Positions 1 through 64,000 of a stretch of 64,000 nucleotides of DNA are shown piece by piece. Position 1 is the first letter of the stretch; each line of letters opens with the position of its first letter. Under the pieces are notes generated by a model. That model searched no databases. It saw only the letters and a list, made by a program, of their open reading frames with translations, and was not told the origin of the DNA. The DNA comes from Aurantiacibacter spongiae. Lineage in GTDB: Bacteria; Pseudomonadota; Alphaproteobacteria; Sphingomonadales; Sphingomonadaceae. The translations under genes were made by a program, and so were the position numbers. Where the stretch lies: positions 1,488,001 through 1,552,000 of the forward strand of contig NZ_RPFZ01000001.1 of NCBI RefSeq assembly GCF_003815535.1, in the 5' to 3' direction.

Positions 1-192
1 CACGAGGCGACCACCTCGAAGATCTCCGACGACCAGCTGTTCTACGCCATGCAGCGCGGCCTGGGCGAGGAAGAGGCGGTGGCGCTGATCGTCAACGGCT
101 TCGCCAAGGAGGTGCTCAAGGAGCTGCCGATGGAGTTCGCCGTCGAGGCGCAGAAGCTGCTGGCGATTTCGCTCGAGGGGAGCGTGGGGTGA
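1..192 (+). CDS. sufB: SufB, Fe-S cluster scaffold subunit (C-terminal end only)
   Basis: These are the last 63 codons of SufB, open from base 1 to a TGA. SufB is the scaffold subunit that works with SufC and SufD to build Fe-S clusters in the cytoplasm. The visible tail has the helix [14 protein letters not shown] and ends LEGSVG, as in the C-terminal helical part of SufBD-family proteins. Identity rests on this tail and on sufC, sufD, sufS and sufA following on the same strand. The 5' part lies outside the window. The TGA overlaps the GTG start of the next gene as GTGA, so translation of the two is probably coupled. Confidence 0.9.
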
Positions 193-755
193 GCTTCGAT
201 ATTAATGTCCACGTGCCAGGTCACACATGGCCCACAGCGCGACAGCTTGACGCTGCGCTTGTTGAATTACGTTTTCCGGCGCGCCTCGGAGACCGCGGAG
301 CGGACTTGTGGGAGTCGCCCCTCGCTCCTGTCCCTTTAGAGCCAATCATCACGACCATAACTGATCAGCAGCACGCTCGGCTGCTGGGCGTGGAAGTGGG
401 CGCGCCGTATTCGATGCCGAACGAAATGGTCATGCCGGTGCTGTTGGACGGCGACATTCGCGATCCAGACTTCGGCATTCAGTCGATCGATGAGCCATCT
501 GAATTGGCTGAGCAAATGGCTGAATTGGGTGCCGCGCGGCCCGTTGCAGTCGGCGATCGACTTGTCTGGTTTTCGCATCACACCGATCCTTGGAACTACA
601 ACGCGGCGATGTATGTGCTCGTGGCACTAATCCGCAGTTTCGATGGGTTTGGTTTCGAACTTCAGGGAATGAGCTGCGGTCGTGAAGATTTCGCTTCCGA
701 GCTGCTTGATTCCCTTTACCCCGATCCTGCAGAGGCTGCTCGTGTTTACGATTGA
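189..755 (+). CDS. Unrecognised 188-residue protein inserted in the suf operon
   Basis: I do not recognise this protein. It is predicted soluble and acidic, with no signal peptide or membrane segment. It has an aromatic and histidine-rich patch [11 protein letters not shown] at residues 127-137 and a Cys at about 163. It starts at a GTG overlapping the sufB stop, so it is placed to be read as part of the suf operon. By eye its codons use more A and T at third positions than sufB, sufC or sufD, which suggests later acquisition. Between its stop and the next gene, sufB's reading frame stays open and ends in a possible remnant of an older gene. The long frame and coupled start support it being real; its function is unknown. 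Confidence 0.7.
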
Positions 756-804
756 AAACCTCGGTTGCGATTACGGCATGCCGATCCGCAAGGGCCGCGC
801 CTAA
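751..804 (+). pseudogene. Possible 3' remnant of an older suf-operon gene
   Basis: A frame reading [16 protein letters not shown] runs in phase with sufB and ends at TAA 802-804, which overlaps the ATG of the next gene as TAATG. Such a one-base overlap is typical of coupled operon genes, so this may be the tail of a gene that once sat between sufB and the DUF559 gene and was displaced by the 189-755 gene. The stretch is short and the frame is closed upstream by TGA at 670-672, so chance is possible. Confidence 0.25.
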
Positions 805-1361
805 TGACCGACCGCAAGACCCTCCAGCTCCGCGATCCGTCCGAAACCGCCGAAGCCCCCGCGCTCGAGAAGAAGGGCCGGGGGTGGAAGATTTCGGACA
901 AGCGGCTCGACGTGCTGCACGAGCAGGCGCGCGAGATGCGGCGCTTTTCGAGCGAGGCGCACAAGGCGCTCGCAGCGCGGTTCAGCAAGGCCGATCTCGG
1001 GCGCTACACCTTCAAGCGGCACGCCGTGGTCGGCAGCGCCATCGTCGATTTCAACTGCCACAATCTCGGCATGGCGATCCTGATCGACGAGCCGGATCAG
1101 GACGAGGCTCTCGCCCGCCGCCGCGACAAGAGCCTCGAATCGGTCGGCATCCGCGTGATGCACATCAAGGCCGCCGACATTCTCGAGAACATGGACGACG
1201 TGCTTGCGCGCATCACCGCCGGCATGCGCCTGCGCATCGCCGACAAGGGCGAGGCGCGCCGCCGCCATAATGCCGAACACCCGCGCCAGACCAGGCCGCG
1301 CTACGACCGCGACGGCAACGGCCCGCCGCGCCGGACCGCGACACGCGACAGGAAAGACTGA
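804..1361 (+). CDS. DUF559-type endonuclease-fold protein in the suf operon
   Basis: This 185-residue protein resembles the DUF559 family, which has the PD-(D/E)XK fold of very-short-patch-repair endonucleases. The core around residues 68-128 reads YTFKRHAVVGSAIVDF, then AILIDEP, then GIRVMHI and ADILENMDDVLARI, matching the family order. D82 of the VDF motif is kept, but the usual IE(L/V)DG motif appears as ILIDEP, so the second acidic residue is Leu93. A nuclease role is therefore doubtful. The N-terminal 65 residues and the basic tail after 150 are extensions. The ATG at 804 is chosen over an upstream TTG at 765 because it overlaps TAA 802-804; the stop overlaps the sufC start (TGATG). A role in the suf pathway is only inferred from position. 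Confidence 0.75.
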   Translation: MTDRKTLQLRDPSETAEAPALEKKGRGWKISDKRLDVLHEQAREMRRFSSEAHKALAARFSKADLGRYTFKRHAVVGSAIVDFNCHNLGMAILIDEPDQDEALARRRDKSLESVGIRVMHIKAADILENMDDVLARITAGMRLRIADKGEARRRHNAEHPRQTRPRYDRDGNGPPRRTATRDRKD

Positions 1362-2107
1362 TGCTGAAGATCGAAAACCTCCACGCCACCGTCGGTGATA
1401 CCGAAATCCTCATGGGGCTCGACCTCGAGGTGAACGCGGGCGAAATACACGCCATCATGGGCCCCAACGGCGCGGGCAAGTCGACGCTCGCTTATGCTCT
1501 CGGTGGCCGGCCCGGATACGAGGTGACGGACGGCTCCGTCACCTTCGACGGTGACGATCTGCTGGATATGGACCCGCACGAACGCGCCGCCGCGGGCCTG
1601 TTCCTGGGCTTCCAGTACCCTGTGGAGATCCCCGGTGTTTCCAACGTGCAGTTCCTGCGCGAGGCGCTCAATTCCCAGCGCAAGGCCCGCGGGGAAGAGC
1701 CGCTGTCGGGCGGCGAGTTTCTGAAGGTCGCCAAGGAGAAGGCGGCGCTGCTCAAGCTCGACATGGACATGCTGAAGCGCAACGTGAACGTCGGCTTTTC
1801 CGGCGGGGAGAAGAAGCGCAACGAGATGGTCCAGATGGGCATCCTCGACCCGAAATTCGCTGTGCTGGACGAGACCGACAGCGGGCTCGACATCGATGCG
1901 CTCAAGACCGTGGGCGAGGGGATCAACGCCATCATGCGCAAACCCGACAAGGGCGTGCTGCTGATCACGCACTACCAGCGGCTGCTCGATTACGTGCAGC
2001 CCGATTTCGTCCATATCCTCAGCAAGGGCCGCATCGTGAAGACCGGCGGCGCCGATCTCGCGAAGAAGCTGGAGGCCGAAGGCTATGACGAGGTGATGGC
2101 GGTATGA
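1361..2107 (+). CDS. sufC: SufC, Fe-S assembly ATPase
   Basis: SufC is the cytoplasmic ABC-type ATPase of the SufBCD scaffold; ATP hydrolysis drives the conformational changes needed for cluster assembly. The 248-residue length is standard. Walker A GPNGAGKST is at residues 34-42, the signature SGGEKKR starts near 147, Walker B with VLDETDSGLD follows near 168, and the switch His lies in LLITHYQRL. The starting ATG overlaps the preceding stop (TGATG) and its own stop overlaps the sufD ATG (ATGA), so it is tightly coupled in the operon. Confidence 0.97.
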   Translation: MLKIENLHATVGDTEILMGLDLEVNAGEIHAIMGPNGAGKSTLAYALGGRPGYEVTDGSVTFDGDDLLDMDPHERAAAGLFLGFQYPVEIPGVSNVQFLREALNSQRKARGEEPLSGGEFLKVAKEKAALLKLDMDMLKRNVNVGFSGGEKKRNEMVQMGILDPKFAVLDETDSGLDIDALKTVGEGINAIMRKPDKGVLLITHYQRLLDYVQPDFVHILSKGRIVKTGGADLAKKLEAEGYDEVMAV

Positions 2108-2856
2108 CCGACCATCTGCCCACCATCAGGGACGAGGAATGGCGCTACGCCGATGCCGGCGTGCTGAAGGGTCTGTCGCCCGCCACGTTCGAGGCATGGC
2201 ACGACATCGACGTGGCCGAGGGGGAAACGCATCGCGACTGCTTCGTGCTGAACGGCGGCGAGCCTGAACTGCGCCGCATCCGTGCCAGGGTGGCCCCGGG
2301 CGCGCGGCTCGAACTGTTCGCGGTCATCGCGGCGCAGGACTATGCCAGGGTCGAGGTCGTCGTGAATCTGGGCGAAGGCGCACATTTCGAATTCGGGGGC
2401 GTCACCATCGGCGGCGGAGACGCGGTGCGTGAATTCGTCACCCGCACCGATCACGGCCACCCCGACGCGACCAGCAACCAGACCGTGCGCGCCGTGCACT
2501 GGGGGCAGGCGACCGGCAATTTCCTCGGGCGCATCGATGTCGGCCGCGACGGACAGCGCACCGACGCCGCGCAGAGTTTCAAGGGGCTGCTGCTGGAACG
2601 CGGCGCGTCCGCCAACGCCAAGCCCGAGCTGGAAATCTACGCCGACGACGTGAAGTGCGAACACGGCGCCGCCATCGGCCAGATGGACGAACAGGCGCGC
2701 TATTACATGGCCAGCCGCGGCATCGCGCCAGGTGCGGCGCAGCGTCTGCTGACCCGGGCCTTCATCGCCGACGCCTTCATGATGCTGGACGACGAGGCGG
2801 CGCGTGAACGCCTGCTGGATCTGGCGGTCGACACACTGGCGAAGGCACAGCTGTGA
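2104..2856 (+). CDS. sufD: SufD, Fe-S assembly scaffold protein
   Basis: This 250-residue protein is the SufD partner of SufB and SufC in the cytoplasmic scaffold complex. It is shorter than the E. coli protein (over 400 residues), as SufD often is in alphaproteobacteria, having a reduced N-terminal region. Diagnostic stretches are TDHGHPDATSNQTVRAVHWG in the beta-helix and DDVKCEHGAAIGQMDEQARY with MASRGI just after, the region that contacts SufB. It overlaps sufC by ATGA and its stop overlaps the GTG of sufS (GTGA). Confidence 0.95.
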   Translation: MTDHLPTIRDEEWRYADAGVLKGLSPATFEAWHDIDVAEGETHRDCFVLNGGEPELRRIRARVAPGARLELFAVIAAQDYARVEVVVNLGEGAHFEFGGVTIGGGDAVREFVTRTDHGHPDATSNQTVRAVHWGQATGNFLGRIDVGRDGQRTDAAQSFKGLLLERGASANAKPELEIYADDVKCEHGAAIGQMDEQARYYMASRGIAPGAAQRLLTRAFIADAFMMLDDEAARERLLDLAVDTLAKAQL

Positions 2857-4040
2857 GCAGCGCCACCATCATCTCTCGCAAGGCGGACTTTCCCGGCCTG
2901 CTCACGGCGGATGGCGAGCCGTGGCACTATCTCGACAGCGCCGCCACGGCGCAGAAGCCGAAGGCCGTGATCGACGCGGTGACGCGTTCCATCGGAGCCG
3001 ACTACGCAACCGTCCACCGGGGGGTGTACTCTCGTTCGGCGGAAATGACACTGGGTTACGAGGCGGCCCGGCGCCGGGTGGCGGATTTCATCGGCGGGGC
3101 GCAGGACGAGATCGTCTTCACCCGCGGCGCGACCGAGGCGATCAACCTCGTCGCACACTGCTGGCCGGACAAGCGCCGCGTGCTGCTGTCCGAACTCGAA
3201 CACCATTCCAACATCGTGCCCTGGCAACTGGCCGGCTGGCAGATCGACGTCTGTCCGGTGACGGATGACGGGCGCATCGATCTGGAGGCGGCGGCGGACA
3301 TGCTGACGGAGGAGCACGCGATCGTCTCCTTCGCGCACGTTTCCAACGTGCTCGGCTCGGTGCTCGACGCGAAGCGCGCCGCCAGGCTGGCGCACGGGGT
3401 GGGAGCGAAGCTGCTGCTTGACGGGTGCCAGGCGGTACCGCGCCTGCCGGTGGACGTGGCCGCGCTCGATTGCGATTTCTACGCCTTCAGCGCGCACAAG
3501 CTCTACGGCCCGACCGGGATCGGCGCGCTGTGGGGCCGGGCGGACCTGCTCGATGCGATGCCGCCGTGGCAGGGCGGCGGCGCGATGATCGAGAAGGTGG
3601 CTTTCGGCACCAGCACCTACGCCTCGCCGCCGCAGCGTTTCGAGGCAGGCACGCCGGCCATCGTCGAGGCGATCGGCTTTGCCGCGGCCTGCGACTACAC
3701 GGCGGGTTTCGGCATGGACGCCATCGCCCGGCACGAGGCGGCGCTGGTGGCGCAGACCCGCGACGCGCTGGGCGCGATGAACGATGTGAGCTTGTTCGGT
3801 CCGGACGAATCGGCGGGAATCGTGAGTTTCCTGCTGGACGGTATTCACCCGCACGATCTGGGCACCATATTGGACGAAGAGAACGTCGCGATCCGGGCCG
3901 GGCATCACTGCGCGCAGCCCCTGATGGAACGGCTCGGCGTGAGTGCGACGGCCCGCGCCAGCTTCGGACTGTATTCCGACGAGGACGACGTCGCCGCGCT
4001 CATCCGCGGCATCGAACGCACGAGAAGGATTTTCGGCTGA
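2853..4040 (+). CDS. sufS: SufS, cysteine desulfurase
   Basis: SufS is a PLP enzyme that removes sulfur from cysteine, giving alanine and an enzyme-bound persulfide for cluster assembly. The 395-residue length fits the group II desulfurases. The PLP lysine is K216 in SAHKLYGPTGIG, and the persulfide cysteine is C353 in RAGHHCAQPLM. The GTG start at 2853 overlaps the sufD stop. No SufE or SufU gene is visible here, so the sulfur acceptor must be encoded elsewhere or be SufB directly. Confidence 0.96.
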   Translation: MSSATIISRKADFPGLLTADGEPWHYLDSAATAQKPKAVIDAVTRSIGADYATVHRGVYSRSAEMTLGYEAARRRVADFIGGAQDEIVFTRGATEAINLVAHCWPDKRRVLLSELEHHSNIVPWQLAGWQIDVCPVTDDGRIDLEAAADMLTEEHAIVSFAHVSNVLGSVLDAKRAARLAHGVGAKLLLDGCQAVPRLPVDVAALDCDFYAFSAHKLYGPTGIGALWGRADLLDAMPPWQGGGAMIEKVAFGTSTYASPPQRFEAGTPAIVEAIGFAAACDYTAGFGMDAIARHEAALVAQTRDALGAMNDVSLFGPDESAGIVSFLLDGIHPHDLGTILDEENVAIRAGHHCAQPLMERLGVSATARASFGLYSDEDDVAALIRGIERTRRIFG

Positions 4041-4564
4041 TGGACGAAACGCACGAGACAGAAGGCGACGAAACCGATTTCGTCGCGGCGCCGGCTCCCA
4101 ACGAACAGATCGTCGCGCCGGACAAGCCGCCTCGCGCTCGCGTATCTGATGCGCCGCTGCCGGAGGCGGAGAGCGCCGGGGCGAAGATGGAGCGCAAGCG
4201 CGATTACCTGGAAGGCTTCCTGCAGAAGAAGCCCGAAGCCGTCGCGCCCGGCGAACCGGGCGGTGCTATCCACGAATCGGTGATCGACGCGCTGAAGGAA
4301 ATCTACGATCCGGAAATCCCGGTGAACATCTACGAACTCGGTCTGATCTACAATGTCGAGGTGGCCGACGAATCGGACGTGACGGTGACGATGACGCTCA
4401 CCACCCCGCATTGCCCGGTCGCCGAAACCATGCCCAACGAGATCGAGATGCGCGTTGCCTCGATTCCGGGCGTGCGCGACGCAGAGGTCGTGGTGACATG
4501 GGATCCGCCGTGGGATCCCTCCAAGATGAGCGATGAGGCGCGGCTCGAACTGGGAATGCTGTGA
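4040..4564 (+). CDS. SufT-like DUF59/MIP18 Fe-S assembly factor
   Basis: This 174-residue protein has a DUF59 domain over about residues 75-174, with DPEIPVNIYELGLIYNV and TPHCPVAETMP as hallmarks; the Cys of TPHCP is the conserved family residue. DUF59 proteins of suf operons help deliver or mature Fe-S clusters. The first 75 residues are acidic and Pro/Ala-rich, probably disordered, longer than in the minimal family. It overlaps sufS upstream and sufA downstream by TGATG. The SufT name is a family-level guess and no gene symbol is claimed. Confidence 0.88.
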   Translation: MDETHETEGDETDFVAAPAPNEQIVAPDKPPRARVSDAPLPEAESAGAKMERKRDYLEGFLQKKPEAVAPGEPGGAIHESVIDALKEIYDPEIPVNIYELGLIYNVEVADESDVTVTMTLTTPHCPVAETMPNEIEMRVASIPGVRDAEVVVTWDPPWDPSKMSDEARLELGML

Positions 4565-4929
4565 TGTCCGATACCGAGACGAAGACCCGCGCCGCGCGCA
4601 AGGCCGCCGTAGTCCTGACGCCCGCCGCCGAGCAGCGCGTTGCGGATCTGATGGCGAAGGCACCCGATGATGCGATCGGCGTCAAGCTGTCCACGCCGCG
4701 CCGTGGGTGTTCGGGGCTTGCCTATTCGGTCGATTACATCACCGCGGAGGAGGGTTTCGACGAAAAGATCGAGACGCCCGGCGGGATGTTTTACATCGAC
4801 GGGGCCAGTGTCCTGTATCTGGTGGGCAGCACGATGGACTGGGTGGAGGACGACTTCACCGCCGGTTTCGTGTTCGACAATCCCAATGCCAAGGGCGCCT
4901 GCGGCTGCGGCGAAAGCTTCATGGTGTGA
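4564..4929 (+). CDS. sufA: SufA-type HesB/IscA carrier protein
   Basis: This is an A-type carrier that receives Fe-S clusters from the SufBCD scaffold and passes them to apo-enzymes. The 121-residue protein has the three invariant cysteines: C49 in RRGCSGLAY, and C113 and C115 in the C-terminal CGCGESF motif. The ATG at 4564, overlapping the previous stop, is preferred to a GTG one codon earlier. Location at the end of a suf operon supports SufA rather than IscA or ErpA. Its stop overlaps a GTG that opens a small membrane protein. Confidence 0.93.
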   Translation: MSDTETKTRAARKAAVVLTPAAEQRVADLMAKAPDDAIGVKLSTPRRGCSGLAYSVDYITAEEGFDEKIETPGGMFYIDGASVLYLVGSTMDWVEDDFTAGFVFDNPNAKGACGCGESFMV

Positions 4930-5111
4930 GCCCCCGGCTTCTCCGGACGCTCGGCCTGCTGAGCCTGGCCATCGCGCTGGTCCTCGCCGTCATCTATTCG
5001 GGCGAGGAGATCGGGATGATCGACCTGCTCGGTTCGCCCGAAGGCGGAGCGATCGGGATGGGGGTCCTTGGTCTGGTCCTGCTGATCGCAGCGAGGCGTC
5101 GGCGCGACTGA
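4926..5111 (+). CDS. Small two-helix membrane protein coupled to sufA
   Basis: A 61-residue frame starts at GTG 4926, overlapping the sufA stop as GTGA. It has two hydrophobic stretches, LLSLAIALVLAVIY near residues 12-25 and AIGMGVLGLVLLIA near 43-56, and ends in RRRRD. This suggests a hairpin inner-membrane protein with a basic cytoplasmic tail. No family is recognised. Coupling to sufA and the consistent hydrophobic pattern argue that it is real, but a link to Fe-S assembly is only inferred. Confidence 0.6.
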   Translation: MSPRLLRTLGLLSLAIALVLAVIYSGEEIGMIDLLGSPEGGAIGMGVLGLVLLIAARRRRD

Positions 5112-5117
5112 GCGGAC

Positions 5118-5540
5118 CTAACGCTGCGCCAGCGCCTGTGCGCAGGCTGCGCGATCCACCGCCGCGCCGTCGCTCGCCCGTCTCGCCTCGACCCAGGTCG
5201 CAACCGGCTCCGCACCTTGCGATAACGGGTAGAGATAGACGTCGAGCACGCAGGCCTGCCCGGAAAACTGCAGCTTGCGCATGTCGCCTTCCGTCACGGT
5301 CAGCCGTGGTGGACCGAAACGGCGTCGAAGCGTAGCGGCGTTCTGCCGGACGATGGCTGACAGGCCGGGCACGTCGTTGATCTGCGGTGGGCGAAAACCG
5401 GTGCGCGGGCGCGGCGGCGGGGCAGTAGGAGGGATCTGCACGGTTTCGCGAGGGCGTTCGGGGGGCGCGGGGGCCTGTTGCGGCGAAGGAACGCAGGCGG
5501 CAACAAGCGCCGTGAGGACGATGGCGGGAAGAAAGCGCAT
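5118..5540 (-). CDS. Small lipoprotein
   Basis: This 140-residue protein begins MRFLPAIVLTALVAAC, a lipoprotein signal with lipidation at C16, so it should be membrane-anchored facing the periplasm. A proline-rich linker occupies residues 17-50. The C-terminal domain contains LRRRFGPPRLTVTEGDMRKL and CVLDVYLYP, resembling small beta-rich lipoproteins of sphingomonads with no assigned role. The start at 5540 is chosen for the signal peptide; an upstream extension in the same frame looks spurious. It follows the EI24 gene with one base between them, so the two are probably co-translated. Confidence 0.75.
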   Translation of the reverse strand: MRFLPAIVLTALVAACVPSPQQAPAPPERPRETVQIPPTAPPPRPRTGFRPPQINDVPGLSAIVRQNAATLRRRFGPPRLTVTEGDMRKLQFSGQACVLDVYLYPLSQGAEPVATWVEARRASDGAAVDRAACAQALAQR

Positions 5541-5541
5541 G

Positions 5542-6249
5542 TCAGGTAAGTCTCGCCTTGCGATTGGTCCGATGCACCAGGTGGGTGGCGCAAGCCGCAC
5601 CCAGCACGGGTGCAAGCAGATTGACGACGGGAACGGCAAGCAGGGCGGCAGTAACACCGCCCAGGCCGAAGCGCTGTCCGAGTCCGAGAGGAGCCGTGCT
5701 TCCATCCCTACGACGATGGCGAAGCCAGACCATGTCCTGCAGTTCGCGGCCAAGTACGACCGCGTTGACCAGCCAGAACAGGGCGGCCGTGCCGATCCCC
5801 GTGAACAGAAGCAACAGCGCGAACGGTGCAGCGATCAGGTTGATCGTCAGGGCACGAAGGGCAGAACCTATACCGTTTCCCAGCTGCTCTGCGAAAGAAG
5901 GTTCGCGCGCCATCGTCGCTTCGGCGGGATAATGTTTGCGCTCGATTGCCATAACGACTTCGTCCGCGAAGAACTGCATCACCGCCATCGCGACGACGCG
6001 CCAGGTCAGCCAGAGTCCGATCGCCGCGAGGACGAGAGCCAGCACCCCGCGCAGGCCCCCGGCCCCGGCGAACAGGATTTCGCCCACTCCGCCTGCCTCC
6101 AGCAAGCGGTCGATGGCGAACCAGGCCAGGGTGATGACGATCACGAAGATCACGATGGTGACAACAAGGCTTTTCAGCACGATACGCAGCACCGCGCCAT
6201 CGAACATCTGGCCGAGCCCAAGTGCAAGCGAAGTCGCGAGCGATCCCAT
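5542..6249 (-). CDS. EI24 domain (CysZ-like) membrane protein
   Basis: This 235-residue protein has four to six hydrophobic segments, for example SLVVTIVIFVIVITLAWFAI near residues 27-46 and LIAAPFALLLLFTGIGTAAL near 137-156. The layout and the phrases FADEVVMAIERKHYP and HLVHRTNRK near the end fit the EI24/CysZ family, whose CysZ members move sulfate across the inner membrane. No sulfate genes adjoin it, so the substrate is not known. It is divergent from the downstream kinase gene, with about 97 bases between the starts. Confidence 0.8.
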   Translation of the reverse strand: MGSLATSLALGLGQMFDGAVLRIVLKSLVVTIVIFVIVITLAWFAIDRLLEAGGVGEILFAGAGGLRGVLALVLAAIGLWLTWRVVAMAVMQFFADEVVMAIERKHYPAEATMAREPSFAEQLGNGIGSALRALTINLIAAPFALLLLFTGIGTAALFWLVNAVVLGRELQDMVWLRHRRRDGSTAPLGLGQRFGLGGVTAALLAVPVVNLLAPVLGAACATHLVHRTNRKARLT

Positions 6250-6346
6250 CGCCGGTTGCGATTGCGCGCCCTTTGCGCCAAGTCAACGCCGCCCGCGCGA
6301 GGCGGACCGCAATTCCCGACGAATCCCCAGCCCTCGAGGATCCTTA

Positions 6347-7342
6347 ATGACCGAACCCCGCTACGACGTCATCGCTATCGGCAACGCCATCGTGGATGTC
6401 ATGGCCCCCTGCGAGGATGCCGACATCGAACGGCTTGGCCTTGCGAGAGGTGGCATGTCGCTCATCGATACGGACGGCGCGCGTGACCTCTATGCGGCGA
6501 TGGGCCCGGCGAAGGAGATTTCCGGCGGATCGGCGGCGAATACGCTCGCCGGCTGCGCGGCGTTGGGCCTGAAATGCCATTTCATCGGCCAGGTCGCGAC
6601 GGACCAACTGGGCGATGTGTTCAGCCACGATATCCGGGCCGCCGGAATCGATTTCACGACTCCGGCACGCGAGGGGGAACCACCGACCGCGCGTTGCCTG
6701 ATCTTCGTCACGCCCGATGGGGAACGGACGATGAACACTTTTCTCGGCGCCAGCCAGTTCCTGCCTGCCGAAGCGCTCGACGAAAAGGCGATTGCCGATG
6801 CGGCTATCCTCTATCTCGAAGGCTATCTGTGGGATCCCGAAGAACCGCGCAGCGCCATGCGCCGTGCGATCGAGGTCGCGCGCGGGGCCGGGCGAAAGGT
6901 GGCCTTCACCGCTTCGGAAAGCTTCGTGATCGACCGTCACGGCGATGATTTCCGGGCGCTTATCGACGATGGCCTGATCGACATATTGTTCGTCAACGAA
7001 AGCGAACTGGCGACGCTGACCGGCAAGGACGATTTTGAGGACGGCGTCGCTTCGCTGACCGATAAGCTGCCTGTTCTGGTGGCGACGCGCGGGGCCAAAG
7101 GCGCCGTCGCCGTTGCCGGGTCGGACCGGGCCGAAGTGGCAGCGGAACCGGTTGGCAAGGTCGTGGACACGACCGGCGCGGGCGACCTTTTCGCGGCTGG
7201 CTTCCTGTCCGGCCATGTCAGGGGTGAGCCGCTAGAAAGCTGTCTCAAGCGCGGGGCTGTCGCGGCGGCAGAGATCATCAGTCATTACGGTGCGAGGCCC
7301 GAAGCCGACCTCAAGGCGTTGATCGCGGATAAGGTAGACTGA
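6347..7342 (+). CDS. PfkB-family adenosine kinase-like sugar kinase
   Basis: This 331-residue cytoplasmic kinase belongs to the ribokinase/PfkB family and resembles the adenosine kinases of alphaproteobacteria, which phosphorylate adenosine to AMP with ATP. It opens with GNAIVDVM, has the substrate motif GGSAANTLAG near residues 65-74, NESELATLTGKDDF mid-protein, and the signature DTTGAGDLFAAGF with catalytic D280. The ATG at 6347 follows a GAGGA ribosome site; the frame is open further upstream but without a plausible start. Substrate assignment by family alone is not certain. Confidence 0.88.
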   Translation: MTEPRYDVIAIGNAIVDVMAPCEDADIERLGLARGGMSLIDTDGARDLYAAMGPAKEISGGSAANTLAGCAALGLKCHFIGQVATDQLGDVFSHDIRAAGIDFTTPAREGEPPTARCLIFVTPDGERTMNTFLGASQFLPAEALDEKAIADAAILYLEGYLWDPEEPRSAMRRAIEVARGAGRKVAFTASESFVIDRHGDDFRALIDDGLIDILFVNESELATLTGKDDFEDGVASLTDKLPVLVATRGAKGAVAVAGSDRAEVAAEPVGKVVDTTGAGDLFAAGFLSGHVRGEPLESCLKRGAVAAAEIISHYGARPEADLKALIADKVD

Positions 7343-7492
7343 CCGATCCGGAAATCGAGGCTGCGCCGGTTTCTTTCGTCGCTATGTCTTTCCCTGCGGG
7401 GAAAAATCGCGAGGGACATCCGGCGAACGAAATGATGCGGCGTTTGTGGACGGAGCGACCTCCTGTTCCGGCGACAACACGAAAGGACGATT

Positions 7493-8566
7493 ATGACGAG
7501 CGAGAGCGGCAAGCGGGCGCTGGTGACGGGCGTTACCGGGCAGGACGGCGCCTATCTGGCACATCTTCTCCTCGGAAAGGGATACGAGGTGCACGGCGTG
7601 AAGCGGCGTTCGTCGAGCTTCAACACCGGACGGATCGAGGACATCTACCAGGATCCGCATGTCGATAATCAGCGATTCCACCTGCATTATGGCGACCTGA
7701 CGGATTCGACCAACCTCATCCGCATCGTGCAGGAGGTAAAGCCCGACGAGATCTACAATCTCGCCGCTCAGAGTCACGTGGCGGTCAGTTTCGAAACGCC
7801 CGAATACACGGCGAACGCGGATGCCATCGGTACGCTGCGGCTGCTGGAGGCCATTCGCATCTGCGGTCTGGAAAATTCGACCCGCTTCTATCAGGCTTCG
7901 ACATCGGAATTGTACGGGCTGGTTCAGGAAGTCCCGCAGAGCGAGACCACGCCCTTCTATCCGCGAAGCCCCTATGCCGCGGCCAAGCTCTACGCCTACT
8001 GGATCACGGTCAATTACCGGGAGGCCTACGGGATGCACGCCTCCAATGGCATCCTGTTCAACCACGAAAGCCCCTTGCGCGGCGAAACCTTCGTCACACG
8101 CAAGATCACCCGCGCCGCCGCCGCCATCGCTCTCGGCCGGCAGGAAAGGCTGTATCTCGGCAATCTGGATGCGCAGCGCGACTGGGGGCATGCGCGTGAA
8201 TATGTGCGCGGCATGTGGATGATGATGCAGCAGGACGTTCCCGACGATTACGTGCTCGCTACAGGTCAGACGACGCATGTTCGCGACTTCGTCCAGTGGG
8301 CGTTCGAGGATGCCGGCATCCCCGTCGTATTCCGCGGCGAAGGCCTCGACGAAAAGGCCTACGCGAAGGACGATGGCAGGGTGCTGGTGGAAGTCGATCC
8401 GCGTTACTTCCGCCCTACGGAGGTGGACCTGCTGATCGGTGATCCGAAGAAGGCCCGGGAAAAGCTGGGCTGGATGCACGAAACACCGGTACGCGATCTC
8501 GCGCGCGAAATGGTCGAGGCGGACATGAAGATCATGCAGGACGAGCCGATCGCGGGCGGCGACTGA
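7493..8566 (+). CDS. gmd: GDP-mannose 4,6-dehydratase
   Basis: Gmd converts GDP-mannose to GDP-4-keto-6-deoxymannose, the first step to GDP-L-fucose and related 6-deoxyhexoses. The 357-residue extended SDR protein has the NADP motif [10 protein letters not shown] at about residues 13-22, [12 protein letters not shown] for cofactor binding, STSELYG, and the catalytic YxxxK in [12 protein letters not shown]. An AAAGGA ribosome site precedes the ATG. The 150 bases before it hold no gene. The stop overlaps the fcl start (TGATG). Confidence 0.97.
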
Positions 8567-9504
8567 TGGCTTACGACCTTTCGCAAAAGCGCATCTATGT
8601 CGCGGGCCACAAGGGAATGGTCGGCTCCGCATTGGTGCGCAGGCTCGAACGGGAAAACTGCACGATCCTCGTCGCGGACCGGACGACCGACCTGCGCGAA
8701 CAGGCTGCCGTGCGTGCCTGGTTCGCGGACAACCGGCCCGACGCGGTGATCGTCGCTGCGGCCAAGGTGGGCGGAATCCTCGCCAATGACAGTTACCCGG
8801 CTCAGTTCCTTTACGACAACCTCATGATCGAGGCGAACCTGATCGAGGCGGCCCGGCAGAATGCGGCGGAAAAGCTGCTCTTCCTCGGATCTTCCTGCAT
8901 CTATCCCAAGCACGCTGCGCAACCGATCGAGGAAGACGCCCTGTTGACCGGTCCGCTGGAGCCGACAAACGAATGGTACGCCATTGCGAAGATCGCCGGT
9001 ATCAAGCTGTGCCAGGCTTACCGGCGCGAATATGGCTGCGACTTCATCAGCGCGATGCCGACCAATCTCTATGGTCCGGGAGACAATTTCGATCTGGCCG
9101 GCAGCCATGTCCTGCCCGCGCTCATTCGCAAGGCTCACGAAGCGAAGGAAGCGAAGGCCGAGACAGTCGAGATCTGGGGCACTGGCACCCCTCGACGCGA
9201 GTTCCTGCACGTCGACGACCTTGCCGATGGCTGCGTCTTCCTGCTTCGGAACTACTCGGAAGAAGGCCATGTCAACCTGGGTTCGGGCAGGGATCTGCCC
9301 ATCATCGACCTGGCCCGTATCGTGTGCGAGGTGGTCGGCTTCGAAGGCGAGATCGTGACCGATCCGACCAGGCCAGACGGCACGCCGCGCAAACTGATGA
9401 GCGGGCAGCTTATGGCGGAGATGGGCTGGCAGCCGACGATCGGTCTGCGCGAAGGAATCGCGGATGCCTACCGCGCCTTCCTGGCCGGAGAAGGCAAGCG
9501 CTGA
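8566..9504 (+). CDS. fcl: GDP-L-fucose synthase
   Basis: Fcl (WcaG) epimerises and reduces the Gmd product to GDP-L-fucose with NADPH. The 312-residue SDR has YVAGHKGMVGSALV at the N-terminus, SSCIYPKHAAQPI, and the catalytic tyrosine and lysine in WYAIAKIAG, as well as AMPTNLYGPGDNFD. It overlaps gmd by one base, so the pair makes GDP-fucose together. It ends 24 bases from the convergent sugar-phosphate transferase gene, which suggests the locus serves exopolysaccharide or LPS. The fucosyltransferases that would use the product are not in this window. Confidence 0.97.
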   Translation: MAYDLSQKRIYVAGHKGMVGSALVRRLERENCTILVADRTTDLREQAAVRAWFADNRPDAVIVAAAKVGGILANDSYPAQFLYDNLMIEANLIEAARQNAAEKLLFLGSSCIYPKHAAQPIEEDALLTGPLEPTNEWYAIAKIAGIKLCQAYRREYGCDFISAMPTNLYGPGDNFDLAGSHVLPALIRKAHEAKEAKAETVEIWGTGTPRREFLHVDDLADGCVFLLRNYSEEGHVNLGSGRDLPIIDLARIVCEVVGFEGEIVTDPTRPDGTPRKLMSGQLMAEMGWQPTIGLREGIADAYRAFLAGEGKR

Positions 9505-9528
9505 TCGGACTACCGGCGTTGTCCCGCG

Positions 9529-11001
9529 TCAGAAAGCCCGGTCATGAACAAGGACGCGTACGGTGGCGAACAGGATGAGAATATCCTGCCATATGCTCCA
9601 CTGGCGCAGATATTCCAGATCGGCACCCAGACGCTCGGACAGGTCGCGTTCCGTGTCCGTGGCTCCCCTCAAGCCGCGAACCTGGGCGAGGCCGGTGATG
9701 CCCGGACGCAGGCTGTGGCGTTGCCAGTATTTGCGGTCCACCTGCCAGAACAGTTTCGATCCCGCCTGTGAACCCAAGGCGTGCGGACGGGGGCCGACAA
9801 GGCTCATATCGCCCAGCAGGACGTTGATGAGCTGGGGGAGTTCGTCGATGCTGGTGCGGCGCATGAAGCGCCCGATCCGGGTAATCCGTTCATCGTCCCG
9901 GGATGCCGAGCGTTCGCCATCCTCGTCCGCTTCGCGCATGGAACGAAACTTGTAGATGTCGAAGAAGCGGTTGCCCCGCCCCATCCGACGCTGCCGAAAC
10001 AGGATGGGCCCGCCATCCTCCAGCTTGATAAGGACGGCGCACAAGGCCAGCAGAGGGGACAGAACTATGAGCGCGGGGATCGTCAACCCTAGGTCGAACA
10101 GCCGTTTCGTGCCCCGGGCGCGCATGCCCAGATGACCGATCGAGACACGCAGGGAGGACATTCCCGCGCCGTCATGATGTTCGACCCCCAGCGCCCCGAT
10201 TTCGTAGGTGAGGCGGTCGACGATCTCGCCCTGTATGCCTGATCCCTTGAGCACTTCCGCCCAGGCATGGCGCGTTTCGCTCGGACAGCTCACGATAACG
10301 CGATCCATGTTGCGCAGGTATTTGGCGAGCCTGTCCAGCGCTACGGGATCGCCGACATCGGGTCTGAGAGCATGCTCGTGCGCGTCCACGTGATAGGCAT
10401 GGTAAAGCCGGAAAGGGGGGCCGCCCGCGCCGATGACCAGCGTGTTGACCGCCGTCGGCCCCCATCGCGAGATCAGGAACCGGGCCAGTGCGATGCGGAA
10501 GACCACGAACAACACGCCCGTGGTGACGAACGCGACCAGGAATATAAGGCGTGAGAATTGCTCGTTCATCTTGGCAAAGAACGCGAGGAAGTTCAGCACG
10601 AAGCCGGAAACGACGAGGGCGAGGATCGCCTTTTTCGAAGCGCAGACCCAGTCGACGAGACACGAGCGCGAATAGCTTCCGTTGAACAGGGCGATCGTCA
10701 GGTAGATCGGAAGCAGCAGGTGGCCCGGAAGCAGACCGTCCTGCACCGCGGCGGCGCTGCCGGTCCCCCCGAGATAGATCAGGGCGCAGCCGGCGAAGGA
10801 CGCGTTCAGAACCAGCATGTCCACGATCAGCATACCGATGTATGCCTGCAACCTGCGCCGCTCCAGCGAACGGGCCAGGCCGGCTTCCGGGGCGCGGGGG
10901 ATACGCCGCTCCGGTCTTTCCCCCGCCCGGGCAAGCGGATAGATCAGCGCGTTGTCGGCCTCGCTCGGAGAACCGTCTCTGGATTGTACCAGATCGTCCA
11001 T
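9529..11001 (-). CDS. Polyprenyl-phosphate sugar-1-phosphate transferase (initiating glycosyltransferase)
   Basis: This 490-residue inner-membrane enzyme should transfer a sugar-1-phosphate from a nucleotide sugar to undecaprenyl phosphate, starting a lipid-linked polysaccharide. The N-terminal half has about four hydrophobic segments and a soluble CoA-binding-like middle. The C-terminal third is the bacterial sugar transferase domain: membrane helix, then [29 protein letters not shown] and [15 protein letters not shown] at 11001 is preferred over a TTG at 11013 because GAGG lies just before it. The first sugar cannot be read from sequence. It lies tail-to-tail with gmd-fcl. Confidence 0.93.
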
Positions 11002-11027
11002 TTCCGACCTCAACCAGTCATGCCGAA

Positions 11028-11033
11028 TTTATA
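11028..11033 (-). promoter_or_regulatory. Candidate -10 element for the sugar transferase gene
   Basis: Read on the minus strand the hexamer is TATAAA, about 27 bases before the ATG at 11001, in a locally AT-rich stretch. No convincing -35 hexamer is seen 16-18 bases upstream, so this is a weak call. Confidence 0.3.
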
Positions 11034-11143
11034 CGCAATATCCCTTAGCTGAGTTTTCAGGGAAATACGACCCCGTTTGTGCAATGCAGCAAACCGCTGG
11101 TCTCCGCGGGCGGACGGCTTGGCGTATCAGCTGATCGAAATGG

Positions 11144-12178
11144 CTAGCGGCGTGATGCCGCATACCGCGCAATCAGCGTCAATTCCCGGGCCAGCAGCAG
11201 TTCGGCCGACTGGCTGTTCGTCAGCAGGGAGCGATGCAGATCGGTCAGGCGCGGAACGAGCCGTTCCAGCTTCGCGCCGCTCCATCGATGCAACTGATTT
11301 CCGATCTCGTCGCGATCGCGAAAGAACACGCGTTCGCGCGCAAGAAATGCTGTCATCTCGTCGCCCGGGCCAAACCGCGCCGCCAGGCCCGCCAGTTGCG
11401 CGACCCGCCGTTCCAGAGCGAGCGCGACCCCGACAGGATTGAGCGAAACTTCGCGCATTCGCGCCAGTTGCGTCGTCAGCTGCCCCGTCTTTCCGCCGAG
11501 GGCCGCGTCGACGAGAGGCATGATACCATCTTCTTCCGTCTTCGCGCCGATTGCGTCGAGCGCCTCGCCGTCGGCCAGCCTTGGAGAATGAGGCGAGGCG
11601 TCGAGGTAGAGGGCAAGCTTCTCCACCTCCGAACGAGCCAGTCGCACGTCGAGGCTTGCTGCGCGGGCGATACGTTCGGCCAGGCCGCCGCTCAGTCGCA
11701 GACCGGCTGCGTCGGCCATGCTTCGCACTTGCGCCGTGACTTCGCCTGGCTCGGGGGGATAAAACACGGCCACCAGTGCGTCGTCGCGTTTCAGAAGCAG
11801 CTTCGCACTGCGCGACTTGTCGGTCGCCGAAGTGGCGACGATGACGACGGGCCAGGCGTTCGCGGCTTCGCCGCTATCGGCCATTTCGGCATATGTGCGG
11901 ATGGCATCGTGGGCTTCCTCGCCATTGACCCGGACATATACGTGCCGGCTGTCGCCGAACAGCGAGGTCGAGCGCGCTTCGTCCAGCAGTCGTGCGGGAT
12001 CGCCCTTCAACTCCTGACCAGACAGATCCACCCGTTCGCCCGGATCGGCGAACCCGGCGATGGTCCTGGCAGCCGCGGCGGAGGCGCCCGCTTCGTCCGG
12101 ACCGCAGAAAAAGAACAGGCGGCACTTCGCCCCGGCACGACCTACTACCGCGGCATAGTCGCGCCGCGTCGCCTTCAT
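11144..12178 (-). CDS. holA: DNA polymerase III delta subunit
   Basis: HolA is the clamp-loader subunit that opens the beta sliding clamp during replication. The 344-residue protein has the delta-type layout: an N-terminal AAA-like domain with LFFFCGPDEAGASAAAARTI, a region rich in VVIVATSATDKSRSAKLL, and a C-terminal helical domain ending SQSAELLLARELTLIARYAA. Its ATG overlaps the lptE stop (ATGA), the normal lptE-holA pairing. It is the last gene of the leuS operon here. Confidence 0.93.
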   Translation of the reverse strand: MKATRRDYAAVVGRAGAKCRLFFFCGPDEAGASAAAARTIAGFADPGERVDLSGQELKGDPARLLDEARSTSLFGDSRHVYVRVNGEEAHDAIRTYAEMADSGEAANAWPVVIVATSATDKSRSAKLLLKRDDALVAVFYPPEPGEVTAQVRSMADAAGLRLSGGLAERIARAASLDVRLARSEVEKLALYLDASPHSPRLADGEALDAIGAKTEEDGIMPLVDAALGGKTGQLTTQLARMREVSLNPVGVALALERRVAQLAGLAARFGPGDEMTAFLARERVFFRDRDEIGNQLHRWSGAKLERLVPRLTDLHRSLLTNSQSAELLLARELTLIARYAASRR

Positions 12179-12681
12179 CGCAGATCGCGCAGCGTGCGGG
12201 CCACGCGAACGGTGATCTGGTCGGCCAGTTCCTGAGCCAGGTTCTCCACCGCCGTCTGCTCTGCCGCGATTGTGGCGAATTCGGAATCCACCACGTCGAT
12301 ACCCGCGTCGGAACCTGCAGTGGCGTCGAGCACCACCCTGCCGCTGGCAATATCGACCAGCTGATAGCGCGCGCGCAGCGTCAGGCGCTCTCGGCCGATA
12401 GTCTCGTCGGTGAGCAGCCCCAGCCCCTCGAGCTGTTCGTCGAGGGAGACGTCGAGACGGTAGCGCGAGGGGGCCGATGCGCCGCGCTGGCCCAACCGGT
12501 CGGTCAGCGCGTTGCGGACTAGCCAGCCCTCCCGGCCCGGTATCGCCGGAACCTCCACCGCGGCCAGATTGCGCGCGACGAAGCCGTTTCCGCCGTCGCC
12601 ATAGACTGGTTCGAGACCGCAGGCGGCGAGGGTCAGGAATGGGACGGCGAGGGTCAGAGCGAGGGCGGCAAGGCGCTTCAT
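12175..12681 (-). CDS. lptE: LPS assembly lipoprotein LptE
   Basis: LptE plugs the LptD barrel and helps insert LPS into the outer membrane. The 168-residue protein begins with a lipoprotein signal whose lipidated Cys is C21 in [12 protein letters not shown]; GLxPVYG after the Cys is characteristic of alphaproteobacterial LptE. The remaining beta-alpha domain includes [15 protein letters not shown] and [12 protein letters not shown] overlaps the leuS stop and its stop overlaps holA, both as ATGA. Confidence 0.93.
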
Positions 12682-15197
12682 GTGACGATGTTCACCAGCC
12701 TCCCGGGCACGACGATGACCTTGCGAATGTCGGCGCCGGCGATCGAACGCTGGACCTTCTCGCTGGCGAGCGCAAGCGTCTCGAGCTCCTCTCTCGAGGC
12801 GTCGGTCGGCGCGGTCAGCGTGTCGCGCAGCTTGCCCTTGTGCTGCACCGCGATGGTGACCTCGTTCTCGACCAGCAGGTTCTCGTCCACCGCTGGCCAT
12901 GCCTGCTGCGCGGCGAGGCCCGTGCCGCCGACCAGTTCCCAGCCGGATTCGGCGAGGTGCGGCATCATCGGGCCGATGAGTATCGCAAGGGTGCGGATCG
13001 CGTCGCTGCGGGTCGCGGACGGACCCGCTTTTTCCACGGCTCCCGTCAGTTCGTAGATCCTGGCGACGGCCTTGTTGAAGGCGAGCGCCTCGATATCCTC
13101 GCCCACCGAAACCACGGTGCGGGCGGCAAGCCTGGCGAGCGCGGTGTCCTCTCCCCCTGCGTCGGCATCGTACTGACCGAACAGTCGCCACAGGCGCTGG
13201 ACGAAGCGGGCGCAGCCCTCGATCCCCGCCTCGGACCAGGGGAGATCGCGCTCGGGCGGGGAATCGGACAGCATGAACCAGCGCACGGCGTCGGCGCCGT
13301 AGTCGCGGATAATATCCTCGGGATCGACGACGTTCTTCTTCGACTTGGACATCTTGACGACGCGGCCGATCTCGACCTCGCCGCCATCCGCGATAAGCGT
13401 GGCGCGCTCCGCTTCGCGGCTGATTTCGGACGGAGCGTAATAGACGGTGCGTTCGCCCTCGCGCCGCGAATAGGTCTCGTGCGTCACCATGCCCTGCGTG
13501 AACAGGCTGGCGAAGGGTTCCTTCACCTCCAGCTTGCCGATGCTCGCCAGGGCGCGGGTCCAGAAGCGGGCGTAGAGCAGGTGCAGGATCGCGTGCTCGA
13601 TGCCGCCGATATACTGGTCGACAGGCATCCATTTGGCGACCTCGTCCGCGTCGAAGGGCCGGTTGGCCGGCTGGCTCGCAAAGCGCAGGAAATACCAGGA
13701 GGAGTTGACGAAGGTATCGAGCGTGTCGGTTTCCCGCCGCGCCGGACCGCCGCAGTTCGGGCAGGTCGCCCGCTTCCAGGTGGGATGGCGTTCGAGCGGG
13801 TTGCCGGGAACGGAGAAGTCGACATCCTCCGGAAGCTTCACCGGCAAGTGATCCTTCGGGACCGGCACCACGCCGCAGTCCTCGCAGTGAAGGAAGGGTA
13901 TGGGCGTACCCCAGTAACGCTGGCGCGAGACGCCCCAGTCGCGCAACCGCCAGACCGTGGTACCCTTTCCCCAGCCTTCCGCTTCGGCCCTGGCGATGAC
14001 CGCTGCCTTGGCCGCTTCCACATCCATCCCGTCGAGGAAACGCGAGTTAACGATCACGCCGTCGCCCGCCTCGGCTTCGCCAGCGAAGGGCCTGGCCGCT
14101 TCCGCCTCGCTCGGGGCGACCACGCGGGGGATTGGAAGGCCGTACTTGCTGGCGAACTCGTAGTCGCGCTGATCGTGGCCCGGCACCGCCATGATCGCGC
14201 CGGTGCCGTAATCCATCAGCACGAAATTGGCGATATAGACCGGCAGCGGATCTCCGGTGAAGGGATGCGCGGCGGTCAGACTTGTATCGAAGCCCAGTTT
14301 TTCCGCCGTGTCGAGATCGGCCGCCTTGGTCCCGCCCTTCCTGCACAGCGCGATGAAGTCGCGTGCCGCCGCGCTATCTTCGGCGACCTTGTGCGCCACC
14401 GGATGATCGGCCGCCACCGCGACGAAGCTTGCCCCGAAGATCGTGTCCGGCCGCGTCGTGTAGACAGGTAGCGTGCCCCCGTCCGAAAGACCGAACGAGA
14501 ATTCCAGTCCCTGCGACTTGCCGATCCAGTTTTCCTGCATCAGCCGCACCTTCTGCGGCCAGCCGTCGAGGTCGCCCAGTCCGGTCAGCAGATCATCCGC
14601 GAAATCGGTGATCTTCAGGAACCACTGATCGAGGCTGCGCTTTTCCACCTCGGCGCCGGAGCGCCAGCCCCTGCCGTCGATTACCTGTTCGTTGGCGAGC
14701 ACGGTCATGTCGACCGGATCCCAGTTGACCTGCGCCTGCCGGCGATAGACCAGGCCCGCCTCGTAAAGGTCGATGAACAGCGCCTGCTCGTGGCCGTAAT
14801 AGTCCGGATCGCAGGTAGCGAATTCGCGGCTCCAGTCGAGCGCGAAGCCCAGTTGTCTAAGCTGCCCTTTCATCGTGGCGATGTTGTCGTAGGTCCAGCC
14901 CGACGGGTGGACGCCCTTTTCCATCGCCGCGTTTTCCGCGGGCATGCCGAAGGCGTCCCAACCCATCGGGTGCAGCACCTCGAACCCTCGCATCCGCCGA
15001 TAACGGGCCAGCACGTCGCCCATGGTGTAGTTGCGGACATGCCCGATATGGATGCGCCCGCTGGGATAGGGGAACATCTCCAGCACATAGCTCTTGGGCT
15101 TGTCGGACTGGCTGTCCGCCTCGAACAGGCGCGCCTCGTCCCACGCGCGTTGCCAGCGCCCGTCGGCGACGGACGGATCGAATCGATGGTCACTCAT
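12678..15197 (-). CDS. leuS: Leucyl-tRNA synthetase
   Basis: LeuRS charges tRNA-Leu in the cytoplasm. The 839-residue class I enzyme has [19 protein letters not shown] with the HIGH box at residues 50-53, an editing domain in the middle containing [12 protein letters not shown], a zinc-site-like pair of CxxC motifs ([10 protein letters not shown] and ATCPNCGG), and KMSKS at 615-619. Length is normal. It lies between the DUF3576 lipoprotein gene and lptE on the same strand; a tRNA-Leu(TAA) gene lies 33 kb away. Confidence 0.98.
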
Positions 15198-15218
15198 GAC
15201 GGGCGCGCCTAGCGCGGA

Positions 15219-15698
15219 TCAGCCGACGGCGGAACGCCTGAGGTCGCGCGCCTTGGTGAGAATGATGTCTTCCAGCCGCTGCACGGTGGCGGCCTGCACC
15301 GGCGCATCCACCCAGGTGCCGTTCTGGTTCACCTGCCGGCTGGCGGCGACGCGCAGCGCATCGGCGCGCAGATCGGCGTCGAGGATGTAGACCGACACCT
15401 TGACCCGCTCGTTCGGCTGCTGGGGTTGGGAATACCAGTCCGTCACCAGGACGCCGCCGGCGCTGTCGGCCTGCAACAGCGGCATGAAGGACAGCGTTTC
15501 CAGGCTGGCCCGCCAGAGATACGAATTCACGCCGATCTGGGTGGTCTGCGCCGCCGCGAGATCGGTACGCAGCCTTTCGTCGCTGCCGCCGCCGCACGCG
15601 GACAGGCCAGCCGCCGCCGCAACCAGCGCCAGCGTGGAGGCGGCCCGGCGAAGGCGGGGGGCGGTGCGGGCGAAGTCGGAAGCGAGAAAGATGGCCAT
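15219..15698 (-). CDS. DUF3576 family lipoprotein
   Basis: This 159-residue protein has a signal peptide ending in a lipobox, LSACGGG with C35, so it is a predicted envelope lipoprotein. The rest contains IGVNSYLWRASLETLSFMPL, DWYSQPQQPNERVKVSVYI and SRQVNQNGTWVDAPV, which fit the DUF3576 family found in alphaproteobacteria next to leuS. Its function is unknown. ATG at 15698 is chosen because AGGA lies just upstream; the frame is open further 5' without a good start. A 297-base region upstream, shared with the divergent secreted-protein gene, holds no other gene I can support. Confidence 0.87.
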   Translation of the reverse strand: MAIFLASDFARTAPRLRRAASTLALVAAAAGLSACGGGSDERLRTDLAAAQTTQIGVNSYLWRASLETLSFMPLLQADSAGGVLVTDWYSQPQQPNERVKVSVYILDADLRADALRVAASRQVNQNGTWVDAPVQAATVQRLEDIILTKARDLRRSAVG

Positions 15699-15995
15699 GG
15701 CGGTCCTGCAATTAACGTGAATGCTGCGTCGCGCCTCTATAGCCGCGCTGGGCGGCGCGGCAAGGCGAAGCGAACGTGGGCCGCGAGATGCCCGCACGAC
15801 CGGTGAACCGCCGCTGAATCGGAGCCGCGCCTGTGGGTTGAAGGCAACAGTCGCGAAAAACACCGGAGCGACGGCCCGACTCATGTGGAAAACCGTCTTC
15901 GAACCGCCTATCGTCCGGAACAGTTCATGGATTCGCGCGGACCGGGAACCCGGCCGTTCATCAGGAGTCCATGGGACAGGGGAGATCGAAGGATC

Positions 15996-16787
15996 ATGGC
16001 TTTCACGCGCAAGGGACTGGCTGCCAAGGCGGCGCTCGGCATGTCCGCCGCGCTTGTCGCACTCGCCCTGCCCAGCGCCGGGTCTGCCGTGGGCCAGGTT
16101 GCCGGCGACACGATCGCCGTCGCGGCCACGAACCTGGTTTCCTTCACCCCCGCCTCCGCCGATCCGCGACTCGCCGCATTGGTCGCGAGCAAGGGCGACG
16201 GATCGGCGCGGATGATGCGCTTCACGCCTGCGGGCGCGGTAACCTCGGGTCCGAACCGCTCCGTCACGGTAGCCGTACGGGTGGACCGGCAGACCGCGCA
16301 GTCCATCGCCGCGGCGCGTTCCGCGCTTCCCGGGCAGACGCGTGCCGATGCGTCGGCCACCACCGCGCTTCGCGTTGCGCCGGTCCGCTACAATCTCGGC
16401 CTCGCTCGCGGCTATGGCAGCTTCGCGCAGGCGCCCGAACCTGTCGCTCCCGCTGCGTCCCGGATTCCCGGTTCGCTGGCGAACGCGAACATTCCCGACC
16501 TGTCCGAATTCACGCCCCGGGCCGGTGTGCGCGAGGAACCGAGCCGCTTTGCCGCCCGTGTTGCGCTGGAGGAAGGACGCAGTCCGACCCGCGCCCGCAT
16601 CACCCCGCCGCGCGAGGAAGCGCTCGCCGACCAGATGCTCGACGTCAACGGCAGCTATCGCCTGACGCGCAACCTTGATATCACCGCCGGCGTGCGGTAC
16701 GAGCAGGATCGCGATATCGCTCCCCTCCCCGATCTGGAGCAGCAGGACAGTCAGGCGGTCTATATCGGAACGCAGTTCCGCTTCTGA
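15996..16787 (+). CDS. Secreted or outer-membrane protein with beta-barrel-like C-terminus
   Basis: No named family is recognised. The 263-residue protein starts with a Sec signal (hydrophobic core AALGMSAALVALALPSAGSA). The mature part is Ala/Arg-rich and low in Cys. The last 50 residues alternate polar and hydrophobic residues (VNGSYRLTRNLDITAGVRY, then VYIGTQFRF) and end in Phe, as in outer-membrane barrel strands recognised by BamA. GAAGGA precedes the ATG at 15996. A strong terminator follows 24 bases after the stop, so it is probably transcribed alone. Confidence 0.72.
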   Translation: MAFTRKGLAAKAALGMSAALVALALPSAGSAVGQVAGDTIAVAATNLVSFTPASADPRLAALVASKGDGSARMMRFTPAGAVTSGPNRSVTVAVRVDRQTAQSIAAARSALPGQTRADASATTALRVAPVRYNLGLARGYGSFAQAPEPVAPAASRIPGSLANANIPDLSEFTPRAGVREEPSRFAARVALEEGRSPTRARITPPREEALADQMLDVNGSYRLTRNLDITAGVRYEQDRDIAPLPDLEQQDSQAVYIGTQFRF

Positions 16788-16810
16788 TTGTCCGGTGCGA
16801 TTGCAAGACG

Positions 16811-16837
16811 AACCCCGCTTCGGCGGGGTTTTTCTTT
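16811..16837 (+). terminator. Rho-independent terminator
   Basis: A perfect 8-bp stem, AACCCCGC and GCGGGGTT, closes a TTCG tetraloop and is followed by TTTCTTT. It lies 24 bases after the secreted-protein stop and isolates that gene from phbB. Confidence 0.93.
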
Positions 16838-16900
16838 GCGGGACCGTCTGGCCCGCTTAAACATTGTCAAATCGACAGCAGAACATTCCGGGAGAGTTTC

Positions 16901-17623
16901 ATGGCACGAGTAGCAGTCGTTACGGGCGGCACGCGCGGCATCGGTCGCGCCATCTGCGAATCCCTTCGCGAAGAGGGTTTCACCGTCGTCGCGAATTACG
17001 CCGGCAACGAGGAGAAGGCGCGCGCCTTTACCGACGAAACGGGGATCGCCGCCTACAAGTTCGACGTGGGCAGCTTCGAGGATGCCCAGGCCGGTTGCCA
17101 GAAGATCGCGGACGAGGTCGGCCCGATCGACGTGCTGGTCAACAATGCCGGCATCACCCGCGACGGCACGCTGGCCAAGATGAGCCAGGAGGACTGGGAC
17201 GACGTGATGCGCGTCAATCTCGGGGGGTGCTTCAACATGGCCAAGGCCTGCTTCGACCACATGAAATCCCAGAAATGGGGCCGGATCGTCAATATCGGCT
17301 CGATCAATGGGCAGGCGGGGCAGTACGGCCAGGTCAATTACGCCGCCGCCAAGAGCGGCATTCACGGCTTCACCAAGGCGCTGGCGCAGGAAGGCGCGCG
17401 CTACGGCATCACCGTGAATGCCATCGCGCCCGGCTACATCGATACCGACATGGTCGCGGCGGTGCCGGATACGGTCCTGGAGAAGATCGTCGCGCAGATC
17501 CCGGTCGGCCGGCTTGGACGGGCCGAGGAAATCGCGCGGGGTGTGCGCTTCCTCGCGTCGGAGGACGGCGCCTTCATCACCGGCTCCACCCTGTCGATCA
17601 ATGGCGGACAGCACATGTACTGA
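16901..17623 (+). CDS. phbB: Acetoacetyl-CoA reductase
   Basis: PhbB reduces acetoacetyl-CoA to (R)-3-hydroxybutyryl-CoA with NADPH for polyhydroxybutyrate synthesis. The 240-residue SDR has TGGTRGIG at residues 8-15, NNAG near 81-84, and the catalytic S134, Y147 and K151 (VNYAAAKSG). NIGSINGQAGQYGQVNY is typical of PhbB rather than FabG. GGGAG precedes the ATG. No thiolase or PHB synthase gene adjoins it, so the rest of the pathway must be encoded elsewhere. Confidence 0.92.
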   Translation: MARVAVVTGGTRGIGRAICESLREEGFTVVANYAGNEEKARAFTDETGIAAYKFDVGSFEDAQAGCQKIADEVGPIDVLVNNAGITRDGTLAKMSQEDWDDVMRVNLGGCFNMAKACFDHMKSQKWGRIVNIGSINGQAGQYGQVNYAAAKSGIHGFTKALAQEGARYGITVNAIAPGYIDTDMVAAVPDTVLEKIVAQIPVGRLGRAEEIARGVRFLASEDGAFITGSTLSINGGQHMY

Positions 17624-17633
17624 CGGGCGGCCG

Positions 17634-17900
17634 GTGGACGAGATCTATCATCCGCCGGTCAAGCGGTCGATCGAGATCGCCGGGCACAAGACCTCGGTCA
17701 GCCTCGAACCGCTGTTCTGGGATCTGCTGCGCCGCGAAGCCGACCGCGCCGACCTGCCCCTCAACGCGCTGGTCGCGCGGATCGATGCCGAACGCATAGC
17801 GGTGGCGAACCCGCCGGGGCTCGCCACCGCGATACGTTTATGGCTGGCGTCCCGCCTCACCGAAAGCGAGGGCCGGACGCTGCCGGAGAAGGATCAGTAA
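17634..17900 (+). CDS. Ribbon-helix-helix (RHH_4-type) protein
   Basis: This 88-residue protein reads VKRSIEIAGHKTSVSLEPLF near the start, then a helical part with LLRREADRADLPLNALVARI and a C-terminal IRLWLASRL. That pattern fits the small RHH_4 ribbon-helix-helix family, putative DNA-binding proteins common in alphaproteobacteria. The GTG start lies 10 bases after the phbB stop, so it is probably in the same transcript. The 3' end overlaps the convergent small gene by 7 bases. Targets are unknown. Confidence 0.8.
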   Translation: MDEIYHPPVKRSIEIAGHKTSVSLEPLFWDLLRREADRADLPLNALVARIDAERIAVANPPGLATAIRLWLASRLTESEGRTLPEKDQ

Positions 17901-18136
17901 TTGGCGGGCGGATCGCTGGCGGGGAAGGTCTCGTCCAGTTCCTCGTCCGTTTCGGTCCATTTGCGATTCGGTTCGTCTGCCATCGCGCCGGGACCGGAAT
18001 CGCGCACCTGGTGGCGGTTTGGCCCACCGGCCTGCCCCTTAGCGAAGGCCTCGTTCTGCGACGCGTAGTTTTTCTCGTAATACTTGTATCCGGCATAGCC
18101 GAGCGCTCCGAGAGCGGCGAGTCTTAGCAAAGCCAT
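17894..18136 (-). CDS. Small stress-type protein with DETFPASDPPA tail
   Basis: An 80-residue protein with an N-terminal hydrophobic stretch (LLRLAALGALGYAGYKYY) and a hydrophilic tail ending LDETFPASDPPANY. This tail motif is seen in small proteobacterial proteins of unknown role that are often stress-linked. ATG at 18136 is preferred to one eight codons upstream because AAGGAGG lies directly before it. A candidate EcfG-type promoter sits 27 bases upstream, which would place it in the general stress response. Confidence 0.75.
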   Translation of the reverse strand: MALLRLAALGALGYAGYKYYEKNYASQNEAFAKGQAGGPNRHQVRDSGPGAMADEPNRKWTETDEELDETFPASDPPANY

Positions 18137-18162
18137 GATGGCCTCCTTTCCTTTGCCCACTC

Positions 18163-18187
18163 AACGCGCGGCTATCGCAAAGGTTCT
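18163..18187 (-). promoter_or_regulatory. Candidate EcfG (general stress sigma factor) promoter
   Basis: On the minus strand AGAAC and CGTT are separated by 16 bases. The alphaproteobacterial EcfG consensus is GGAAC-N16/17-CGTT, so there is one mismatch. The CGTT lies 27 bases upstream of the ATG at 18136, which gives a short leader that includes the AAGGAGG site. Spacing and gene type both support the call. Confidence 0.5.
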
Positions 18188-18258
18188 TTGGTAGAGTGAC
18201 GAATTCATACTGATTGATATGGTTGACCGCGCCGGCCCGAACACCCAAACCCGCGCGC

Positions 18259-19134
18259 ATGAGCACGCAAAAACCCATCCGCAAGGCCGTCTTCCCCGTG
18301 GCGGGGCTGGGCACCCGGTTTCTTCCGGCGACCAAGGCCATCCCCAAGGAATTGCTGCCGATCGTCGACCGTCCGCTGATCCAGTATGCGGTTGACGAGG
18401 CGCGGGAGGCGGGGATCGAACAGATGATCTTCGTCACCGGGCGCGGGAAGACCGCCATCGTCGAGCATTTTGACATCGCCTACGAACTCGAAACGACGAT
18501 GGAGGAGCGGGGCAAGGATCTCGCCGTGCTCGATCCGACACGGGCGACGCCCGGCGACATCATCACCGTGCGCCAGCAGGTGCCGCTGGGGCTGGGCCAC
18601 GCGATCTGGTGCGCGCGGGCCATCGTCGGTGACGAACCGTTCGCGATCATGCTGCCCGACGAGCTGATGGTCGGCGAACCGGGTTGCATGAAACAGATGG
18701 TCGATGCTTACGAGGCGGTCGGCGGCAACCTCATCTCGGTGCTGGAAGTCCCGCATGACGAGGTTTCGAGCTATGGGGTGATCGATCCGGGCGAGGCGGA
18801 CGGCGCGCTGACCGAGGTTCGCGGGCTGGTGGAAAAGCCGCCGGCCGACGAAGCCCCGTCGAACAAGATCATCTCCGGTCGCTACATCCTCCAGCCGGAG
18901 GTCATGCGAACGCTGGAAACGCAGGGCAAGGGCGCGGGCGGGGAAATCCAGCTGACCGATGCGATGGCGCGAATGATCGGCACCCAGCCGTTCCATGCGG
19001 TGACGTTCGCCGGCAATCGCTACGATTGCGGCAGCAAGACCGGCTTTGTCGAAGCGACGCTGGCGCTGGCTCTCGAACGGGCGGACATGGGTAGCGAGAT
19101 ACGCGAAATCGCGCAGCGTCTGCTACGCGATTAG
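18259..19134 (+). CDS. galU: UTP-glucose-1-phosphate uridylyltransferase
   Basis: GalU makes UDP-glucose from UTP and glucose-1-phosphate for envelope polysaccharides. The 291-residue protein has the nucleotidyltransferase motif VAGLGTRFLPATKAIPKELL near its start, the LPDELMVG metal site, VEKPP, and GNRYDCGSKTGFVEA near the C-terminus. The ATG at 18259 gives the usual length; no clear ribosome site precedes it, which is unusual here. It converges on the M23 peptidase gene. It is not linked to a capsule cluster but serves the glycan genes elsewhere in the window. Confidence 0.96.
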   Translation: MSTQKPIRKAVFPVAGLGTRFLPATKAIPKELLPIVDRPLIQYAVDEAREAGIEQMIFVTGRGKTAIVEHFDIAYELETTMEERGKDLAVLDPTRATPGDIITVRQQVPLGLGHAIWCARAIVGDEPFAIMLPDELMVGEPGCMKQMVDAYEAVGGNLISVLEVPHDEVSSYGVIDPGEADGALTEVRGLVEKPPADEAPSNKIISGRYILQPEVMRTLETQGKGAGGEIQLTDAMARMIGTQPFHAVTFAGNRYDCGSKTGFVEATLALALERADMGSEIREIAQRLLRD

Positions 19135-19172
19135 GCGGCGACCCGAGTTACCGGGTTCTGAAGCGATGATGC

Positions 19173-19847
19173 TTATTCGGGACCGCCGCGTCCGGCAGAC
19201 GCGTCGTCGGTCGTATCGAGATGAGCGGTCATGTAGGGGATCGGATTGACCGGCTCCCCGTCGACGCGGACTTCATAATGCAGGTGCGGTCCGGTGGAGC
19301 GACCGGTCGAGCCGATATAACCAATCAGGTCGCCCTTGTTCACGTGCTGCCCGGCGCTGACCGTGTAGCCGGACAAGTGCGCGTAGCGCGTTTCCATGTC
19401 ACCGCCATGCTCGATCTGGACGTAATTGCCGTAGGAACCGAAATACTGCGCCTTGCCGACCATGCCATCGGCCGTCGCGAAGACCGGCGTACCGCTGGCG
19501 GCGGCAAGGTCCACGCCATTGTGGCGAGCGCGGCGGCGCAGGATCGGGTGATCGCGCATGCCGTAGCCGCTGGTCAGCTGCACGCCGTCCACCGGCATGC
19601 GCGACGGGATGGCGAGGCTGGCGCGCGGGGCGGCGATGATCTCACCCGTATTGGTGACGCGGCCGCCTTCTTCCAGGTCTTCCCAACTGGCGAACAGTTC
19701 GGTGAATTCGGCGCTGTCGTCCGCGGGATTGGCCGTGACCGATCCGGTATCGATAACGCCGGTCGGCGCGTTTTCCTTCGCGGTTGCCGGTGCGGAGATG
19801 GCGGCGATGGCGGCAACAGCCGCGAGTGTCGTGATCTTGACGTGCAT
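19173..19847 (-). CDS. M23 family (LytM) metallopeptidase, secreted
   Basis: This 224-residue protein should cleave peptidoglycan cross-links, or regulate enzymes that do, in the periplasm. A Sec signal (MHVKITTLAAVAAIAAISA) is followed by a linker and the LytM domain: HNGVDLAA carries the HxxxD zinc motif, and GPHLHYEVR carries the second HxH motif. The fold also shows GSYGNYVQIEHGG and TRYAHLS. All zinc ligands are present, so it may be active. The ATG at 19847 follows AAGGGAT. A long inverted repeat sits directly upstream in the leader. Confidence 0.93.
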   Translation of the reverse strand: MHVKITTLAAVAAIAAISAPATAKENAPTGVIDTGSVTANPADDSAEFTELFASWEDLEEGGRVTNTGEIIAAPRASLAIPSRMPVDGVQLTSGYGMRDHPILRRRARHNGVDLAAASGTPVFATADGMVGKAQYFGSYGNYVQIEHGGDMETRYAHLSGYTVSAGQHVNKGDLIGYIGSTGRSTGPHLHYEVRVDGEPVNPIPYMTAHLDTTDDASAGRGGPE

Positions 19848-19860
19848 ACGATCCCTTTTG

Positions 19861-19905
19861 TCTTTTGCCGGGCGCCGGAGCGCCCCCGTCAGATCCGGCA
19901 AAAGA
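19861..19905 (-). promoter_or_regulatory. Long inverted repeat in the leader of the M23 gene
   Basis: TCTTTTGCCGG at 19861-19871 and CCGGCAAAAGA at 19895-19905 are perfect 11-bp complements. Inside lies a second stem, GGCGC and GCGCC around CGGA. In the mRNA the structure would end 13 bases before the ATG and abut the AAGGGAT ribosome site. No T-run follows on the minus strand, so it is not a standard terminator for this direction. Confidence 0.6.
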
Positions 19906-19977
19906 CGTGTCACCGCCGATGCCCGATATTTTCTCAAGAGATGGTCGGAACCCCCCGCCCGTCTCGTGCATTCACTG

Positions 19978-20005
19978 ATTATGCTGGACTTCGTTAACGA
20001 GGCAA
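19978..20005 (-). promoter_or_regulatory. Candidate promoter for the M23 gene
   Basis: On the minus strand TTGCCT and CATAAT are separated by 16 bases. The -10 matches consensus in five of six positions and the -35 in four. It would give a leader of about 125 bases containing the inverted repeat. Confidence 0.35.
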
Positions 20006-20192
20006 CAGCGGTTCCCGACATCCACGACCAGTTGCAGCGACGATGCGTTGAAGCGATCAACCGCGTGCGAAAACGCCCCTTCCCGCCTGGTTGAGCGGTT
20101 AATTTTGACTGAAATTCCACGCTGTTGACCAGAGGTGCGCAACATCGGACGAAATGACTTCGCGGATCGTTCAACCGAGTTGGTATGACCGT

Positions 20193-20211
20193 AAAACCCG
20201 CGAAAACGCGG
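20193..20211 (-). terminator. Weak candidate terminator after bcp
   Basis: On the minus strand CCGCG-TTTT-CGCGG is followed by GTTTT, 46 bases after the bcp stop. The stem is only 5 bp and the T-run short, so termination may be partial. Confidence 0.4.
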
Positions 20212-20256
20212 CGCCGCCTGCCCGGGCGCGAGCGCTTTCAAGGTGATTCGCCGGAC

Positions 20257-20733
20257 TTACAGGTCGCGCGCAGCGGCGAGAACGTCGGCGGCGTGTCCCT
20301 TTACCTTTACCTTGCGCCAGACGCGGGCGATGATGCCGTTCGCGTCGATCAGGTAGGTCGTGCGCTCCATTCCCATGTACTTGCGCCCGTACATGGCCTT
20401 TTCGACCCAGATGCCAAGCGCTTCGGCAAGACCGTCGCCCGCATCGCTATCCGTCGCGAGGGGCACCGCGAGATCGTGCTTGGCTGCGAACTTCTCGTGC
20501 TTCGCCTGCGGATCCTTGCTGATCCCCAACAGGGCCGTATCGGCCCGGGCGAAATCATCCTTGAGCGCGGAAAAGTCCTTGTTCTCCGTCGTGCAGCCGG
20601 GCGTATCGTCCTTGGGATAGAAGAACAGGGCGAGCTTTTGTCCGCGAAAGTCCGAAGGCCGTATCTCTGTGCCCCCCGGCCCTTGCATCGCCACGTCGGG
20701 AATCGCGTCGGACTGGTCGGGACGGGTAATCAT
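20257..20733 (-). CDS. bcp: Bacterioferritin-comigratory-type peroxiredoxin
   Basis: Bcp is a thiol peroxidase that detoxifies hydrogen and organic peroxides in the cytoplasm. The 158-residue AhpC/TSA protein has the peroxidatic cysteine C47 in DDTPGCTTENKDF. It is the only Cys in the protein; the resolving Cys five residues later seen in many Bcp proteins is absent (GCTTE), so it is a 1-Cys form relying on an external thiol. The ATG overlaps the glnE stop (ATGA), so the two are coupled. Confidence 0.94.
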   Translation of the reverse strand: MITRPDQSDAIPDVAMQGPGGTEIRPSDFRGQKLALFFYPKDDTPGCTTENKDFSALKDDFARADTALLGISKDPQAKHEKFAAKHDLAVPLATDSDAGDGLAEALGIWVEKAMYGRKYMGMERTTYLIDANGIIARVWRKVKVKGHAADVLAAARDL

Positions 20734-23393
20734 GTGTCGGTCTCCAGGGTTTCGCCGAAATGCTCGGCCCATTGCTCGGCAATACACTGCCGCGCCTCGG
20801 CGATCGCCTGCAAGAGCGCGTCGTAATTGGCGTGCCCGCATGCGCGCGCCAGAACGGTGCGCGTTTCGGCGGGCGGTTCCGATCCATCGGGGGAGAAAAG
20901 TCTCGCCGCGACGAGGTACCGGATCAACGCAAGATGGCGCTCCGCATAGCCGGGCGGCAGCAACCCCGCCGCGGCCAGTTCAGCGATCGCCTTTTCGATC
21001 GCTGGGTCGAACCCGATCCGTTCGCGCAATTGCAGGTAATGCACGAGAAATTCGCTGTCGATCAGGCCGCCGCGCATCAGTTTCACATCGAGCGGCCCGC
21101 GCGGTGGCTTGGCGGAAAGCATGTCGCGCCGCATCGCCAGCACGTCGGACTTCAGGCGATCCGGGTCGCGCTGCCGATCGAGCACTGCCGCAATCGACCT
21201 CTCGAGACTGCGCCGTGCTGAGGCCGAACCGAAGATCGGTCGCGCGCGGGTCAGCGCCATGTGTTCCCAGGTCCAGGCGTCCTCGCGCTGATAGCGTTCG
21301 AAGGATTCGAAGCTGACCGCCAGCGGCCCCTGCTTGCCCTGCGGACGCAGGCGCGTGTCGATCTCGTAGAGCGCCCCTTCGGCGGTCGGAACGCTAAGGG
21401 CGGCACTGACGCGTTTGGCGAGCCGGTTGTAATAGAGCGTAGCCGAGAGGGGGCGGGGGCCATCAGATTCGATCCCTATCTCGCGCTCGAAGAGGTAGAT
21501 GATGTCGAGGTCGGAGGCATGGGTCAGCGCTCCGCCGCCGAGCCGCCCCAGCCCGAGGATCGCCAGCTCGCTTTCCGGTATCGAGCCGTGCGTCTCGACG
21601 AACTGGGCGGTGGCTGCCTCCGCGCCGGTTTGCACCGCGGCTTCGGCGACCCGGCACAGACCCTCCGCGATGGCGAGCGGATCGTGGCGGCACTCGATCA
21701 GTTGCGCGCCCAGCGCGAAGCGCTCCTCGCCCACCACCTGGCGGATCCGCCCGAGCCGCATTTCGTAATCTTCGCTTTCGCTTCGGGCCATGCGCCCGGC
21801 CAGCGTCGGAACGCTTTCCGGCAATTCGCTGGCCGCTGGGTCGATCAGCGCGTCGAGCAGCTCGGGTCTGCGGGCCAGTTCGTCCGCGAGCGGCCGCGCA
21901 AGGGTGATTATCGCGAGCACGCGATCGAGCAGGCCGGGACGCTGCTCGAACAGGCGGAACAGGTTTATCGCGCTCGGCAACCTGGTCAGCAGCGTCTCCC
22001 ACCGGGCAAGCGCGTGGTAGGGATCGGGAGCCTGCGCCAGCGCCTCCAGCAGATCCGGCCGGATATCGTCGAATGCCCGGCGGGCCTCCACCGAACGCAG
22101 CGAGCGCAGCGTGACGCGCCAGCTTTCCACCCGCGTCGCGAAGCGCTCGGCGAAGTCTTCGGGCACCTGGACCTGCCGCGTACTCTCTTGCGCATCATCG
22201 CCGAGCAGATCGTCGTACAGCGCCGCGACCGGACCGGTAATCGCGCGCAGTTCCTCGAGCAGCGCCGCCCCGTCGCCAAGACCGTGCAGCCGTGCGACGG
22301 TGTCGATCGCCTCTATCTTTTCGGGAATGGCGTGCGTCTGCCGGTCGTCCACCATCTGCAGGCGATGCTCGATCACCCGCAACCGGTCGTAGCTTTCGCC
22401 CAGCAACCGGGCTGTCCGCGAAGAGACTATCTCCGCCGCGGCCAGCGCGTCGAGCGCGTCGCGCGTCCCCCGGCAGCGCAGGGCGGGGTCGCGCCCGCCA
22501 TAGATCAGCTGGTTGGTCTGCGCGTAGAATTCGATTTCGCGAATGCCGCCGCGTCCGCGTTTCACGTCGAAGCCGGGGCCGGGTTCGCGCGGGCCGTCAT
22601 AGGCGCGCCGGATGCGCTTCGTCAGGCGGCGAATTTCCTCGATGGCGGTGAAGTCGAGGCTGCGACGCCAGACGAACGGGCGTATGTCCTCGAGGAAGCG
22701 TTCGCCGGCGGCGGTGTCCCCGGCGGCCGCCCGCGCCCGGATATAGGCCGCCCGTTCCCAGGCGAGAGCGCTGCTTTCGTAATGCTGGATCGCACCGAGG
22801 ACCGGAATGGCGAGCGGGCTGACCTCGCTCGCGGGGCGCAGGCGCAGATCGACGCGCAGGACATATCCCTCGCCCGTATGTTTCGACAGCAGTTCGACCA
22901 GGTGGCGCGCATAGCGCTGCGCCGCCCCGCCAGGTTCGTCGCGTTCGCGCCGCGGCAGCGTATCGGGATCGTAGAGAAGGATGGGGTCGATGTCGGAGCT
23001 GTAATTGAGCTCGCCCGCTCCCTGCTTGCCGAGGGCGATGGCGAGAAAGCCGCTGGTTCCGGCATCCTCGACACGCCGCCGCACGCTGGCGAGCATCGCG
23101 GCGTCGAGCGCGTGGTCGGCGAAGCGCGTCAGTTCCGTCATCACGCGATCGAGGTCGAACGCGCCCGCCAGGTCGCCAACGCCCAGGACGAGCGCGAGGG
23201 ACAGCCGCTGCTGGCGCAGGGCCGTCCCCGTATCGGTCGCCTCGCCCAACCCGGCGCGGGCGGTGGTCAGCGCTTCCTCGCCCTTTCCTTCCGCCAACAG
23301 CTCGGCCAGGTCCGGCCGGCGGCCGAGCGCGAGGCGCAGGAAAGGCGAATTCGCCCGCGCCCGTTCGAGCGCCGATTGCCAGTCAGCCGACAT
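20730..23393 (-). CDS. glnE: Bifunctional glutamine synthetase adenylyltransferase/deadenylylase
   Basis: GlnE adds AMP to, and removes it from, glutamine synthetase in response to PII and glutamine, tuning nitrogen assimilation. The 887-residue protein has two nucleotidyltransferase domains: GKQGAGELNYSSDID at 122-136 and LGRLGGGALTHASDLDIIYL around 620-635, each followed by a helical GlnD-PII domain. Start at 23393 is chosen for normal length; the upstream open frame is spurious. It is divergent from the M28 peptidase gene and overlaps bcp. Confidence 0.96.
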   Translation of the reverse strand: MSADWQSALERARANSPFLRLALGRRPDLAELLAEGKGEEALTTARAGLGEATDTGTALRQQRLSLALVLGVGDLAGAFDLDRVMTELTRFADHALDAAMLASVRRRVEDAGTSGFLAIALGKQGAGELNYSSDIDPILLYDPDTLPRRERDEPGGAAQRYARHLVELLSKHTGEGYVLRVDLRLRPASEVSPLAIPVLGAIQHYESSALAWERAAYIRARAAAGDTAAGERFLEDIRPFVWRRSLDFTAIEEIRRLTKRIRRAYDGPREPGPGFDVKRGRGGIREIEFYAQTNQLIYGGRDPALRCRGTRDALDALAAAEIVSSRTARLLGESYDRLRVIEHRLQMVDDRQTHAIPEKIEAIDTVARLHGLGDGAALLEELRAITGPVAALYDDLLGDDAQESTRQVQVPEDFAERFATRVESWRVTLRSLRSVEARRAFDDIRPDLLEALAQAPDPYHALARWETLLTRLPSAINLFRLFEQRPGLLDRVLAIITLARPLADELARRPELLDALIDPAASELPESVPTLAGRMARSESEDYEMRLGRIRQVVGEERFALGAQLIECRHDPLAIAEGLCRVAEAAVQTGAEAATAQFVETHGSIPESELAILGLGRLGGGALTHASDLDIIYLFEREIGIESDGPRPLSATLYYNRLAKRVSAALSVPTAEGALYEIDTRLRPQGKQGPLAVSFESFERYQREDAWTWEHMALTRARPIFGSASARRSLERSIAAVLDRQRDPDRLKSDVLAMRRDMLSAKPPRGPLDVKLMRGGLIDSEFLVHYLQLRERIGFDPAIEKAIAELAAAGLLPPGYAERHLALIRYLVAARLFSPDGSEPPAETRTVLARACGHANYDALLQAIAEARQCIAEQWAEHFGETLETDT

Positions 23394-23501
23394 GTGCGCC
23401 CGTCTGCCCGCGCGGGCGCGACGCGGCAAGGGCCACCCTCGACACGCGCTCCACAACTTGGCAGGGAGATGCCGACCGAACCGATCGAGGGACGCTTCCG
23501 C

Positions 23502-25160
23502 ATGCTCAAGAAAATCGCCTCCCTGGCGCTCCTGCCGCTGGCCGCCTGCACCACCATGCAGGACATGAGCGGCCCGCCGCCGCAACTTTCCGAAACGACG
23601 ATGAAGGAGGTCACGCGCACGCTGTCCTCCGACGCGTTCGAGGGGCGCGAGCCGGGCACGCCGGGGGAGGAGCGCACGCTCGAGTATCTGGTGCAGCGTT
23701 TCGAGGCTGCCGGGCTGCAGCCGGGGAACGGTGGCAGCTGGTTCCAGGACGTCCCGCTGGTCGAGATCACCGGGGAGGATTTCGCCCCGCTCATGGTTCG
23801 TGCCGCCGACGGGCAGACCGAAAGCTTCGCCTATGGCGACGACTGGGTCGGCGTGACCTACCGCGAAACAGACCGCGTCGCCCTCGACAATGCCGACCTG
23901 GTGTTCGTGGGTTACGGCATCGAGGCGCCGGAACGCGGCTGGAGCGATTACAAGGGCGTCGACATGAACGGCAAGATTGCCGTCATTCTCGTCAACGATC
24001 CCGATTACGAGAGCGAGACGCTGGACGGCCCCTTCAACGGCCGGGCGATGACCTATTACGGGCGCTGGACCTACAAGTTCGAGGAAGCCGCGCGGCAGGG
24101 TGCGGCAGGCGCGCTCATCATTCACGATACCTTCCCCGCCGCCTATGGCTGGAACGTCGTCGAATCGAGCTGGTCCGGCCCGCAGGCCTACGCGCAGCGG
24201 GCGAACGGCGGGTCCGACCAGACGATGATGAACGGCTGGATGCAGATGGACATGGCGCAGGCGATCATGCGCATGGCGGGTCAAAACCTCGATACGCTGT
24301 CAGCCGCGGCAAAGCGCAGCGACTTTCGCCCCGTCCCGCTGAACGTGTCGGCGAGCACCAGTTTCGCCAACGCGATCCGGCGCTTCGCCTCGAAGAACGT
24401 CATCGGCGTGCTGCCCGGCACCGCGCGCCCCGACGAATACGTCCTGACCACGGCGCATTGGGATCACCTGGGCCACTGCACGCCGAACGAGGCGGGGGAC
24501 GACATCTGCAACGGCGCGATCGACAACGCGACCGGCACCGCCGCGCTGGTCGCTCTCGCCGAAGCGCAGGCCCGCGCCGGGGCGACCGATCGCAGCCAGT
24601 TGTTCCTGGCGGTGACGGCGGAGGAATCGGGGCTGCTGGGCAGCGAATACTATGCCGCGAACCCGATCTATCCGTTGTCGCAGACCGTGGGCGGGGTAAA
24701 TATCGACGCGATCTTTCCGATGGGGCCGGCGCGCGACATCACCGTCATCGGTGGCGGCAAGAGCGAACTGGACGCCTATCTCGCCACCGCGCTGGAACAG
24801 GTGGGCCGCACGCAGACACCCGATCCTAGTCCGCAGGCCGGGTATTACTACCGATCCGACCATTTCAGCCTCGCCAAGCGGGGCGTGCCGATGTTCTATC
24901 TCGATCCGGGGCAGGATTTGCTCGAGGGCGGGCGCGAAGCGGGCAAGGCGTTCGCCGATGCCTACACCGAAAACGCCTATCACGGGCCGGACGACGAGTA
25001 CGATCCCGACTGGGACTGGAGCGGGGTGATGCAGGATCTGGCGCTGTATTATCGCCTCGAGCGCGAACTGGGCGATTCGACGGACTGGCCCAACTGGTAT
25101 CCGAACGACGAATTCCGCCACGTGCGAGACGAAAGCTGCGCCGCCGGCGCGGGCTGCTGA
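23502..25160 (+). CDS. M28 family zinc peptidase, lipoprotein
   Basis: This 552-residue exported aminopeptidase-like protein has a lipoprotein signal with lipidation at C16 (LAACTTMQ), so it is anchored in the envelope. A PA-like insert covers roughly residues 95-260. The M28 zinc site is complete: H and D in TTAHWDHLGH, D in GAIDNATGTAAL, EE in TAEESGLLGSEYY, D in VGGVNIDAIF and H in YRSDHFSLAKRG. ATG at 23502 is chosen over 23469 because GAGGGA lies at a suitable spacing and the signal peptide then starts correctly. Probable role is peptide scavenging. Confidence 0.92.
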   Translation: MLKKIASLALLPLAACTTMQDMSGPPPQLSETTMKEVTRTLSSDAFEGREPGTPGEERTLEYLVQRFEAAGLQPGNGGSWFQDVPLVEITGEDFAPLMVRAADGQTESFAYGDDWVGVTYRETDRVALDNADLVFVGYGIEAPERGWSDYKGVDMNGKIAVILVNDPDYESETLDGPFNGRAMTYYGRWTYKFEEAARQGAAGALIIHDTFPAAYGWNVVESSWSGPQAYAQRANGGSDQTMMNGWMQMDMAQAIMRMAGQNLDTLSAAAKRSDFRPVPLNVSASTSFANAIRRFASKNVIGVLPGTARPDEYVLTTAHWDHLGHCTPNEAGDDICNGAIDNATGTAALVALAEAQARAGATDRSQLFLAVTAEESGLLGSEYYAANPIYPLSQTVGGVNIDAIFPMGPARDITVIGGGKSELDAYLATALEQVGRTQTPDPSPQAGYYYRSDHFSLAKRGVPMFYLDPGQDLLEGGREAGKAFADAYTENAYHGPDDEYDPDWDWSGVMQDLALYYRLERELGDSTDWPNWYPNDEFRHVRDESCAAGAGC

Positions 25161-25171
25161 GCGCGCGGTCG

Positions 25172-26155
25172 ATGACGAGACGCATGCCCGCCGAATGGGC
25201 GGAGCAGGACTGGATCTGGATCGGCTTTCCCGCCCATGCGGACCTGTGGGAGGACAATCTCGTCCCTGCGCAGGAACAGATTGCCGCCTTCGCCAACGCG
25301 GTCGCCGAAACCGGGCAGTCCGTCCGTCTGGTCGTGCGCGATGCCGCGACCGAGATGCGTGCGCGCGATCTCGTGTCCGGCGCGGTGTCGTTCGAACGGC
25401 ATCCCTACGGCGACATCTGGTTGCGCGATACCGGTCCGGTCACGGTCCTGACTGGTAGCGGCTGCCTGGCGCAGCGGTTCGGTTTCAACGGCTGGGGCGA
25501 GAAGTTCGTGATGGAGGGCGATCGGGACACGGGGGCCGCGCTCGCCGCATCCGCGGGCCTCGATCATCCAAAGGCGGACTGGATCCTGGAGGGCGGCGCG
25601 ATCGAGACGGACGGCACCGGCCTTGCCGTCACGACCGGACAATGCCTGCTCAATCCCAATCGCAATCCGTCGCTGTCGAAGGAGGAGATCGGCGCGCGGC
25701 TCGAACGCGATCTCGGATTCGGGCGCATCCTGTGGCTGGGCAACGGACTCGCAGGCGATCATACCGATGGCCATGTCGACAATCTTGCGAGGTTCGTTTC
25801 CGAAGGGGTTCTGGCGGTGCCGCGGGCGACCGCGAGCGACGATCCGAACCGGGCCGTCTATGACGATGCCCGTGCCCGCGCACAGGCTTTCGGACTGACG
25901 GTGCGCGACGTGCCTTCGCCGGGCTGGATGGGCGAAGGCGACGAGGTCGAGCCGGCGAGCTACATGAATTTCGCCGTGACCAACGACTTGGTCGTGGTGC
26001 CCACCTATGGCAGCGCGCATGATGATGAGGCGGTGGCGACCATTGGCGACCTGTTTCCCGGGCGTGCCGCCATTGGCCTTCGCGCCGACGCGGTTCTGAC
26101 CGGCGGGGGTAGCTTCCATTGCGCGAGTTGCCATGTGCCGAAGGGGCCGGCTTAA
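25172..26155 (+). CDS. aguA: Agmatine deiminase family protein
   Basis: AguA-type enzymes hydrolyse agmatine to N-carbamoylputrescine and ammonia on the way to putrescine. The 327-residue protein shows the family residues: DIWLRDTGPV, ILEGGAIETDG, GDHTDGHVDN and the catalytic Cys C317 in GGGSFHCASCH, where typical AguA has GGGNIHCIT. Length is slightly short of the usual 340-370. No agmatine or polyamine genes adjoin it, so a related peptidylarginine-deiminase-family substrate cannot be excluded. The start lies 11 bases after the M28 stop, so the two may be one transcript. Confidence 0.88.
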   Translation: MTRRMPAEWAEQDWIWIGFPAHADLWEDNLVPAQEQIAAFANAVAETGQSVRLVVRDAATEMRARDLVSGAVSFERHPYGDIWLRDTGPVTVLTGSGCLAQRFGFNGWGEKFVMEGDRDTGAALAASAGLDHPKADWILEGGAIETDGTGLAVTTGQCLLNPNRNPSLSKEEIGARLERDLGFGRILWLGNGLAGDHTDGHVDNLARFVSEGVLAVPRATASDDPNRAVYDDARARAQAFGLTVRDVPSPGWMGEGDEVEPASYMNFAVTNDLVVVPTYGSAHDDEAVATIGDLFPGRAAIGLRADAVLTGGGSFHCASCHVPKGPA

Positions 26156-26190
26156 CACTTTCTTAGCAATTGTGGCGCGATAGGGGTGGG

Positions 26191-26313
26191 ATGACCCGCG
26201 CCCTCGCCCTGACCCGCTCCCTGTCGGCCAATGGCCTCGAATATGCGCGCGTGGCCATCGTTTCCGCCTGTGCGGCCACTCTCATCGCCGCCGGGCAGGC
26301 GCTGCCTTTCTAG
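26191..26313 (+). CDS. Candidate 40-residue small protein
   Basis: A short frame starts at ATG 26191 behind AGGGGTGGG and ends at TAG 26311-26313. The product has a polar, Arg-containing start and a hydrophobic Ala-rich C-terminal half (VAIVSACAATLIAAGQALPF), so it may be a one-helix membrane peptide. The stop shares CTAG with the stop of the convergent TauE gene. No family is recognised; the ribosome site and close packing are the support. Confidence 0.45.
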   Translation: MTRALALTRSLSANGLEYARVAIVSACAATLIAAGQALPF

Positions 26314-27047
26314 GCGAGCAGCTTTCCCAGCGCGCCCAGGGCCGCCACGCCCAGCACAATGGCGACCGCCGTCTGCCACTGTGTGCGGGTCACGCGCCCG
26401 AACGCCCGGTGGCCCAGCAGGTCGCCAAGGAGCACCGCGGGAAATAGCGCGCCGGCCAGCGCCGCGTCGCGCCAGCCGCCGGTGCCGGTAGCGACGAACA
26501 GGAGCGCGGACAGGGGCGTCACCACCAGGAAAATCGCCATCATGCTGGCGCGCGCCGCCTTCGGTTCGAGCCGGCCGCGCAGGTAGAACGGGGCCATCCC
26601 CGGCCCCGGCATACCGGCAAATCCGCCGAAGAAACCGGTCAACATGCCAGACATCGCGGTGGCCGGCAGGCGCGGAACGGCGACCCGGCCAAGCGGCACG
26701 ACCACCAGCACGAAGGCGCCGAGCGACACCAGCGCGATCAGCAGGCGGGCCCAGTCTGCCGGCAGGGTTGTCAGCCCCCACAGACCGAGGGGCGTCGCCA
26801 GCAGCGCGAGCGAGGCCATGGGCACGGCGGAGCGCTCCGCATCCCGGCGGATGCGGCCGACATCGGTCAGGCCGATGAGGAACAGCGAGACCAGTCCGAT
26901 CAGCACCGCGCGGCGCGGATCGATGGCAAGCTGCAACACGGGAACGAGCACGACCGAAAGGCCGAACCCCGCCAGCCCGCGCACGAAGCCCGCGGCGAGC
27001 GCGGCGAGCGCGGCGACGAAGACTGCTTCTGCCGGAAAGCCGAACAT
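26310..27047 (-). CDS. TauE/SafE family membrane transporter (copy 1)
   Basis: This 245-residue protein has about eight hydrophobic segments and the two-repeat layout of TauE/SafE permeases, exporters of sulfite, sulfoacetate or related organic anions. Family phrases are GFVRGLAGFGLSVVLVPVL near residues 21-39 and MLTGFFGGFAGMPGPGMAPF in the second half. It is a paralogue of the gene just upstream (10 bases apart), which shares VRGLxGFG and AGMPGP. Substrate is unknown. Confidence 0.9.
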   Translation of the reverse strand: MFGFPAEAVFVAALAALAAGFVRGLAGFGLSVVLVPVLQLAIDPRRAVLIGLVSLFLIGLTDVGRIRRDAERSAVPMASLALLATPLGLWGLTTLPADWARLLIALVSLGAFVLVVVPLGRVAVPRLPATAMSGMLTGFFGGFAGMPGPGMAPFYLRGRLEPKAARASMMAIFLVVTPLSALLFVATGTGGWRDAALAGALFPAVLLGDLLGHRAFGRVTRTQWQTAVAIVLGVAALGALGKLLA

Positions 27048-27057
27048 GACCGGTGCG

Positions 27058-27801
27058 CTAGACCAGCTTCACCAGGGCGGCCAGCGCCGCGCCCGCGAGC
27101 GTCACACCGACGAAGATGCGCCACGTTCGGTCCCCGACCCTGCCGGAGACACGATTGCCCAGCCAGTTGCCCGCGAGAACCGCGGGGAACAGCAGCAGTC
27201 CGAGCACGGCCGTATGCCCTGTCAGCAGGCCCATCGCCGTGCCCGAAACCAGACCGGTCGCCGACGCGGCGGTGAAGATGAGCATCATCGACGCCTTCGC
27301 CGTTTCGCGGGGCATGTCGCGGCCGACGTAATAGGGAATGACGGGCGGCCCGGGCATTCCGGCATAGCCGGTCAGCAGACCGCTCGCGATGCCCACCCCG
27401 CCCGTCGTCAGATGACCTGGCGCGGCGGTGGCGCGCCGCGGCAGCAGTACCGCGAGAAATGCGGCCAGGGCGATGGCGGCGATCAGCAGGCGGGCCAGTT
27501 GCGGGCTGGTGAGACTGAGCGCCAACAGACCCGCGGGCGTCGCCAGCACGACGAGCGCGATGATCGTCCGCGCCGATCGCTCCGCATTGCGGACGAGCCG
27601 CCGTATTTCCGACAGGCCGATCAGCAGCGACAGGACGTTGGCGACAAGCACCGCCTCCACCGGCGTCAGCACCAGCGCCAGCACCGGCACCAGCAGGATC
27701 GCCATGCCGAACCCGGTCAATCCGCGCACGAAGGCGCTGCCCAGCGCGGCGAGGAGGGCGAATGCGATCTGGATCGCGGCGAATTCGCCGGTCAGGTCCA
27801 T
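27058..27801 (-). CDS. TauE/SafE family membrane transporter (copy 2)
   Basis: A 247-residue paralogue of the gene that follows it, with the same repeats: SAFVRGLTGFGMAILLVPVL near residue 22-41 and LLTGYAGMPGPPVIPYYVGR in the second half. About eight membrane segments are visible. The pair probably arose by tandem duplication and may form one transcript downstream of thrS (53 bases apart). TauE/SafE proteins are thought to move sulfite or organosulfonates; no sulfonate catabolic gene is present here. Confidence 0.9.
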   Translation of the reverse strand: MDLTGEFAAIQIAFALLAALGSAFVRGLTGFGMAILLVPVLALVLTPVEAVLVANVLSLLIGLSEIRRLVRNAERSARTIIALVVLATPAGLLALSLTSPQLARLLIAAIALAAFLAVLLPRRATAAPGHLTTGGVGIASGLLTGYAGMPGPPVIPYYVGRDMPRETAKASMMLIFTAASATGLVSGTAMGLLTGHTAVLGLLLFPAVLAGNWLGNRVSGRVGDRTWRIFVGVTLAGAALAALVKLV

Positions 27802-27854
27802 TCAGGCACTAGTCGATATCGGGCCGGGCGGACGGATTGCTGCCGTCGGCCGTT

Positions 27855-29882
27855 CTAGCCGCGCAGGTCCGGCGGGGTGGCTTCCCCGCCCAGCAGCGCG
27901 ACCGCGTCATCGAGCGGCAGGACGCGCTGCTCCTTCTCGCCCAGCGTGCGCAGGGCTACGGTGCCTTCCTCCGCTTCCCTTTTGCCGACCACCAGCATGT
28001 GCGGCACCTTGGCGAGGCTGTGTTCGCGGACCTTGTAATTGATCTTCTCGTTGCGAAGGTCGCTTTCGGACCGGATGCCGGCTGCCGCCAGCTTCGCCGT
28101 GACTTCGTTCGCGTAGCCATCCGCGTCGGACACGATCGTCGCCACCACCGCCTGCACCGGCGCCAGCCAGGCGGGCAGGCGACCGGCATAGTGCTCTATC
28201 AGGATGCCGATGAAGCGTTCGTAGCTGCCGAAGATCGCCCGGTGCAGCATCACCGGGCGGTGCTTCTCGCCATCCTCCCCGACATAGGTCGCATCTAGCC
28301 TGTCGGGCAGGACGCGGTCGCCCTGGATCGTGCCGACCTGCCAGGTGCGGCCGATGGCGTCGGTCAGGTGCCATTCCAGCTTGGGCGCGTAGAACGCGCC
28401 TTCGCCGGGCAGTTCCTCCCATCCGTATTCGTCGTTATCCATGCCCGCCTCGGCCACGGCATCGCGCAGTTCCTGCTCGGCCTTGTCCCAGTCCGCATCG
28501 CTGCCGAAGCGCTGTTCGGGGCGGGTGGCGAGCTTGACGTGATAGGTGAAGCCGAAATCGCGATAGACGCTGTCGGCCAACTCGCAGAACTTGCGGACCT
28601 CTTCGACCACCTGGCTTTCGGTGCAGAAGATATGTGCGTCGTCCTGCGTGAACTGGCGCACCCGCATCAGCCCGTGAAGCGCGCCGTGCGGTTCGTTGCG
28701 GTGGCAACAGCCCATCTCGCCCAGCCGGACCGGCAGGTCGCGATAGGACGTGATGCCCTGTTTGAAGACGAGCACATGCGCCGGGCAGTTCATCGGCTTT
28801 ATCGCCATCCAGTCGGCGTCGGGCGCGACCTTCGGAGTGGCGCCCGCGCCATTCTCGTCCACGTCGGGCACGATATCGGGGACAGCGAACATGTTCTGCG
28901 CATACTTGCCCCAGTGGCCCGATTGTTCCCACTGGCGGATGTCCATCATCTGCGGCGTCTTGATCTCGCGATAGCCACCGCCATCCATCTTGCGCCGCAT
29001 ATAGGCTTCGAGCTCGCGCCAGATGCGATAGCCCTTGGGGTGCCAGAAGACGCTGCCGTGCGCCTCTTCCTGCAAATGGAACAGGTCCATCTCGCGGCCC
29101 AGCTTGCGGTGATCGCGCTTGGCCGCCTCCTCCAGGCGCGTAAGATGCGCGTTCAGCTGCTTCTTGTTGAGCCAGCCGGTGCCGTAGATGCGCGTCAGCT
29201 GCGCGTTCTTCTGATCGCCCCGCCAGTAGGCGCCCGCCACCCGCATCAGCTTGAAGGCCTGCGGATCGAGCCTGCCGGTGCTCGGCAGGTGAGGGCCGCG
29301 GCACATGTCGAGCCAGCTGTCCTTCTCTCCCGGCCTGCCGGAGTGATAGACGGTCAGATCCTCGTCCTCCGGCAGATCGGCGGCCCATTCGGCCTTGAAC
29401 GTCTCGCCCTCGGCACGCCATTTCTCGATCAGCCTTTCGCGCGACCAGACCTCGCGGATCAGCGGCTTGTCGGCCTTGATGATCTCGCGCATCTTCTCCT
29501 CGATGGCGGGCAGGTCGTCCATGCTGAACGGGGCGCGGTCTTCCGGCGCCTTCACGTCGTAGTAGAAGCCGTCATCCGTAGCGGGACCGAAGGTGATCTG
29601 CGTGCCCGGCCACAGCGCCTGCACCGCCTCCGCCAGCACGTGCGCGTAATCGTGGCGCACCAGTTCGAGCGCGTCGGCCTCGTCCTTCGCGGTGATGAGG
29701 GCGAGATCGGCATCGCCCTCGAACGGGCGGTTGAGGTCGCGCACCTCGCCATTCACGCGCGCGGCGAGCGCGGCCTTGGCAAGACCCGGACCGATGGCGG
29801 CGGCGACGTCTGCCGGGGTGGAGCCGGGCTCCATGGCGCGCTTCGTTCCGTCGGGAAGGCTGATCTGGACGAGTTCGGTCAT
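27855..29882 (-). CDS. thrS: Threonyl-tRNA synthetase
   Basis: ThrRS charges tRNA-Thr. The 675-residue class II enzyme starts with a TGS domain ([16 protein letters not shown]), followed by the editing domain with [12 protein letters not shown] and a catalytic core with [26 protein letters not shown] and the motif 3 region [18 protein letters not shown]. The anticodon-binding domain is C-terminal. ATG at 29882 is chosen over a TTG at 29903. Its start is divergent from the alpha/beta hydrolase gene with an 85-base gap. Confidence 0.98.
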
Positions 29883-29967
29883 GGCGCAGCAGGTAATGGG
29901 CAATTCGCGTCAGGCCAAGGGCGAAGCGCACTTGCGGGCCCGGTGTCGCGTCCCAACCTTGTGCCAG

Positions 29968-30693
29968 ATGACAGCAGTTCACCATTACGAACACGACGGC
30001 AGACGCATTGCCTTTCGCCATTCTGCCGGCAGCGGCCCGGCGCTGGTGTTCCTGCCCGGCTACATGTCCGACATGGAGGGCGGCAAGGCGACCGCACTGT
30101 TCGACTGGTGTGCCGCCCAAGGGCGCGAGGCGCTGTTGCTCGACTATTCGGGTTGCGGACAGAGCGAGGGCGACTTCGCCGACGGATCGCTGTCCCGCTG
30201 GCGGGACGAGGTTCTGGCACTGATCGCGGCAAAGGTCGAAAACCGGGTGCTGCTCGTCGGCTCGAGCATGGGCGGCTGGCTCATGCTGCTGGTCGCCGGC
30301 GGGCTGGGCGATCGGCTTCATGCGATGGTCGGGATCGCCGCCGCGCCGGATTTCTCCGAATGGGGTTACGAGGATGCGCTCAAGCGTCATCTCGCGAATG
30401 GCGAGACGGTGTTCGAGGACAATCCCTACGGTCCCGATCCGACGCCCACCCACCCCGCCTTCTGGCAGGACGCGCAAGGTCTGCTCCTGCTCGACAGGAG
30501 TATCGACCTCGTGTGTCCGGTGCGCCTGCTCCACGGGCAGGACGATGGCGACGTCCCTCCCGAAATCTCCCTGCGGCTGGCGGACGCGCTGACGAGCCAG
30601 GACGTGCAGGTCACGCTGGTCAAGGCAGGCGACCATCGTCTCTCGCGCGATACCGACATCAGCCTCCTCATCCGCACGGTGGCTTCGCTATGA
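29968..30693 (+). CDS. Alpha/beta hydrolase
   Basis: This 241-residue cytoplasmic hydrolase has the nucleophile elbow GSSMGG near residues 93-98, an acid in LLHGQDDGDVP, and a terminal GDHRLSRD that supplies the catalytic His. The fold and length resemble the mitochondrial-type ABHD10/BphD-like serine hydrolases common in sphingomonads. The substrate cannot be read from sequence. Its stop overlaps the start of the monooxygenase gene (ATGA), so the two are translated together. Confidence 0.88.
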   Translation: MTAVHHYEHDGRRIAFRHSAGSGPALVFLPGYMSDMEGGKATALFDWCAAQGREALLLDYSGCGQSEGDFADGSLSRWRDEVLALIAAKVENRVLLVGSSMGGWLMLLVAGGLGDRLHAMVGIAAAPDFSEWGYEDALKRHLANGETVFEDNPYGPDPTPTHPAFWQDAQGLLLLDRSIDLVCPVRLLHGQDDGDVPPEISLRLADALTSQDVQVTLVKAGDHRLSRDTDISLLIRTVASL

Positions 30694-31688
30694 CCGATCT
30701 CGCCGAATTGAAGCTCAGTGTCCTCGACCTCGTGCCGGTGCGGCAGGGCAGCGGCGTATACGAAGCCATCGCCGAGGCCGGCAAGCTGGCGCGGGGGGCC
30801 GAGGAGGCGGGCTATCACCGCTTCTGGGTCGCTGAACACCATGCCACCGAAGGCATCGCCGGTGGAGCGACCTCGGTCGTGCTGGCGCATGTCGGCCACG
30901 TCACGAACGCGATCCGCATCGGCTCGGGCGGGATCATGCTGCCCAATCACAACCCGTTCGTCATCGCCGAGCAATTCGGCGCGCTCGATGCCCTGTTTCC
31001 CGGCCGCGTGGATCTGGGCCTGGGGCGCGCGCCTGGTTCCGCGCCGATCATCGGCCAGGCCCTGCGCAAGGATCTGCACCGGGCGGCCGAGAGCTTCCCC
31101 AACGACGTGGTCGAACTGCGCGCGTTGCTGACGGGTGAGCCGAAGCTGCCAATCACCGCGACCCCGGGCCTGGGGGCGAAGGTGGAGATGTGGATGCTCG
31201 GCTCGAGCCTGTTCGGCGCCCAGCTCGCCGCCCAGCTTGGGCTGCCCTACGCCTTTGCCAGCCATTTCGCCCCGCGCCATCTGGACGAGGCGCTGGCCAC
31301 CTACCGCGCGCAATTCCGCCCCTCGGCCAACCTCGAACGGCCGCACGTGATGGCGGCGATGAGCGTGATGGCTGCCGATACCGACGAGGAGGCGCGCTAT
31401 CTGGCTAGCAGCCAGGAGCAATCCTTCGTCGCACTGCGGTCCGGGAACCCGGGCAAGCTGCCGCCGCCGGTCGCCAATTACCGGGAAGGTCTCGATCCCC
31501 AGGCGCGCCACATGCTCGAAAGCATGGACGTGGCACGCGCCGTGGGATCGCCCGCGACGGTGCGCGAACGCATCGCTAGGTTCGCCGACCGGACCCGGGC
31601 CGACGAGATCGTGGTAGCGGGCGCGACCTACGACCCTTCGGCACGCCGGGCATCGCTCGCGTTGACGATGGAAGCGTTGCGCGGATGA
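30690..31688 (+). CDS. Luciferase-like (LLM) flavin monooxygenase, MsnO8-type
   Basis: A 332-residue TIM-barrel FMN-dependent oxidoreductase of the bacterial luciferase family. It opens LSVLDLVPVRQGSG, then has FWVAEHHATEGIAGG, IRIGSGGIMLPNHNPFVIAE and FPGRVDLGLGRAPG, which match the MsnO8 subgroup. Substrates of this subgroup are mostly unknown. It uses reduced flavin from a partner reductase that is not visible nearby. ATGA overlap with the upstream hydrolase suggests a joint pathway. A palindrome lies just after the stop. Confidence 0.9.
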   Translation: MTDLAELKLSVLDLVPVRQGSGVYEAIAEAGKLARGAEEAGYHRFWVAEHHATEGIAGGATSVVLAHVGHVTNAIRIGSGGIMLPNHNPFVIAEQFGALDALFPGRVDLGLGRAPGSAPIIGQALRKDLHRAAESFPNDVVELRALLTGEPKLPITATPGLGAKVEMWMLGSSLFGAQLAAQLGLPYAFASHFAPRHLDEALATYRAQFRPSANLERPHVMAAMSVMAADTDEEARYLASSQEQSFVALRSGNPGKLPPPVANYREGLDPQARHMLESMDVARAVGSPATVRERIARFADRTRADEIVVAGATYDPSARRASLALTMEALRG

Positions 31689-31692
31689 ACAG

Positions 31693-31706
31693 GTTTCATC
31701 TGAAAC
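31693..31706. promoter_or_regulatory. Palindrome upstream of NAD-GDH
   Basis: GTTTCA-TC-TGAAAC is a perfect 6-bp inverted repeat with a 2-base centre, 5 bases after the monooxygenase stop and 115 bases before the GDH start. It is followed by ATTTTG, too short a T-run for a good terminator, so an operator is possible. Confidence 0.3.
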
Positions 31707-31821
31707 ATTTTGCTGCACGGGCTGTCGCGGATCGCTAGGGACGGGCGGGAACCATGCGCAAGGGCACTCGCTGGAAAGACGAACCGGAACGCCCGCGCAT
31801 TACAAGGAGAGACCCCGCACC

Positions 31822-34800
31822 ATGGCTAAATCGAAAAGCGCGAGCGAATCGCTGTCCGGTCTCGGCAAGGACGAGCGCGCCTTCGCCTCCACGCTGAAGG
31901 ACCGCATCGCCGATTCGCTGTTGCCGGGGGAAGAGCCGCTGGAAAGCGAGCGACTCGATTCCGCGGCCGCTTTCGTGATCGAGGCCGCGCGTCATCGCGA
32001 GGATGGAAAACCCTCTATCCTCGTGCGCTCCGATGCCGACGAACGGCGCTTCATGCGTATTGCCATCATCAACAAGGACATGCCGTTCCTCGTTGATTCG
32101 ATCGCCGCTGCGATGGCCGCTCGCGGTCTGCCGATAGAGGTTCTGGTCCACCCCATCCTGCCGGTGCGGCGCAAGGACGGCACCCTGACGGAGGTGTTCG
32201 AAGGCGACACCACCGGCGAGAGGAAGGAAAGCTGGGTCTATATCGAGACGGCCCGCATCGACGCCCGCGAACGCCGCGAACTCGAGAAGGAACTGGAGAC
32301 GACCATTCTCGACGTGCGCGCCAGCGTGGCGGACTGGCCGCAGATGCGCGACGTCCTGACCGACGATGCCGATCGCATGTCCGATGCCGAGGGGGCGGCG
32401 CTGCTGCGCTGGCTCGCGGGGGGCATGATGACGCAGCTCGGCCATCTGACGCGCACCCGGGCCGGCAAGAACACCGGTGCGCTGGGTATCTGCCGCCGGT
32501 CCACGCCGGACCTGCTGGCGGACGAAGCCTATGACAGGGCCTTTGCCTGGTTCGACGGCGAGGATCCGGCGAGCAAGGGCGCCGCCGGCCGGGCCCCGCT
32601 CATCATCAAGGCGAACCGCATCGCCAGGGTCCACCGGCGCGTGCCGCTCGACCTGTTCATCGTGCCGGTCATGGACAAGGGCCGCGTTGCCGCCCTGTCG
32701 ATCCATGCGGGCATCTGGACGAGCGCCGCGCTCGTCACGTCGCCCGACACGGTGCCGGTGCTGCGCCAGCAGTTGCAGACCATCATGGATCGTCTCGACT
32801 TCGAGCCGGGCAGCCACGATTACAAGTCGCTTGTCCATGCGCTCACCGCGCTTCCGCACGATCTCATCATCAGTTTTTCGGACGACGACATCGTGCGGGT
32901 CGCGACTGCCATGATGGGTCTGGCCGATCGCCCGCGTCCGCGCGCGACGCTCGTGACCGCGCCGCTCGGCCGGCACGTCTTCGCCTTCGTGTGGCTGCCG
33001 CGCGACATGCTTTCGACCACGGTGCGGTTGCAAGTGGAAGACCTGCTGGAAAACAGCACCGGCGCCGACACGCTCGACTGGAGCCTGATGGTAGAGGGCG
33101 GCAATCTCGCACTGCTGCGCTACGTCATGGATTTTCGCGGCAAGGGCGATCATGTCGATGGCCAGGCCGTCGACGCCGCCCTGCAGGACATGCTGCGCGG
33201 CTGGAACGACGCGGTGGAGGAGGCGCTGGCCGATGGCGAGGAAGCCTCGCGCGCAGGTGCGCTCGCCACCCGTTATGCCGCCAGCTTTCCGACGTTCTAT
33301 CGCACCACCTACGGCGCGGCGGAGGCGGCAAACGACATCCGGCGCCTGCGTCAGCTTGCCGCCAGTGCGGAGGGCGGCGAACCCGATCGCGACGTGCGCC
33401 TCTATCGCGCCCCCGGTGATTCCGAAGGCGAAATGCGCCTCAAGGTCTATCAGCATCACGGCTCTCTGCCACTGTCGGACGCGGTGCCGGCGCTGGAGAA
33501 TTTCGGCTTCGTGGTGCTGTCCGAGATACCGACCGCGCTCGAAGGCCAGGACGCGGGAACGATTCACGACTTCACGCTCGGCCTGCCCACCGGCATGGCG
33601 CCCGAAGCGCTGCTGGAACGTGCCGATGCGGTAGAGCAGGCGATTTCCGCCGTGCTCAACGAACATGCCGAGGACGACGTTTTCAACCGGCTGACCATCG
33701 TGACCGGCCTCACGGCAAAGGAAGCGGACTGGTTGCGTGCCTTCTACCGCTATCTGCGCCAGTCGAACATCGCCTTCACGATCTACACCGTGGTCGACGC
33801 GCTCGCGGGCGCGCCGGCGGTAACGCGCGGACTGGTCGACCTGTTCGCGGCGCGACACGATCCCGATGCGAAAGGTGACCGGGATGCCAGATCGGCCGAG
33901 TTGGACGAGCGGATCAAGGACGGTCTGGTCGATGTCGTCGCCATCAACGACGACCGCATCCTGCGGCTCTACTGGGATACGATCCGCGCGGTTCTGCGCA
34001 CCAATGCCTTCGCCCCCGCGGCGGCGGAGGCGCTGGCCTTCAAGCTGGATTCCGCCCTCGTGCCCGGCCTGCCGAAGCCAGTGCCCTGGCGCGAGATCTT
34101 CGTCTATTCGCGGCGGGTAGAAGGCATCCACCTGCGCGCCGGGCCAGTTGCGCGCGGCGGTCTTCGCTGGTCCGATCGGCGCGACGATTTCCGCACCGAG
34201 GTGCTGGGTCTGATGAAGGCGCAGAAGGTGAAGAACGCCGTCATCGTGCCGACCGGCGCCAAGGGCGGCTTCTATCCCAAGCAGCTGCCCAACCCCGCGC
34301 TCGACCGGGACGGCTGGTTCACCGAGGGCAAGGAAGCCTACAAGCTGTTCATCCGCACCCTGCTGTCGCTGACCGACAACATTGTCGACGACAAGGTCGT
34401 GCACCCTGATGGCGTGGTTATCCACGACGGGGACGATCCGTATTTCGTGGTGGCGGCGGACAAGGGCACGTCGAGTTTCTCGGACACCGCCAACGCCATC
34501 GCCATCGAGCACGATTTCTGGCTGGGCGACGCTTTCGCAAGCGGCGGGTCCAACGGATACGACCACAAGGAAATGGGCATAACCGCGCGCGGCGGGTGGA
34601 TCTCGGTGCAGCGCCACTTCCTCGAACTCGGAACCGATGTGCAGTCGGAGCCGGTCGAGGTCGTAGGCTGCGGTGACATGTCGGGTGACGTCTTCGGCAA
34701 CGGGATGCTGCTGTCCAGGGCCATCCGGCTCGTGGCGGCGTTCGACCACCGGCATATCTTCATCGACCCCGATCCCGACCCGGCGAAAAGCTGGCAGGAG

Positions 34801-36591
34801 CGCGAGCGGATGTTTCAGCTCGAACGGTCAAGCTGGGACGATTACGACAAGAAGCTGATCTCCAGGGGCGGCGGTGTCTATCCGCGTTCGCTCAAGCGGA
34901 TCGAGCTTTCGCAGCAGGCGCTGGACGTGCTCGGTATAGACCCGGCCGACCTGACCGATGGCGGGATCGATCCCGACAGCCTGATCGCCAGCATCCTGCG
35001 CGCGCCGGTCGAGCTGATCTGGTTCGGCGGTATCGGCACCTACATCAAATCCGCCGACGAGACCCACGCCGAGGTGGGCGACCCCGCCAACGACGCCCTA
35101 CGCGTAAACGGCGAGGACGTGCGCGCCAAGGTCATCGGGGAAGGCGCCAACCTCGGCGCGACGCAGGCGGGCCGGATCGAATTCGCGTTGCAGGGCGGAC
35201 GCATCAACACCGACTTCATCGACAATTCGGCCGGCGTCGACTGCTCTGACAACGAGGTCAACATCAAGATCGCGTTGCAGCCCCTGCGGCGCAACGGCAA
35301 GCTGTCCGAAGCGAAGCGCAACGCGCTTCTCAAGGACATGACCGAGGAGGTCAGCGCGCTGGTGCTCGAGGACAACCGCCTTCAGGCGCTGGCCCTGTCG
35401 ATCGCCGAACAGGGTGGGAGCCGCACGGTCGGCGCGCAGGCCCGCCTGATCGAGACGCTGGAGGAACTGGGCGGTCTCGACCGGCGCACGCAGGGCCTGG
35501 GCGATTCGGAGGATCTGAAGCGAAGGCAGGCGGACGGACGTGGGCTCACGCGCCCCGAACTCGCCGTCCTCCTGTCGAATTCCAAGCTGGTGCTGCAGGA
35601 TGCGGTCGAAGCCAGCGAACTAGCGAGCGACGAGGCTGCCGATCCGCTGGTGCTGCAGGACTTTCCCGAACAGATGCGGGAGAACTACGCCAGGCAACTG
35701 CTGACCCACCGGCTCCGCAACGAGATCGTGGGCACGGTCGTCGCCAACCGCATCGTCAACCGCATGGGAATGCTGCACCCCTTCGAACTGGCGGAAGAGG
35801 AAGGGGCCGGCCTCGCCGACATCGGCAGCGGTTTCGTCGCCGCCAGCGGACTTCTCGGTATGGAGGAAATCTGGGACTCCATCGATACCGCGCAGATGCC
35901 CGAAACCGCGCGGCTCATGCTGTTCGATCAGGCGGCGCTGGCGCTTCGCGGCCATATCGCAGACCTGTTGCGGGCCGGGGGTGCGAACTGCCCGCCCTCC
36001 GAACTGCGCCGCGAGGTCGGCGATATCGTCCGGAAGCTGATCGACGAGGTCGATACTCTTCTCGGTGACGAGGCCCGCACCCATGCCGATCAGATCGCGT
36101 CGCGGATGGTCGCGGAAGGCGCGCCGGAAGACCTGTCGGAAAGCGTGGCCCGTCTCTTTGCCATAGACGGCGCCATTGGCCTCGCCCGGCTGTCGAGTGA
36201 AACCGGCATCGACGCCATCGCGCTCGCCAACGCCTTTATCGAGCTCGGCGAATTGCTGGGAATCGACTGGGCCCAGTCGCGCGCTGCGGTGATGAGCCCC
36301 GCCGACCCGTGGGAGCGGCTTCTCGTCGCGGGCCTGGCGCGGGATTTCCAGGCGGTGCGTTTCGAATTCCTGCGCGGCCGCGCGCGGGCTGCGGGCGGCA
36401 AGAAGGCGACCGACCCCTCGGCCAGCATCGCCGAGTGGGCGGAGGCGAACAAGGCTGCCATCGCGCAGTTCCGCCGGATGATCGCTCGGGCGCAGGCGGC
36501 AACCCCCGTCGCCCCGGCGATGCTGGCACAGATCGCCAGCCAGGCACGAAATCTGCTGCAGGGGCCGGGACACGGCGCGGTTGCCGCCTGA
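31822..36591 (+). CDS. gdhB: NAD-specific glutamate dehydrogenase, large type
   Basis: This 1589-residue enzyme oxidises glutamate to 2-oxoglutarate with NAD, feeding amino-acid carbon to the TCA cycle. The size and layout match the 180-kDa GDH class: a long N-terminal regulatory part with ACT-like segments (DMPFLVDSIAAAMAARGLPI), then the catalytic core with GGLRWSDR near residue 778, PTGAKGGFYPK near 812, and an NAD-binding region with VGCGDMSGDVFGNGML and VIGEGANLGATQ, followed by a long C-terminal helical domain. AAGGAG precedes the ATG. The name gdhB follows usage for this class in Pseudomonas. It is transcribed alone. Confidence 0.96.
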   Translation: MAKSKSASESLSGLGKDERAFASTLKDRIADSLLPGEEPLESERLDSAAAFVIEAARHREDGKPSILVRSDADERRFMRIAIINKDMPFLVDSIAAAMAARGLPIEVLVHPILPVRRKDGTLTEVFEGDTTGERKESWVYIETARIDARERRELEKELETTILDVRASVADWPQMRDVLTDDADRMSDAEGAALLRWLAGGMMTQLGHLTRTRAGKNTGALGICRRSTPDLLADEAYDRAFAWFDGEDPASKGAAGRAPLIIKANRIARVHRRVPLDLFIVPVMDKGRVAALSIHAGIWTSAALVTSPDTVPVLRQQLQTIMDRLDFEPGSHDYKSLVHALTALPHDLIISFSDDDIVRVATAMMGLADRPRPRATLVTAPLGRHVFAFVWLPRDMLSTTVRLQVEDLLENSTGADTLDWSLMVEGGNLALLRYVMDFRGKGDHVDGQAVDAALQDMLRGWNDAVEEALADGEEASRAGALATRYAASFPTFYRTTYGAAEAANDIRRLRQLAASAEGGEPDRDVRLYRAPGDSEGEMRLKVYQHHGSLPLSDAVPALENFGFVVLSEIPTALEGQDAGTIHDFTLGLPTGMAPEALLERADAVEQAISAVLNEHAEDDVFNRLTIVTGLTAKEADWLRAFYRYLRQSNIAFTIYTVVDALAGAPAVTRGLVDLFAARHDPDAKGDRDARSAELDERIKDGLVDVVAINDDRILRLYWDTIRAVLRTNAFAPAAAEALAFKLDSALVPGLPKPVPWREIFVYSRRVEGIHLRAGPVARGGLRWSDRRDDFRTEVLGLMKAQKVKNAVIVPTGAKGGFYPKQLPNPALDRDGWFTEGKEAYKLFIRTLLSLTDNIVDDKVVHPDGVVIHDGDDPYFVVAADKGTSSFSDTANAIAIEHDFWLGDAFASGGSNGYDHKEMGITARGGWISVQRHFLELGTDVQSEPVEVVGCGDMSGDVFGNGMLLSRAIRLVAAFDHRHIFIDPDPDPAKSWQERERMFQLERSSWDDYDKKLISRGGGVYPRSLKRIELSQQALDVLGIDPADLTDGGIDPDSLIASILRAPVELIWFGGIGTYIKSADETHAEVGDPANDALRVNGEDVRAKVIGEGANLGATQAGRIEFALQGGRINTDFIDNSAGVDCSDNEVNIKIALQPLRRNGKLSEAKRNALLKDMTEEVSALVLEDNRLQALALSIAEQGGSRTVGAQARLIETLEELGGLDRRTQGLGDSEDLKRRQADGRGLTRPELAVLLSNSKLVLQDAVEASELASDEAADPLVLQDFPEQMRENYARQLLTHRLRNEIVGTVVANRIVNRMGMLHPFELAEEEGAGLADIGSGFVAASGLLGMEEIWDSIDTAQMPETARLMLFDQAALALRGHIADLLRAGGANCPPSELRREVGDIVRKLIDEVDTLLGDEARTHADQIASRMVAEGAPEDLSESVARLFAIDGAIGLARLSSETGIDAIALANAFIELGELLGIDWAQSRAAVMSPADPWERLLVAGLARDFQAVRFEFLRGRARAAGGKKATDPSASIAEWAEANKAAIAQFRRMIARAQAATPVAPAMLAQIASQARNLLQGPGHGAVAA

Positions 36592-36654
36592 CGCCGGGCG
36601 CGAAGCGGCCCGTGACGCTTGACGTGCGCGCATGGTTTGTCCCACCGGGTGCCC

Positions 36655-37878
36655 ATGAAGCGATACGACGTCATCATCGTGGGCACCGGCCACGGCGGAG
36701 CGCAGGCCGCGATCGCGCTACGGCAGCAGGGGTTCGACGGTTCGATCCTGATGATCGGGCGCGATCCGTCGCCGCCGTATGAGCGCCCGCCGCTGTCGAA
36801 GGAGTATCTCGCCGGGAACAAGCCGTTCGAGCGGCTCCTGATCCGCCCGGAGCAGTTCTGGGCGGATAAAGACGTGGCGCTGATGCTGGGCGCGTCCGTT
36901 TCCCGGCTGAAGCCGCAACCGCGCGAGGTCGTGCTCGCCTCGGGGGACCGCATCGGTTACCGTCAGCTCGTCTGGGCGGCGGGCGGAGACGCCCGCCGGC
37001 TATCGTGTCCGGGCGGTCATCTGGGCCGCGTTCATTGCGTGCGCGATCGCGCCGATGTGGACCGGCTGAGGGCAGAGCTAGACGCCGGAGCGAAGCGCCT
37101 TGTCGTGATCGGTGGCGGTTATATCGGTCTGGAAACCGCGGCTGTCCTGCGTCAGCGGGGGTGCGAAGTCACCTTGGTCGAAGTGGCCGACAGGCTCTTG
37201 TCCCGCGTGGCCGGAACGGACCTGTCCGAATTCTACGCCGCCGAACATCGGCGCCAGGGGGTCGACGTCCGCCTGTCCTCGGGTGTCGAGCGCCTGCTGG
37301 GCGAGGATCGGGTAACGGGCGTGGCGCTGACGGGTGGCGAGGACGTCGCCTGTGACGCGGTCGTCGTCGGCATCGGCATCGTGCCTGCCGTCGGTCCTTT
37401 GATCGCCGCCGGCGCGGCCGGGGCAAACGGTGTCGACGTGTCCGACATCTGCCACACCAGCCTGGACCACGTCTACGCTATCGGGGACTGCGCCGCCCAC
37501 GCCAATGTCTGGGCCGACGGTTCCGTCATTCGAGTGGAAAGCGTGCAGAACGCGCACGACATGGCGACTACGGCAGCGAAGGCGATCTGCGACAAGCCCG
37601 AACCTTACGAGGCGTTTCCGTGGTTCTGGTCGAACCAGTACGACGTCAGGTTGCAGACCGCCGGGCTGGCGATGAATTACGACGAGACAGTGCTTCGCGG
37701 CGATCCTGAAACCCGCAGCTTCTCGGTGATCTATATGCGTGACGGACGGATGATTGCCGTCGACGCGGTCAATTCGGTCAAGGACTACGTCCAGGGTCGA
37801 AAGCTGGTGGAGGCGCGCGCGGCGCCTGCTCCCGGCGATCTGGCTAATACCGACATTCCCTTGAAGGATCTGCGCTAG
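36655..37878 (+). CDS. FAD-dependent ferredoxin/rubredoxin reductase-type oxidoreductase
   Basis: This 407-residue flavoprotein resembles the NADH-dependent reductases of dioxygenase and cytochrome P450 systems. It has the FAD Rossmann motif [30 protein letters not shown], a second NAD-binding motif [31 protein letters not shown] and a C-terminal reductase domain with [15 protein letters not shown]. It should pass electrons to a small ferredoxin or rubredoxin, but none is adjacent. Its TAG shares CTAG with the convergent queG stop. The true partner and final acceptor are unknown. Confidence 0.9.
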
Positions 37879-38951
37879 GCGGCTTCCAGTCTCGCGAGCG
37901 CCCAGCTGGCCGCCTCGGCCACGACAGGATCAGGGTCGCCTGACAGCGTCCGGACCTGTTCCGCAAGGCCGGGGTCGCCGCTGTTTCCTGCCGCGATCAG
38001 GCAATTGCGGATGAAGCGATCGCGTCCGATCCGCTTGATGGGCGATCCGGAGAACGTCGCGCGGAATGCCGCATCGTCCAGTTTCAGCAGCTCTGCAAGA
38101 GACGGCGCGACCAGCTCCGGGCGGGGGGCGAAGGCGCGGTGGCGATGGGCCGTTCGGGCGAACTTGTTCCACGGGCATACCGCCAGACAATCGTCGCAAC
38201 CGTAGATGCGATTGCCGATCGCCTCCCGGAATTCCTCCGGGATCGGCCCCTTGTGCTCGATCGTGAGGTAGGAAATGCAGCGCCGCGCGTCGAGCCGATA
38301 GGGCTGCGGAAAGGCGTCGGTGGGGCAGGCGTCCTGGCATTTGCGGCACGAACCGCACAGGTCGCGATGGGGTTCGTCGGGTGTCAGTTCAAGCGTCGTG
38401 TAGATCGCGCCCAGGAACAGCCAGCTGCCGTGATCGCGGCTGACGAGATTGGTGTGCTTGCCCTGCCAGCCGACACCTGCTGCCTCGCCGAGGGGCTTTT
38501 CCATGACCGGCGCGGTATCGACGAATACCTTGAGCTGTGAGCCGGGTTCGCGCTCCACCAGCCAGCGGGCGAGGGCCTTGAGCGCCTTTTTCACCGTATC
38601 GTGATAGTCGCGCCCCTGCGCATAGACCGAAATGCGCGCCTTGTCGCCGCGGCCCTCCAGCGCCAGCGGATCCCCCTCGGGGGCATAGCTCATGCCAAGG
38701 GCAACGACGCTTCTCGCCGCTGGCCACATGCTTTGCGGACCTTGCCGTACGGTGGCGCGATCCGCCATCCAGCCCATGTCGCCATGCATTCCTTCGCCCA
38801 GCCACTCGTGGAGCCGATGCGCTCGCAGCGGATCGTCGGCGGCGGGCGCAATACCGCAGGCGGCGAAGCCGAGTTCGCGCGCCTTTGCCTTCAGCTCGGT
38901 TTCGAGGGAATTGGTGTCGGCTGCGTTAACCATGACAGGGGTGGGTTGCAT
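37875..38951 (-). CDS. queG: Epoxyqueuosine reductase
   Basis: QueG reduces epoxyqueuosine to queuosine in tRNA anticodons using cobalamin and two [4Fe-4S] clusters. The 358-residue protein has the catalytic Asp in [14 protein letters not shown] (D145), cluster ligands C199, C202, C205 and C209 in [12 protein letters not shown], and C252, C255 and C259 in [13 protein letters not shown], with C225 also conserved. The C-terminal 60 residues form a HEAT-like repeat. ATG at 38951 is chosen because GAGG precedes it. It is divergent from the ABC transporter, 27 bases away. Confidence 0.95.
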
Positions 38952-38978
38952 TCATGCCTCGCCATTAGCCAATAGCGC

Positions 38979-39959
38979 ATGGACATGGCGACAGGCGAAT
39001 TGCATGCGGACCCGGCGCTGACCCGCGACCTCGCGATAGAGGCACGCGGGCTGGTGAAGACCTTCGACGGCACGCGAGCGGTCGACGGGGTGGACCTCGC
39101 CGTGCCCGAAGGTGCGATCTACGGCATTCTCGGACCCAACGGGGCGGGCAAGACGACGACGCTCAGGATGCTGCTGGGAATCATCGACCCGGACGAGGGC
39201 TACCGGCGCGTTCTCGGGGCGGCCAACCCGCAGCATGTCGCGCGCCGTATCGGCTATCTGCCGGAAGAGCGCGGTCTCTATCCTTCCATGAAAAGCTACG
39301 AGGCGATCGCCTTCATGGGTGCGCTGCGCGGCGTGCCGCTTGCCGTGGGGCGCAGCCGGGGCCGGGCACTGATGCAGGAACACGGATTGGGCCACGCGGT
39401 CGAGCGGCAGATCCGCCAGTTGTCCAAGGGCATGGCGCAGACCGTGCAATTGCTCGGCACGCTGGTTCACGAGCCTAAACTGGTGGTGCTGGACGAGCCG
39501 TTTTCCGGCCTCGACGCCATCAACCAGGGTCATCTGGAGGACCTGATTCGCGGACTGGCGGATCGGGGTACGACAGTCATCTTCTCCACCCACGTCATCG
39601 CCCATGCAGAGCGGCTTTGCGAAGGCATCGCGATCATTGCCGGCGGCAAGGTTCCGTTCGCGGGCCGGGTCGACGAGGCGCGCGACCGCATTCCCGCGCA
39701 GGTTCGCCTGGAAACGCGCAAGCGCGGCGGCCCATGGCGCGCCGCCTTGCCGCACGATGCTCGCCGCGTCGGCGACTTCTGGTATTTTCCGCTGCCGGAA
39801 AGCGGCATCGAACCGTTGCTGCGCGCGCTTATCGATGGCGACGCGGGCATCCTCTCGCTGTCCATCGAACGGGCCGGACTGCACGACGCCTTCGTCGCGA
39901 TCGCCGGGGAAGCGGCTGCCCGAGACATGGTCGCGAACCGGACGGGGGAGCCGGCGTGA
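38979..39959 (+). CDS. ABC exporter ATP-binding protein (NatA-like)
   Basis: This 326-residue ATPase powers the membrane protein encoded next to it. Walker A GPNGAGKTTT lies at 52-61, the signature is LSKGMAQ (K in place of the second Gly/Ser), and Walker B is LVVLDEPFSGLD, with the switch His in FSTHVIAHAERL. The 100-residue C-terminal extension is typical of the DrrA/NatA group, which exports drugs, lipids or sodium. Substrate unknown. Its stop overlaps the permease GTG (GTGA). Confidence 0.92.
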   Translation: MDMATGELHADPALTRDLAIEARGLVKTFDGTRAVDGVDLAVPEGAIYGILGPNGAGKTTTLRMLLGIIDPDEGYRRVLGAANPQHVARRIGYLPEERGLYPSMKSYEAIAFMGALRGVPLAVGRSRGRALMQEHGLGHAVERQIRQLSKGMAQTVQLLGTLVHEPKLVVLDEPFSGLDAINQGHLEDLIRGLADRGTTVIFSTHVIAHAERLCEGIAIIAGGKVPFAGRVDEARDRIPAQVRLETRKRGGPWRAALPHDARRVGDFWYFPLPESGIEPLLRALIDGDAGILSLSIERAGLHDAFVAIAGEAAARDMVANRTGEPA

Positions 39960-41221
39960 GCGCCCCCGACGCGTCTGGCCGCCTCTCCCTGCCGCGTGCG
40001 GCCTGGACCGTCGCGCGGCGCGATTTCACCGCGATCCTGTTCAGCCGGGCCTTCATCTTCTTCCTGCTCGGACCGCTCTTTCCGGTCGCCGTGATGGCGC
40101 TTGCCGGTGGAGTAGGGGCCCAGGTACAGTCCGAGGCGGCGGCGGCCAATGTCGGCATCGCCATGCCGGGCGGCGAACTCGACGCCATGCTGGCTGCCCG
40201 CAACGAACTGGCGAACCGGATCGGTCCCGCCGTTCCCCCGATGATCGCCCTCGAACGGCTGGAACCGGGCGAACGCTTCGATCCGCGCGCGGTGCTCGAA
40301 TCGCGGGAAGGGAGCCTCGCGGGCATCGTCACCGGCACGCTCGCCGCGCCCGAACTGACCGCAACCGAGGGGCGGGCGGCGCGGTGGCAGGGGATGATCG
40401 GGCTGATCGCCGCGAACGCGGCGGAGGGCGGCTCGCGCCCCGTGCCGCCTGTCTCGACGCGGATCGTCGCGACCAGCGGCGCGTCGCAGAATACCGCTCG
40501 ACTGCATACCGCGCAGGGCGGGCAGTTGCTGCTGTTCCTGCTCATCATGCTGCTCGCCAGCATGGTGTTATCGAACCTGGTGGAAGAGAAGGGGAACAAG
40601 ATCATCGAGATCCTCGCCGCCGCCATACCGATGGACGCGGTGTTCGTCGGCAAGCTGTTCGCCATGCTCGGCATCTCCGCGGTCGGCATAGCGGTGTGGG
40701 GGACGACCGGCTTCGCCATCCTGGCGGCGGGCGGCGTGTCGCTCGCGGACTACGCCAATCCGGGCGTCGGCTGGCCGATGTTCTTCTGTCTTTTCGCGGT
40801 CTATTTCGGGATGGGCTATCTGCTGCTCGGCTCGATCTTCCTCGCCATCGGATCGCTGGCGACAACGGTGCGCGAGGTGCAGACCTTGTCCATGCCGGCA
40901 ACGATGTTCCAGATCATCGTGTTCTTCCTCGCCAGCCTTGCCGTGACCGACCGGAACGGCTGGATGGAGGCGGCCGCGATCCTGTTTCCGCTGAGCTCCC
41001 CGTTCGCGATGGTCGCACGCGCCGCCATGGACGAGGCGCTCTGGCCGCACGTGCTGGCGCTCGCCTGGCAGGCGCTTTGCGTGGCGATCTTCGTGCGCGT
41101 CGGATCCAACCTGTTCCGCCGCCGGGTGATGAAGTCCGGCCCGCAGGGTGCGAAGCGCGAAAGCCTGTTCTCCCGCCTCGGCAATGCGCTGTTCAGCAGA
41201 GGTTCGTCCGGGACGGCGTAG
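39956..41221 (+). CDS. ABC-2 type exporter permease (NatB-like)
   Basis: A 421-residue membrane protein starting at GTG 39956, coupled to the ATPase gene. One membrane helix near residue 30 (FIFFLLGPLFPVAVMALAG), then a large extracytoplasmic loop, then five helices from LLLFLLIMLLASMVLSNLVE onward. This matches the ABC-2 NatB/YhaP group. EEKGNKIIEILAAA is the usual cytoplasmic motif of the family. Together with the upstream ATPase it forms a complete exporter; the cargo is not known. Confidence 0.92.
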   Translation: MSAPDASGRLSLPRAAWTVARRDFTAILFSRAFIFFLLGPLFPVAVMALAGGVGAQVQSEAAAANVGIAMPGGELDAMLAARNELANRIGPAVPPMIALERLEPGERFDPRAVLESREGSLAGIVTGTLAAPELTATEGRAARWQGMIGLIAANAAEGGSRPVPPVSTRIVATSGASQNTARLHTAQGGQLLLFLLIMLLASMVLSNLVEEKGNKIIEILAAAIPMDAVFVGKLFAMLGISAVGIAVWGTTGFAILAAGGVSLADYANPGVGWPMFFCLFAVYFGMGYLLLGSIFLAIGSLATTVREVQTLSMPATMFQIIVFFLASLAVTDRNGWMEAAAILFPLSSPFAMVARAAMDEALWPHVLALAWQALCVAIFVRVGSNLFRRRVMKSGPQGAKRESLFSRLGNALFSRGSSGTA

Positions 41222-41231
41222 GATCGACGCG

Positions 41232-41735
41232 ATGATCGACACAGCCACCAGCCGCCGCTCCGCTCTCGCCGTTCTGGGAGGGGGCGCTTCCATCGCCGTG
41301 CTCGCCGCCTGCGGCAACAGCAGCACGGCGCAGGCTCAGGGCAGTTTTCCCGTATCGCGCAGCGAGGCCGAATGGCGCCGCCGCTTGAGCGCGCAGGAGT
41401 TTCGGGTGTTGCGGCAGGAGGCGACCGAACGCCCCTACAGCTCCCCCCTCAATGACGAGAAGCGCGCCGGGACATTCAGCTGCGCGGGCTGCGGCAATGC
41501 GGTCTATTCGAGCCGCACCAAGTTCGAAAGCGGTACCGGCTGGCCGAGCTTCTGGCAGTCGATCGACGACGGCGCGGTGGGCTATCGGACGGATCGCTCG
41601 CTCGGCTACGCGCGGCGGGAGGTGCATTGTGCCGATTGCGGCGGGCATCTGGGCCACGTCTTCAACGACGGCCCGCGCCCGACCGGCAAGCGACACTGTA
41701 TCAACGGTGTGGCGTTGGATTTCCGCCCGGCCTGA
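41232..41735 (+). CDS. msrB: Periplasmic methionine-R-sulfoxide reductase
   Basis: MsrB repairs oxidised methionine (R form). The 167-residue protein has the zinc CxxC pairs C84/C87 and C133/C136, and the catalytic C156 in RHCINGVALDF. The N-terminus carries a twin-arginine-like SRRSALAVLGG and a lipobox-like LAAC (C27), so it is predicted exported or lipid-anchored, protecting the envelope. Start at 41232 is the only good one. Its last 35 bases overlap the 3' end of the convergent membrane-protein gene. A matching MsrA is encoded at 59 kb. Confidence 0.94.
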   Translation: MIDTATSRRSALAVLGGGASIAVLAACGNSSTAQAQGSFPVSRSEAEWRRRLSAQEFRVLRQEATERPYSSPLNDEKRAGTFSCAGCGNAVYSSRTKFESGTGWPSFWQSIDDGAVGYRTDRSLGYARREVHCADCGGHLGHVFNDGPRPTGKRHCINGVALDFRPA

Positions 41736-43473
41736 CGGGATCGCGCACGCGATAAACGCGCAGCGCCCCGCTGGCGAAGTCGGGCGCCGGCTCGAGCCAG
41801 GCGGGCGGACGATTTGCGACAATCTCGCTAGCCAAGTTGTCTTTCTGCACTTGGGCGTAGATCGCGAAATCAGGTGCCGCGAGACAGGCGACGATATAAT
41901 CGACGTCAAGCAGGCGCGCTGTGCGCTGCATGACGTTTGCCGGACCAATGAAACCTGCGATAACCCTGTTCATCGGTATCTGGTTGCGATGATAGCCGGC
42001 AGCTACAACCGTATGACTGGTTTTTCCCAGTATCTCCGGCCCGGCGTCGAGGGGAGCTATCATCTTTCCCGGGCGAAGCGCCGCTAAACCCGCGTAATCG
42101 CAATTTCCTGACGCGAGTGGTGCGATCGACCCTGCACTCGGCATATATCGATCAAGGGGTTTGGCCATTGCCGTCGTGAAAATGGGAGTGGACATAGCGA
42201 TTACCGCAAGTGTTGCGGCAAAGCGCGCCACGGTCGACGATATGGCGCGGGCTTTCGGCAGCCACGTTCCCAACAGGATCGCTGCGAAGGGAATCGCAAG
42301 CAACTGCGCGATCACAGCACCGCGCATTACGACGAGCGAGAAAATAGACGCCGCCAGTGCAAGAACAGTCAGCAGGAACCACGCTAACGCGCGCCCATCA
42401 TGGGTTTGGCCGGTGCGGACTGCACTCCACCAGCCGGCTCCGACAATAAATAGCGGCATGATCAACATTACCATGACCGATGCGCTTTGTCTGTTGACAG
42501 GCAGGCCCTCGACAACATGGTCATACCAATAGGTTCGCAGAATAGGATCGAGCGACGCCATCGGATTCGCGGCGCAGGGGCCGAGAGCGGAAATACCAGC
42601 CACCAGGGCAGCAGTCCCGACCACACATAGCGCGACGAACCGACCCTTCGATCTACGTTGGCCTGGACCCAAGGGCATTGCGGCGGACAGTATTGCGGCT
42701 ATCGCGAAGGAAAGGACATGACCGGGCAGCACGATGTCGCAGTACCCCGCAGAGAAATCGGATACCGGCCTTGTTGTCAAAGAAAGCAGCGCGGTGCCCG
42801 CTGCTAGCGTACCGAGAAAGCATGGCAGAAGACGCTGCGCCGCCCACCAGTAGCGAATGCCGTAAAGTCCGGCAAAAACTGCAATGAGCGGCAATCCTTC
42901 CAGCGAAATTACGACCCATGCCGCCGCCGCCAGTCCCGACCCTGCCGCGGCCATGCGCCGATGGGACAAAGCCAGTGCCGCCGTAATCAGGGCTAGCGCC
43001 GCCTGAGGACCGTGATGATCAATTTCAAAAGGTACGAAAACGCTTGGCAATAGCGGAAACAGCGGCATTGCGAGCAGACCGATAGCAAACGGGAATGGTG
43101 CGAAATTCAGGCGGAGCATGATTGACCTGAGCGCGAACAGTACGGGAATTAGCCATAGCAGAGGTACGAATGCCATGCCCGCCGTTTCGCCGACGCTCGT
43201 GAAAGCGATTATAAGAGGCAGATCGACAAGGCGCGACCAGTGCATCGAAAAGCCCGCCGGATCGTTTATCCGGTATTGCGAAATATCCCACCAGCCCTGT
43301 CCATCCAATAAGGCACGAACTTCCAGAAGGCGCATCCAGTCATCCGTGCTTTCCGGTTCCCAGTCGAAATGCAGTTGGACGATCAGGCAGAGGGCGGCCC
43401 AAGCAGACCACGCGAGCAGCACTGCACGGGGGGAGCGCACCAAATCAGTGTCGAACAGGCTCGGCTTCGGCAC
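41701..43473 (-). CDS. Multi-pass GT-C-like membrane glycosyltransferase candidate
   Basis: A 590-residue protein with about 12 hydrophobic segments. It has DDWMRLLEVR after the first helix, a WSRLVDLPL motif and EIDHHGPQAALALITAALAL, which resemble the first loop and later motifs of STT3/PMT-like GT-C enzymes that use polyprenyl-phosphate sugars. The C-terminal third is soluble (AGLAALRPGKMIAPLD). It starts at GTG 43473, 9 bases after the gtrA stop. Third-position GC is visibly lower than in flanking genes, and the stop runs into msrB. Activity is inferred, not shown. Confidence 0.6.
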   Translation of the reverse strand: MPKPSLFDTDLVRSPRAVLLAWSAWAALCLIVQLHFDWEPESTDDWMRLLEVRALLDGQGWWDISQYRINDPAGFSMHWSRLVDLPLIIAFTSVGETAGMAFVPLLWLIPVLFALRSIMLRLNFAPFPFAIGLLAMPLFPLLPSVFVPFEIDHHGPQAALALITAALALSHRRMAAAGSGLAAAAWVVISLEGLPLIAVFAGLYGIRYWWAAQRLLPCFLGTLAAGTALLSLTTRPVSDFSAGYCDIVLPGHVLSFAIAAILSAAMPLGPGQRRSKGRFVALCVVGTAALVAGISALGPCAANPMASLDPILRTYWYDHVVEGLPVNRQSASVMVMLIMPLFIVGAGWWSAVRTGQTHDGRALAWFLLTVLALAASIFSLVVMRGAVIAQLLAIPFAAILLGTWLPKARAISSTVARFAATLAVIAMSTPIFTTAMAKPLDRYMPSAGSIAPLASGNCDYAGLAALRPGKMIAPLDAGPEILGKTSHTVVAAGYHRNQIPMNRVIAGFIGPANVMQRTARLLDVDYIVACLAAPDFAIYAQVQKDNLASEIVANRPPAWLEPAPDFASGALRVYRVRDPVRPGGNPTPHR

Positions 43474-43482
43474 AGTCGCCGG

Positions 43483-43890
43483 TCACCGAAACACTATGCG
43501 ACTGCGCAAGAGCCAAACCGCAACGAAACTGATCACGATCGCTACAAGTTTCGCGATGCGCGGATCTACGCCCACCACGCCGCCTGACCATACGATAGTT
43601 GTTGTCAGCATTAGTCCCAGAAGGGCGGAAGCGAGGAAGAGTGCTTTTTGTCGATGTCGAGCCGATCCAGCTTCCGCGAGACCACCGGAAAACACGGCGC
43701 GACTGCTGAGATTCCAGTGAACCGCGATACCAGCCGAATAGCTGACGGCGGACGCGGGCGCTGCCCAGGCGTCCAGACCCAGTAACACCAGGAAGCACCA
43801 ATAATCCATTGCGAGCGCACCTACGCTGGCGATGAGATAACGGACCAAAGTGGCGAGACCGCTTGCAGACTTGACATAGAGAAAATGCAT
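43483..43890 (-). CDS. GtrA family membrane protein
   Basis: This 135-residue protein has four membrane segments and the GtrA pattern: VRYLIASVGALAMDYWCFLV, SYSAGIAVHWNLSSRAVF and a final FVAVWLLRSRIVF. GtrA-like proteins move polyprenyl-phosphate sugars across the inner membrane for glycan side-chain addition. No adjacent GtrB (GT2) gene is visible, though the GT-C-like gene follows. Its ATG overlaps the stop of the preceding sulfatase gene by TAATG. Base composition is lower in GC than the flanks. Confidence 0.87.
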   Translation of the reverse strand: MHFLYVKSASGLATLVRYLIASVGALAMDYWCFLVLLGLDAWAAPASAVSYSAGIAVHWNLSSRAVFSGGLAEAGSARHRQKALFLASALLGLMLTTTIVWSGGVVGVDPRIAKLVAIVISFVAVWLLRSRIVFR

Positions 43891-45329
43891 TAGCCGGGTG
43901 ACCGCCCTGTTCTTGTTGGCGAATGACTAGCTATTTCGACCGGAATGCCGACCTTGTTATCGTGCTTCCACTTCAAAAACAGGAACGGCACGCGGTCTGG
44001 CGCGAACTGGCTTCGCTGTCGGTAGCCAAAATAGGGCGGCATGTGATCGCCTACGACGAGAATGTCCGTTTCCGGGAAGTCGCTAGCGGTAATTTCCTCT
44101 ACAAGTGCCTTCTCGAGTTGATCCCAAAGCGCGAACTGGCGGCAGATCATGGGGAAATCCCGAGCAAGGCCGAGGGAAATATCCTCGCAATGGTCGACAT
44201 CGAGATTCATTCCGGGCGGCACGGGTAGGTGCGAATTGACCGTCAGCCAGTAAACGAACTGAGGGTTCTTCGCCGCTTTAAGGTCCTTGGCGAGGATAGC
44301 GGGGATATCGCGATCGCAAACTCCCGGAAAAACGCCGCCACATTCGCGCGCGCCGCGCTCCCGCAGTTCGTCGGAAAACTCTTGATGCTGGAAACCGATG
44401 TTCGGATACCAAGTACGGCGATCGAAGAAGTTGCCGGTGAAACTATGATAGGCTCGAGTGTCGTATCCTTGGACGGCGAGCCTCGCCGGCAAGCAGGATT
44501 CGTCTTTAGCGTCGAGTACGTCATAATAGTCCCCCCACCGTCCGCACAACTCGCGAATTTCCCCGGCGGTCGTCGAGTTGAAATAGGTGGTATCGCCTAA
44601 GGTCAGATCGAACCGCTTTCGGATTGCAGGACTTTTGAACCGGGCGAACAGCAGGCGGGACATTTCCGGATTGCCCATCGGTTCGCCTAGGGATTCTACC
44701 ATGATAAGCATGAGATGGGGCTTCTTTCCCCCCGTGGGATGGGCAAAACCAGAAGCACCGCTCGCAGAACTGAACTGTGCGTCACTGTTCGCAATTCGAT
44801 TGTAATGTCCTCTCATGCCTTGACCTATCCAGTGGTCAACCGCGCCCAACGATAGGCTGACGAGGATCACGAAGAGGACGAGGCGAGTATCGTGAAAAGT
44901 TGTATCTTTGCGCAGGAGCTTAAGGGCGAGCCCAATGGTGCAGGCCAGAAAGACTGCACCGGAGAGGTATTCAGTCGATTCCGAAGGGTTGAGTTCGAGA
45001 AAGAACCGGACGGAATGCAATAACGAAGAGACGGCGAGATTGAACAGACCGGAAGTGAAACTTGCGACAGAGTAGGCCATCACGACAATGAAGGCTGCTG
45101 CTTTCACCCAATAGCTTGATTTGCGGACGAGTAGGCCTATCGCGGCTCCGGCGACGATCTCCCCAGACCGAGGTGGTGCTCCCAGAAGCCACATCGTTGC
45201 GAAGACCAGATTGGCAAGCACCACCCAGACGAGCAGCCAGATGGCCATTGCGCGTGCCTCACCGTTGGAGATCAGAATCTCCAGGGGCTTGCCGTTAGAC
45301 CCGGCGCCGGTAACAGGTACGCTCGCCAC
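43890..45329 (-). CDS. LTA-synthase-like sulfatase-fold membrane transferase
   Basis: A 479-residue protein: about five membrane helices up to residue 165, then an extracytoplasmic sulfatase-fold domain. LMLIMVESLGEPMG begins the domain, STTAGEIRELCG contains the likely catalytic Thr, and VVGDHMPPYFGY holds the Asp-His metal pair. This is the layout of LtaS, MdoB and phosphoethanolamine transferases, which put phosphoglycerol or similar groups on glycans or lipids. GTG at 45329 is one base after the flavoprotein stop. Lower GC than neighbours. Confidence 0.85.
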   Translation of the reverse strand: MASVPVTGAGSNGKPLEILISNGEARAMAIWLLVWVVLANLVFATMWLLGAPPRSGEIVAGAAIGLLVRKSSYWVKAAAFIVVMAYSVASFTSGLFNLAVSSLLHSVRFFLELNPSESTEYLSGAVFLACTIGLALKLLRKDTTFHDTRLVLFVILVSLSLGAVDHWIGQGMRGHYNRIANSDAQFSSASGASGFAHPTGGKKPHLMLIMVESLGEPMGNPEMSRLLFARFKSPAIRKRFDLTLGDTTYFNSTTAGEIRELCGRWGDYYDVLDAKDESCLPARLAVQGYDTRAYHSFTGNFFDRRTWYPNIGFQHQEFSDELRERGARECGGVFPGVCDRDIPAILAKDLKAAKNPQFVYWLTVNSHLPVPPGMNLDVDHCEDISLGLARDFPMICRQFALWDQLEKALVEEITASDFPETDILVVGDHMPPYFGYRQRSQFAPDRVPFLFLKWKHDNKVGIPVEIASHSPTRTGRSPG

Positions 45330-45330
45330 G

Positions 45331-46944
45331 TCAGGCCGCGCGGCGTTCTTCGCCAGATCCTGCGTCGGCAGCGACGCGGCCCGGCACTTCGCGCACCGAG
45401 GCGAGCGCGGCGGCCTGGTCCTCGCTGACCTTTCGACCTGCGATCGCCTTCTCTTCGCCCTCGTCTCCCGCCTCGTGATATTCGGCGTCCTCGTTGACGC
45501 ACCAGGTGTCGTAGACCCGCTCTCCGGCGAGGATGTTCTCGACCGTCAGCATGGCGGTCATCATCGCGTGGTCCTGGTTGTTGTAGCGGTGCATGCCGTT
45601 GCGGCCGACCAGGTGCAGCGTCGGGTGGCGCTCTTCCAGTTCCGTTCGCATCGCCTCGACATTGGCGGCATAGTCCTCGTCGTAGACGGGATAGGCCTTC
45701 TCCTGCCGCACGACGGCGCCGCCGATCACCTTGTCGGGGCTGACGAGGCCGAGAATATCCATTTCCGTCTTGGCCAGTTCGACGAGATCGTCGTCCGCCA
45801 TCGACCAGAGCCCGTCGCCCTCGAAGCAGAAATATTCCAGACCCACGCAGGCCACGTCCTCGTCCGGCACCATTTCGGGCGACCAGCTGCGGAAGTTCTG
45901 CACCCGGCCGACCTTCACCTTCGAATCGTGGATGTAGATCCAGTTATCCGGGAACAGATCCTCGCTGCGGATCATCAGCGCTACCGTCAGGAAGTCGCGA
46001 TATTTGAGGTTATTGGCTTGCAGCGTCGTGGCGGGCAACGGGTGGAGGCGCGCGGCGAGCTGGCGCATCGGCGCGGAACTGACGGCGTGCGCGGCCCGGA
46101 TCACGGTTTCGGCTCCGTCGGCGCTGGTCGCGGTCATGCGCCAGCCGCCCTGTCCGTCAGTCGCGAGCTGCTTCAACTCGCGACCCATGAGCACCTGGCC
46201 CATGCCGGATTGCTCGATACGGTCGCGCGCGGCTTCCCACATCATGCCGGGGCCGAGCCGTGGATAGCGGAAGGTCTCGAGCAGGGTCTTGGCCTGCGTG
46301 CCGCTGCCGTCGTTGAGCTTGTTGAGGCCGAGCGAACGCTTCAGACCGTCGACCACGGCGCCCCACAGGGACAGCCCCTTGATACGCTGCGCGGCCCAGT
46401 CGGCGCTCATCTCGTTGCACGGCATTCCCCACACCTTTTCGGTGTAGGTCTTGAAGAAGATCGAATAGAGCTTCTTGCCGAACTGGTTGCTGGTCCAGTC
46501 CTCGAAGCTGCGGATGTCGCGCTTCGGAAAGGCCTTCGCCTTGACATAGCTCGCCATGCACATGGTGGACCGCAAGATGCCGAGATTCCACAGCGCCTCG
46601 AACGCGCGCAACGGGTAGGAATAGAACTTGCCCTCGTAATAGATGCGGCTCATCCGGGGGCGCTGGATGAAGTCGTCGGGCAGGATCTCGTTCCACAGGT
46701 CGACGACTTGCTGGCTCTTCGAGAAGAAGCGGTGGCCGCCGATGTCGAAGCGATAGCCGTCGTGCTCTACAGTGCGGCTGATGCCGCCCACGTAAGTCTC
46801 GTCGCGCTCGATGATGGCGACGGTCTTGCCCGCCTTGGCGAGCAGATAGCCTGCGGTAAGGCCGGCCGGTCCGGCCCCGACGATGGCGACATCGACGACC
46901 GCTTCGTCAGCCGCCGCGACCCCAGCTATTGAACTGTTCTGCAT
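45331..46944 (-). CDS. UDP-galactopyranose-mutase-like FAD oxidoreductase
   Basis: A 537-residue flavoprotein with the FAD motif [20 protein letters not shown] near residues 19-38, [20 protein letters not shown] and a C-terminal [19 protein letters not shown]. It groups with the UGM/protoporphyrinogen-oxidase-like NAD(P)-binding proteins often found in polysaccharide clusters. A mutase or other sugar-redox role is a guess. Composition is typical of the chromosome. It begins a run of four genes on the same strand, each within ten bases of the next. The last 60 residues are acidic and low in complexity. Confidence 0.85.
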
Positions 46945-46956
46945 GAAACCAGACCC

Positions 46957-46977
46957 CCGTTAACTGTCCTGAACGGG
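46957..46977 (-). promoter_or_regulatory. Hairpin overlapping the ribosome site of the UGM-like gene
   Basis: CCCGTT and AACGGG form a 6-bp stem with a 9-base loop in the mRNA. The right arm runs into GGGGGT, the likely ribosome site 9 bases before the ATG at 46944. It may hide the site or act as an operator. Confidence 0.35.
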
Positions 46978-47003
46978 AGTGAAGGAAATTGGTTATGAAG
47001 AGG

Positions 47004-47678
47004 TTAAGTGGCGCGCCGCCGCTGTATTTCCATGACGATCCGCGCCAGTTCACCGAACTGGAAGGTCTCGTCGAAAACGAGGCCGCATTGTCCTTCGCGG
47101 CGCCAGCGTACGATGGCGTCGGTCTCGACCATGCCCGCGGCCCTCAGCTTGACGCGCTGGTCCATCGCCAGCCGAAAGCCGCAGTCGATCTTGGCCCCCT
47201 GCTGGGAGATGTCCCGGATGGTCGCGTCAGCGACGGTGCCCCCCGCGACGATCTCGGCCTCGGCGGTCAGGCTCACGCGAATGGCGCGCTTCGAATAGCG
47301 GCTGGGGCTTGCGATGATGCGCGCAATGTCCGCCGGCTGATCGAAAGCGAAGCCGGCACGGTCATCCTGCTGCCAGACGAGATCGGCGTGGTAGCGATCG
47401 CCGTTCTGCAGTTCGATCACCATCTGACTGCCGACGGGCAGGGGATGGAAGGTGCGAACGCTGATCCCCGTTTCGGACGCGTCGCGGATGATGCACAGGT
47501 ATTCGCCGTCTGCCGCGATCAGCTTCGCCGCCCGGATCAAAAGGGTGAAGCGGGGCGCGATGCGCTGATCCAGCGTCGCCTCGACGCGTGGAGTGGGGCC
47601 GGGAACCGGTGCCGCCCTCGTGTCCGGAGCGAAGAATTGCGTCGGTGCCGGAATGCGGTTGCGTAGCGGTTCTGCCAT
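47004..47678 (-). CDS. Double PilZ domain protein
   Basis: A 224-residue protein with two PilZ domains, each with intact c-di-GMP motifs. Domain 1: RIAPR at 39-43 and DASETG at 66-71. Domain 2: RYSKR at 127-131 and DISQQG at 156-161. It has no membrane segment and should sense c-di-GMP in the cytoplasm. An alternative start at 47753 would add 25 residues; neither has a perfect ribosome site. The gene lies 59 bases upstream of the UGM-like gene on the same strand, so it may be co-transcribed with, and regulate, the surface-glycan cassette. Confidence 0.87.
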   Translation of the reverse strand: MAEPLRNRIPAPTQFFAPDTRAAPVPGPTPRVEATLDQRIAPRFTLLIRAAKLIAADGEYLCIIRDASETGISVRTFHPLPVGSQMVIELQNGDRYHADLVWQQDDRAGFAFDQPADIARIIASPSRYSKRAIRVSLTAEAEIVAGGTVADATIRDISQQGAKIDCGFRLAMDQRVKLRAAGMVETDAIVRWRREGQCGLVFDETFQFGELARIVMEIQRRRAT

Positions 47679-47935
47679 GATCTTGTCGTTTCCCTTCGGC
47701 GGACGTGATCCACCCTGGGGCGGACCGTCGACGGCCTTTTTCTCGGTCAACATTTGTACGAATCCATGCGTTGACGAGTCGCTAACCCGGAAGGGCGAAG
47801 AATGCGCATCGAAACCGCGCCAGCGTGTTAACTTCACCTGCCGGAGCATATCGAGGGCCAGGCACCCGGATGCGCCCACGCGCGATTGGCAAGCAGCGAC
47901 GAAAGACGCTAGGCGCAGGGTACGAGATGCGAATT

Positions 47936-48021
47936 GCGGGCGTGGCGGAACCGGTAGACGCCGGGGACTTAAAATCCCCTGAGCCTTGCTCGTGCGGGTT
48001 CGAGTCCCGCCGCCCGCACCA
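47936..48021 (+). tRNA. tRNA-Leu (anticodon TAA)
   Basis: The acceptor GCGGGCG pairs with CGCCCGC, and the CCA end is encoded (48019-48021). The anticodon stem GGGGA/TCCCC encloses CTTAAAA, giving anticodon TAA at 47970-47972. A long variable arm (GAGCCTTGCTC region) marks it as tRNA-Leu, and GGGTTCGAGTCCC forms the T arm. Length is 86 bases with CCA. Confidence 0.97.
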
Positions 48022-48047
48022 GTCCGACCTTCGAGGCGGGCGAACCG

Positions 48048-48329
48048 TCAGTCGGCGTTCAGCCGCTCGCGCATTTCCTTGCCCGGCTTGAAATAGGGAA
48101 CCCGCTTGGCGGGCACGTCGACCGCCTCCCCGGTACGCGGGTTACGCCCGGTGCGCGCTTCGCGCTGGCGGGTGGAAAAGGTGCCGAACCCGCGCAGCTC
48201 GACACGGCCGCCTTCGGCCAACCGGGAGGAGATCTCCTCGAAGAAGATGTCGAGAACCTGCTCGACTTCCTCGGGCCGAAGATCCGGATTCTCGGCAGCT
48301 AGGGCCTGCAGCAATTCGGACCGGATCAT
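48048..48329 (-). CDS. ihfB: Integration host factor beta subunit
   Basis: IhfB pairs with IhfA to bend DNA at many promoters and recombination sites. The 93-residue HU/IHF protein has [11 protein letters not shown] at the start, [20 protein letters not shown] in the arm and RNPRTGEAV with [14 protein letters not shown] at the end, as in IHF-beta. GGAGAG precedes the ATG. It lies tail-to-tail with tRNA-Leu. A good promoter is visible 135 bases upstream. Confidence 0.95.
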
Positions 48330-48463
48330 GATCGCTCTCCAAATAAGCTGTGGTCTGCCGAGCGTCGGTGCCCCCTCGGCCTTTGTAACGTGCGAGGTCG
48401 CGAAAGCCCCATCCTGTTCGCGAACGTGCGGAACAATGCCGGAAAACGGCGATTCCGGAAACA

Positions 48464-48493
48464 ATAATGCGCGGAAAAACTCATAATTGTCAA
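48464..48493 (-). promoter_or_regulatory. Candidate promoter for ihfB
   Basis: On the minus strand a perfect -35 TTGACA and a -10 CATTAT (four of six) are 18 bases apart, in the gap after the GntR gene. The leader would be about 125 bases and contains the inverted repeat TCGCGAA/TTCGCGA (48398-48404 and 48417-48423). Confidence 0.55.
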
Positions 48494-48522
48494 TCACCGA
48501 CCTTTGCCGGTATCGCGCAGGC

Positions 48523-48861
48523 TCACGCTTCGTCGAGAAGGTCCGCCGGTTCGATGCCAAGCCGCGCCATGCGGTCGCGGATAGAAGGCCATTCCTCGCG
48601 CATGAATTGCGCCCGTTCCGAATCGCGGAGCGTTTCCGCAGCACCCGCGCGCACGAACATGCCAACACCGCGCTGAACCCGGATGAGCCCGTCGGCCTGG
48701 AATTGCTGATAGGCCTTGGCCACCGTCAACGGGTTTGCCCCCTGCTCGGCCGCGAAGGCGCGCACCGAGGGGAGCATCTCCCCTTCGGCGTAGCGCCCGT
48801 CAATGATGGCGGCGGCGATCCGTTCGCGCAGGCGCAGATAGACAGGGCGGGTATCGGGCAT
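48523..48861 (-). CDS. GntR/YtrA family transcriptional regulator
   Basis: A 112-residue repressor of the YtrA subgroup: a winged helix ([20 protein letters not shown] and [20 protein letters not shown]) with a short C-terminal tail and no effector domain. YtrA-type proteins usually control an adjacent ABC or other transporter operon. Here it is divergent from the POT peptide transporter, a likely target. A -10-like TATTAT is 18 bases before the ATG (48880-48885), leaving almost no leader. Confidence 0.9.
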
Positions 48862-49057
48862 GACAGGTGGATTGGTGCCATAATACAGCGCCTCGGGCAA
48901 GCGGCGGCTGACGCAAAGCCGGGCGGGCAATCGTTTCCCGCGCAACCGAAACGGCTTCACATGGGTGAAACAATCGTTAGGGTGCCGGGCTTTCGCGCAG
49001 TTCGACGGGGATCGAGCAGAAGGCTGCGCGCAAGACAAGACATTCGGGGAAGCACGC

Positions 49058-50737
49058 ATGAAAGACATGGCACTTTGGAATGAGGGCGACTGGATCGCGG
49101 CGATCGCGTCGGTCATCCTCGCCATCTTCCTGATCGCGGGACTCGCTGCGGTCAGTCGCAGGGGAGAGGAAGTGATCGGCCATCCCAAGGGACTGGTCAT
49201 CCTCTTCTTCGCGGAGATGTGGGAGCGCTTCTCCTATTACGGCATGCGAGCCCTGCTGACGCTCTATCTCGTCAAGCACTGGCTCTATTCCGACGGCAGC
49301 GCCAATCTGATCTACGGCGCCTACACCTCTCTGGTTTACATCACCCCGGTTCTGGGCGGCTGGCTGGCGGACCGTTACCTGGGGCAGCGCAAGGCGGTGC
49401 TGTTCGGTGCCGTGCTGCTGACGCTGGGCCATTTCTGCATGGCGTTCGAAGGCGACGGATCAGGCTACCAGAACGATCCCACGCTCAACGTCTTCTGGCT
49501 CGCGCTCTCCCTCATCATCGTGGGTTCGGGCTTTCTCAAGGCCAATATCTCGGTGATCGTCGGCCAACTGTATCCGCGTACCGACATCCGCCGCGATTCC
49601 GCCTACACGATCTTCTACATCGGCATTAACGTCGGCGCCGCGGCCGGCACGATCATCGCCGGATATCTGGGCGAGACGATCGGCTGGGCCTACGGCTTCG
49701 GCGCCGCGGGCATCGGCATGCTGCTCGGCCTGATCGTCTTCATCATGGGCAAGCCGTTGCTCAAGGGCCGGGGCGAGCCGCCAGTGCCCGAACGGCTGCG
49801 GACGAACGTCGCCGGCATCAAGCTCGAATGGTTTCTCTACCTGGTCGGTCTGGCCGGCGTGGTCGTGATCTGGGCGCTGATCCAGTTCCAGGAAGCGGTC
49901 GGCTGGATCCTGCTCGCATCCGGCGTCGCCCTGCTGGCTTACGTGCTCAAGGAATCGGCCAAGCTGGACAAGGATGCGCGAGAGCGCGTCTACGCGATGA
50001 TCTTCTTCATCCTGCTGATGCCGGTGTTCTGGGGCCTGTTCGAGCAGGCAGGCGGTTCGGTGAACCTGTTCACCGATCGCTACGTCGACAAGGGCGGGGT
50101 TCCGACCTCGCTGTTCCAGTCGATCAACCCGATCTACATCATCCTGCTCGGCCCGGTCTTTGCAGGCCTGTGGCAGTTCCTCGCCAGGCGCGGCATCGAA
50201 CCCTCCACCCCTGCCAAGATGGGGCTGGGCATCATCCAGATGGGCCTCGCCTTCGTGGTGCTGGTCTGGGGAGCGAACAATTTCAGTTCCGCCAACGAGG
50301 CAGGCGTGCTGCTGTTGCCGGTGTTGTTCATCTTCCTGTTCTACCTGCTCTCCACGACCGGGGAACTCTGCCTCAGCCCCGTCGGCCTGTCCGCGGTCAA
50401 CCGATTGTCGGTGACCCACATGGCCAGCCTGATGATGGCGGCATTCTTCTTCGGCACGGCGGGCGGCAATTACGTCGCGGGCTTCCTCGGCTCGATCATG
50501 GGCGAGGGCGAGGAAGGCGAGATGACCCGCGAAGCGGCGCTGAACGTCTACTGGTCGATGGGTCTCGTCGCCATCGGTATCGGCGTGCTCGTCGTTCTGG
50601 TCAGCCCGCTGGTCAAGAAGCTGATGCACCTCGACACCTTGCGCGACGACAACGTCTCGGACGATCTGGAAGGTCTGCCGCAAGCAGGGCTGTCGGAGCA
50701 GGAGGCCGGCTTCCACCCGGCCACCCGTCCGCAATAA
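49058..50737 (+). CDS. POT family proton-dependent oligopeptide transporter
   Basis: A 559-residue MFS protein with about 14 hydrophobic segments. The POT hallmarks are visible: FFAEMWERFSYYGMRALLTL (ExxER-type motif), GGWLADRYLGQRK and FYIGINVGAAAGT. It brings di- and tripeptides in with protons. Start at 49058 follows GGGGA; the frame is open upstream without a better start. It is probably the first gene of a run with the two amidohydrolases, suggesting peptide uptake and hydrolysis. Confidence 0.95.
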   Translation: MKDMALWNEGDWIAAIASVILAIFLIAGLAAVSRRGEEVIGHPKGLVILFFAEMWERFSYYGMRALLTLYLVKHWLYSDGSANLIYGAYTSLVYITPVLGGWLADRYLGQRKAVLFGAVLLTLGHFCMAFEGDGSGYQNDPTLNVFWLALSLIIVGSGFLKANISVIVGQLYPRTDIRRDSAYTIFYIGINVGAAAGTIIAGYLGETIGWAYGFGAAGIGMLLGLIVFIMGKPLLKGRGEPPVPERLRTNVAGIKLEWFLYLVGLAGVVVIWALIQFQEAVGWILLASGVALLAYVLKESAKLDKDARERVYAMIFFILLMPVFWGLFEQAGGSVNLFTDRYVDKGGVPTSLFQSINPIYIILLGPVFAGLWQFLARRGIEPSTPAKMGLGIIQMGLAFVVLVWGANNFSSANEAGVLLLPVLFIFLFYLLSTTGELCLSPVGLSAVNRLSVTHMASLMMAAFFFGTAGGNYVAGFLGSIMGEGEEGEMTREAALNVYWSMGLVAIGIGVLVVLVSPLVKKLMHLDTLRDDNVSDDLEGLPQAGLSEQEAGFHPATRPQ

Positions 50738-50766
50738 CGAACCGCTCGAAACAGGGAGCATAAGAG

Positions 50767-52164
50767 ATGACCAGACGCAGCGCCGGCATCGGCCTTCTTC
50801 CAGCCCTTGCCGCGTTGCCTCTGGCACTCGCCGGCTGTGCTACCGCAGGCGGCGAGGAACGGCCCGCCGCCAACCGCCCGGCAGCGGCGGAAACGGCGCA
50901 GGTCCCCTACGCCTCCACTTACACGCGCTATCCCGGTGTCCCGACCGCGCTGGTGGGCGCTACCGTCTATGATGGTGCGGGCGGCCGGATCGACAACGGT
51001 ATCGTGCTGTTCGCCGATGGCGAAGTGGTCGGCATCGGCGGGGCGGACCTCGCGGTGCCCGCCGGCTACACGCGTATCGACGGAACCGGCAAGTTCGTGA
51101 CGCCGGGAGTCATCGACGTGCACTCGCACCTCGGCGATTATCCGACGCCCAGCGTCGATGCCCATGCCGATGGCAACGAGGCAACCGATCCGACCACGCC
51201 GGAGGTGTGGGCGGAGCACTCGGTATGGCCGCAGGATCCCGGCTTCGCCCGCGCGCTGGCCAACGGGGGCGTCACCTCGCTGCAGATCCTGCCCGGCTCG
51301 GCCAACCTGATGGGTGGACGCTCCGTCACCGTCAAGAACGTGCCCAGCCGCACGGTGCAGGGAATGAAATTTCCCGGCGCGCCTTACTCGCTGAAGATGG
51401 CGTGCGGAGAGAATCCCAAGCGCGTCTATGGCAGCCGGGGGCGGATGCCCTCAACCCGCATGGGCAATTTCGCGGTCAACCGCGAAACCTGGATCGAGGC
51501 GCGCGAATACGCCGATGGCGACCGAGAGGATCGCGATCTCGCCATGGAGACGCTCGCCGGCGTGCTGGACGGAGACATCCTCATCCAGAACCACTGCTAC
51601 CGCGCCGACGAAATGGCGCTGGTGATGGATATGGCGCGCGAGTTCGGATACCGCGTGACCGCTTTTCATCATGCGGTCGAAAGCTACAAGATCGCCGATC
51701 TGCTGCGCGACAACGGCGTATGCAGCGCGGTATGGGCGGACTGGTACGGCTTCAAGATGGAAGCCTACGACGCCATTCCCGAAAACGCCGCGCTCATCCA
51801 TAATGCCGGTGCCTGCGTCGTCATCCATTCCGATGACGAAAACGGCATCCAGCGTCTGAATCAGGAGGCCGCAAAGGCGCAGGCGGACGGCCGCCGCATG
51901 GGTATCGACATCCCCGACGAGCAGGTGATCTCGTGGTTCACCCTCAACGCCGCACGGGCGATGGGGATCGACGAGATGACGGGCAGCCTGCAACCGGGCA
52001 AGATGGCCGACGTGGTGCTATGGAACGGCGATCCGCTGTCGGTCTATACCCGGCCCGAAATGGTCTGGATCGACGGGGCGCTGATGTACGACTACAACGA
52101 TCCGCGGCGCCGCCCGATCAGCGATTTCGAGCTCGGCCAGCCCGGTGCGGGAGACGTGAAATGA
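50767..52164 (+). CDS. Exported amidohydrolase, metal site intact
   Basis: A 465-residue amidohydrolase with a lipoprotein signal (lipobox LAGC, C24). The HxH metal motif is at H119 and H121 (VIDVHSHLG); further His residues are in ILIQNHCYRADEM and TAFHHAVESY, and an Asp in VIHSDDENGI. Family members include imidazolonepropionase-like and peptidase-type enzymes; substrate unknown. It overlaps the next amidohydrolase gene by ATGA, and follows the POT transporter by 29 bases. Confidence 0.9.
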   Translation: MTRRSAGIGLLPALAALPLALAGCATAGGEERPAANRPAAAETAQVPYASTYTRYPGVPTALVGATVYDGAGGRIDNGIVLFADGEVVGIGGADLAVPAGYTRIDGTGKFVTPGVIDVHSHLGDYPTPSVDAHADGNEATDPTTPEVWAEHSVWPQDPGFARALANGGVTSLQILPGSANLMGGRSVTVKNVPSRTVQGMKFPGAPYSLKMACGENPKRVYGSRGRMPSTRMGNFAVNRETWIEAREYADGDREDRDLAMETLAGVLDGDILIQNHCYRADEMALVMDMAREFGYRVTAFHHAVESYKIADLLRDNGVCSAVWADWYGFKMEAYDAIPENAALIHNAGACVVIHSDDENGIQRLNQEAAKAQADGRRMGIDIPDEQVISWFTLNAARAMGIDEMTGSLQPGKMADVVLWNGDPLSVYTRPEMVWIDGALMYDYNDPRRRPISDFELGQPGAGDVK

Positions 52165-53546
52165 CCAGCCGCCTGTCCTTGTTCGCCGGTGCCGTGTTCG
52201 CCCTCGCCAGTTCGCTCGCCACCCCTGCGAATGCCCAGGACGTCGCCATCACCGGTGCTACCGTTGCCCTGGGCGATGGCAGCGATCCGGTGGAGAACGC
52301 GACCGTGGTGGTGCGTGGTGGCCGCGTGACGGCCGCGGGTAGCGGTGTTTCCGTGCCAGCAGGCATGCAGGCCATCGACGGCACCGGCATGTGGGTGACG
52401 CCCGGCCTGTTCGCGTCCATGACCCATCTCGGCCTTGTCGATGTCGACGCGGTGGACGAGAGCAACGACGTCTATGCCACGGGATCCCCCTTCGGAGCCG
52501 CGCTCGACGTGTCACCCGTCATCAACCCGATGGCGCAGGATTTCGCCTACAGCCGCGCTGGCGGCGTCACTCGCGCCACCGTTACTCCCAATGCCGGCTC
52601 GACCATCTTTGCCGGGCAGGGCGCGCTGATTGACCTGGGCGCGGATTACGATGCGGTGCGCCGCCCGCGCGCGTTCCAGTATGTCGAACTGGGCGAAGGC
52701 GGTGCGCGCCTTGCCGGAGGCAGCCGCACGTCCAGTCACGCGCTGTTTCGCAATGCCCTGCGCGAGGCGAGCGCCTACGGCGAGGATGCCGAACTGGTGG
52801 GTCGCAGCGAAACCCGCGACATGCGCACTTATGACGACCTCAGGATCGATCCGCGCCTGACGGGCCGCGCGGAACGCGATACCGACGTGCTGCTTTCCCG
52901 CTTCGACGCCGCGGCGCTGGTTCCCGTCGTGACCGGCGAGCAGAAGCTTTACATCGGAGTGGAACGCGCTTCGGACATTCTTTCGGCCATCGCGTTGAAG
53001 GACGAATTTCCGCGCCTCGACATTGTCATTGTCGGCGCGGCGGAGGGATGGATGGTCGCCGACCGTATCGCCGCCGCCGGCGTGCCGGTGATTGCCGCGG
53101 GTCTGCGCGACCTGCCGGTCAGCTTCGAACAGCTCGCCGCCACGCAGAGCAATGTCGGCCGGATGCGCGATGCCGGGGTCGAGGTTGCGATCGGTCTTTA
53201 CGACAGCAGCGGCGATCATCCGCGCGGATTGCCCCAGCAGGCCGGGAATCTGGTCGGTCTGAGCCGTGTACCGGGAGCCACGGGGCTAACCTGGGGCGAA
53301 GCCTTCGCCGCCATCAGTTCGGTGCCCGCCCACATCGCCGGCCTCGGCGAGACCGGCGGCACGCTGACACCGGGCGCGCTGGGGGATCTGGTGGTGTGGG
53401 ACGGCGATCCGCTCGAAACCAGTTCAGCGCCGGTCCGCGTCTTCATCGACGGTGTGGAGCAACCGCTCGACAACCACCAGACGCGCCTTCGCGAACGCTA
53501 CCGCACGCTGGACGAAAGCCAGCTGCCGCGCGGCTACGAGTGGTAG
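52161..53546 (+). CDS. Amidohydrolase paralogue with degraded metal site
   Basis: A 461-residue secreted protein (Sec signal LFAGAVFALASSLATPANAQ) related to the amidohydrolase before it, with WVTPGLFASMTHLGL where the HxH motif should be: the first His is Met87, only His89 remains. The Asp of HSDDEN is replaced by VAIGLYDSSGD. The C-terminal DLVVWDGDPLE motif is kept. It may be a non-catalytic partner of the first enzyme. ATGA overlap supports paired synthesis. Confidence 0.87.
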   Translation: MTSRLSLFAGAVFALASSLATPANAQDVAITGATVALGDGSDPVENATVVVRGGRVTAAGSGVSVPAGMQAIDGTGMWVTPGLFASMTHLGLVDVDAVDESNDVYATGSPFGAALDVSPVINPMAQDFAYSRAGGVTRATVTPNAGSTIFAGQGALIDLGADYDAVRRPRAFQYVELGEGGARLAGGSRTSSHALFRNALREASAYGEDAELVGRSETRDMRTYDDLRIDPRLTGRAERDTDVLLSRFDAAALVPVVTGEQKLYIGVERASDILSAIALKDEFPRLDIVIVGAAEGWMVADRIAAAGVPVIAAGLRDLPVSFEQLAATQSNVGRMRDAGVEVAIGLYDSSGDHPRGLPQQAGNLVGLSRVPGATGLTWGEAFAAISSVPAHIAGLGETGGTLTPGALGDLVVWDGDPLETSSAPVRVFIDGVEQPLDNHQTRLRERYRTLDESQLPRGYEW

Positions 53547-53558
53547 CGAGGGCGCGCC

Positions 53559-54236
53559 GTGGACCCCGCGCTCCTGTCGCTAGTCGCGGCGAGCGTCGCT
53601 TTCGTCGGAACGCATTTCGCCCTTTCCCATCCGCTGCGGGCGCCGCTCGTCTCGCGCATCGGCGAGCGGCCATTCCTGGGTCTCTATTCGGTGGTAGCCA
53701 TCGCGGGTCTGTGGTGGATGACGCGCGCCTTTCGGGCGGCGCCTTCCCCTGATCTTGCCGGCAGCAGCAATATCGGCTGGGCCGTGGCCAGCGCGCTGAC
53801 CGTGATTGCCCTCGTCCTGTTCCTCGGCTCGCTGCGAGGCAATCCGGCCTTCCCGTCGCCGGCCGCGGCGGATACGGCGCATCACGAACCCGCCGGCGTG
53901 TTTCGCGTAACCCGTCACCCGATGATGTGGGGCTTTGCGCTATGGGCCGCAGCGCACATGCTGTTGTGGTGGAGCTGGCGCACGGTGATCGTCGCCGGCG
54001 CGATCCTCGTTCTCGCCCTGCTCGGCGCCCATTTGCAGGACCGCAAGAAAGCACGGCTGCAGGGCGCAGCGTGGATCGGCTGGCAGGCTAAGACCAGCTA
54101 CTGGCCGCGCTGGCACCGACTGGCCTCGGTCGGCTGGCTGCTATGGGTCATCGCAGTCGCCGCCTGGTTGGGCATCACCTGGCTGCACATCGACGCCGCC
54201 GGGGTGCCCGCCGGCCTGTGGCGCTGGGTGAGCTGA
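53559..54236 (+). CDS. NnrU family membrane protein
   Basis: A 225-residue protein with six membrane segments, matching the NnrU group: SVAFVGTHFALSHPLR at the start, YSVVAIAGLWWMTRAF, and FRVTRHPMMWGFALWAAAHM. NnrU is linked to nitric-oxide-related denitrification in some bacteria and to carotenoid or quinone metabolism in others. No denitrification gene is present here, so the role is open. The GTG start is 12 bases after the amidohydrolase stop. Confidence 0.85.
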   Translation: MDPALLSLVAASVAFVGTHFALSHPLRAPLVSRIGERPFLGLYSVVAIAGLWWMTRAFRAAPSPDLAGSSNIGWAVASALTVIALVLFLGSLRGNPAFPSPAAADTAHHEPAGVFRVTRHPMMWGFALWAAAHMLLWWSWRTVIVAGAILVLALLGAHLQDRKKARLQGAAWIGWQAKTSYWPRWHRLASVGWLLWVIAVAAWLGITWLHIDAAGVPAGLWRWVS

Positions 54237-54421
54237 CGCACGCGGAGCGCCACACCCGGCATCAACAGGCGAAGGGCAGGAAGACCGGGCGAGGGCAACA
54301 CCGCCGGCGACCCGTTGCGTGACCAGCCCCCCTGTCCGAACGAACCTATAGCCCAAGCCAAGCTCAGTTGCGGAACCGGTGGCCTTGTCGCACATGGCCT
54401 AGTCGCATAGTCGATAGTCCG

Positions 54422-54877
54422 ATGCCCTCGCCGCGCAACGATACGCCAGACGCAACGCCCCCGCTCAGCGTGATACTGGCTTACGCGCCGGTGGCGCTTC
54501 TTGCATTGCTGGCTCTCGCCGCGCTGACCGGGTATTCCTGGGCGGTGCCTGTGGCGCGGGTCTGGGCGGCGGCGATCTTCCTATTTCTTGCCGGGGTGGC
54601 GCGCGGCCTCAGCTTCTTTACCGTGCCGGGACCGCAGGTTTCGCAGCTTATCATCATGATGGGGCGCTTCGGGTGCGGGCTGCTGGCGCTCGTTCTCTCG
54701 CCCCAGTGGGCGTTTCCGATACTCGTGGCAGGATATGCAAGCGTGCTCGTGTACGATCCGCACGCCGCACGGCACGGCGAGGCGCCGCGCTTTTTCGCAG
54801 GTTTGCGACCGCCCCAGATCGGCATCGCCCTCGCAGGGTTGCTCGCCCTGTCGGCGGTTGCCCTTGCGCGCTCCTGA
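54422..54877 (+). CDS. DUF3429-like membrane protein
   Basis: A 151-residue protein with four to five membrane segments (APVALLALLALAALTGYSWA, and IGIALAGLLALSAVAL near the end). The pattern resembles DUF3429, small membrane proteins of unknown function, but the match is only by general features. ATG at 54422 is chosen as the start; the 185-base gap before it shows no gene or clear promoter. Confidence 0.6.
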   Translation: MPSPRNDTPDATPPLSVILAYAPVALLALLALAALTGYSWAVPVARVWAAAIFLFLAGVARGLSFFTVPGPQVSQLIIMMGRFGCGLLALVLSPQWAFPILVAGYASVLVYDPHAARHGEAPRFFAGLRPPQIGIALAGLLALSAVALARS

Positions 54878-54925
54878 CCTGCGCCATCGCTGGAATCCGC
54901 GGCGCGCTGCGCTTCGGCGCCGCCC

Positions 54926-55717
54926 TCACCTGTCCGTTCGCAACTCGGCCACGAACGACGCGATCCTCGACTGGACCTCGTCATCGGCGATCAGGTCGTG
55001 GCCCCGGCCGGGATGAATGACCAGTTCGGTCCCGGGCCTCGCGTCGGCGAGCGCCTGCGCCTGTTCCGGAGCGATGAGCGTGTCCGCCCCGCCATGCAAT
55101 ATCAGCACGGGCGCCGCGACCGCGGGTAGTTTGGCCCGGTTGTCGTAGCGATCGCGAAGCAGCATCTTCACCGGCAGCCAGCGCACCTTGCGCGCGGCGG
55201 TTGCCGCAAGGCTGTCGAACGGCGACACCAGGACGAGCGCGAGCGGCTCGATCTCGGTCGCCAATTGCGTCGCTACGCCTGAGCCGATGGAGTTGCCGAC
55301 GAGAACGATCTCGTCTGCTGCCACGCCGCGGTCATGCAGGTAAGCCCGGGCGGCGCGTCCGTCCGCGTAGAGGCCAGCTTCCCCCGGCACCCCCGGATTG
55401 CCGCCATAGCCGCGATATTCAGCCGCCAGCACGCCGTAGCCATGCCCTGCGAGATCGCGTGTGACCCATGCGCTTGATTGCCAGTGCGTGCCATTGCCGT
55501 GAAAGAACAGCACGGTGGGCATTCCATCGCGCGCCGGTCGATAGCCCGCGACGAGATCGAGGCCGTCGGCTGTGCGATAGGTCACCCGTTCGAACCCGTC
55601 GGGCAATTCGGTCGAGACGGGCGGGGCGGGATAGATCATCCGCGACTGCATTGCCCAGGCAGCCGCGACCAGGCCGAGATAGACGACCAGCGTCGCGGTC
55701 GCGATCCAGCCGATCAT
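54926..55717 (-). CDS. Membrane-anchored alpha/beta hydrolase
   Basis: A 263-residue serine hydrolase with one N-terminal membrane helix (IATATLVVYLGLVAAAWAM). The catalytic triad is visible: nucleophile in VGNSIGSG, Asp in LHGGADTLI and His in GRGHDLI; the oxyanion motif is FFHGNGT. It resembles the BEM46/ABHD13-like hydrolases. ATG at 55717 is chosen; a GTG five codons upstream is an alternative. It follows the membrane-protein gene on the same strand with a 46-base gap. Confidence 0.87.
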   Translation of the reverse strand: MIGWIATATLVVYLGLVAAAWAMQSRMIYPAPPVSTELPDGFERVTYRTADGLDLVAGYRPARDGMPTVLFFHGNGTHWQSSAWVTRDLAGHGYGVLAAEYRGYGGNPGVPGEAGLYADGRAARAYLHDRGVAADEIVLVGNSIGSGVATQLATEIEPLALVLVSPFDSLAATAARKVRWLPVKMLLRDRYDNRAKLPAVAAPVLILHGGADTLIAPEQAQALADARPGTELVIHPGRGHDLIADDEVQSRIASFVAELRTDR

Positions 55718-55763
55718 GCGAAGGTAGGCCACGCCCTGCGGGTCATCTGCTGACGGCAGCCGC

Positions 55764-56336
55764 TCAGAACGAGGATTCGAAGAGGATGGCGATGTAGCTA
55801 GCGAACAGCACGAGGAAGATGACCGAGATGATCTTGTGGAATCGTTCGTTGGGCACAACAGCGGCGATCGCCGCGCCAGCGACGAATATCATCTGGAAGA
55901 CGGTATCGGCCAGTGCGGGCAACCGTTCGTAAAGCACCGCTTCCTTGGCGAAGCTCGCCAGGCCGAAGGCGACCAGCAAGGTGAAGAAGGGGCGGGCGTT
56001 GGCGAAGTATCGCGCCCGCAGATCGACCCGTTCCCCACCGCCCAATTCCGGCATGGCAAGGCCGGCGGCAAGGTACAGCAGGACCGTATGCAGGAGCACG
56101 ACGCCGTAGGTTGCAAAGGTCCATTCGCCGGCAACCCTTAGTCCGAACATCGCCCACCAGGTCTGCGCCAGGACGAGTATCAGGGTGAAGGACCACAGCA
56201 GCGCCGGCCAGTATGGCACCACGCGCCGCCGGGCGGCGAGCAACCGGCGAAACCCTTGCAGCAATTCCGTCAGGGCGAGGCCGATGACGACGGAATACAG
56301 CACCGCGAGGTAATCGAAGGTCTCTCCCGCAGTCAC
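55764..56336 (-). CDS. Conserved-looking membrane protein, unknown function
   Basis: A 190-residue protein with five or six hydrophobic segments (LYSVVIGLALTELLQGF, LLWSFTLILVLAQTWWAMF, VVLLHTVLLYLAAGLAM, and the final IISVIFLVLFASYIAILF). No family is recognised. The GTG start at 56336 has GGAG just upstream. It follows dxs by 31 bases on the same strand and is probably co-transcribed. Confidence 0.75.
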   Translation of the reverse strand: MTAGETFDYLAVLYSVVIGLALTELLQGFRRLLAARRRVVPYWPALLWSFTLILVLAQTWWAMFGLRVAGEWTFATYGVVLLHTVLLYLAAGLAMPELGGGERVDLRARYFANARPFFTLLVAFGLASFAKEAVLYERLPALADTVFQMIFVAGAAIAAVVPNERFHKIISVIFLVLFASYIAILFESSF

Positions 56337-56367
56337 CGCTCCGGCGTCCTTCGCCCGACAAATGCCG

Positions 56368-58314
56368 TCAGGCCCGGGCCTTCTTCACGGCGGCGCTGTT
56401 GTGCCGCAGCGCTGCCAGCACGGTATCTACGATCTGCGGAGCGTTGAGGCCGGCCTGATCGTACTGCTTGTCCGGATCGTCCTGATCGATGAACACATCG
56501 GGCAGGCGCATGGTACGGATCTTCAGACCGGCATCGAGCAGTCCCTCGTCGCTCGCCAGGGTAAGGACATGGGCGCCCAGACCGCCGATCGCAGCCTCCT
56601 CCAGCGTCACGACGACATCGTGCGTGGCGGCGAGCTTGCGGATAAGTTCCTCGTCCAGCGGCTTGGCAAAGCGCATGTCGGCAACGGTGGTGGTCAGGCC
56701 CTTCGCCTCGAGCTGGTCGGCGGCTTTCTGCGCCTCCGCCAGCCTTGCGCCGAGGGAGAGGATGGCGACCTTGCCGCCCTTCTCGATATTGCCGCTCTCG
56801 GGTCGCACGATGCGTCCCTTGCCGATCGCGAGTTTCTGCGGTTGTTCCGGCAGCGCGACACCCACGCCGTTTCCGCGCGGATAGCGAAAGGCGATGGGGC
56901 CGCTGTCGTGTTCGGCGGCGGTATAGGTCATGTGGACCAGTTCCGCTTCGTCCGCTGCGGCCATGACTACGAAATTCGGCAGGCTGGCGAGGTAGGTGAC
57001 GTCGAAGCTGCCGGCATGGGTCGCACCGTCCGCACCGACCAGACCGGCGCGGTCGATGGCGAAACGGACGGGCAGGTTCTGGATCGCCACGTCGTGCACC
57101 ACCTGATCGTAGGCGCGCTGGAGGAAAGTGGAGTAGATCGCGGCAAACGGGCGCATGCCCTGCGCCGCAAGACCTGCGGCGAAGGTGACCCCGTGCTGTT
57201 CGGCGATGCCCACGTCGAAGGCGCGGTCAGGGTGCGCCGCGGCGAACTTGTCGACGCCGGTGCCGCCCGGCATGGCGGCGGTGATGGCGCATATGCGCTC
57301 GTCCGTCTCAGCCAGTTTTGCGAGCGTTTCCCCGAACACGTTCTGATAGGCCGGCGGGCCGGCGGCGGACTTCTTCTTCTCGCCGGTGACGACGTCGAAC
57401 TTGGGAACGCCGTGATACTTGTCGGCGCTGTTTTCCGCCGGTTCGTACCCCTTTCCCTTGGTCGTGACGACGTGGACCAGCACCGGTCCCTGTTCGGAAT
57501 CGCGTACGTTTTCCAGCACCGGGATGAGGTGATCGAGATTGTGCCCGTCGATAGGGCCGACATAGTAGAATCCCAGTTCCTCGAACATGGTCCCGCCCGT
57601 TACCATGCCGCGCGCGTATTCCTCCGCCTTTTCAAGTCCGGAATGGACCTTGCGGTGAAGGCGGCGCGCGACCTTCGAGGCGAGGGTGCGCAGGCCAAGA
57701 TACTCGCTGGAGGACACCATGCGCGCCAGATAGGCGGACAGGCCGCCCACCGGCGGAGCAATGGACATGTCGTTGTCGTTGAGGATCACGATGAGCCGGT
57801 TGCCCGCCTGCTCGGCATTGTTCATCGCCTCATAGGCCATCCCGGCACTCATCGCGCCATCGCCGATGACCGCGATGGCCTTGCCCGGCCGGTCATTCAG
57901 CTTGTTGGCGACCGCGAAGCCCAGCCCGGCGCTGATCGAGGTGCTCGAATGCGCCGCGCCGAACGGATCGTACTCGCTTTCCGACCTTTTCGTGAAGCCG
58001 CTCAGGCCACCGCCCTGGCGCAAGGTGCGGATACGGTCGCGCCGGCCGGTCAGGATCTTGTGCGGATAGGCCTGGTGGCCGACGTCCCAGATCAGCCGGT
58101 CTTCCGGCGTGTTGAAGACATAGTGAATGGCGGTTGTCAGTTCGACCACGCCGAGGCCCGACCCCAGATGGCCGCCGGTGGAACCAACCGCGTCGATCAT
58201 TTCGGCGCGCAACTCGTCGGACAGCTGGCGCAGCTGCTCGGGCTCGAGGCGACGAAGATCCTCGGGCGTGTCGACCTGATCGAGAAGCGGCGTTTCCGGG
58301 CGGGAATTGGTCAT
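56368..58314 (-). CDS. dxs: 1-deoxy-D-xylulose-5-phosphate synthase
   Basis: Dxs condenses pyruvate and glyceraldehyde-3-phosphate with thiamine diphosphate, the first step of the MEP isoprenoid pathway. The 648-residue protein has [19 protein letters not shown], the TPP motif [17 protein letters not shown] to [24 protein letters not shown], and [15 protein letters not shown] in the pyrimidine-binding domain. ATG at 58314 follows AAGGA. In phototrophic relatives Dxs supports carotenoids; no carotenoid gene is nearby. Confidence 0.97.
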
Positions 58315-58390
58315 GACATGATCCTTACACCGGCAAACCTGCCAAGTCGATGAACGCTTGATCGACGAAAAGCAACGGTTGGTCGTCCGA

Positions 58391-58852
58391 TCAGCCGGCG
58401 CACTCGGCACACAGGCCGCGCAATTCGACCACCGGGCGAACGGCCGAATACCCGTGTTCCTCCCCGGCCTGCCGCAGCGAACCAGTCAGGCGATCGTCGT
58501 CGAAATGGTCCGCCTGTCCACAATCGTCGCAAATCAGGAAGATGCAATCGTGCCGGCAGCCGGGGTGGGTGTTGGCGAGGTAGGCGTTGGCGCTCTCGAT
58601 CCGGTTGGCGAGATTGGTCCGCACGAAAAGGTCGAGAATGCGGTAGACGCTGTTCGCGGCCACCCGCTTGCCTCGCGCCTTGCCGACGATTTCCGCGATG
58701 TCGTAGGCTGAAGCCGGACGATCCTGCGCGGCGAGGGCGCGAAACACGTCCTCGCGCATGGTGGTCCATTGCTCACCGGACTCGATGAGGACGCTGCCCG
58801 CCTCTTTGACAAGTGCGTCCCCCGAATGCTCGCTGTGATCGTGCTTCGCCAT
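58391..58852 (-). CDS. zur: Zinc-responsive Fur-family regulator
   Basis: A 153-residue Fur-family repressor. The winged helix covers residues 28-92 ([20 protein letters not shown] and [19 protein letters not shown]), the dimer domain has [20 protein letters not shown], and zinc-site Cys pairs are C108/C111 and C148/C151. The overall sequence is closer to Zur than to Fur, so control of zinc uptake genes is likely; none is adjacent. AGGGGG precedes the ATG. Confidence 0.87.
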
Positions 58853-58887
58853 GCCCCCTACATAGGTGCAGGCGCCGCGGGCGGCAA

Positions 58888-59565
58888 TCAGCCGGTGCGG
58901 AATGCCGACCTGTAGAGCTGGGGGAATTGCTCTCGCAACGCGCGAACCTTGGGCGCGTCCCAACGGCGGATATAGGGATGGCCGGGGTTCCGGTAAGCGA
59001 AATCCTGGTGGTAGTCCTCTGCCGGGAAGAAGCCCTGCGCCCGCTCCACCTGCACCCGGATGGGGCTGTTCCATACCCCGGAGCGGCCCATCTGGCGAAC
59101 GTAGGCCCGCGCCACGGCGCGCTGCTCGTCCGACCGGGGCATGATCGCCGCGCGATATTGCGACCCGACATCCGGACCCTGTCGATCCTGCAACGTCGGG
59201 TCGGCGACAACGGAAAACAGGATCTGCAACAGTTGATCGTAGCGCACGACGTCGGGATCGTATGTCACCTTCACCGCCTCGGCATGACCGGTTCCGCCCG
59301 CGGATACCCGGCGGTAATTCGCCGTGCCCTGCGTACCGCCACTGAACCCCGAGATCACGCTCGTCACACCGCGCACATGACTGAACACGGCCTCGGTGCC
59401 CCAGAAGCAACCGCCCGCGAAAACCGCGGTCTTGAGACCCGTTTCGTGAGCCTGGCGCGCAGCGACCGGCGCATCGAACACCGCTTCCGCCCGCGCAATA
59501 GCCGGCAGGGAAAGCCCCGCGAAGCCCAGCGCGGCGGCGGCGATGAAGGGGCCGACGTGCTTCAT
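58888..59565 (-). CDS. msrA: Exported methionine-S-sulfoxide reductase
   Basis: MsrA repairs S-methionine sulfoxide. The 225-residue protein has a Sec signal (IAAAALGFAGLSLPAIARA) and the catalytic C53 in FAGGCFWGTEAVF; VGSQYRAAI and AEDYHQDFAYRNP are further family motifs. No resolving Cys is seen near the C-terminus. Start at ATG 59565 is chosen over a TTG two codons earlier. With the exported MsrB at 41 kb it would give periplasmic repair of both isomers. It follows a small peptide gene by two bases. Confidence 0.94.
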   Translation of the reverse strand: MKHVGPFIAAAALGFAGLSLPAIARAEAVFDAPVAARQAHETGLKTAVFAGGCFWGTEAVFSHVRGVTSVISGFSGGTQGTANYRRVSAGGTGHAEAVKVTYDPDVVRYDQLLQILFSVVADPTLQDRQGPDVGSQYRAAIMPRSDEQRAVARAYVRQMGRSGVWNSPIRVQVERAQGFFPAEDYHQDFAYRNPGHPYIRRWDAPKVRALREQFPQLYRSAFRTG

Positions 59566-59567
59566 GC

Positions 59568-59672
59568 TCAAGCCCCCGCCAGATGCGGCATCAGATCGAT
59601 CGTCATGATGACGGCGGTCACGCCGAAACCGACGAAGAAGGATCGGAAGAGATCGGATTTCAAGAATTTCAT
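59568..59672 (-). CDS. 34-residue membrane micropeptide upstream of msrA
   Basis: The peptide begins MKFLKSDLFRSFFVGFG and continues VTAVIMTIDLMPHLAGA, a basic start followed by one membrane-spanning stretch. Its TGA lies two bases before the msrA ATG, so the two may be translated together. I recall similar short peptides in front of sphingomonad msrA genes, but this is memory, not a search. The ribosome site is weak. Confidence 0.5.
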   Translation of the reverse strand: MKFLKSDLFRSFFVGFGVTAVIMTIDLMPHLAGA

Positions 59673-59695
59673 GGTCACTGTCCGGAAGAATAGAA

Positions 59696-59749
59696 TTGCG
59701 TTTCGCAACCTATATAGGAATGCGCGTCTGACTTCGCAGTGAATGCGAA
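59696..59749 (-). promoter_or_regulatory. Two inverted repeats upstream of the msrA micropeptide
   Basis: TTGCG-TTT-CGCAA at 59696-59708 and TTCGCA-GTGAA-TGCGAA at 59733-59749 both carry a TTCGCA-like half. They lie 24-77 bases before the micropeptide ATG, a good place for an operator pair. Chance is possible. Confidence 0.35.
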
Positions 59750-59848
59750 AGACAATTTCCGCTTTCGTCCTGCATAGCCATCGTTTCGGCGCGTTGCCCC
59801 GCTTCCGCACGCGGTATTCGGCGGATAGCAGTCGAAAGCCGACCGAGG

Positions 59849-61438
59849 TCAATGGCGGAAGTGACGCATCCCGGTAAAGACCATGGCAATGCCTGCCTCG
59901 TCTGCGGCGGCGATTACGTCCTCATCACGCATGGAGCCACCCGGCTGGATCACCATGGTGGCTCCGGCTTCGATCGCGGAAAGCAGACCGTCGGCAAAGG
60001 GGAAGAACGCGTCGGATGCAACCGCGCTGCCGGTCGTGCGCGGGGCGTCCCAGCCTTCGGTTTCGGCGGCTTCCCGTGCGCGTTCGGCGGCGATGCGACT
60101 CGAATCGCGCCGGTTCATCTGACCTGCGCCAATGCCCACCGTCGCCCCGTCCCTGGCGTAGACTATGGCATTGGACTTCACGTGTTTCGCCACCTTCCAC
60201 GCGAACAGGGCATCAGCGACTTCCCTCTCGCTCGGGTGGCGTTTGGTCACAACCTCGAGGTCGCCTTCCGTGACGACACCATTGTCACGTGACTGCACGA
60301 GCATTCCGCCGGCGATGGTCTTGATGTCGAGGCCAGGGCGGGCCGGGTCGGGCAGATGGTCGAGCAGGAGCAAGCGCAAGTTCTTTTTCGCCGCGAACGC
60401 GTCGCATGCCTCGTCGCTGGCCCCGGGCGCGATGACCACCTCTGTGAATATCTTCGCGATTGCCCTGGCCGTGGCTCCGTCCAGCGGAACGTTCGTCGCG
60501 ACGATTCCCCCGAAGGCCGAGATACTGTCGCAGGCAAGCGCCTCCTGCCAGGCTTCCAGGAGCGTATCGGCCACCGCCACCCCGCACGGATTGGCGTGCT
60601 TGACGATGACCACGCAGGGGCGCTCCGCCGAAAATTCCGCCACCAGGCCAAGCGCCGCGTCCGCATCGTTGAGATTGTTGTAGCTCAGCGGCTTGCCCTG
60701 CACCTGACGGGCCTGCGGCACGCCCGCGTTTGCAGGACCGTTGGGCAGATAGAGGGCAGCCTGCTGGTGCGGATTTTCGCCATAGCGAAGCGTCGATGAC
60801 AGGTGGCTGGCCAGTGACAGCGATTGCGGAAACATCGCCTGCTGATCGGAAAAGGCGAACCAGCTGGAAATCGCCGCGTCATAGGCAGCAGTGGCTGCAA
60901 ATGCCTTTGCCGCCATGCGCCTGCGAAAATCGAGCCCGGTCGCGCCGCCGCGATCTGCCAGTTCGCGGCCGAGTTCCCCGTAGTCTGCCGGGTCTGTCAC
61001 GATCGTGACGTGGGAGTGATTCTTCGCGGCGGAGCGGACCATGCTCGGCCCGCCTATATCGATGTTCTCGATGACCTCGCCACGTTCGGCCCCCCGGGCA
61101 ACCGTCGCTTCGAACGGATAGAGATTGACCACCACGAGATCGATCGCGGCGATGCCGTGCGCCTCCATCGCCGCGGTGTGACCCGGATCATCGCGCACCG
61201 CGAGCAGGCCGCCGTGGACCATGGGGTGCAGGGTCTTTACCCGCCCGTCCATCATTTCGGGAAATTGCGTCAGGTCCGCAACGTCGCGCACCTCGAGCCC
61301 CGCCTCGCGCAGCGCGTGCGCCGTGCCGCCGGTAGAAACGAGCTCGACGCCGTTCTTCGCCAGGCGCGAGGCAAGATCGACAATGCCCTCCTTATCGCTC
61401 ACTGACAGCAGTGCCCGCCTGATCGTCACATCGCTCAT
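59849..61438 (-). CDS. purH: Bifunctional AICAR transformylase/IMP cyclohydrolase
   Basis: PurH performs the last two steps of IMP synthesis. The 529-residue protein has an N-terminal MGS-like cyclohydrolase domain ([19 protein letters not shown] and [12 protein letters not shown]) and a C-terminal transformylase domain with [46 protein letters not shown] and [14 protein letters not shown]. Length is standard. It lies 13 bases after the heparinase-like gene. Confidence 0.97.
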
Positions 61439-61451
61439 GAGGTAAGTCCTG

Positions 61452-63371
61452 CTAGTTCATTTTCTTGAAAAGCCAGGAAAAGTTGCCGCCCCCGCGAGAG
61501 GCGAAACCCTGGATGACGAGTTGCTGCACGGGATGCGGCCGGCCGTTGCCGTCGACCCACAGGCTTTCCTCGATCTCGAGCCCGTCCGCCCCGGTGGCGA
61601 ATTTCCACAAGGAGCCGTCGGGCAGGCTGAGCGAGGCACCGCGCCCCTTTTCTCCCAGGGTGGCCACCACGTGACGACCGAGATGGAAGCGCAGCGCATA
61701 GGGTACCTTGCCGCGCTTTCCCTTGCGACCCGAAGGGACGAGGATATCCTCCCCACGCAGTTCCTGCCCGTCGTCGCGCAAAATCAGAATACGCCGATGC
61801 ACGAGACCGAACCGGGCCGCATAGCCATCGTGGCTGGCATCCACCCGGGTTGCCTGTGAACCATCGAGCTGCACCACGCGCTGATCGATCTCGACCTCGC
61901 CCACGCCGGCGCCAAGCTTGCCGTTGATGAGCACGGCGGTGGAATTGGCATCGCCGAGCGCCATCGTGGAATGGGCGGCGGTGGCGCGCAGCCCCTGCTC
62001 TATGCGGATCGGGGTCTGCCCGCCAGCCAGCGCCGCGCCCCCGCAATTGACGACCAGCCTATGTTCGCCATGACTGAATTCGAACGCGAGTGTCGAGGCG
62101 CAGCCGTGTCTGGCATGGCGACCGAGCGGCGGGGGCGATCCGTCGAGCAGCAGCGTGGACCGGCGCGCCGTGACGCGTGCGTAGCCCCAGCCGCGTGGTT
62201 CCTTGAGAGGGCGGGCGCGCACGCCCGTCGCGTCGATCAGAGCTTTCAGTCGCTCCGCACTCGTCGCCGCCCCCCCTTGCCAGCTACCGAGGCCACCGTC
62301 CGAATGGGTCAGCGCCAGCAAGGGTGGAACGAGCATCGCCAGCATCGTCTCCACCGCCTGCGGAACGTCCCTGTCGCAGGCGGCGTAGCAGGCCCGCAGA
62401 TCGACAAGATCGGCGATGACGTCCATCTGTCCTACCGGGCTGCGCGACAGGACGCCTCCATCGTCGCCCACCAGTTCGCCCAGGGCACGCACCAGCCCGG
62501 CCTCGCCGAAGAGGCGGCGCGGCTTGCCTTCGGGGAGCAACAGGCCGGCGGCGACGATCGCGCACCATCCCGTGACTTCCGCGAGTCGATCGGGTGCCCG
62601 CCCGATGTTCCGGTCGAGCCAGCGGGCCGTGTCGGTCATGGCGTCGAGCATGCGCTGGCGAAGGGCGGCATGGTCCCCGCCCAGCAACAGCGGGGCATGG
62701 ACCAACCAGTTGAGCAGCCGCGCACCGGCATGCTCGACCTTCCACGCCGGCCCCTTGCCGGGGCGCGGATTGGCATCGAGCCAGCTTTCCAGGATGCGCT
62801 GCGCGGTTGCCGTGCACTGCTCGCGCGGCGCACAACTGGAAAGATCGCGCAACCAGGAAAAGCCGTGGATCGACCGCTCGACCGGGGGAACATGCTTGGC
62901 GGTCGGCCCGAAATCCATCTGCGCGATGGGAGTTTTGACCCCGAAGATATGGAAATGCCCCGCGCGAAGCGCCGTCCCGGCCGGTCCGTCCCCCGGCAAC
63001 GGGCTTTCCACCGTCGCGAGCAGGCGGGGGCGCGCCGGCTTGCGGAACGGCGCGACGATCGTGGTGCCCGAAAACCCCATGCGATAGGCGAGACGGATGA
63101 GCTTCTCGCCAGCGGAGATGCGCGGCGGCTCGAAATCAGTAACGACGAGCGCGCGGTCGGCAGCGAGCGGGGCGGTGCCTTGCGGTGTCCCGCCGATGGG
63201 TGCGGATTCGCGGCGGGCGACTGGCCTGTCATGGGCCTTTGCAGGTCGCGTCTCGACCAGCGGCTCAGCGGTTTCGGTACCCAGCGGGATAGCGAGCTGT
63301 TCGGGGCGCGAGGATTTGGCCGATTTACCCTGCCGGGGTCCGTCCTTGAGTTCTCCGGCATGGGCGTTCAC
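61452..63371 (-). CDS. Heparinase II/III family protein
   Basis: A 639-residue protein with an all-alpha toroid N-terminal half ([33 protein letters not shown]) and a C-terminal beta domain starting near residue 380 with [16 protein letters not shown] and ending FSWLFKKMN. This is the heparinase II/III layout; members cleave or bind uronic-acid polysaccharides. The first 90 residues are basic and low in complexity. No signal peptide is seen, which is odd for a polysaccharide lyase. GTG start overlaps the rpe stop. Confidence 0.87.
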
Positions 63372-64000
63372 GCGCGTTCTCCCCTCAGCGCAGCAATGTT
63401 CTCGCCGTAGCGTTCCGCCCCGCCTTCGAATGTGGCGGAGCCGGCGACGAGTACGTCTGCGCCCGCGTCCACGCACTGGCGCGCGGTATCCGCGTTGACG
63501 CCGCCGTCGACCTCGATCAGCACCTCGTGACCGCCCTTGTCGATCATCCGGCGAACCGCCTCGATCTTCTTGAGCTGACTGGTGATGAAGCTCTGCCCGC
63601 CGAAACCGGGATTGACGCTCATCACCAAGACGAGGTCGATCTCTTCGATCAGGTAGTCGAGCATCTTGGCCGGCGTTCCGGGATTGAGCGATATGCCAGC
63701 CTTGCAGCCTGCCGAACGGATCGCCTGGATGGTGCGGTGCACATGCGCTCCCGCCTCCGGGTGAATGGTGATGATATCCGCGCCAGCCCCCGTGAAAGGC
63801 TCGATCCAGTTGTCGACCGGCGATACCATCAAGTGAACATCGAAAGGTTTTTCGGAGTGCGGACGCAGCGCCTTCACCACGGCGGGGCCGATGGTGAGGT
63901 TGGGGACGTAGTGCCCGTCCATCACATCGACATGGATCCAGTCGCAACCCGCCTCGTCGATGGCGCGAACTTCTTCCCCCAGGCGAGCGAAATCGGCCGA
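63368..64000 (-). CDS. rpe: Ribulose-phosphate 3-epimerase (5' end outside window)
   Basis: Rpe interconverts ribulose-5-phosphate and xylulose-5-phosphate in the pentose phosphate pathway. The visible 210 residues hold most of the TIM barrel: [45 protein letters not shown] and [11 protein letters not shown], with the metal-binding His and Asp residues. The frame is open to base 64000, so the first codons are missing. The stop overlaps the heparinase-like GTG (GTGA). Confidence 0.95.

Follow-up and report, generated by a model that had tools for sequence, protein, structure and literature searches.

An EcfG-type promoter with a systematically off-consensus -35 box predicted upstream of a conserved small FPASDPP-tailed protein of sphingomonads

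In alphaproteobacteria, EcfG serves as sigma factor of the general stress response, and in the established scheme PhyR draws NepR away from EcfG under stress. The locus considered here, from an Erythrobacter-like bacterium, raises the question of whether a small gene belongs to this response, given that the element in front of it departs from the ideal EcfG site by a single base. The original prediction, made on a 64-kb stretch of DNA (hereafter the window), held that an AGAAC-N16-CGTT string one mismatch from the EcfG consensus lies 27 bases before a well-supported ATG, and that this links the small protein to the general stress response. The question has some wider bearing. A positive answer would bring a conserved small protein without a name into the predicted general stress response of sphingomonads and would supply, for comparison, a promoter that has stayed off consensus and can be tested by single base changes. 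The locus also draws attention to a short tail that unrelated proteins share and that no family model was found to cover.

Direct reading of the minus strand places AGAAC at 18187..18183, followed by a spacer of 16 nt and CGTT at 18166..18163, the whole element thus occupying 18163..18187. The string is therefore present as originally described and does precede the ATG, although the distance from CGTT to the A of the ATG at 18136 is 26 nt and not 27 bases. Its -10 box (18163..18166) is an exact CGTT, its spacer lies within the range of about 16-17 nt that characterizes EcfG-dependent promoters and equals that of the ecfG regions discussed below, and its -35 box (18183..18187) differs from GGAAC in the first base only, with AAC intact; published sites show variation too. 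Downstream of the element a ribosome-binding site, AAAGGAGG (18142..18149, minus strand), precedes the ATG of a gene for an 80-aa protein, MALLRLAALGALGYAGYKYYEKN...DEELDETFPASDPPANY (17894..18136, minus strand, stop included), which ends in DETFPASDPPANY and can also be given as MALLRLAALGALGYAGYKYYEKN...WTETDEELDETFPASDPPANY. An in-frame GTG is also present at 18160; the homologues do not call for it, and full-length homologues with identities of up to 75% back the 80-aa frame.

The element sits in the gap between this gene and a divergent nucleotidyl transferase gene (18259..19131, plus strand; PF00483, E = 7.2e-26), which we take to be galU-like. It persists in two different gene neighborhoods. 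In the window and in loci L037 and L038 the galU-like gene runs divergently from it, whereas it lies downstream of murA on a Qipengyuania citrea plasmid, where the order is murA, small gene, ribbon-helix-helix gene, DUF4019 gene and phbB, and where the element reads GGACC-N16-CGTT. Beside the small gene on its other side, the window carries a short-chain dehydrogenase gene (16901-17620, plus strand) and an RHH_4 ribbon-helix-helix gene (17634-17897, plus strand), and the phbB and ribbon-helix-helix genes near the Q. citrea plasmid copy form a set similar to this pair.

Taken by itself, the string is weak evidence and not significant: AGAAC-N15-18-CGTT is seen three times in the 64-kb window against 1.0 expected, a count reached by 10 of 100 shuffles, and the number of canonical GGAAC sites there is what chance predicts (3 versus 2.15). 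As the string alone is not rare enough, its relatives were examined, and it is placement and conservation that are significant. Within 100 nt upstream of the start, an element with at most one mismatch to GGAAC-N16/17-CGTT is found in 63 of 77 homologous genes, these related sequences not being independent of each other; 8 of the 63 are exact, including one (L062, at -87) that is probably not the real element, 55 have one mismatch, and 14 of the 77 genes lack the element at this threshold. The same search succeeded in 5 of 829 windows taken from farther upstream in those loci, in 4% of upstream sequences after shuffling and in 5 of 77 reverse complements, while scrambled motifs of the same letters gave a mean of 1.2 and a maximum of 8 out of 77. 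Inspection of the homologues, the check that accompanied the original prediction, thus came out in its favor. The homologue search had yielded 78 places, with 8 weak ones excluded (one of them inside L089), and the 77 genes derive from 78 loci (L001, L037-L044, L047-L115), among which L108 and L113 lack the tail pattern and L089 holds two genes; the aconitase-like L045 and L046 were excluded, and L043 was given a GTG start by hand. By eye, L108 and L113 show GGAAC-N17-CGTT and GGAAC-N16-TGTT, respectively.

In 47 close-homologue elements with a 16-nt spacer, information content ranges from 0.98 to 2.0 bits in the -35 columns and from 0.13 to 0.52 bits across the spacer, with the exception of its first three columns, next to the -35 box (0.68 to 0.96), and of one column close to its end (0.77). 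The -10 box is CGTT in 45 and CATT in 2 of the 47, partly by construction, since the anchors were chosen as CGTT or CATT. As judged from this alignment, the boxes are more conserved than the spacer, with place and spacing constant in front of most homologues while the spacer sequence varies, the box columns being high partly because the elements were picked by their likeness to GGAAC and CGTT.

The regulatory apparatus that such a promoter would require is present. The window's genome encodes NepR (PF18557), an EcfG-like ECF sigma factor and PhyR (PF22029, PF22233); the NepR match is the gene before ecfG and overlaps it, and an exact GGAAC-N16-CGTT lies upstream of both nepR-ecfG and phyR. PF07638 has no match in this genome although EcfG is present. 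In the same genome GGAAC-N16/17-CGTT sites number 47 against 26 for the reversed pattern; 17 of 30 sites examined precede a plausible start, and the genes behind them include matches to the PhyR, OsmC, Pyrid_ox_like and Transgly_assoc models. Across the family, 134 of 149 genomes have an EcfG match (E <= 1e-40) and 68 a homologue of the small protein, the latter occurring in 67 of the 134 EcfG genomes versus 1 of the 15 others by hand count, several of these 15 being incomplete assemblies; G138 has FPASDPP genes and no EcfG match at E <= 1e-40. In another genome (G137), the FPASDPP gene of L113 and an ecfG-like gene are about 0.9 kb apart, separated by what read as genes for a GlsB/YeaQ-like membrane protein and a small lipoprotein-like protein.

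Some more distant FPASDPP genes are also preceded by such sites. Exact GGAAC is found in Henriciella (L039, L041-L044), in L103, L107 and L108, in other alphaproteobacteria (L154, L158, L165, L169), and on plasmid genes of Pseudooceanicola, Gemmobacter, Roseinatronobacter and Roseivivax. Outside the family, an element with at most one mismatch precedes 6 of 25 alphaproteobacterial loci in one set (27 named and 26 scored, L168 being without the tail pattern and L179 being of the family) and 2 of 6 in another (20 loci scored, of which 3 belong to the family, 6 are from other alphaproteobacteria and 11 are non-alphaproteobacterial), L182 among these outside loci having been scored from a start that looks wrong; no site within one mismatch was seen at any of the 11 non-alphaproteobacterial loci. 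Among 12 plasmid loci scored, a number that does not include L216, 4 sites are exact, 2 have one mismatch and 6 have two to four; two plasmid loci, L208 and L210, lie directly behind an SDR gene.

From these comparisons we predict, with a probability of roughly 0.85, that RNA polymerase carrying EcfG uses the element as a promoter, with an off-consensus -35 box in the close homologues. What makes the EcfG reading convincing is the contrast of the homologues with both the control windows and the scrambled motifs. Together with the NepR, EcfG and PhyR genes, this conservation renders EcfG control of the small gene a well-supported prediction, and the proposed link to the general stress response gains support at the level of sequence. 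Under stress, PhyR would take NepR off EcfG, the EcfG holoenzyme would recognize AGAAC/CGTT, and the small gene would be transcribed from a start just downstream of CGTT. We infer not only recognition and stress induction but also a degree of tuning, in that the departure of the -35 box from GGAAC would most likely give lower expression, or demand more active EcfG, than is the case for a strong target like nepR-ecfG.

What the original prediction missed is that the mismatch in the -35 box is systematic in the close homologues, which are often one step from the ideal. These 61 homologues, grouped by full-length similarity and not by orthology, comprise 52 with an element 20-50 nt before the start, 8 without an anchor and 1 with a poor element. 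The 52 boxes read GGACC (34), TGAAC (8), AGAAC (3), CGAAC (1), GAAAC (3), GATAC (2) and GGAGC (1), that is, 34 GGACC, 12 NGAAC with a first base other than G and 6 others, and in no case GGAAC; this absence is not an artefact of selection, because the script would have preferred a GGAAC box. By contrast, GGAAC is exact in all 30 ecfG regions examined (the best 30 of the family's EcfG matches), and in 25 genomes where both regions were read the ecfG region has GGAAC every time and the small-gene element is off consensus (hand count). A protein tree, poorly resolved on account of the protein's shortness, implies 14 changes of -35 state; the states cluster more than shuffled labels do, and fewer changes are enforced when only well-supported branches are counted. 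Among 79 -35 boxes of Sphingopyxis granuli, no more than 3 depart from AAC (PMC7083833), which disfavors GGACC as a strong EcfG box, whereas in S. melonis off-consensus boxes, such as CGAAC and once GGACC, are given as putative sites of EcfG-dependent genes, one example being CGAAC-N17-CGTT 28 nt before a hypothetical gene with a log2 value of -3.2 (PMC6599016). As a possible link to an FPASDPP gene, the 26-base site of S. melonis #3278 (CGAAC-N17-CGTT) was sought in 295 genomes from the genus to which G091 belongs, presumed to be Sphingomonas, and gave no match with up to two mismatches.

Two readings fit these boxes, namely a weakened EcfG promoter that has been kept, or use by another sigma factor. 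A different ECF sigma factor or an EcfG paralogue with GGACC as its own specificity would account for the want of GGAAC in the close homologues as against its constancy in the best-matching ecfG regions, and for the base after CGTT, which is G in 37 of 47 elements versus CC in the 30 nepR-ecfG sites; moreover, the 24 genomes tested have 3 to 12 Sigma70_r2 genes each. Nevertheless, G026 argues for the weakened EcfG promoter, because only three Sigma70_r2 genes were found there, RpoD- and RpoH-like by length and EcfG-like by position, and yet the element is present as GGACC-N16-CGTT, with the proviso that a divergent sigma factor may have escaped detection. The window's genome, with four Sigma70_r2 genes that by length and setting read as RpoD, RpoH, EcfG and a second ECF, likewise gives this alternative little purchase, the second ECF lying in a locus with a multicopper-oxidase-like gene and, by reading, having no related site upstream. 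Nor does a wider regulon for the extended motif show: strict GRACCYTT-N13-CGTTG occurs at 45 places in the 149 genomes versus 48 for the reversed-pattern control (summed by hand), and 15 of the 45 immediately precede a homologue of the small gene, so that such a regulon was rejected. We regard a separate sigma factor as unlikely. Still more improbable is a chance match, or a regulator's site or housekeeping promoter without EcfG dependence, for although the frequency of the string in the window and its mismatched -35 box would allow this, all the conservation controls speak against it, and a simple scan found no sigma-70-like promoter in 17600-18400, nor was there an Rfam match at gathering score in 17400-18700. 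As a separate observation, a weak second homologue in G126 (C1:631843-632030) has GGACC-N16-CGTTG just upstream, so that a paralogue may share the promoter.

The 80-aa protein matches none of the Pfam or NCBIfam families, and the 88-aa reading gives one Pfam match far below the cut-off. Of 61 close homologues, 57 have a hydrophobic N-terminal stretch as judged by a simple rule on hydropathy, the tail of the window's protein is acidic (net charge -7 over the last 30 residues), and a low-confidence AlphaFold2 model (mean pLDDT 56) shows a helix at 3-37 and no structure from residue 48 on. The protein is probably a single hydrophobic helix, which we infer to be inserted in the membrane, with an acidic flexible tail ending FPASDPPANY.

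The FPASDPP tail, approximately the last 14 codons (17897..17938, minus strand) as delimited from an alignment of 23 sequences, extends well beyond this protein. No Pfam or NCBIfam model matched the tail above its cut-off, NCBIfam returning for the 23 tails one weak match to one member (E 0.064) and no curated family; PASDPP was not found in the text collection searched, nor FPASDP among the papers listed. The tail profile finds PDB 6grv (E = 1.9e-4), which we take to be the P. fluorescens Q2-87 metallothionein and which ends in DEALEETFPASDP; the match covers the tail only, the preceding part being cysteine-rich and metal-binding there, unlike the hydrophobic helix here. One study describes a disordered C-terminal tail in Pseudomonas metallothioneins, and reports that the Q2-87 protein is induced only in stationary phase and is useful in long starvation (PMC7387436). 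FPASDPP also ends OsmC-like proteins and, in Skermanella, an SDR enzyme; some small proteins have two copies of it, and it lies inside genes of two actinobacterial MAGs, Mycobacterium and Kutzneria, that read as aconitase-like; the main parts of all these proteins are unrelated to that of the window's protein. The occurrences in unrelated proteins are L166, L170, L171, L173-L175, L205, L045, L046 and PDB 6grv. One idea is that FPASDPP is a portable motif common to such proteins, serving either for recognition or as a flexible protective tail.

A more ambitious and decidedly tentative proposal would join the two themes: the EcfG promoter may have been selected to stay off its optimum in sphingomonads, as a natural stress promoter tuned weak, and FPASDPP may be a widespread, unnamed short linear motif on small general-stress proteins, metallothionein, OsmC-like and SDR proteins and inside aconitase-like ones, recognized by a shared partner, for instance a protease adaptor, a chaperone or a scaffold. 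Selection off the optimum is suggested by the 14 changes among -35 states, counted on the poorly resolved tree, with none of the 52 present-day elements at GGAAC.

Two minor observations concern the further occurrence of these sequences. In the window's own genome GGAAC-N17-CGTT lies 128 nt before the start of an aconitase-like gene (L028), possibly a coincidence with the FPASD-bearing actinobacterial aconitase-like genes. As regards viruses, there was no match to the motif among 50,697 phage records, and four viral contigs (L217-L220) encode FPASDPP.
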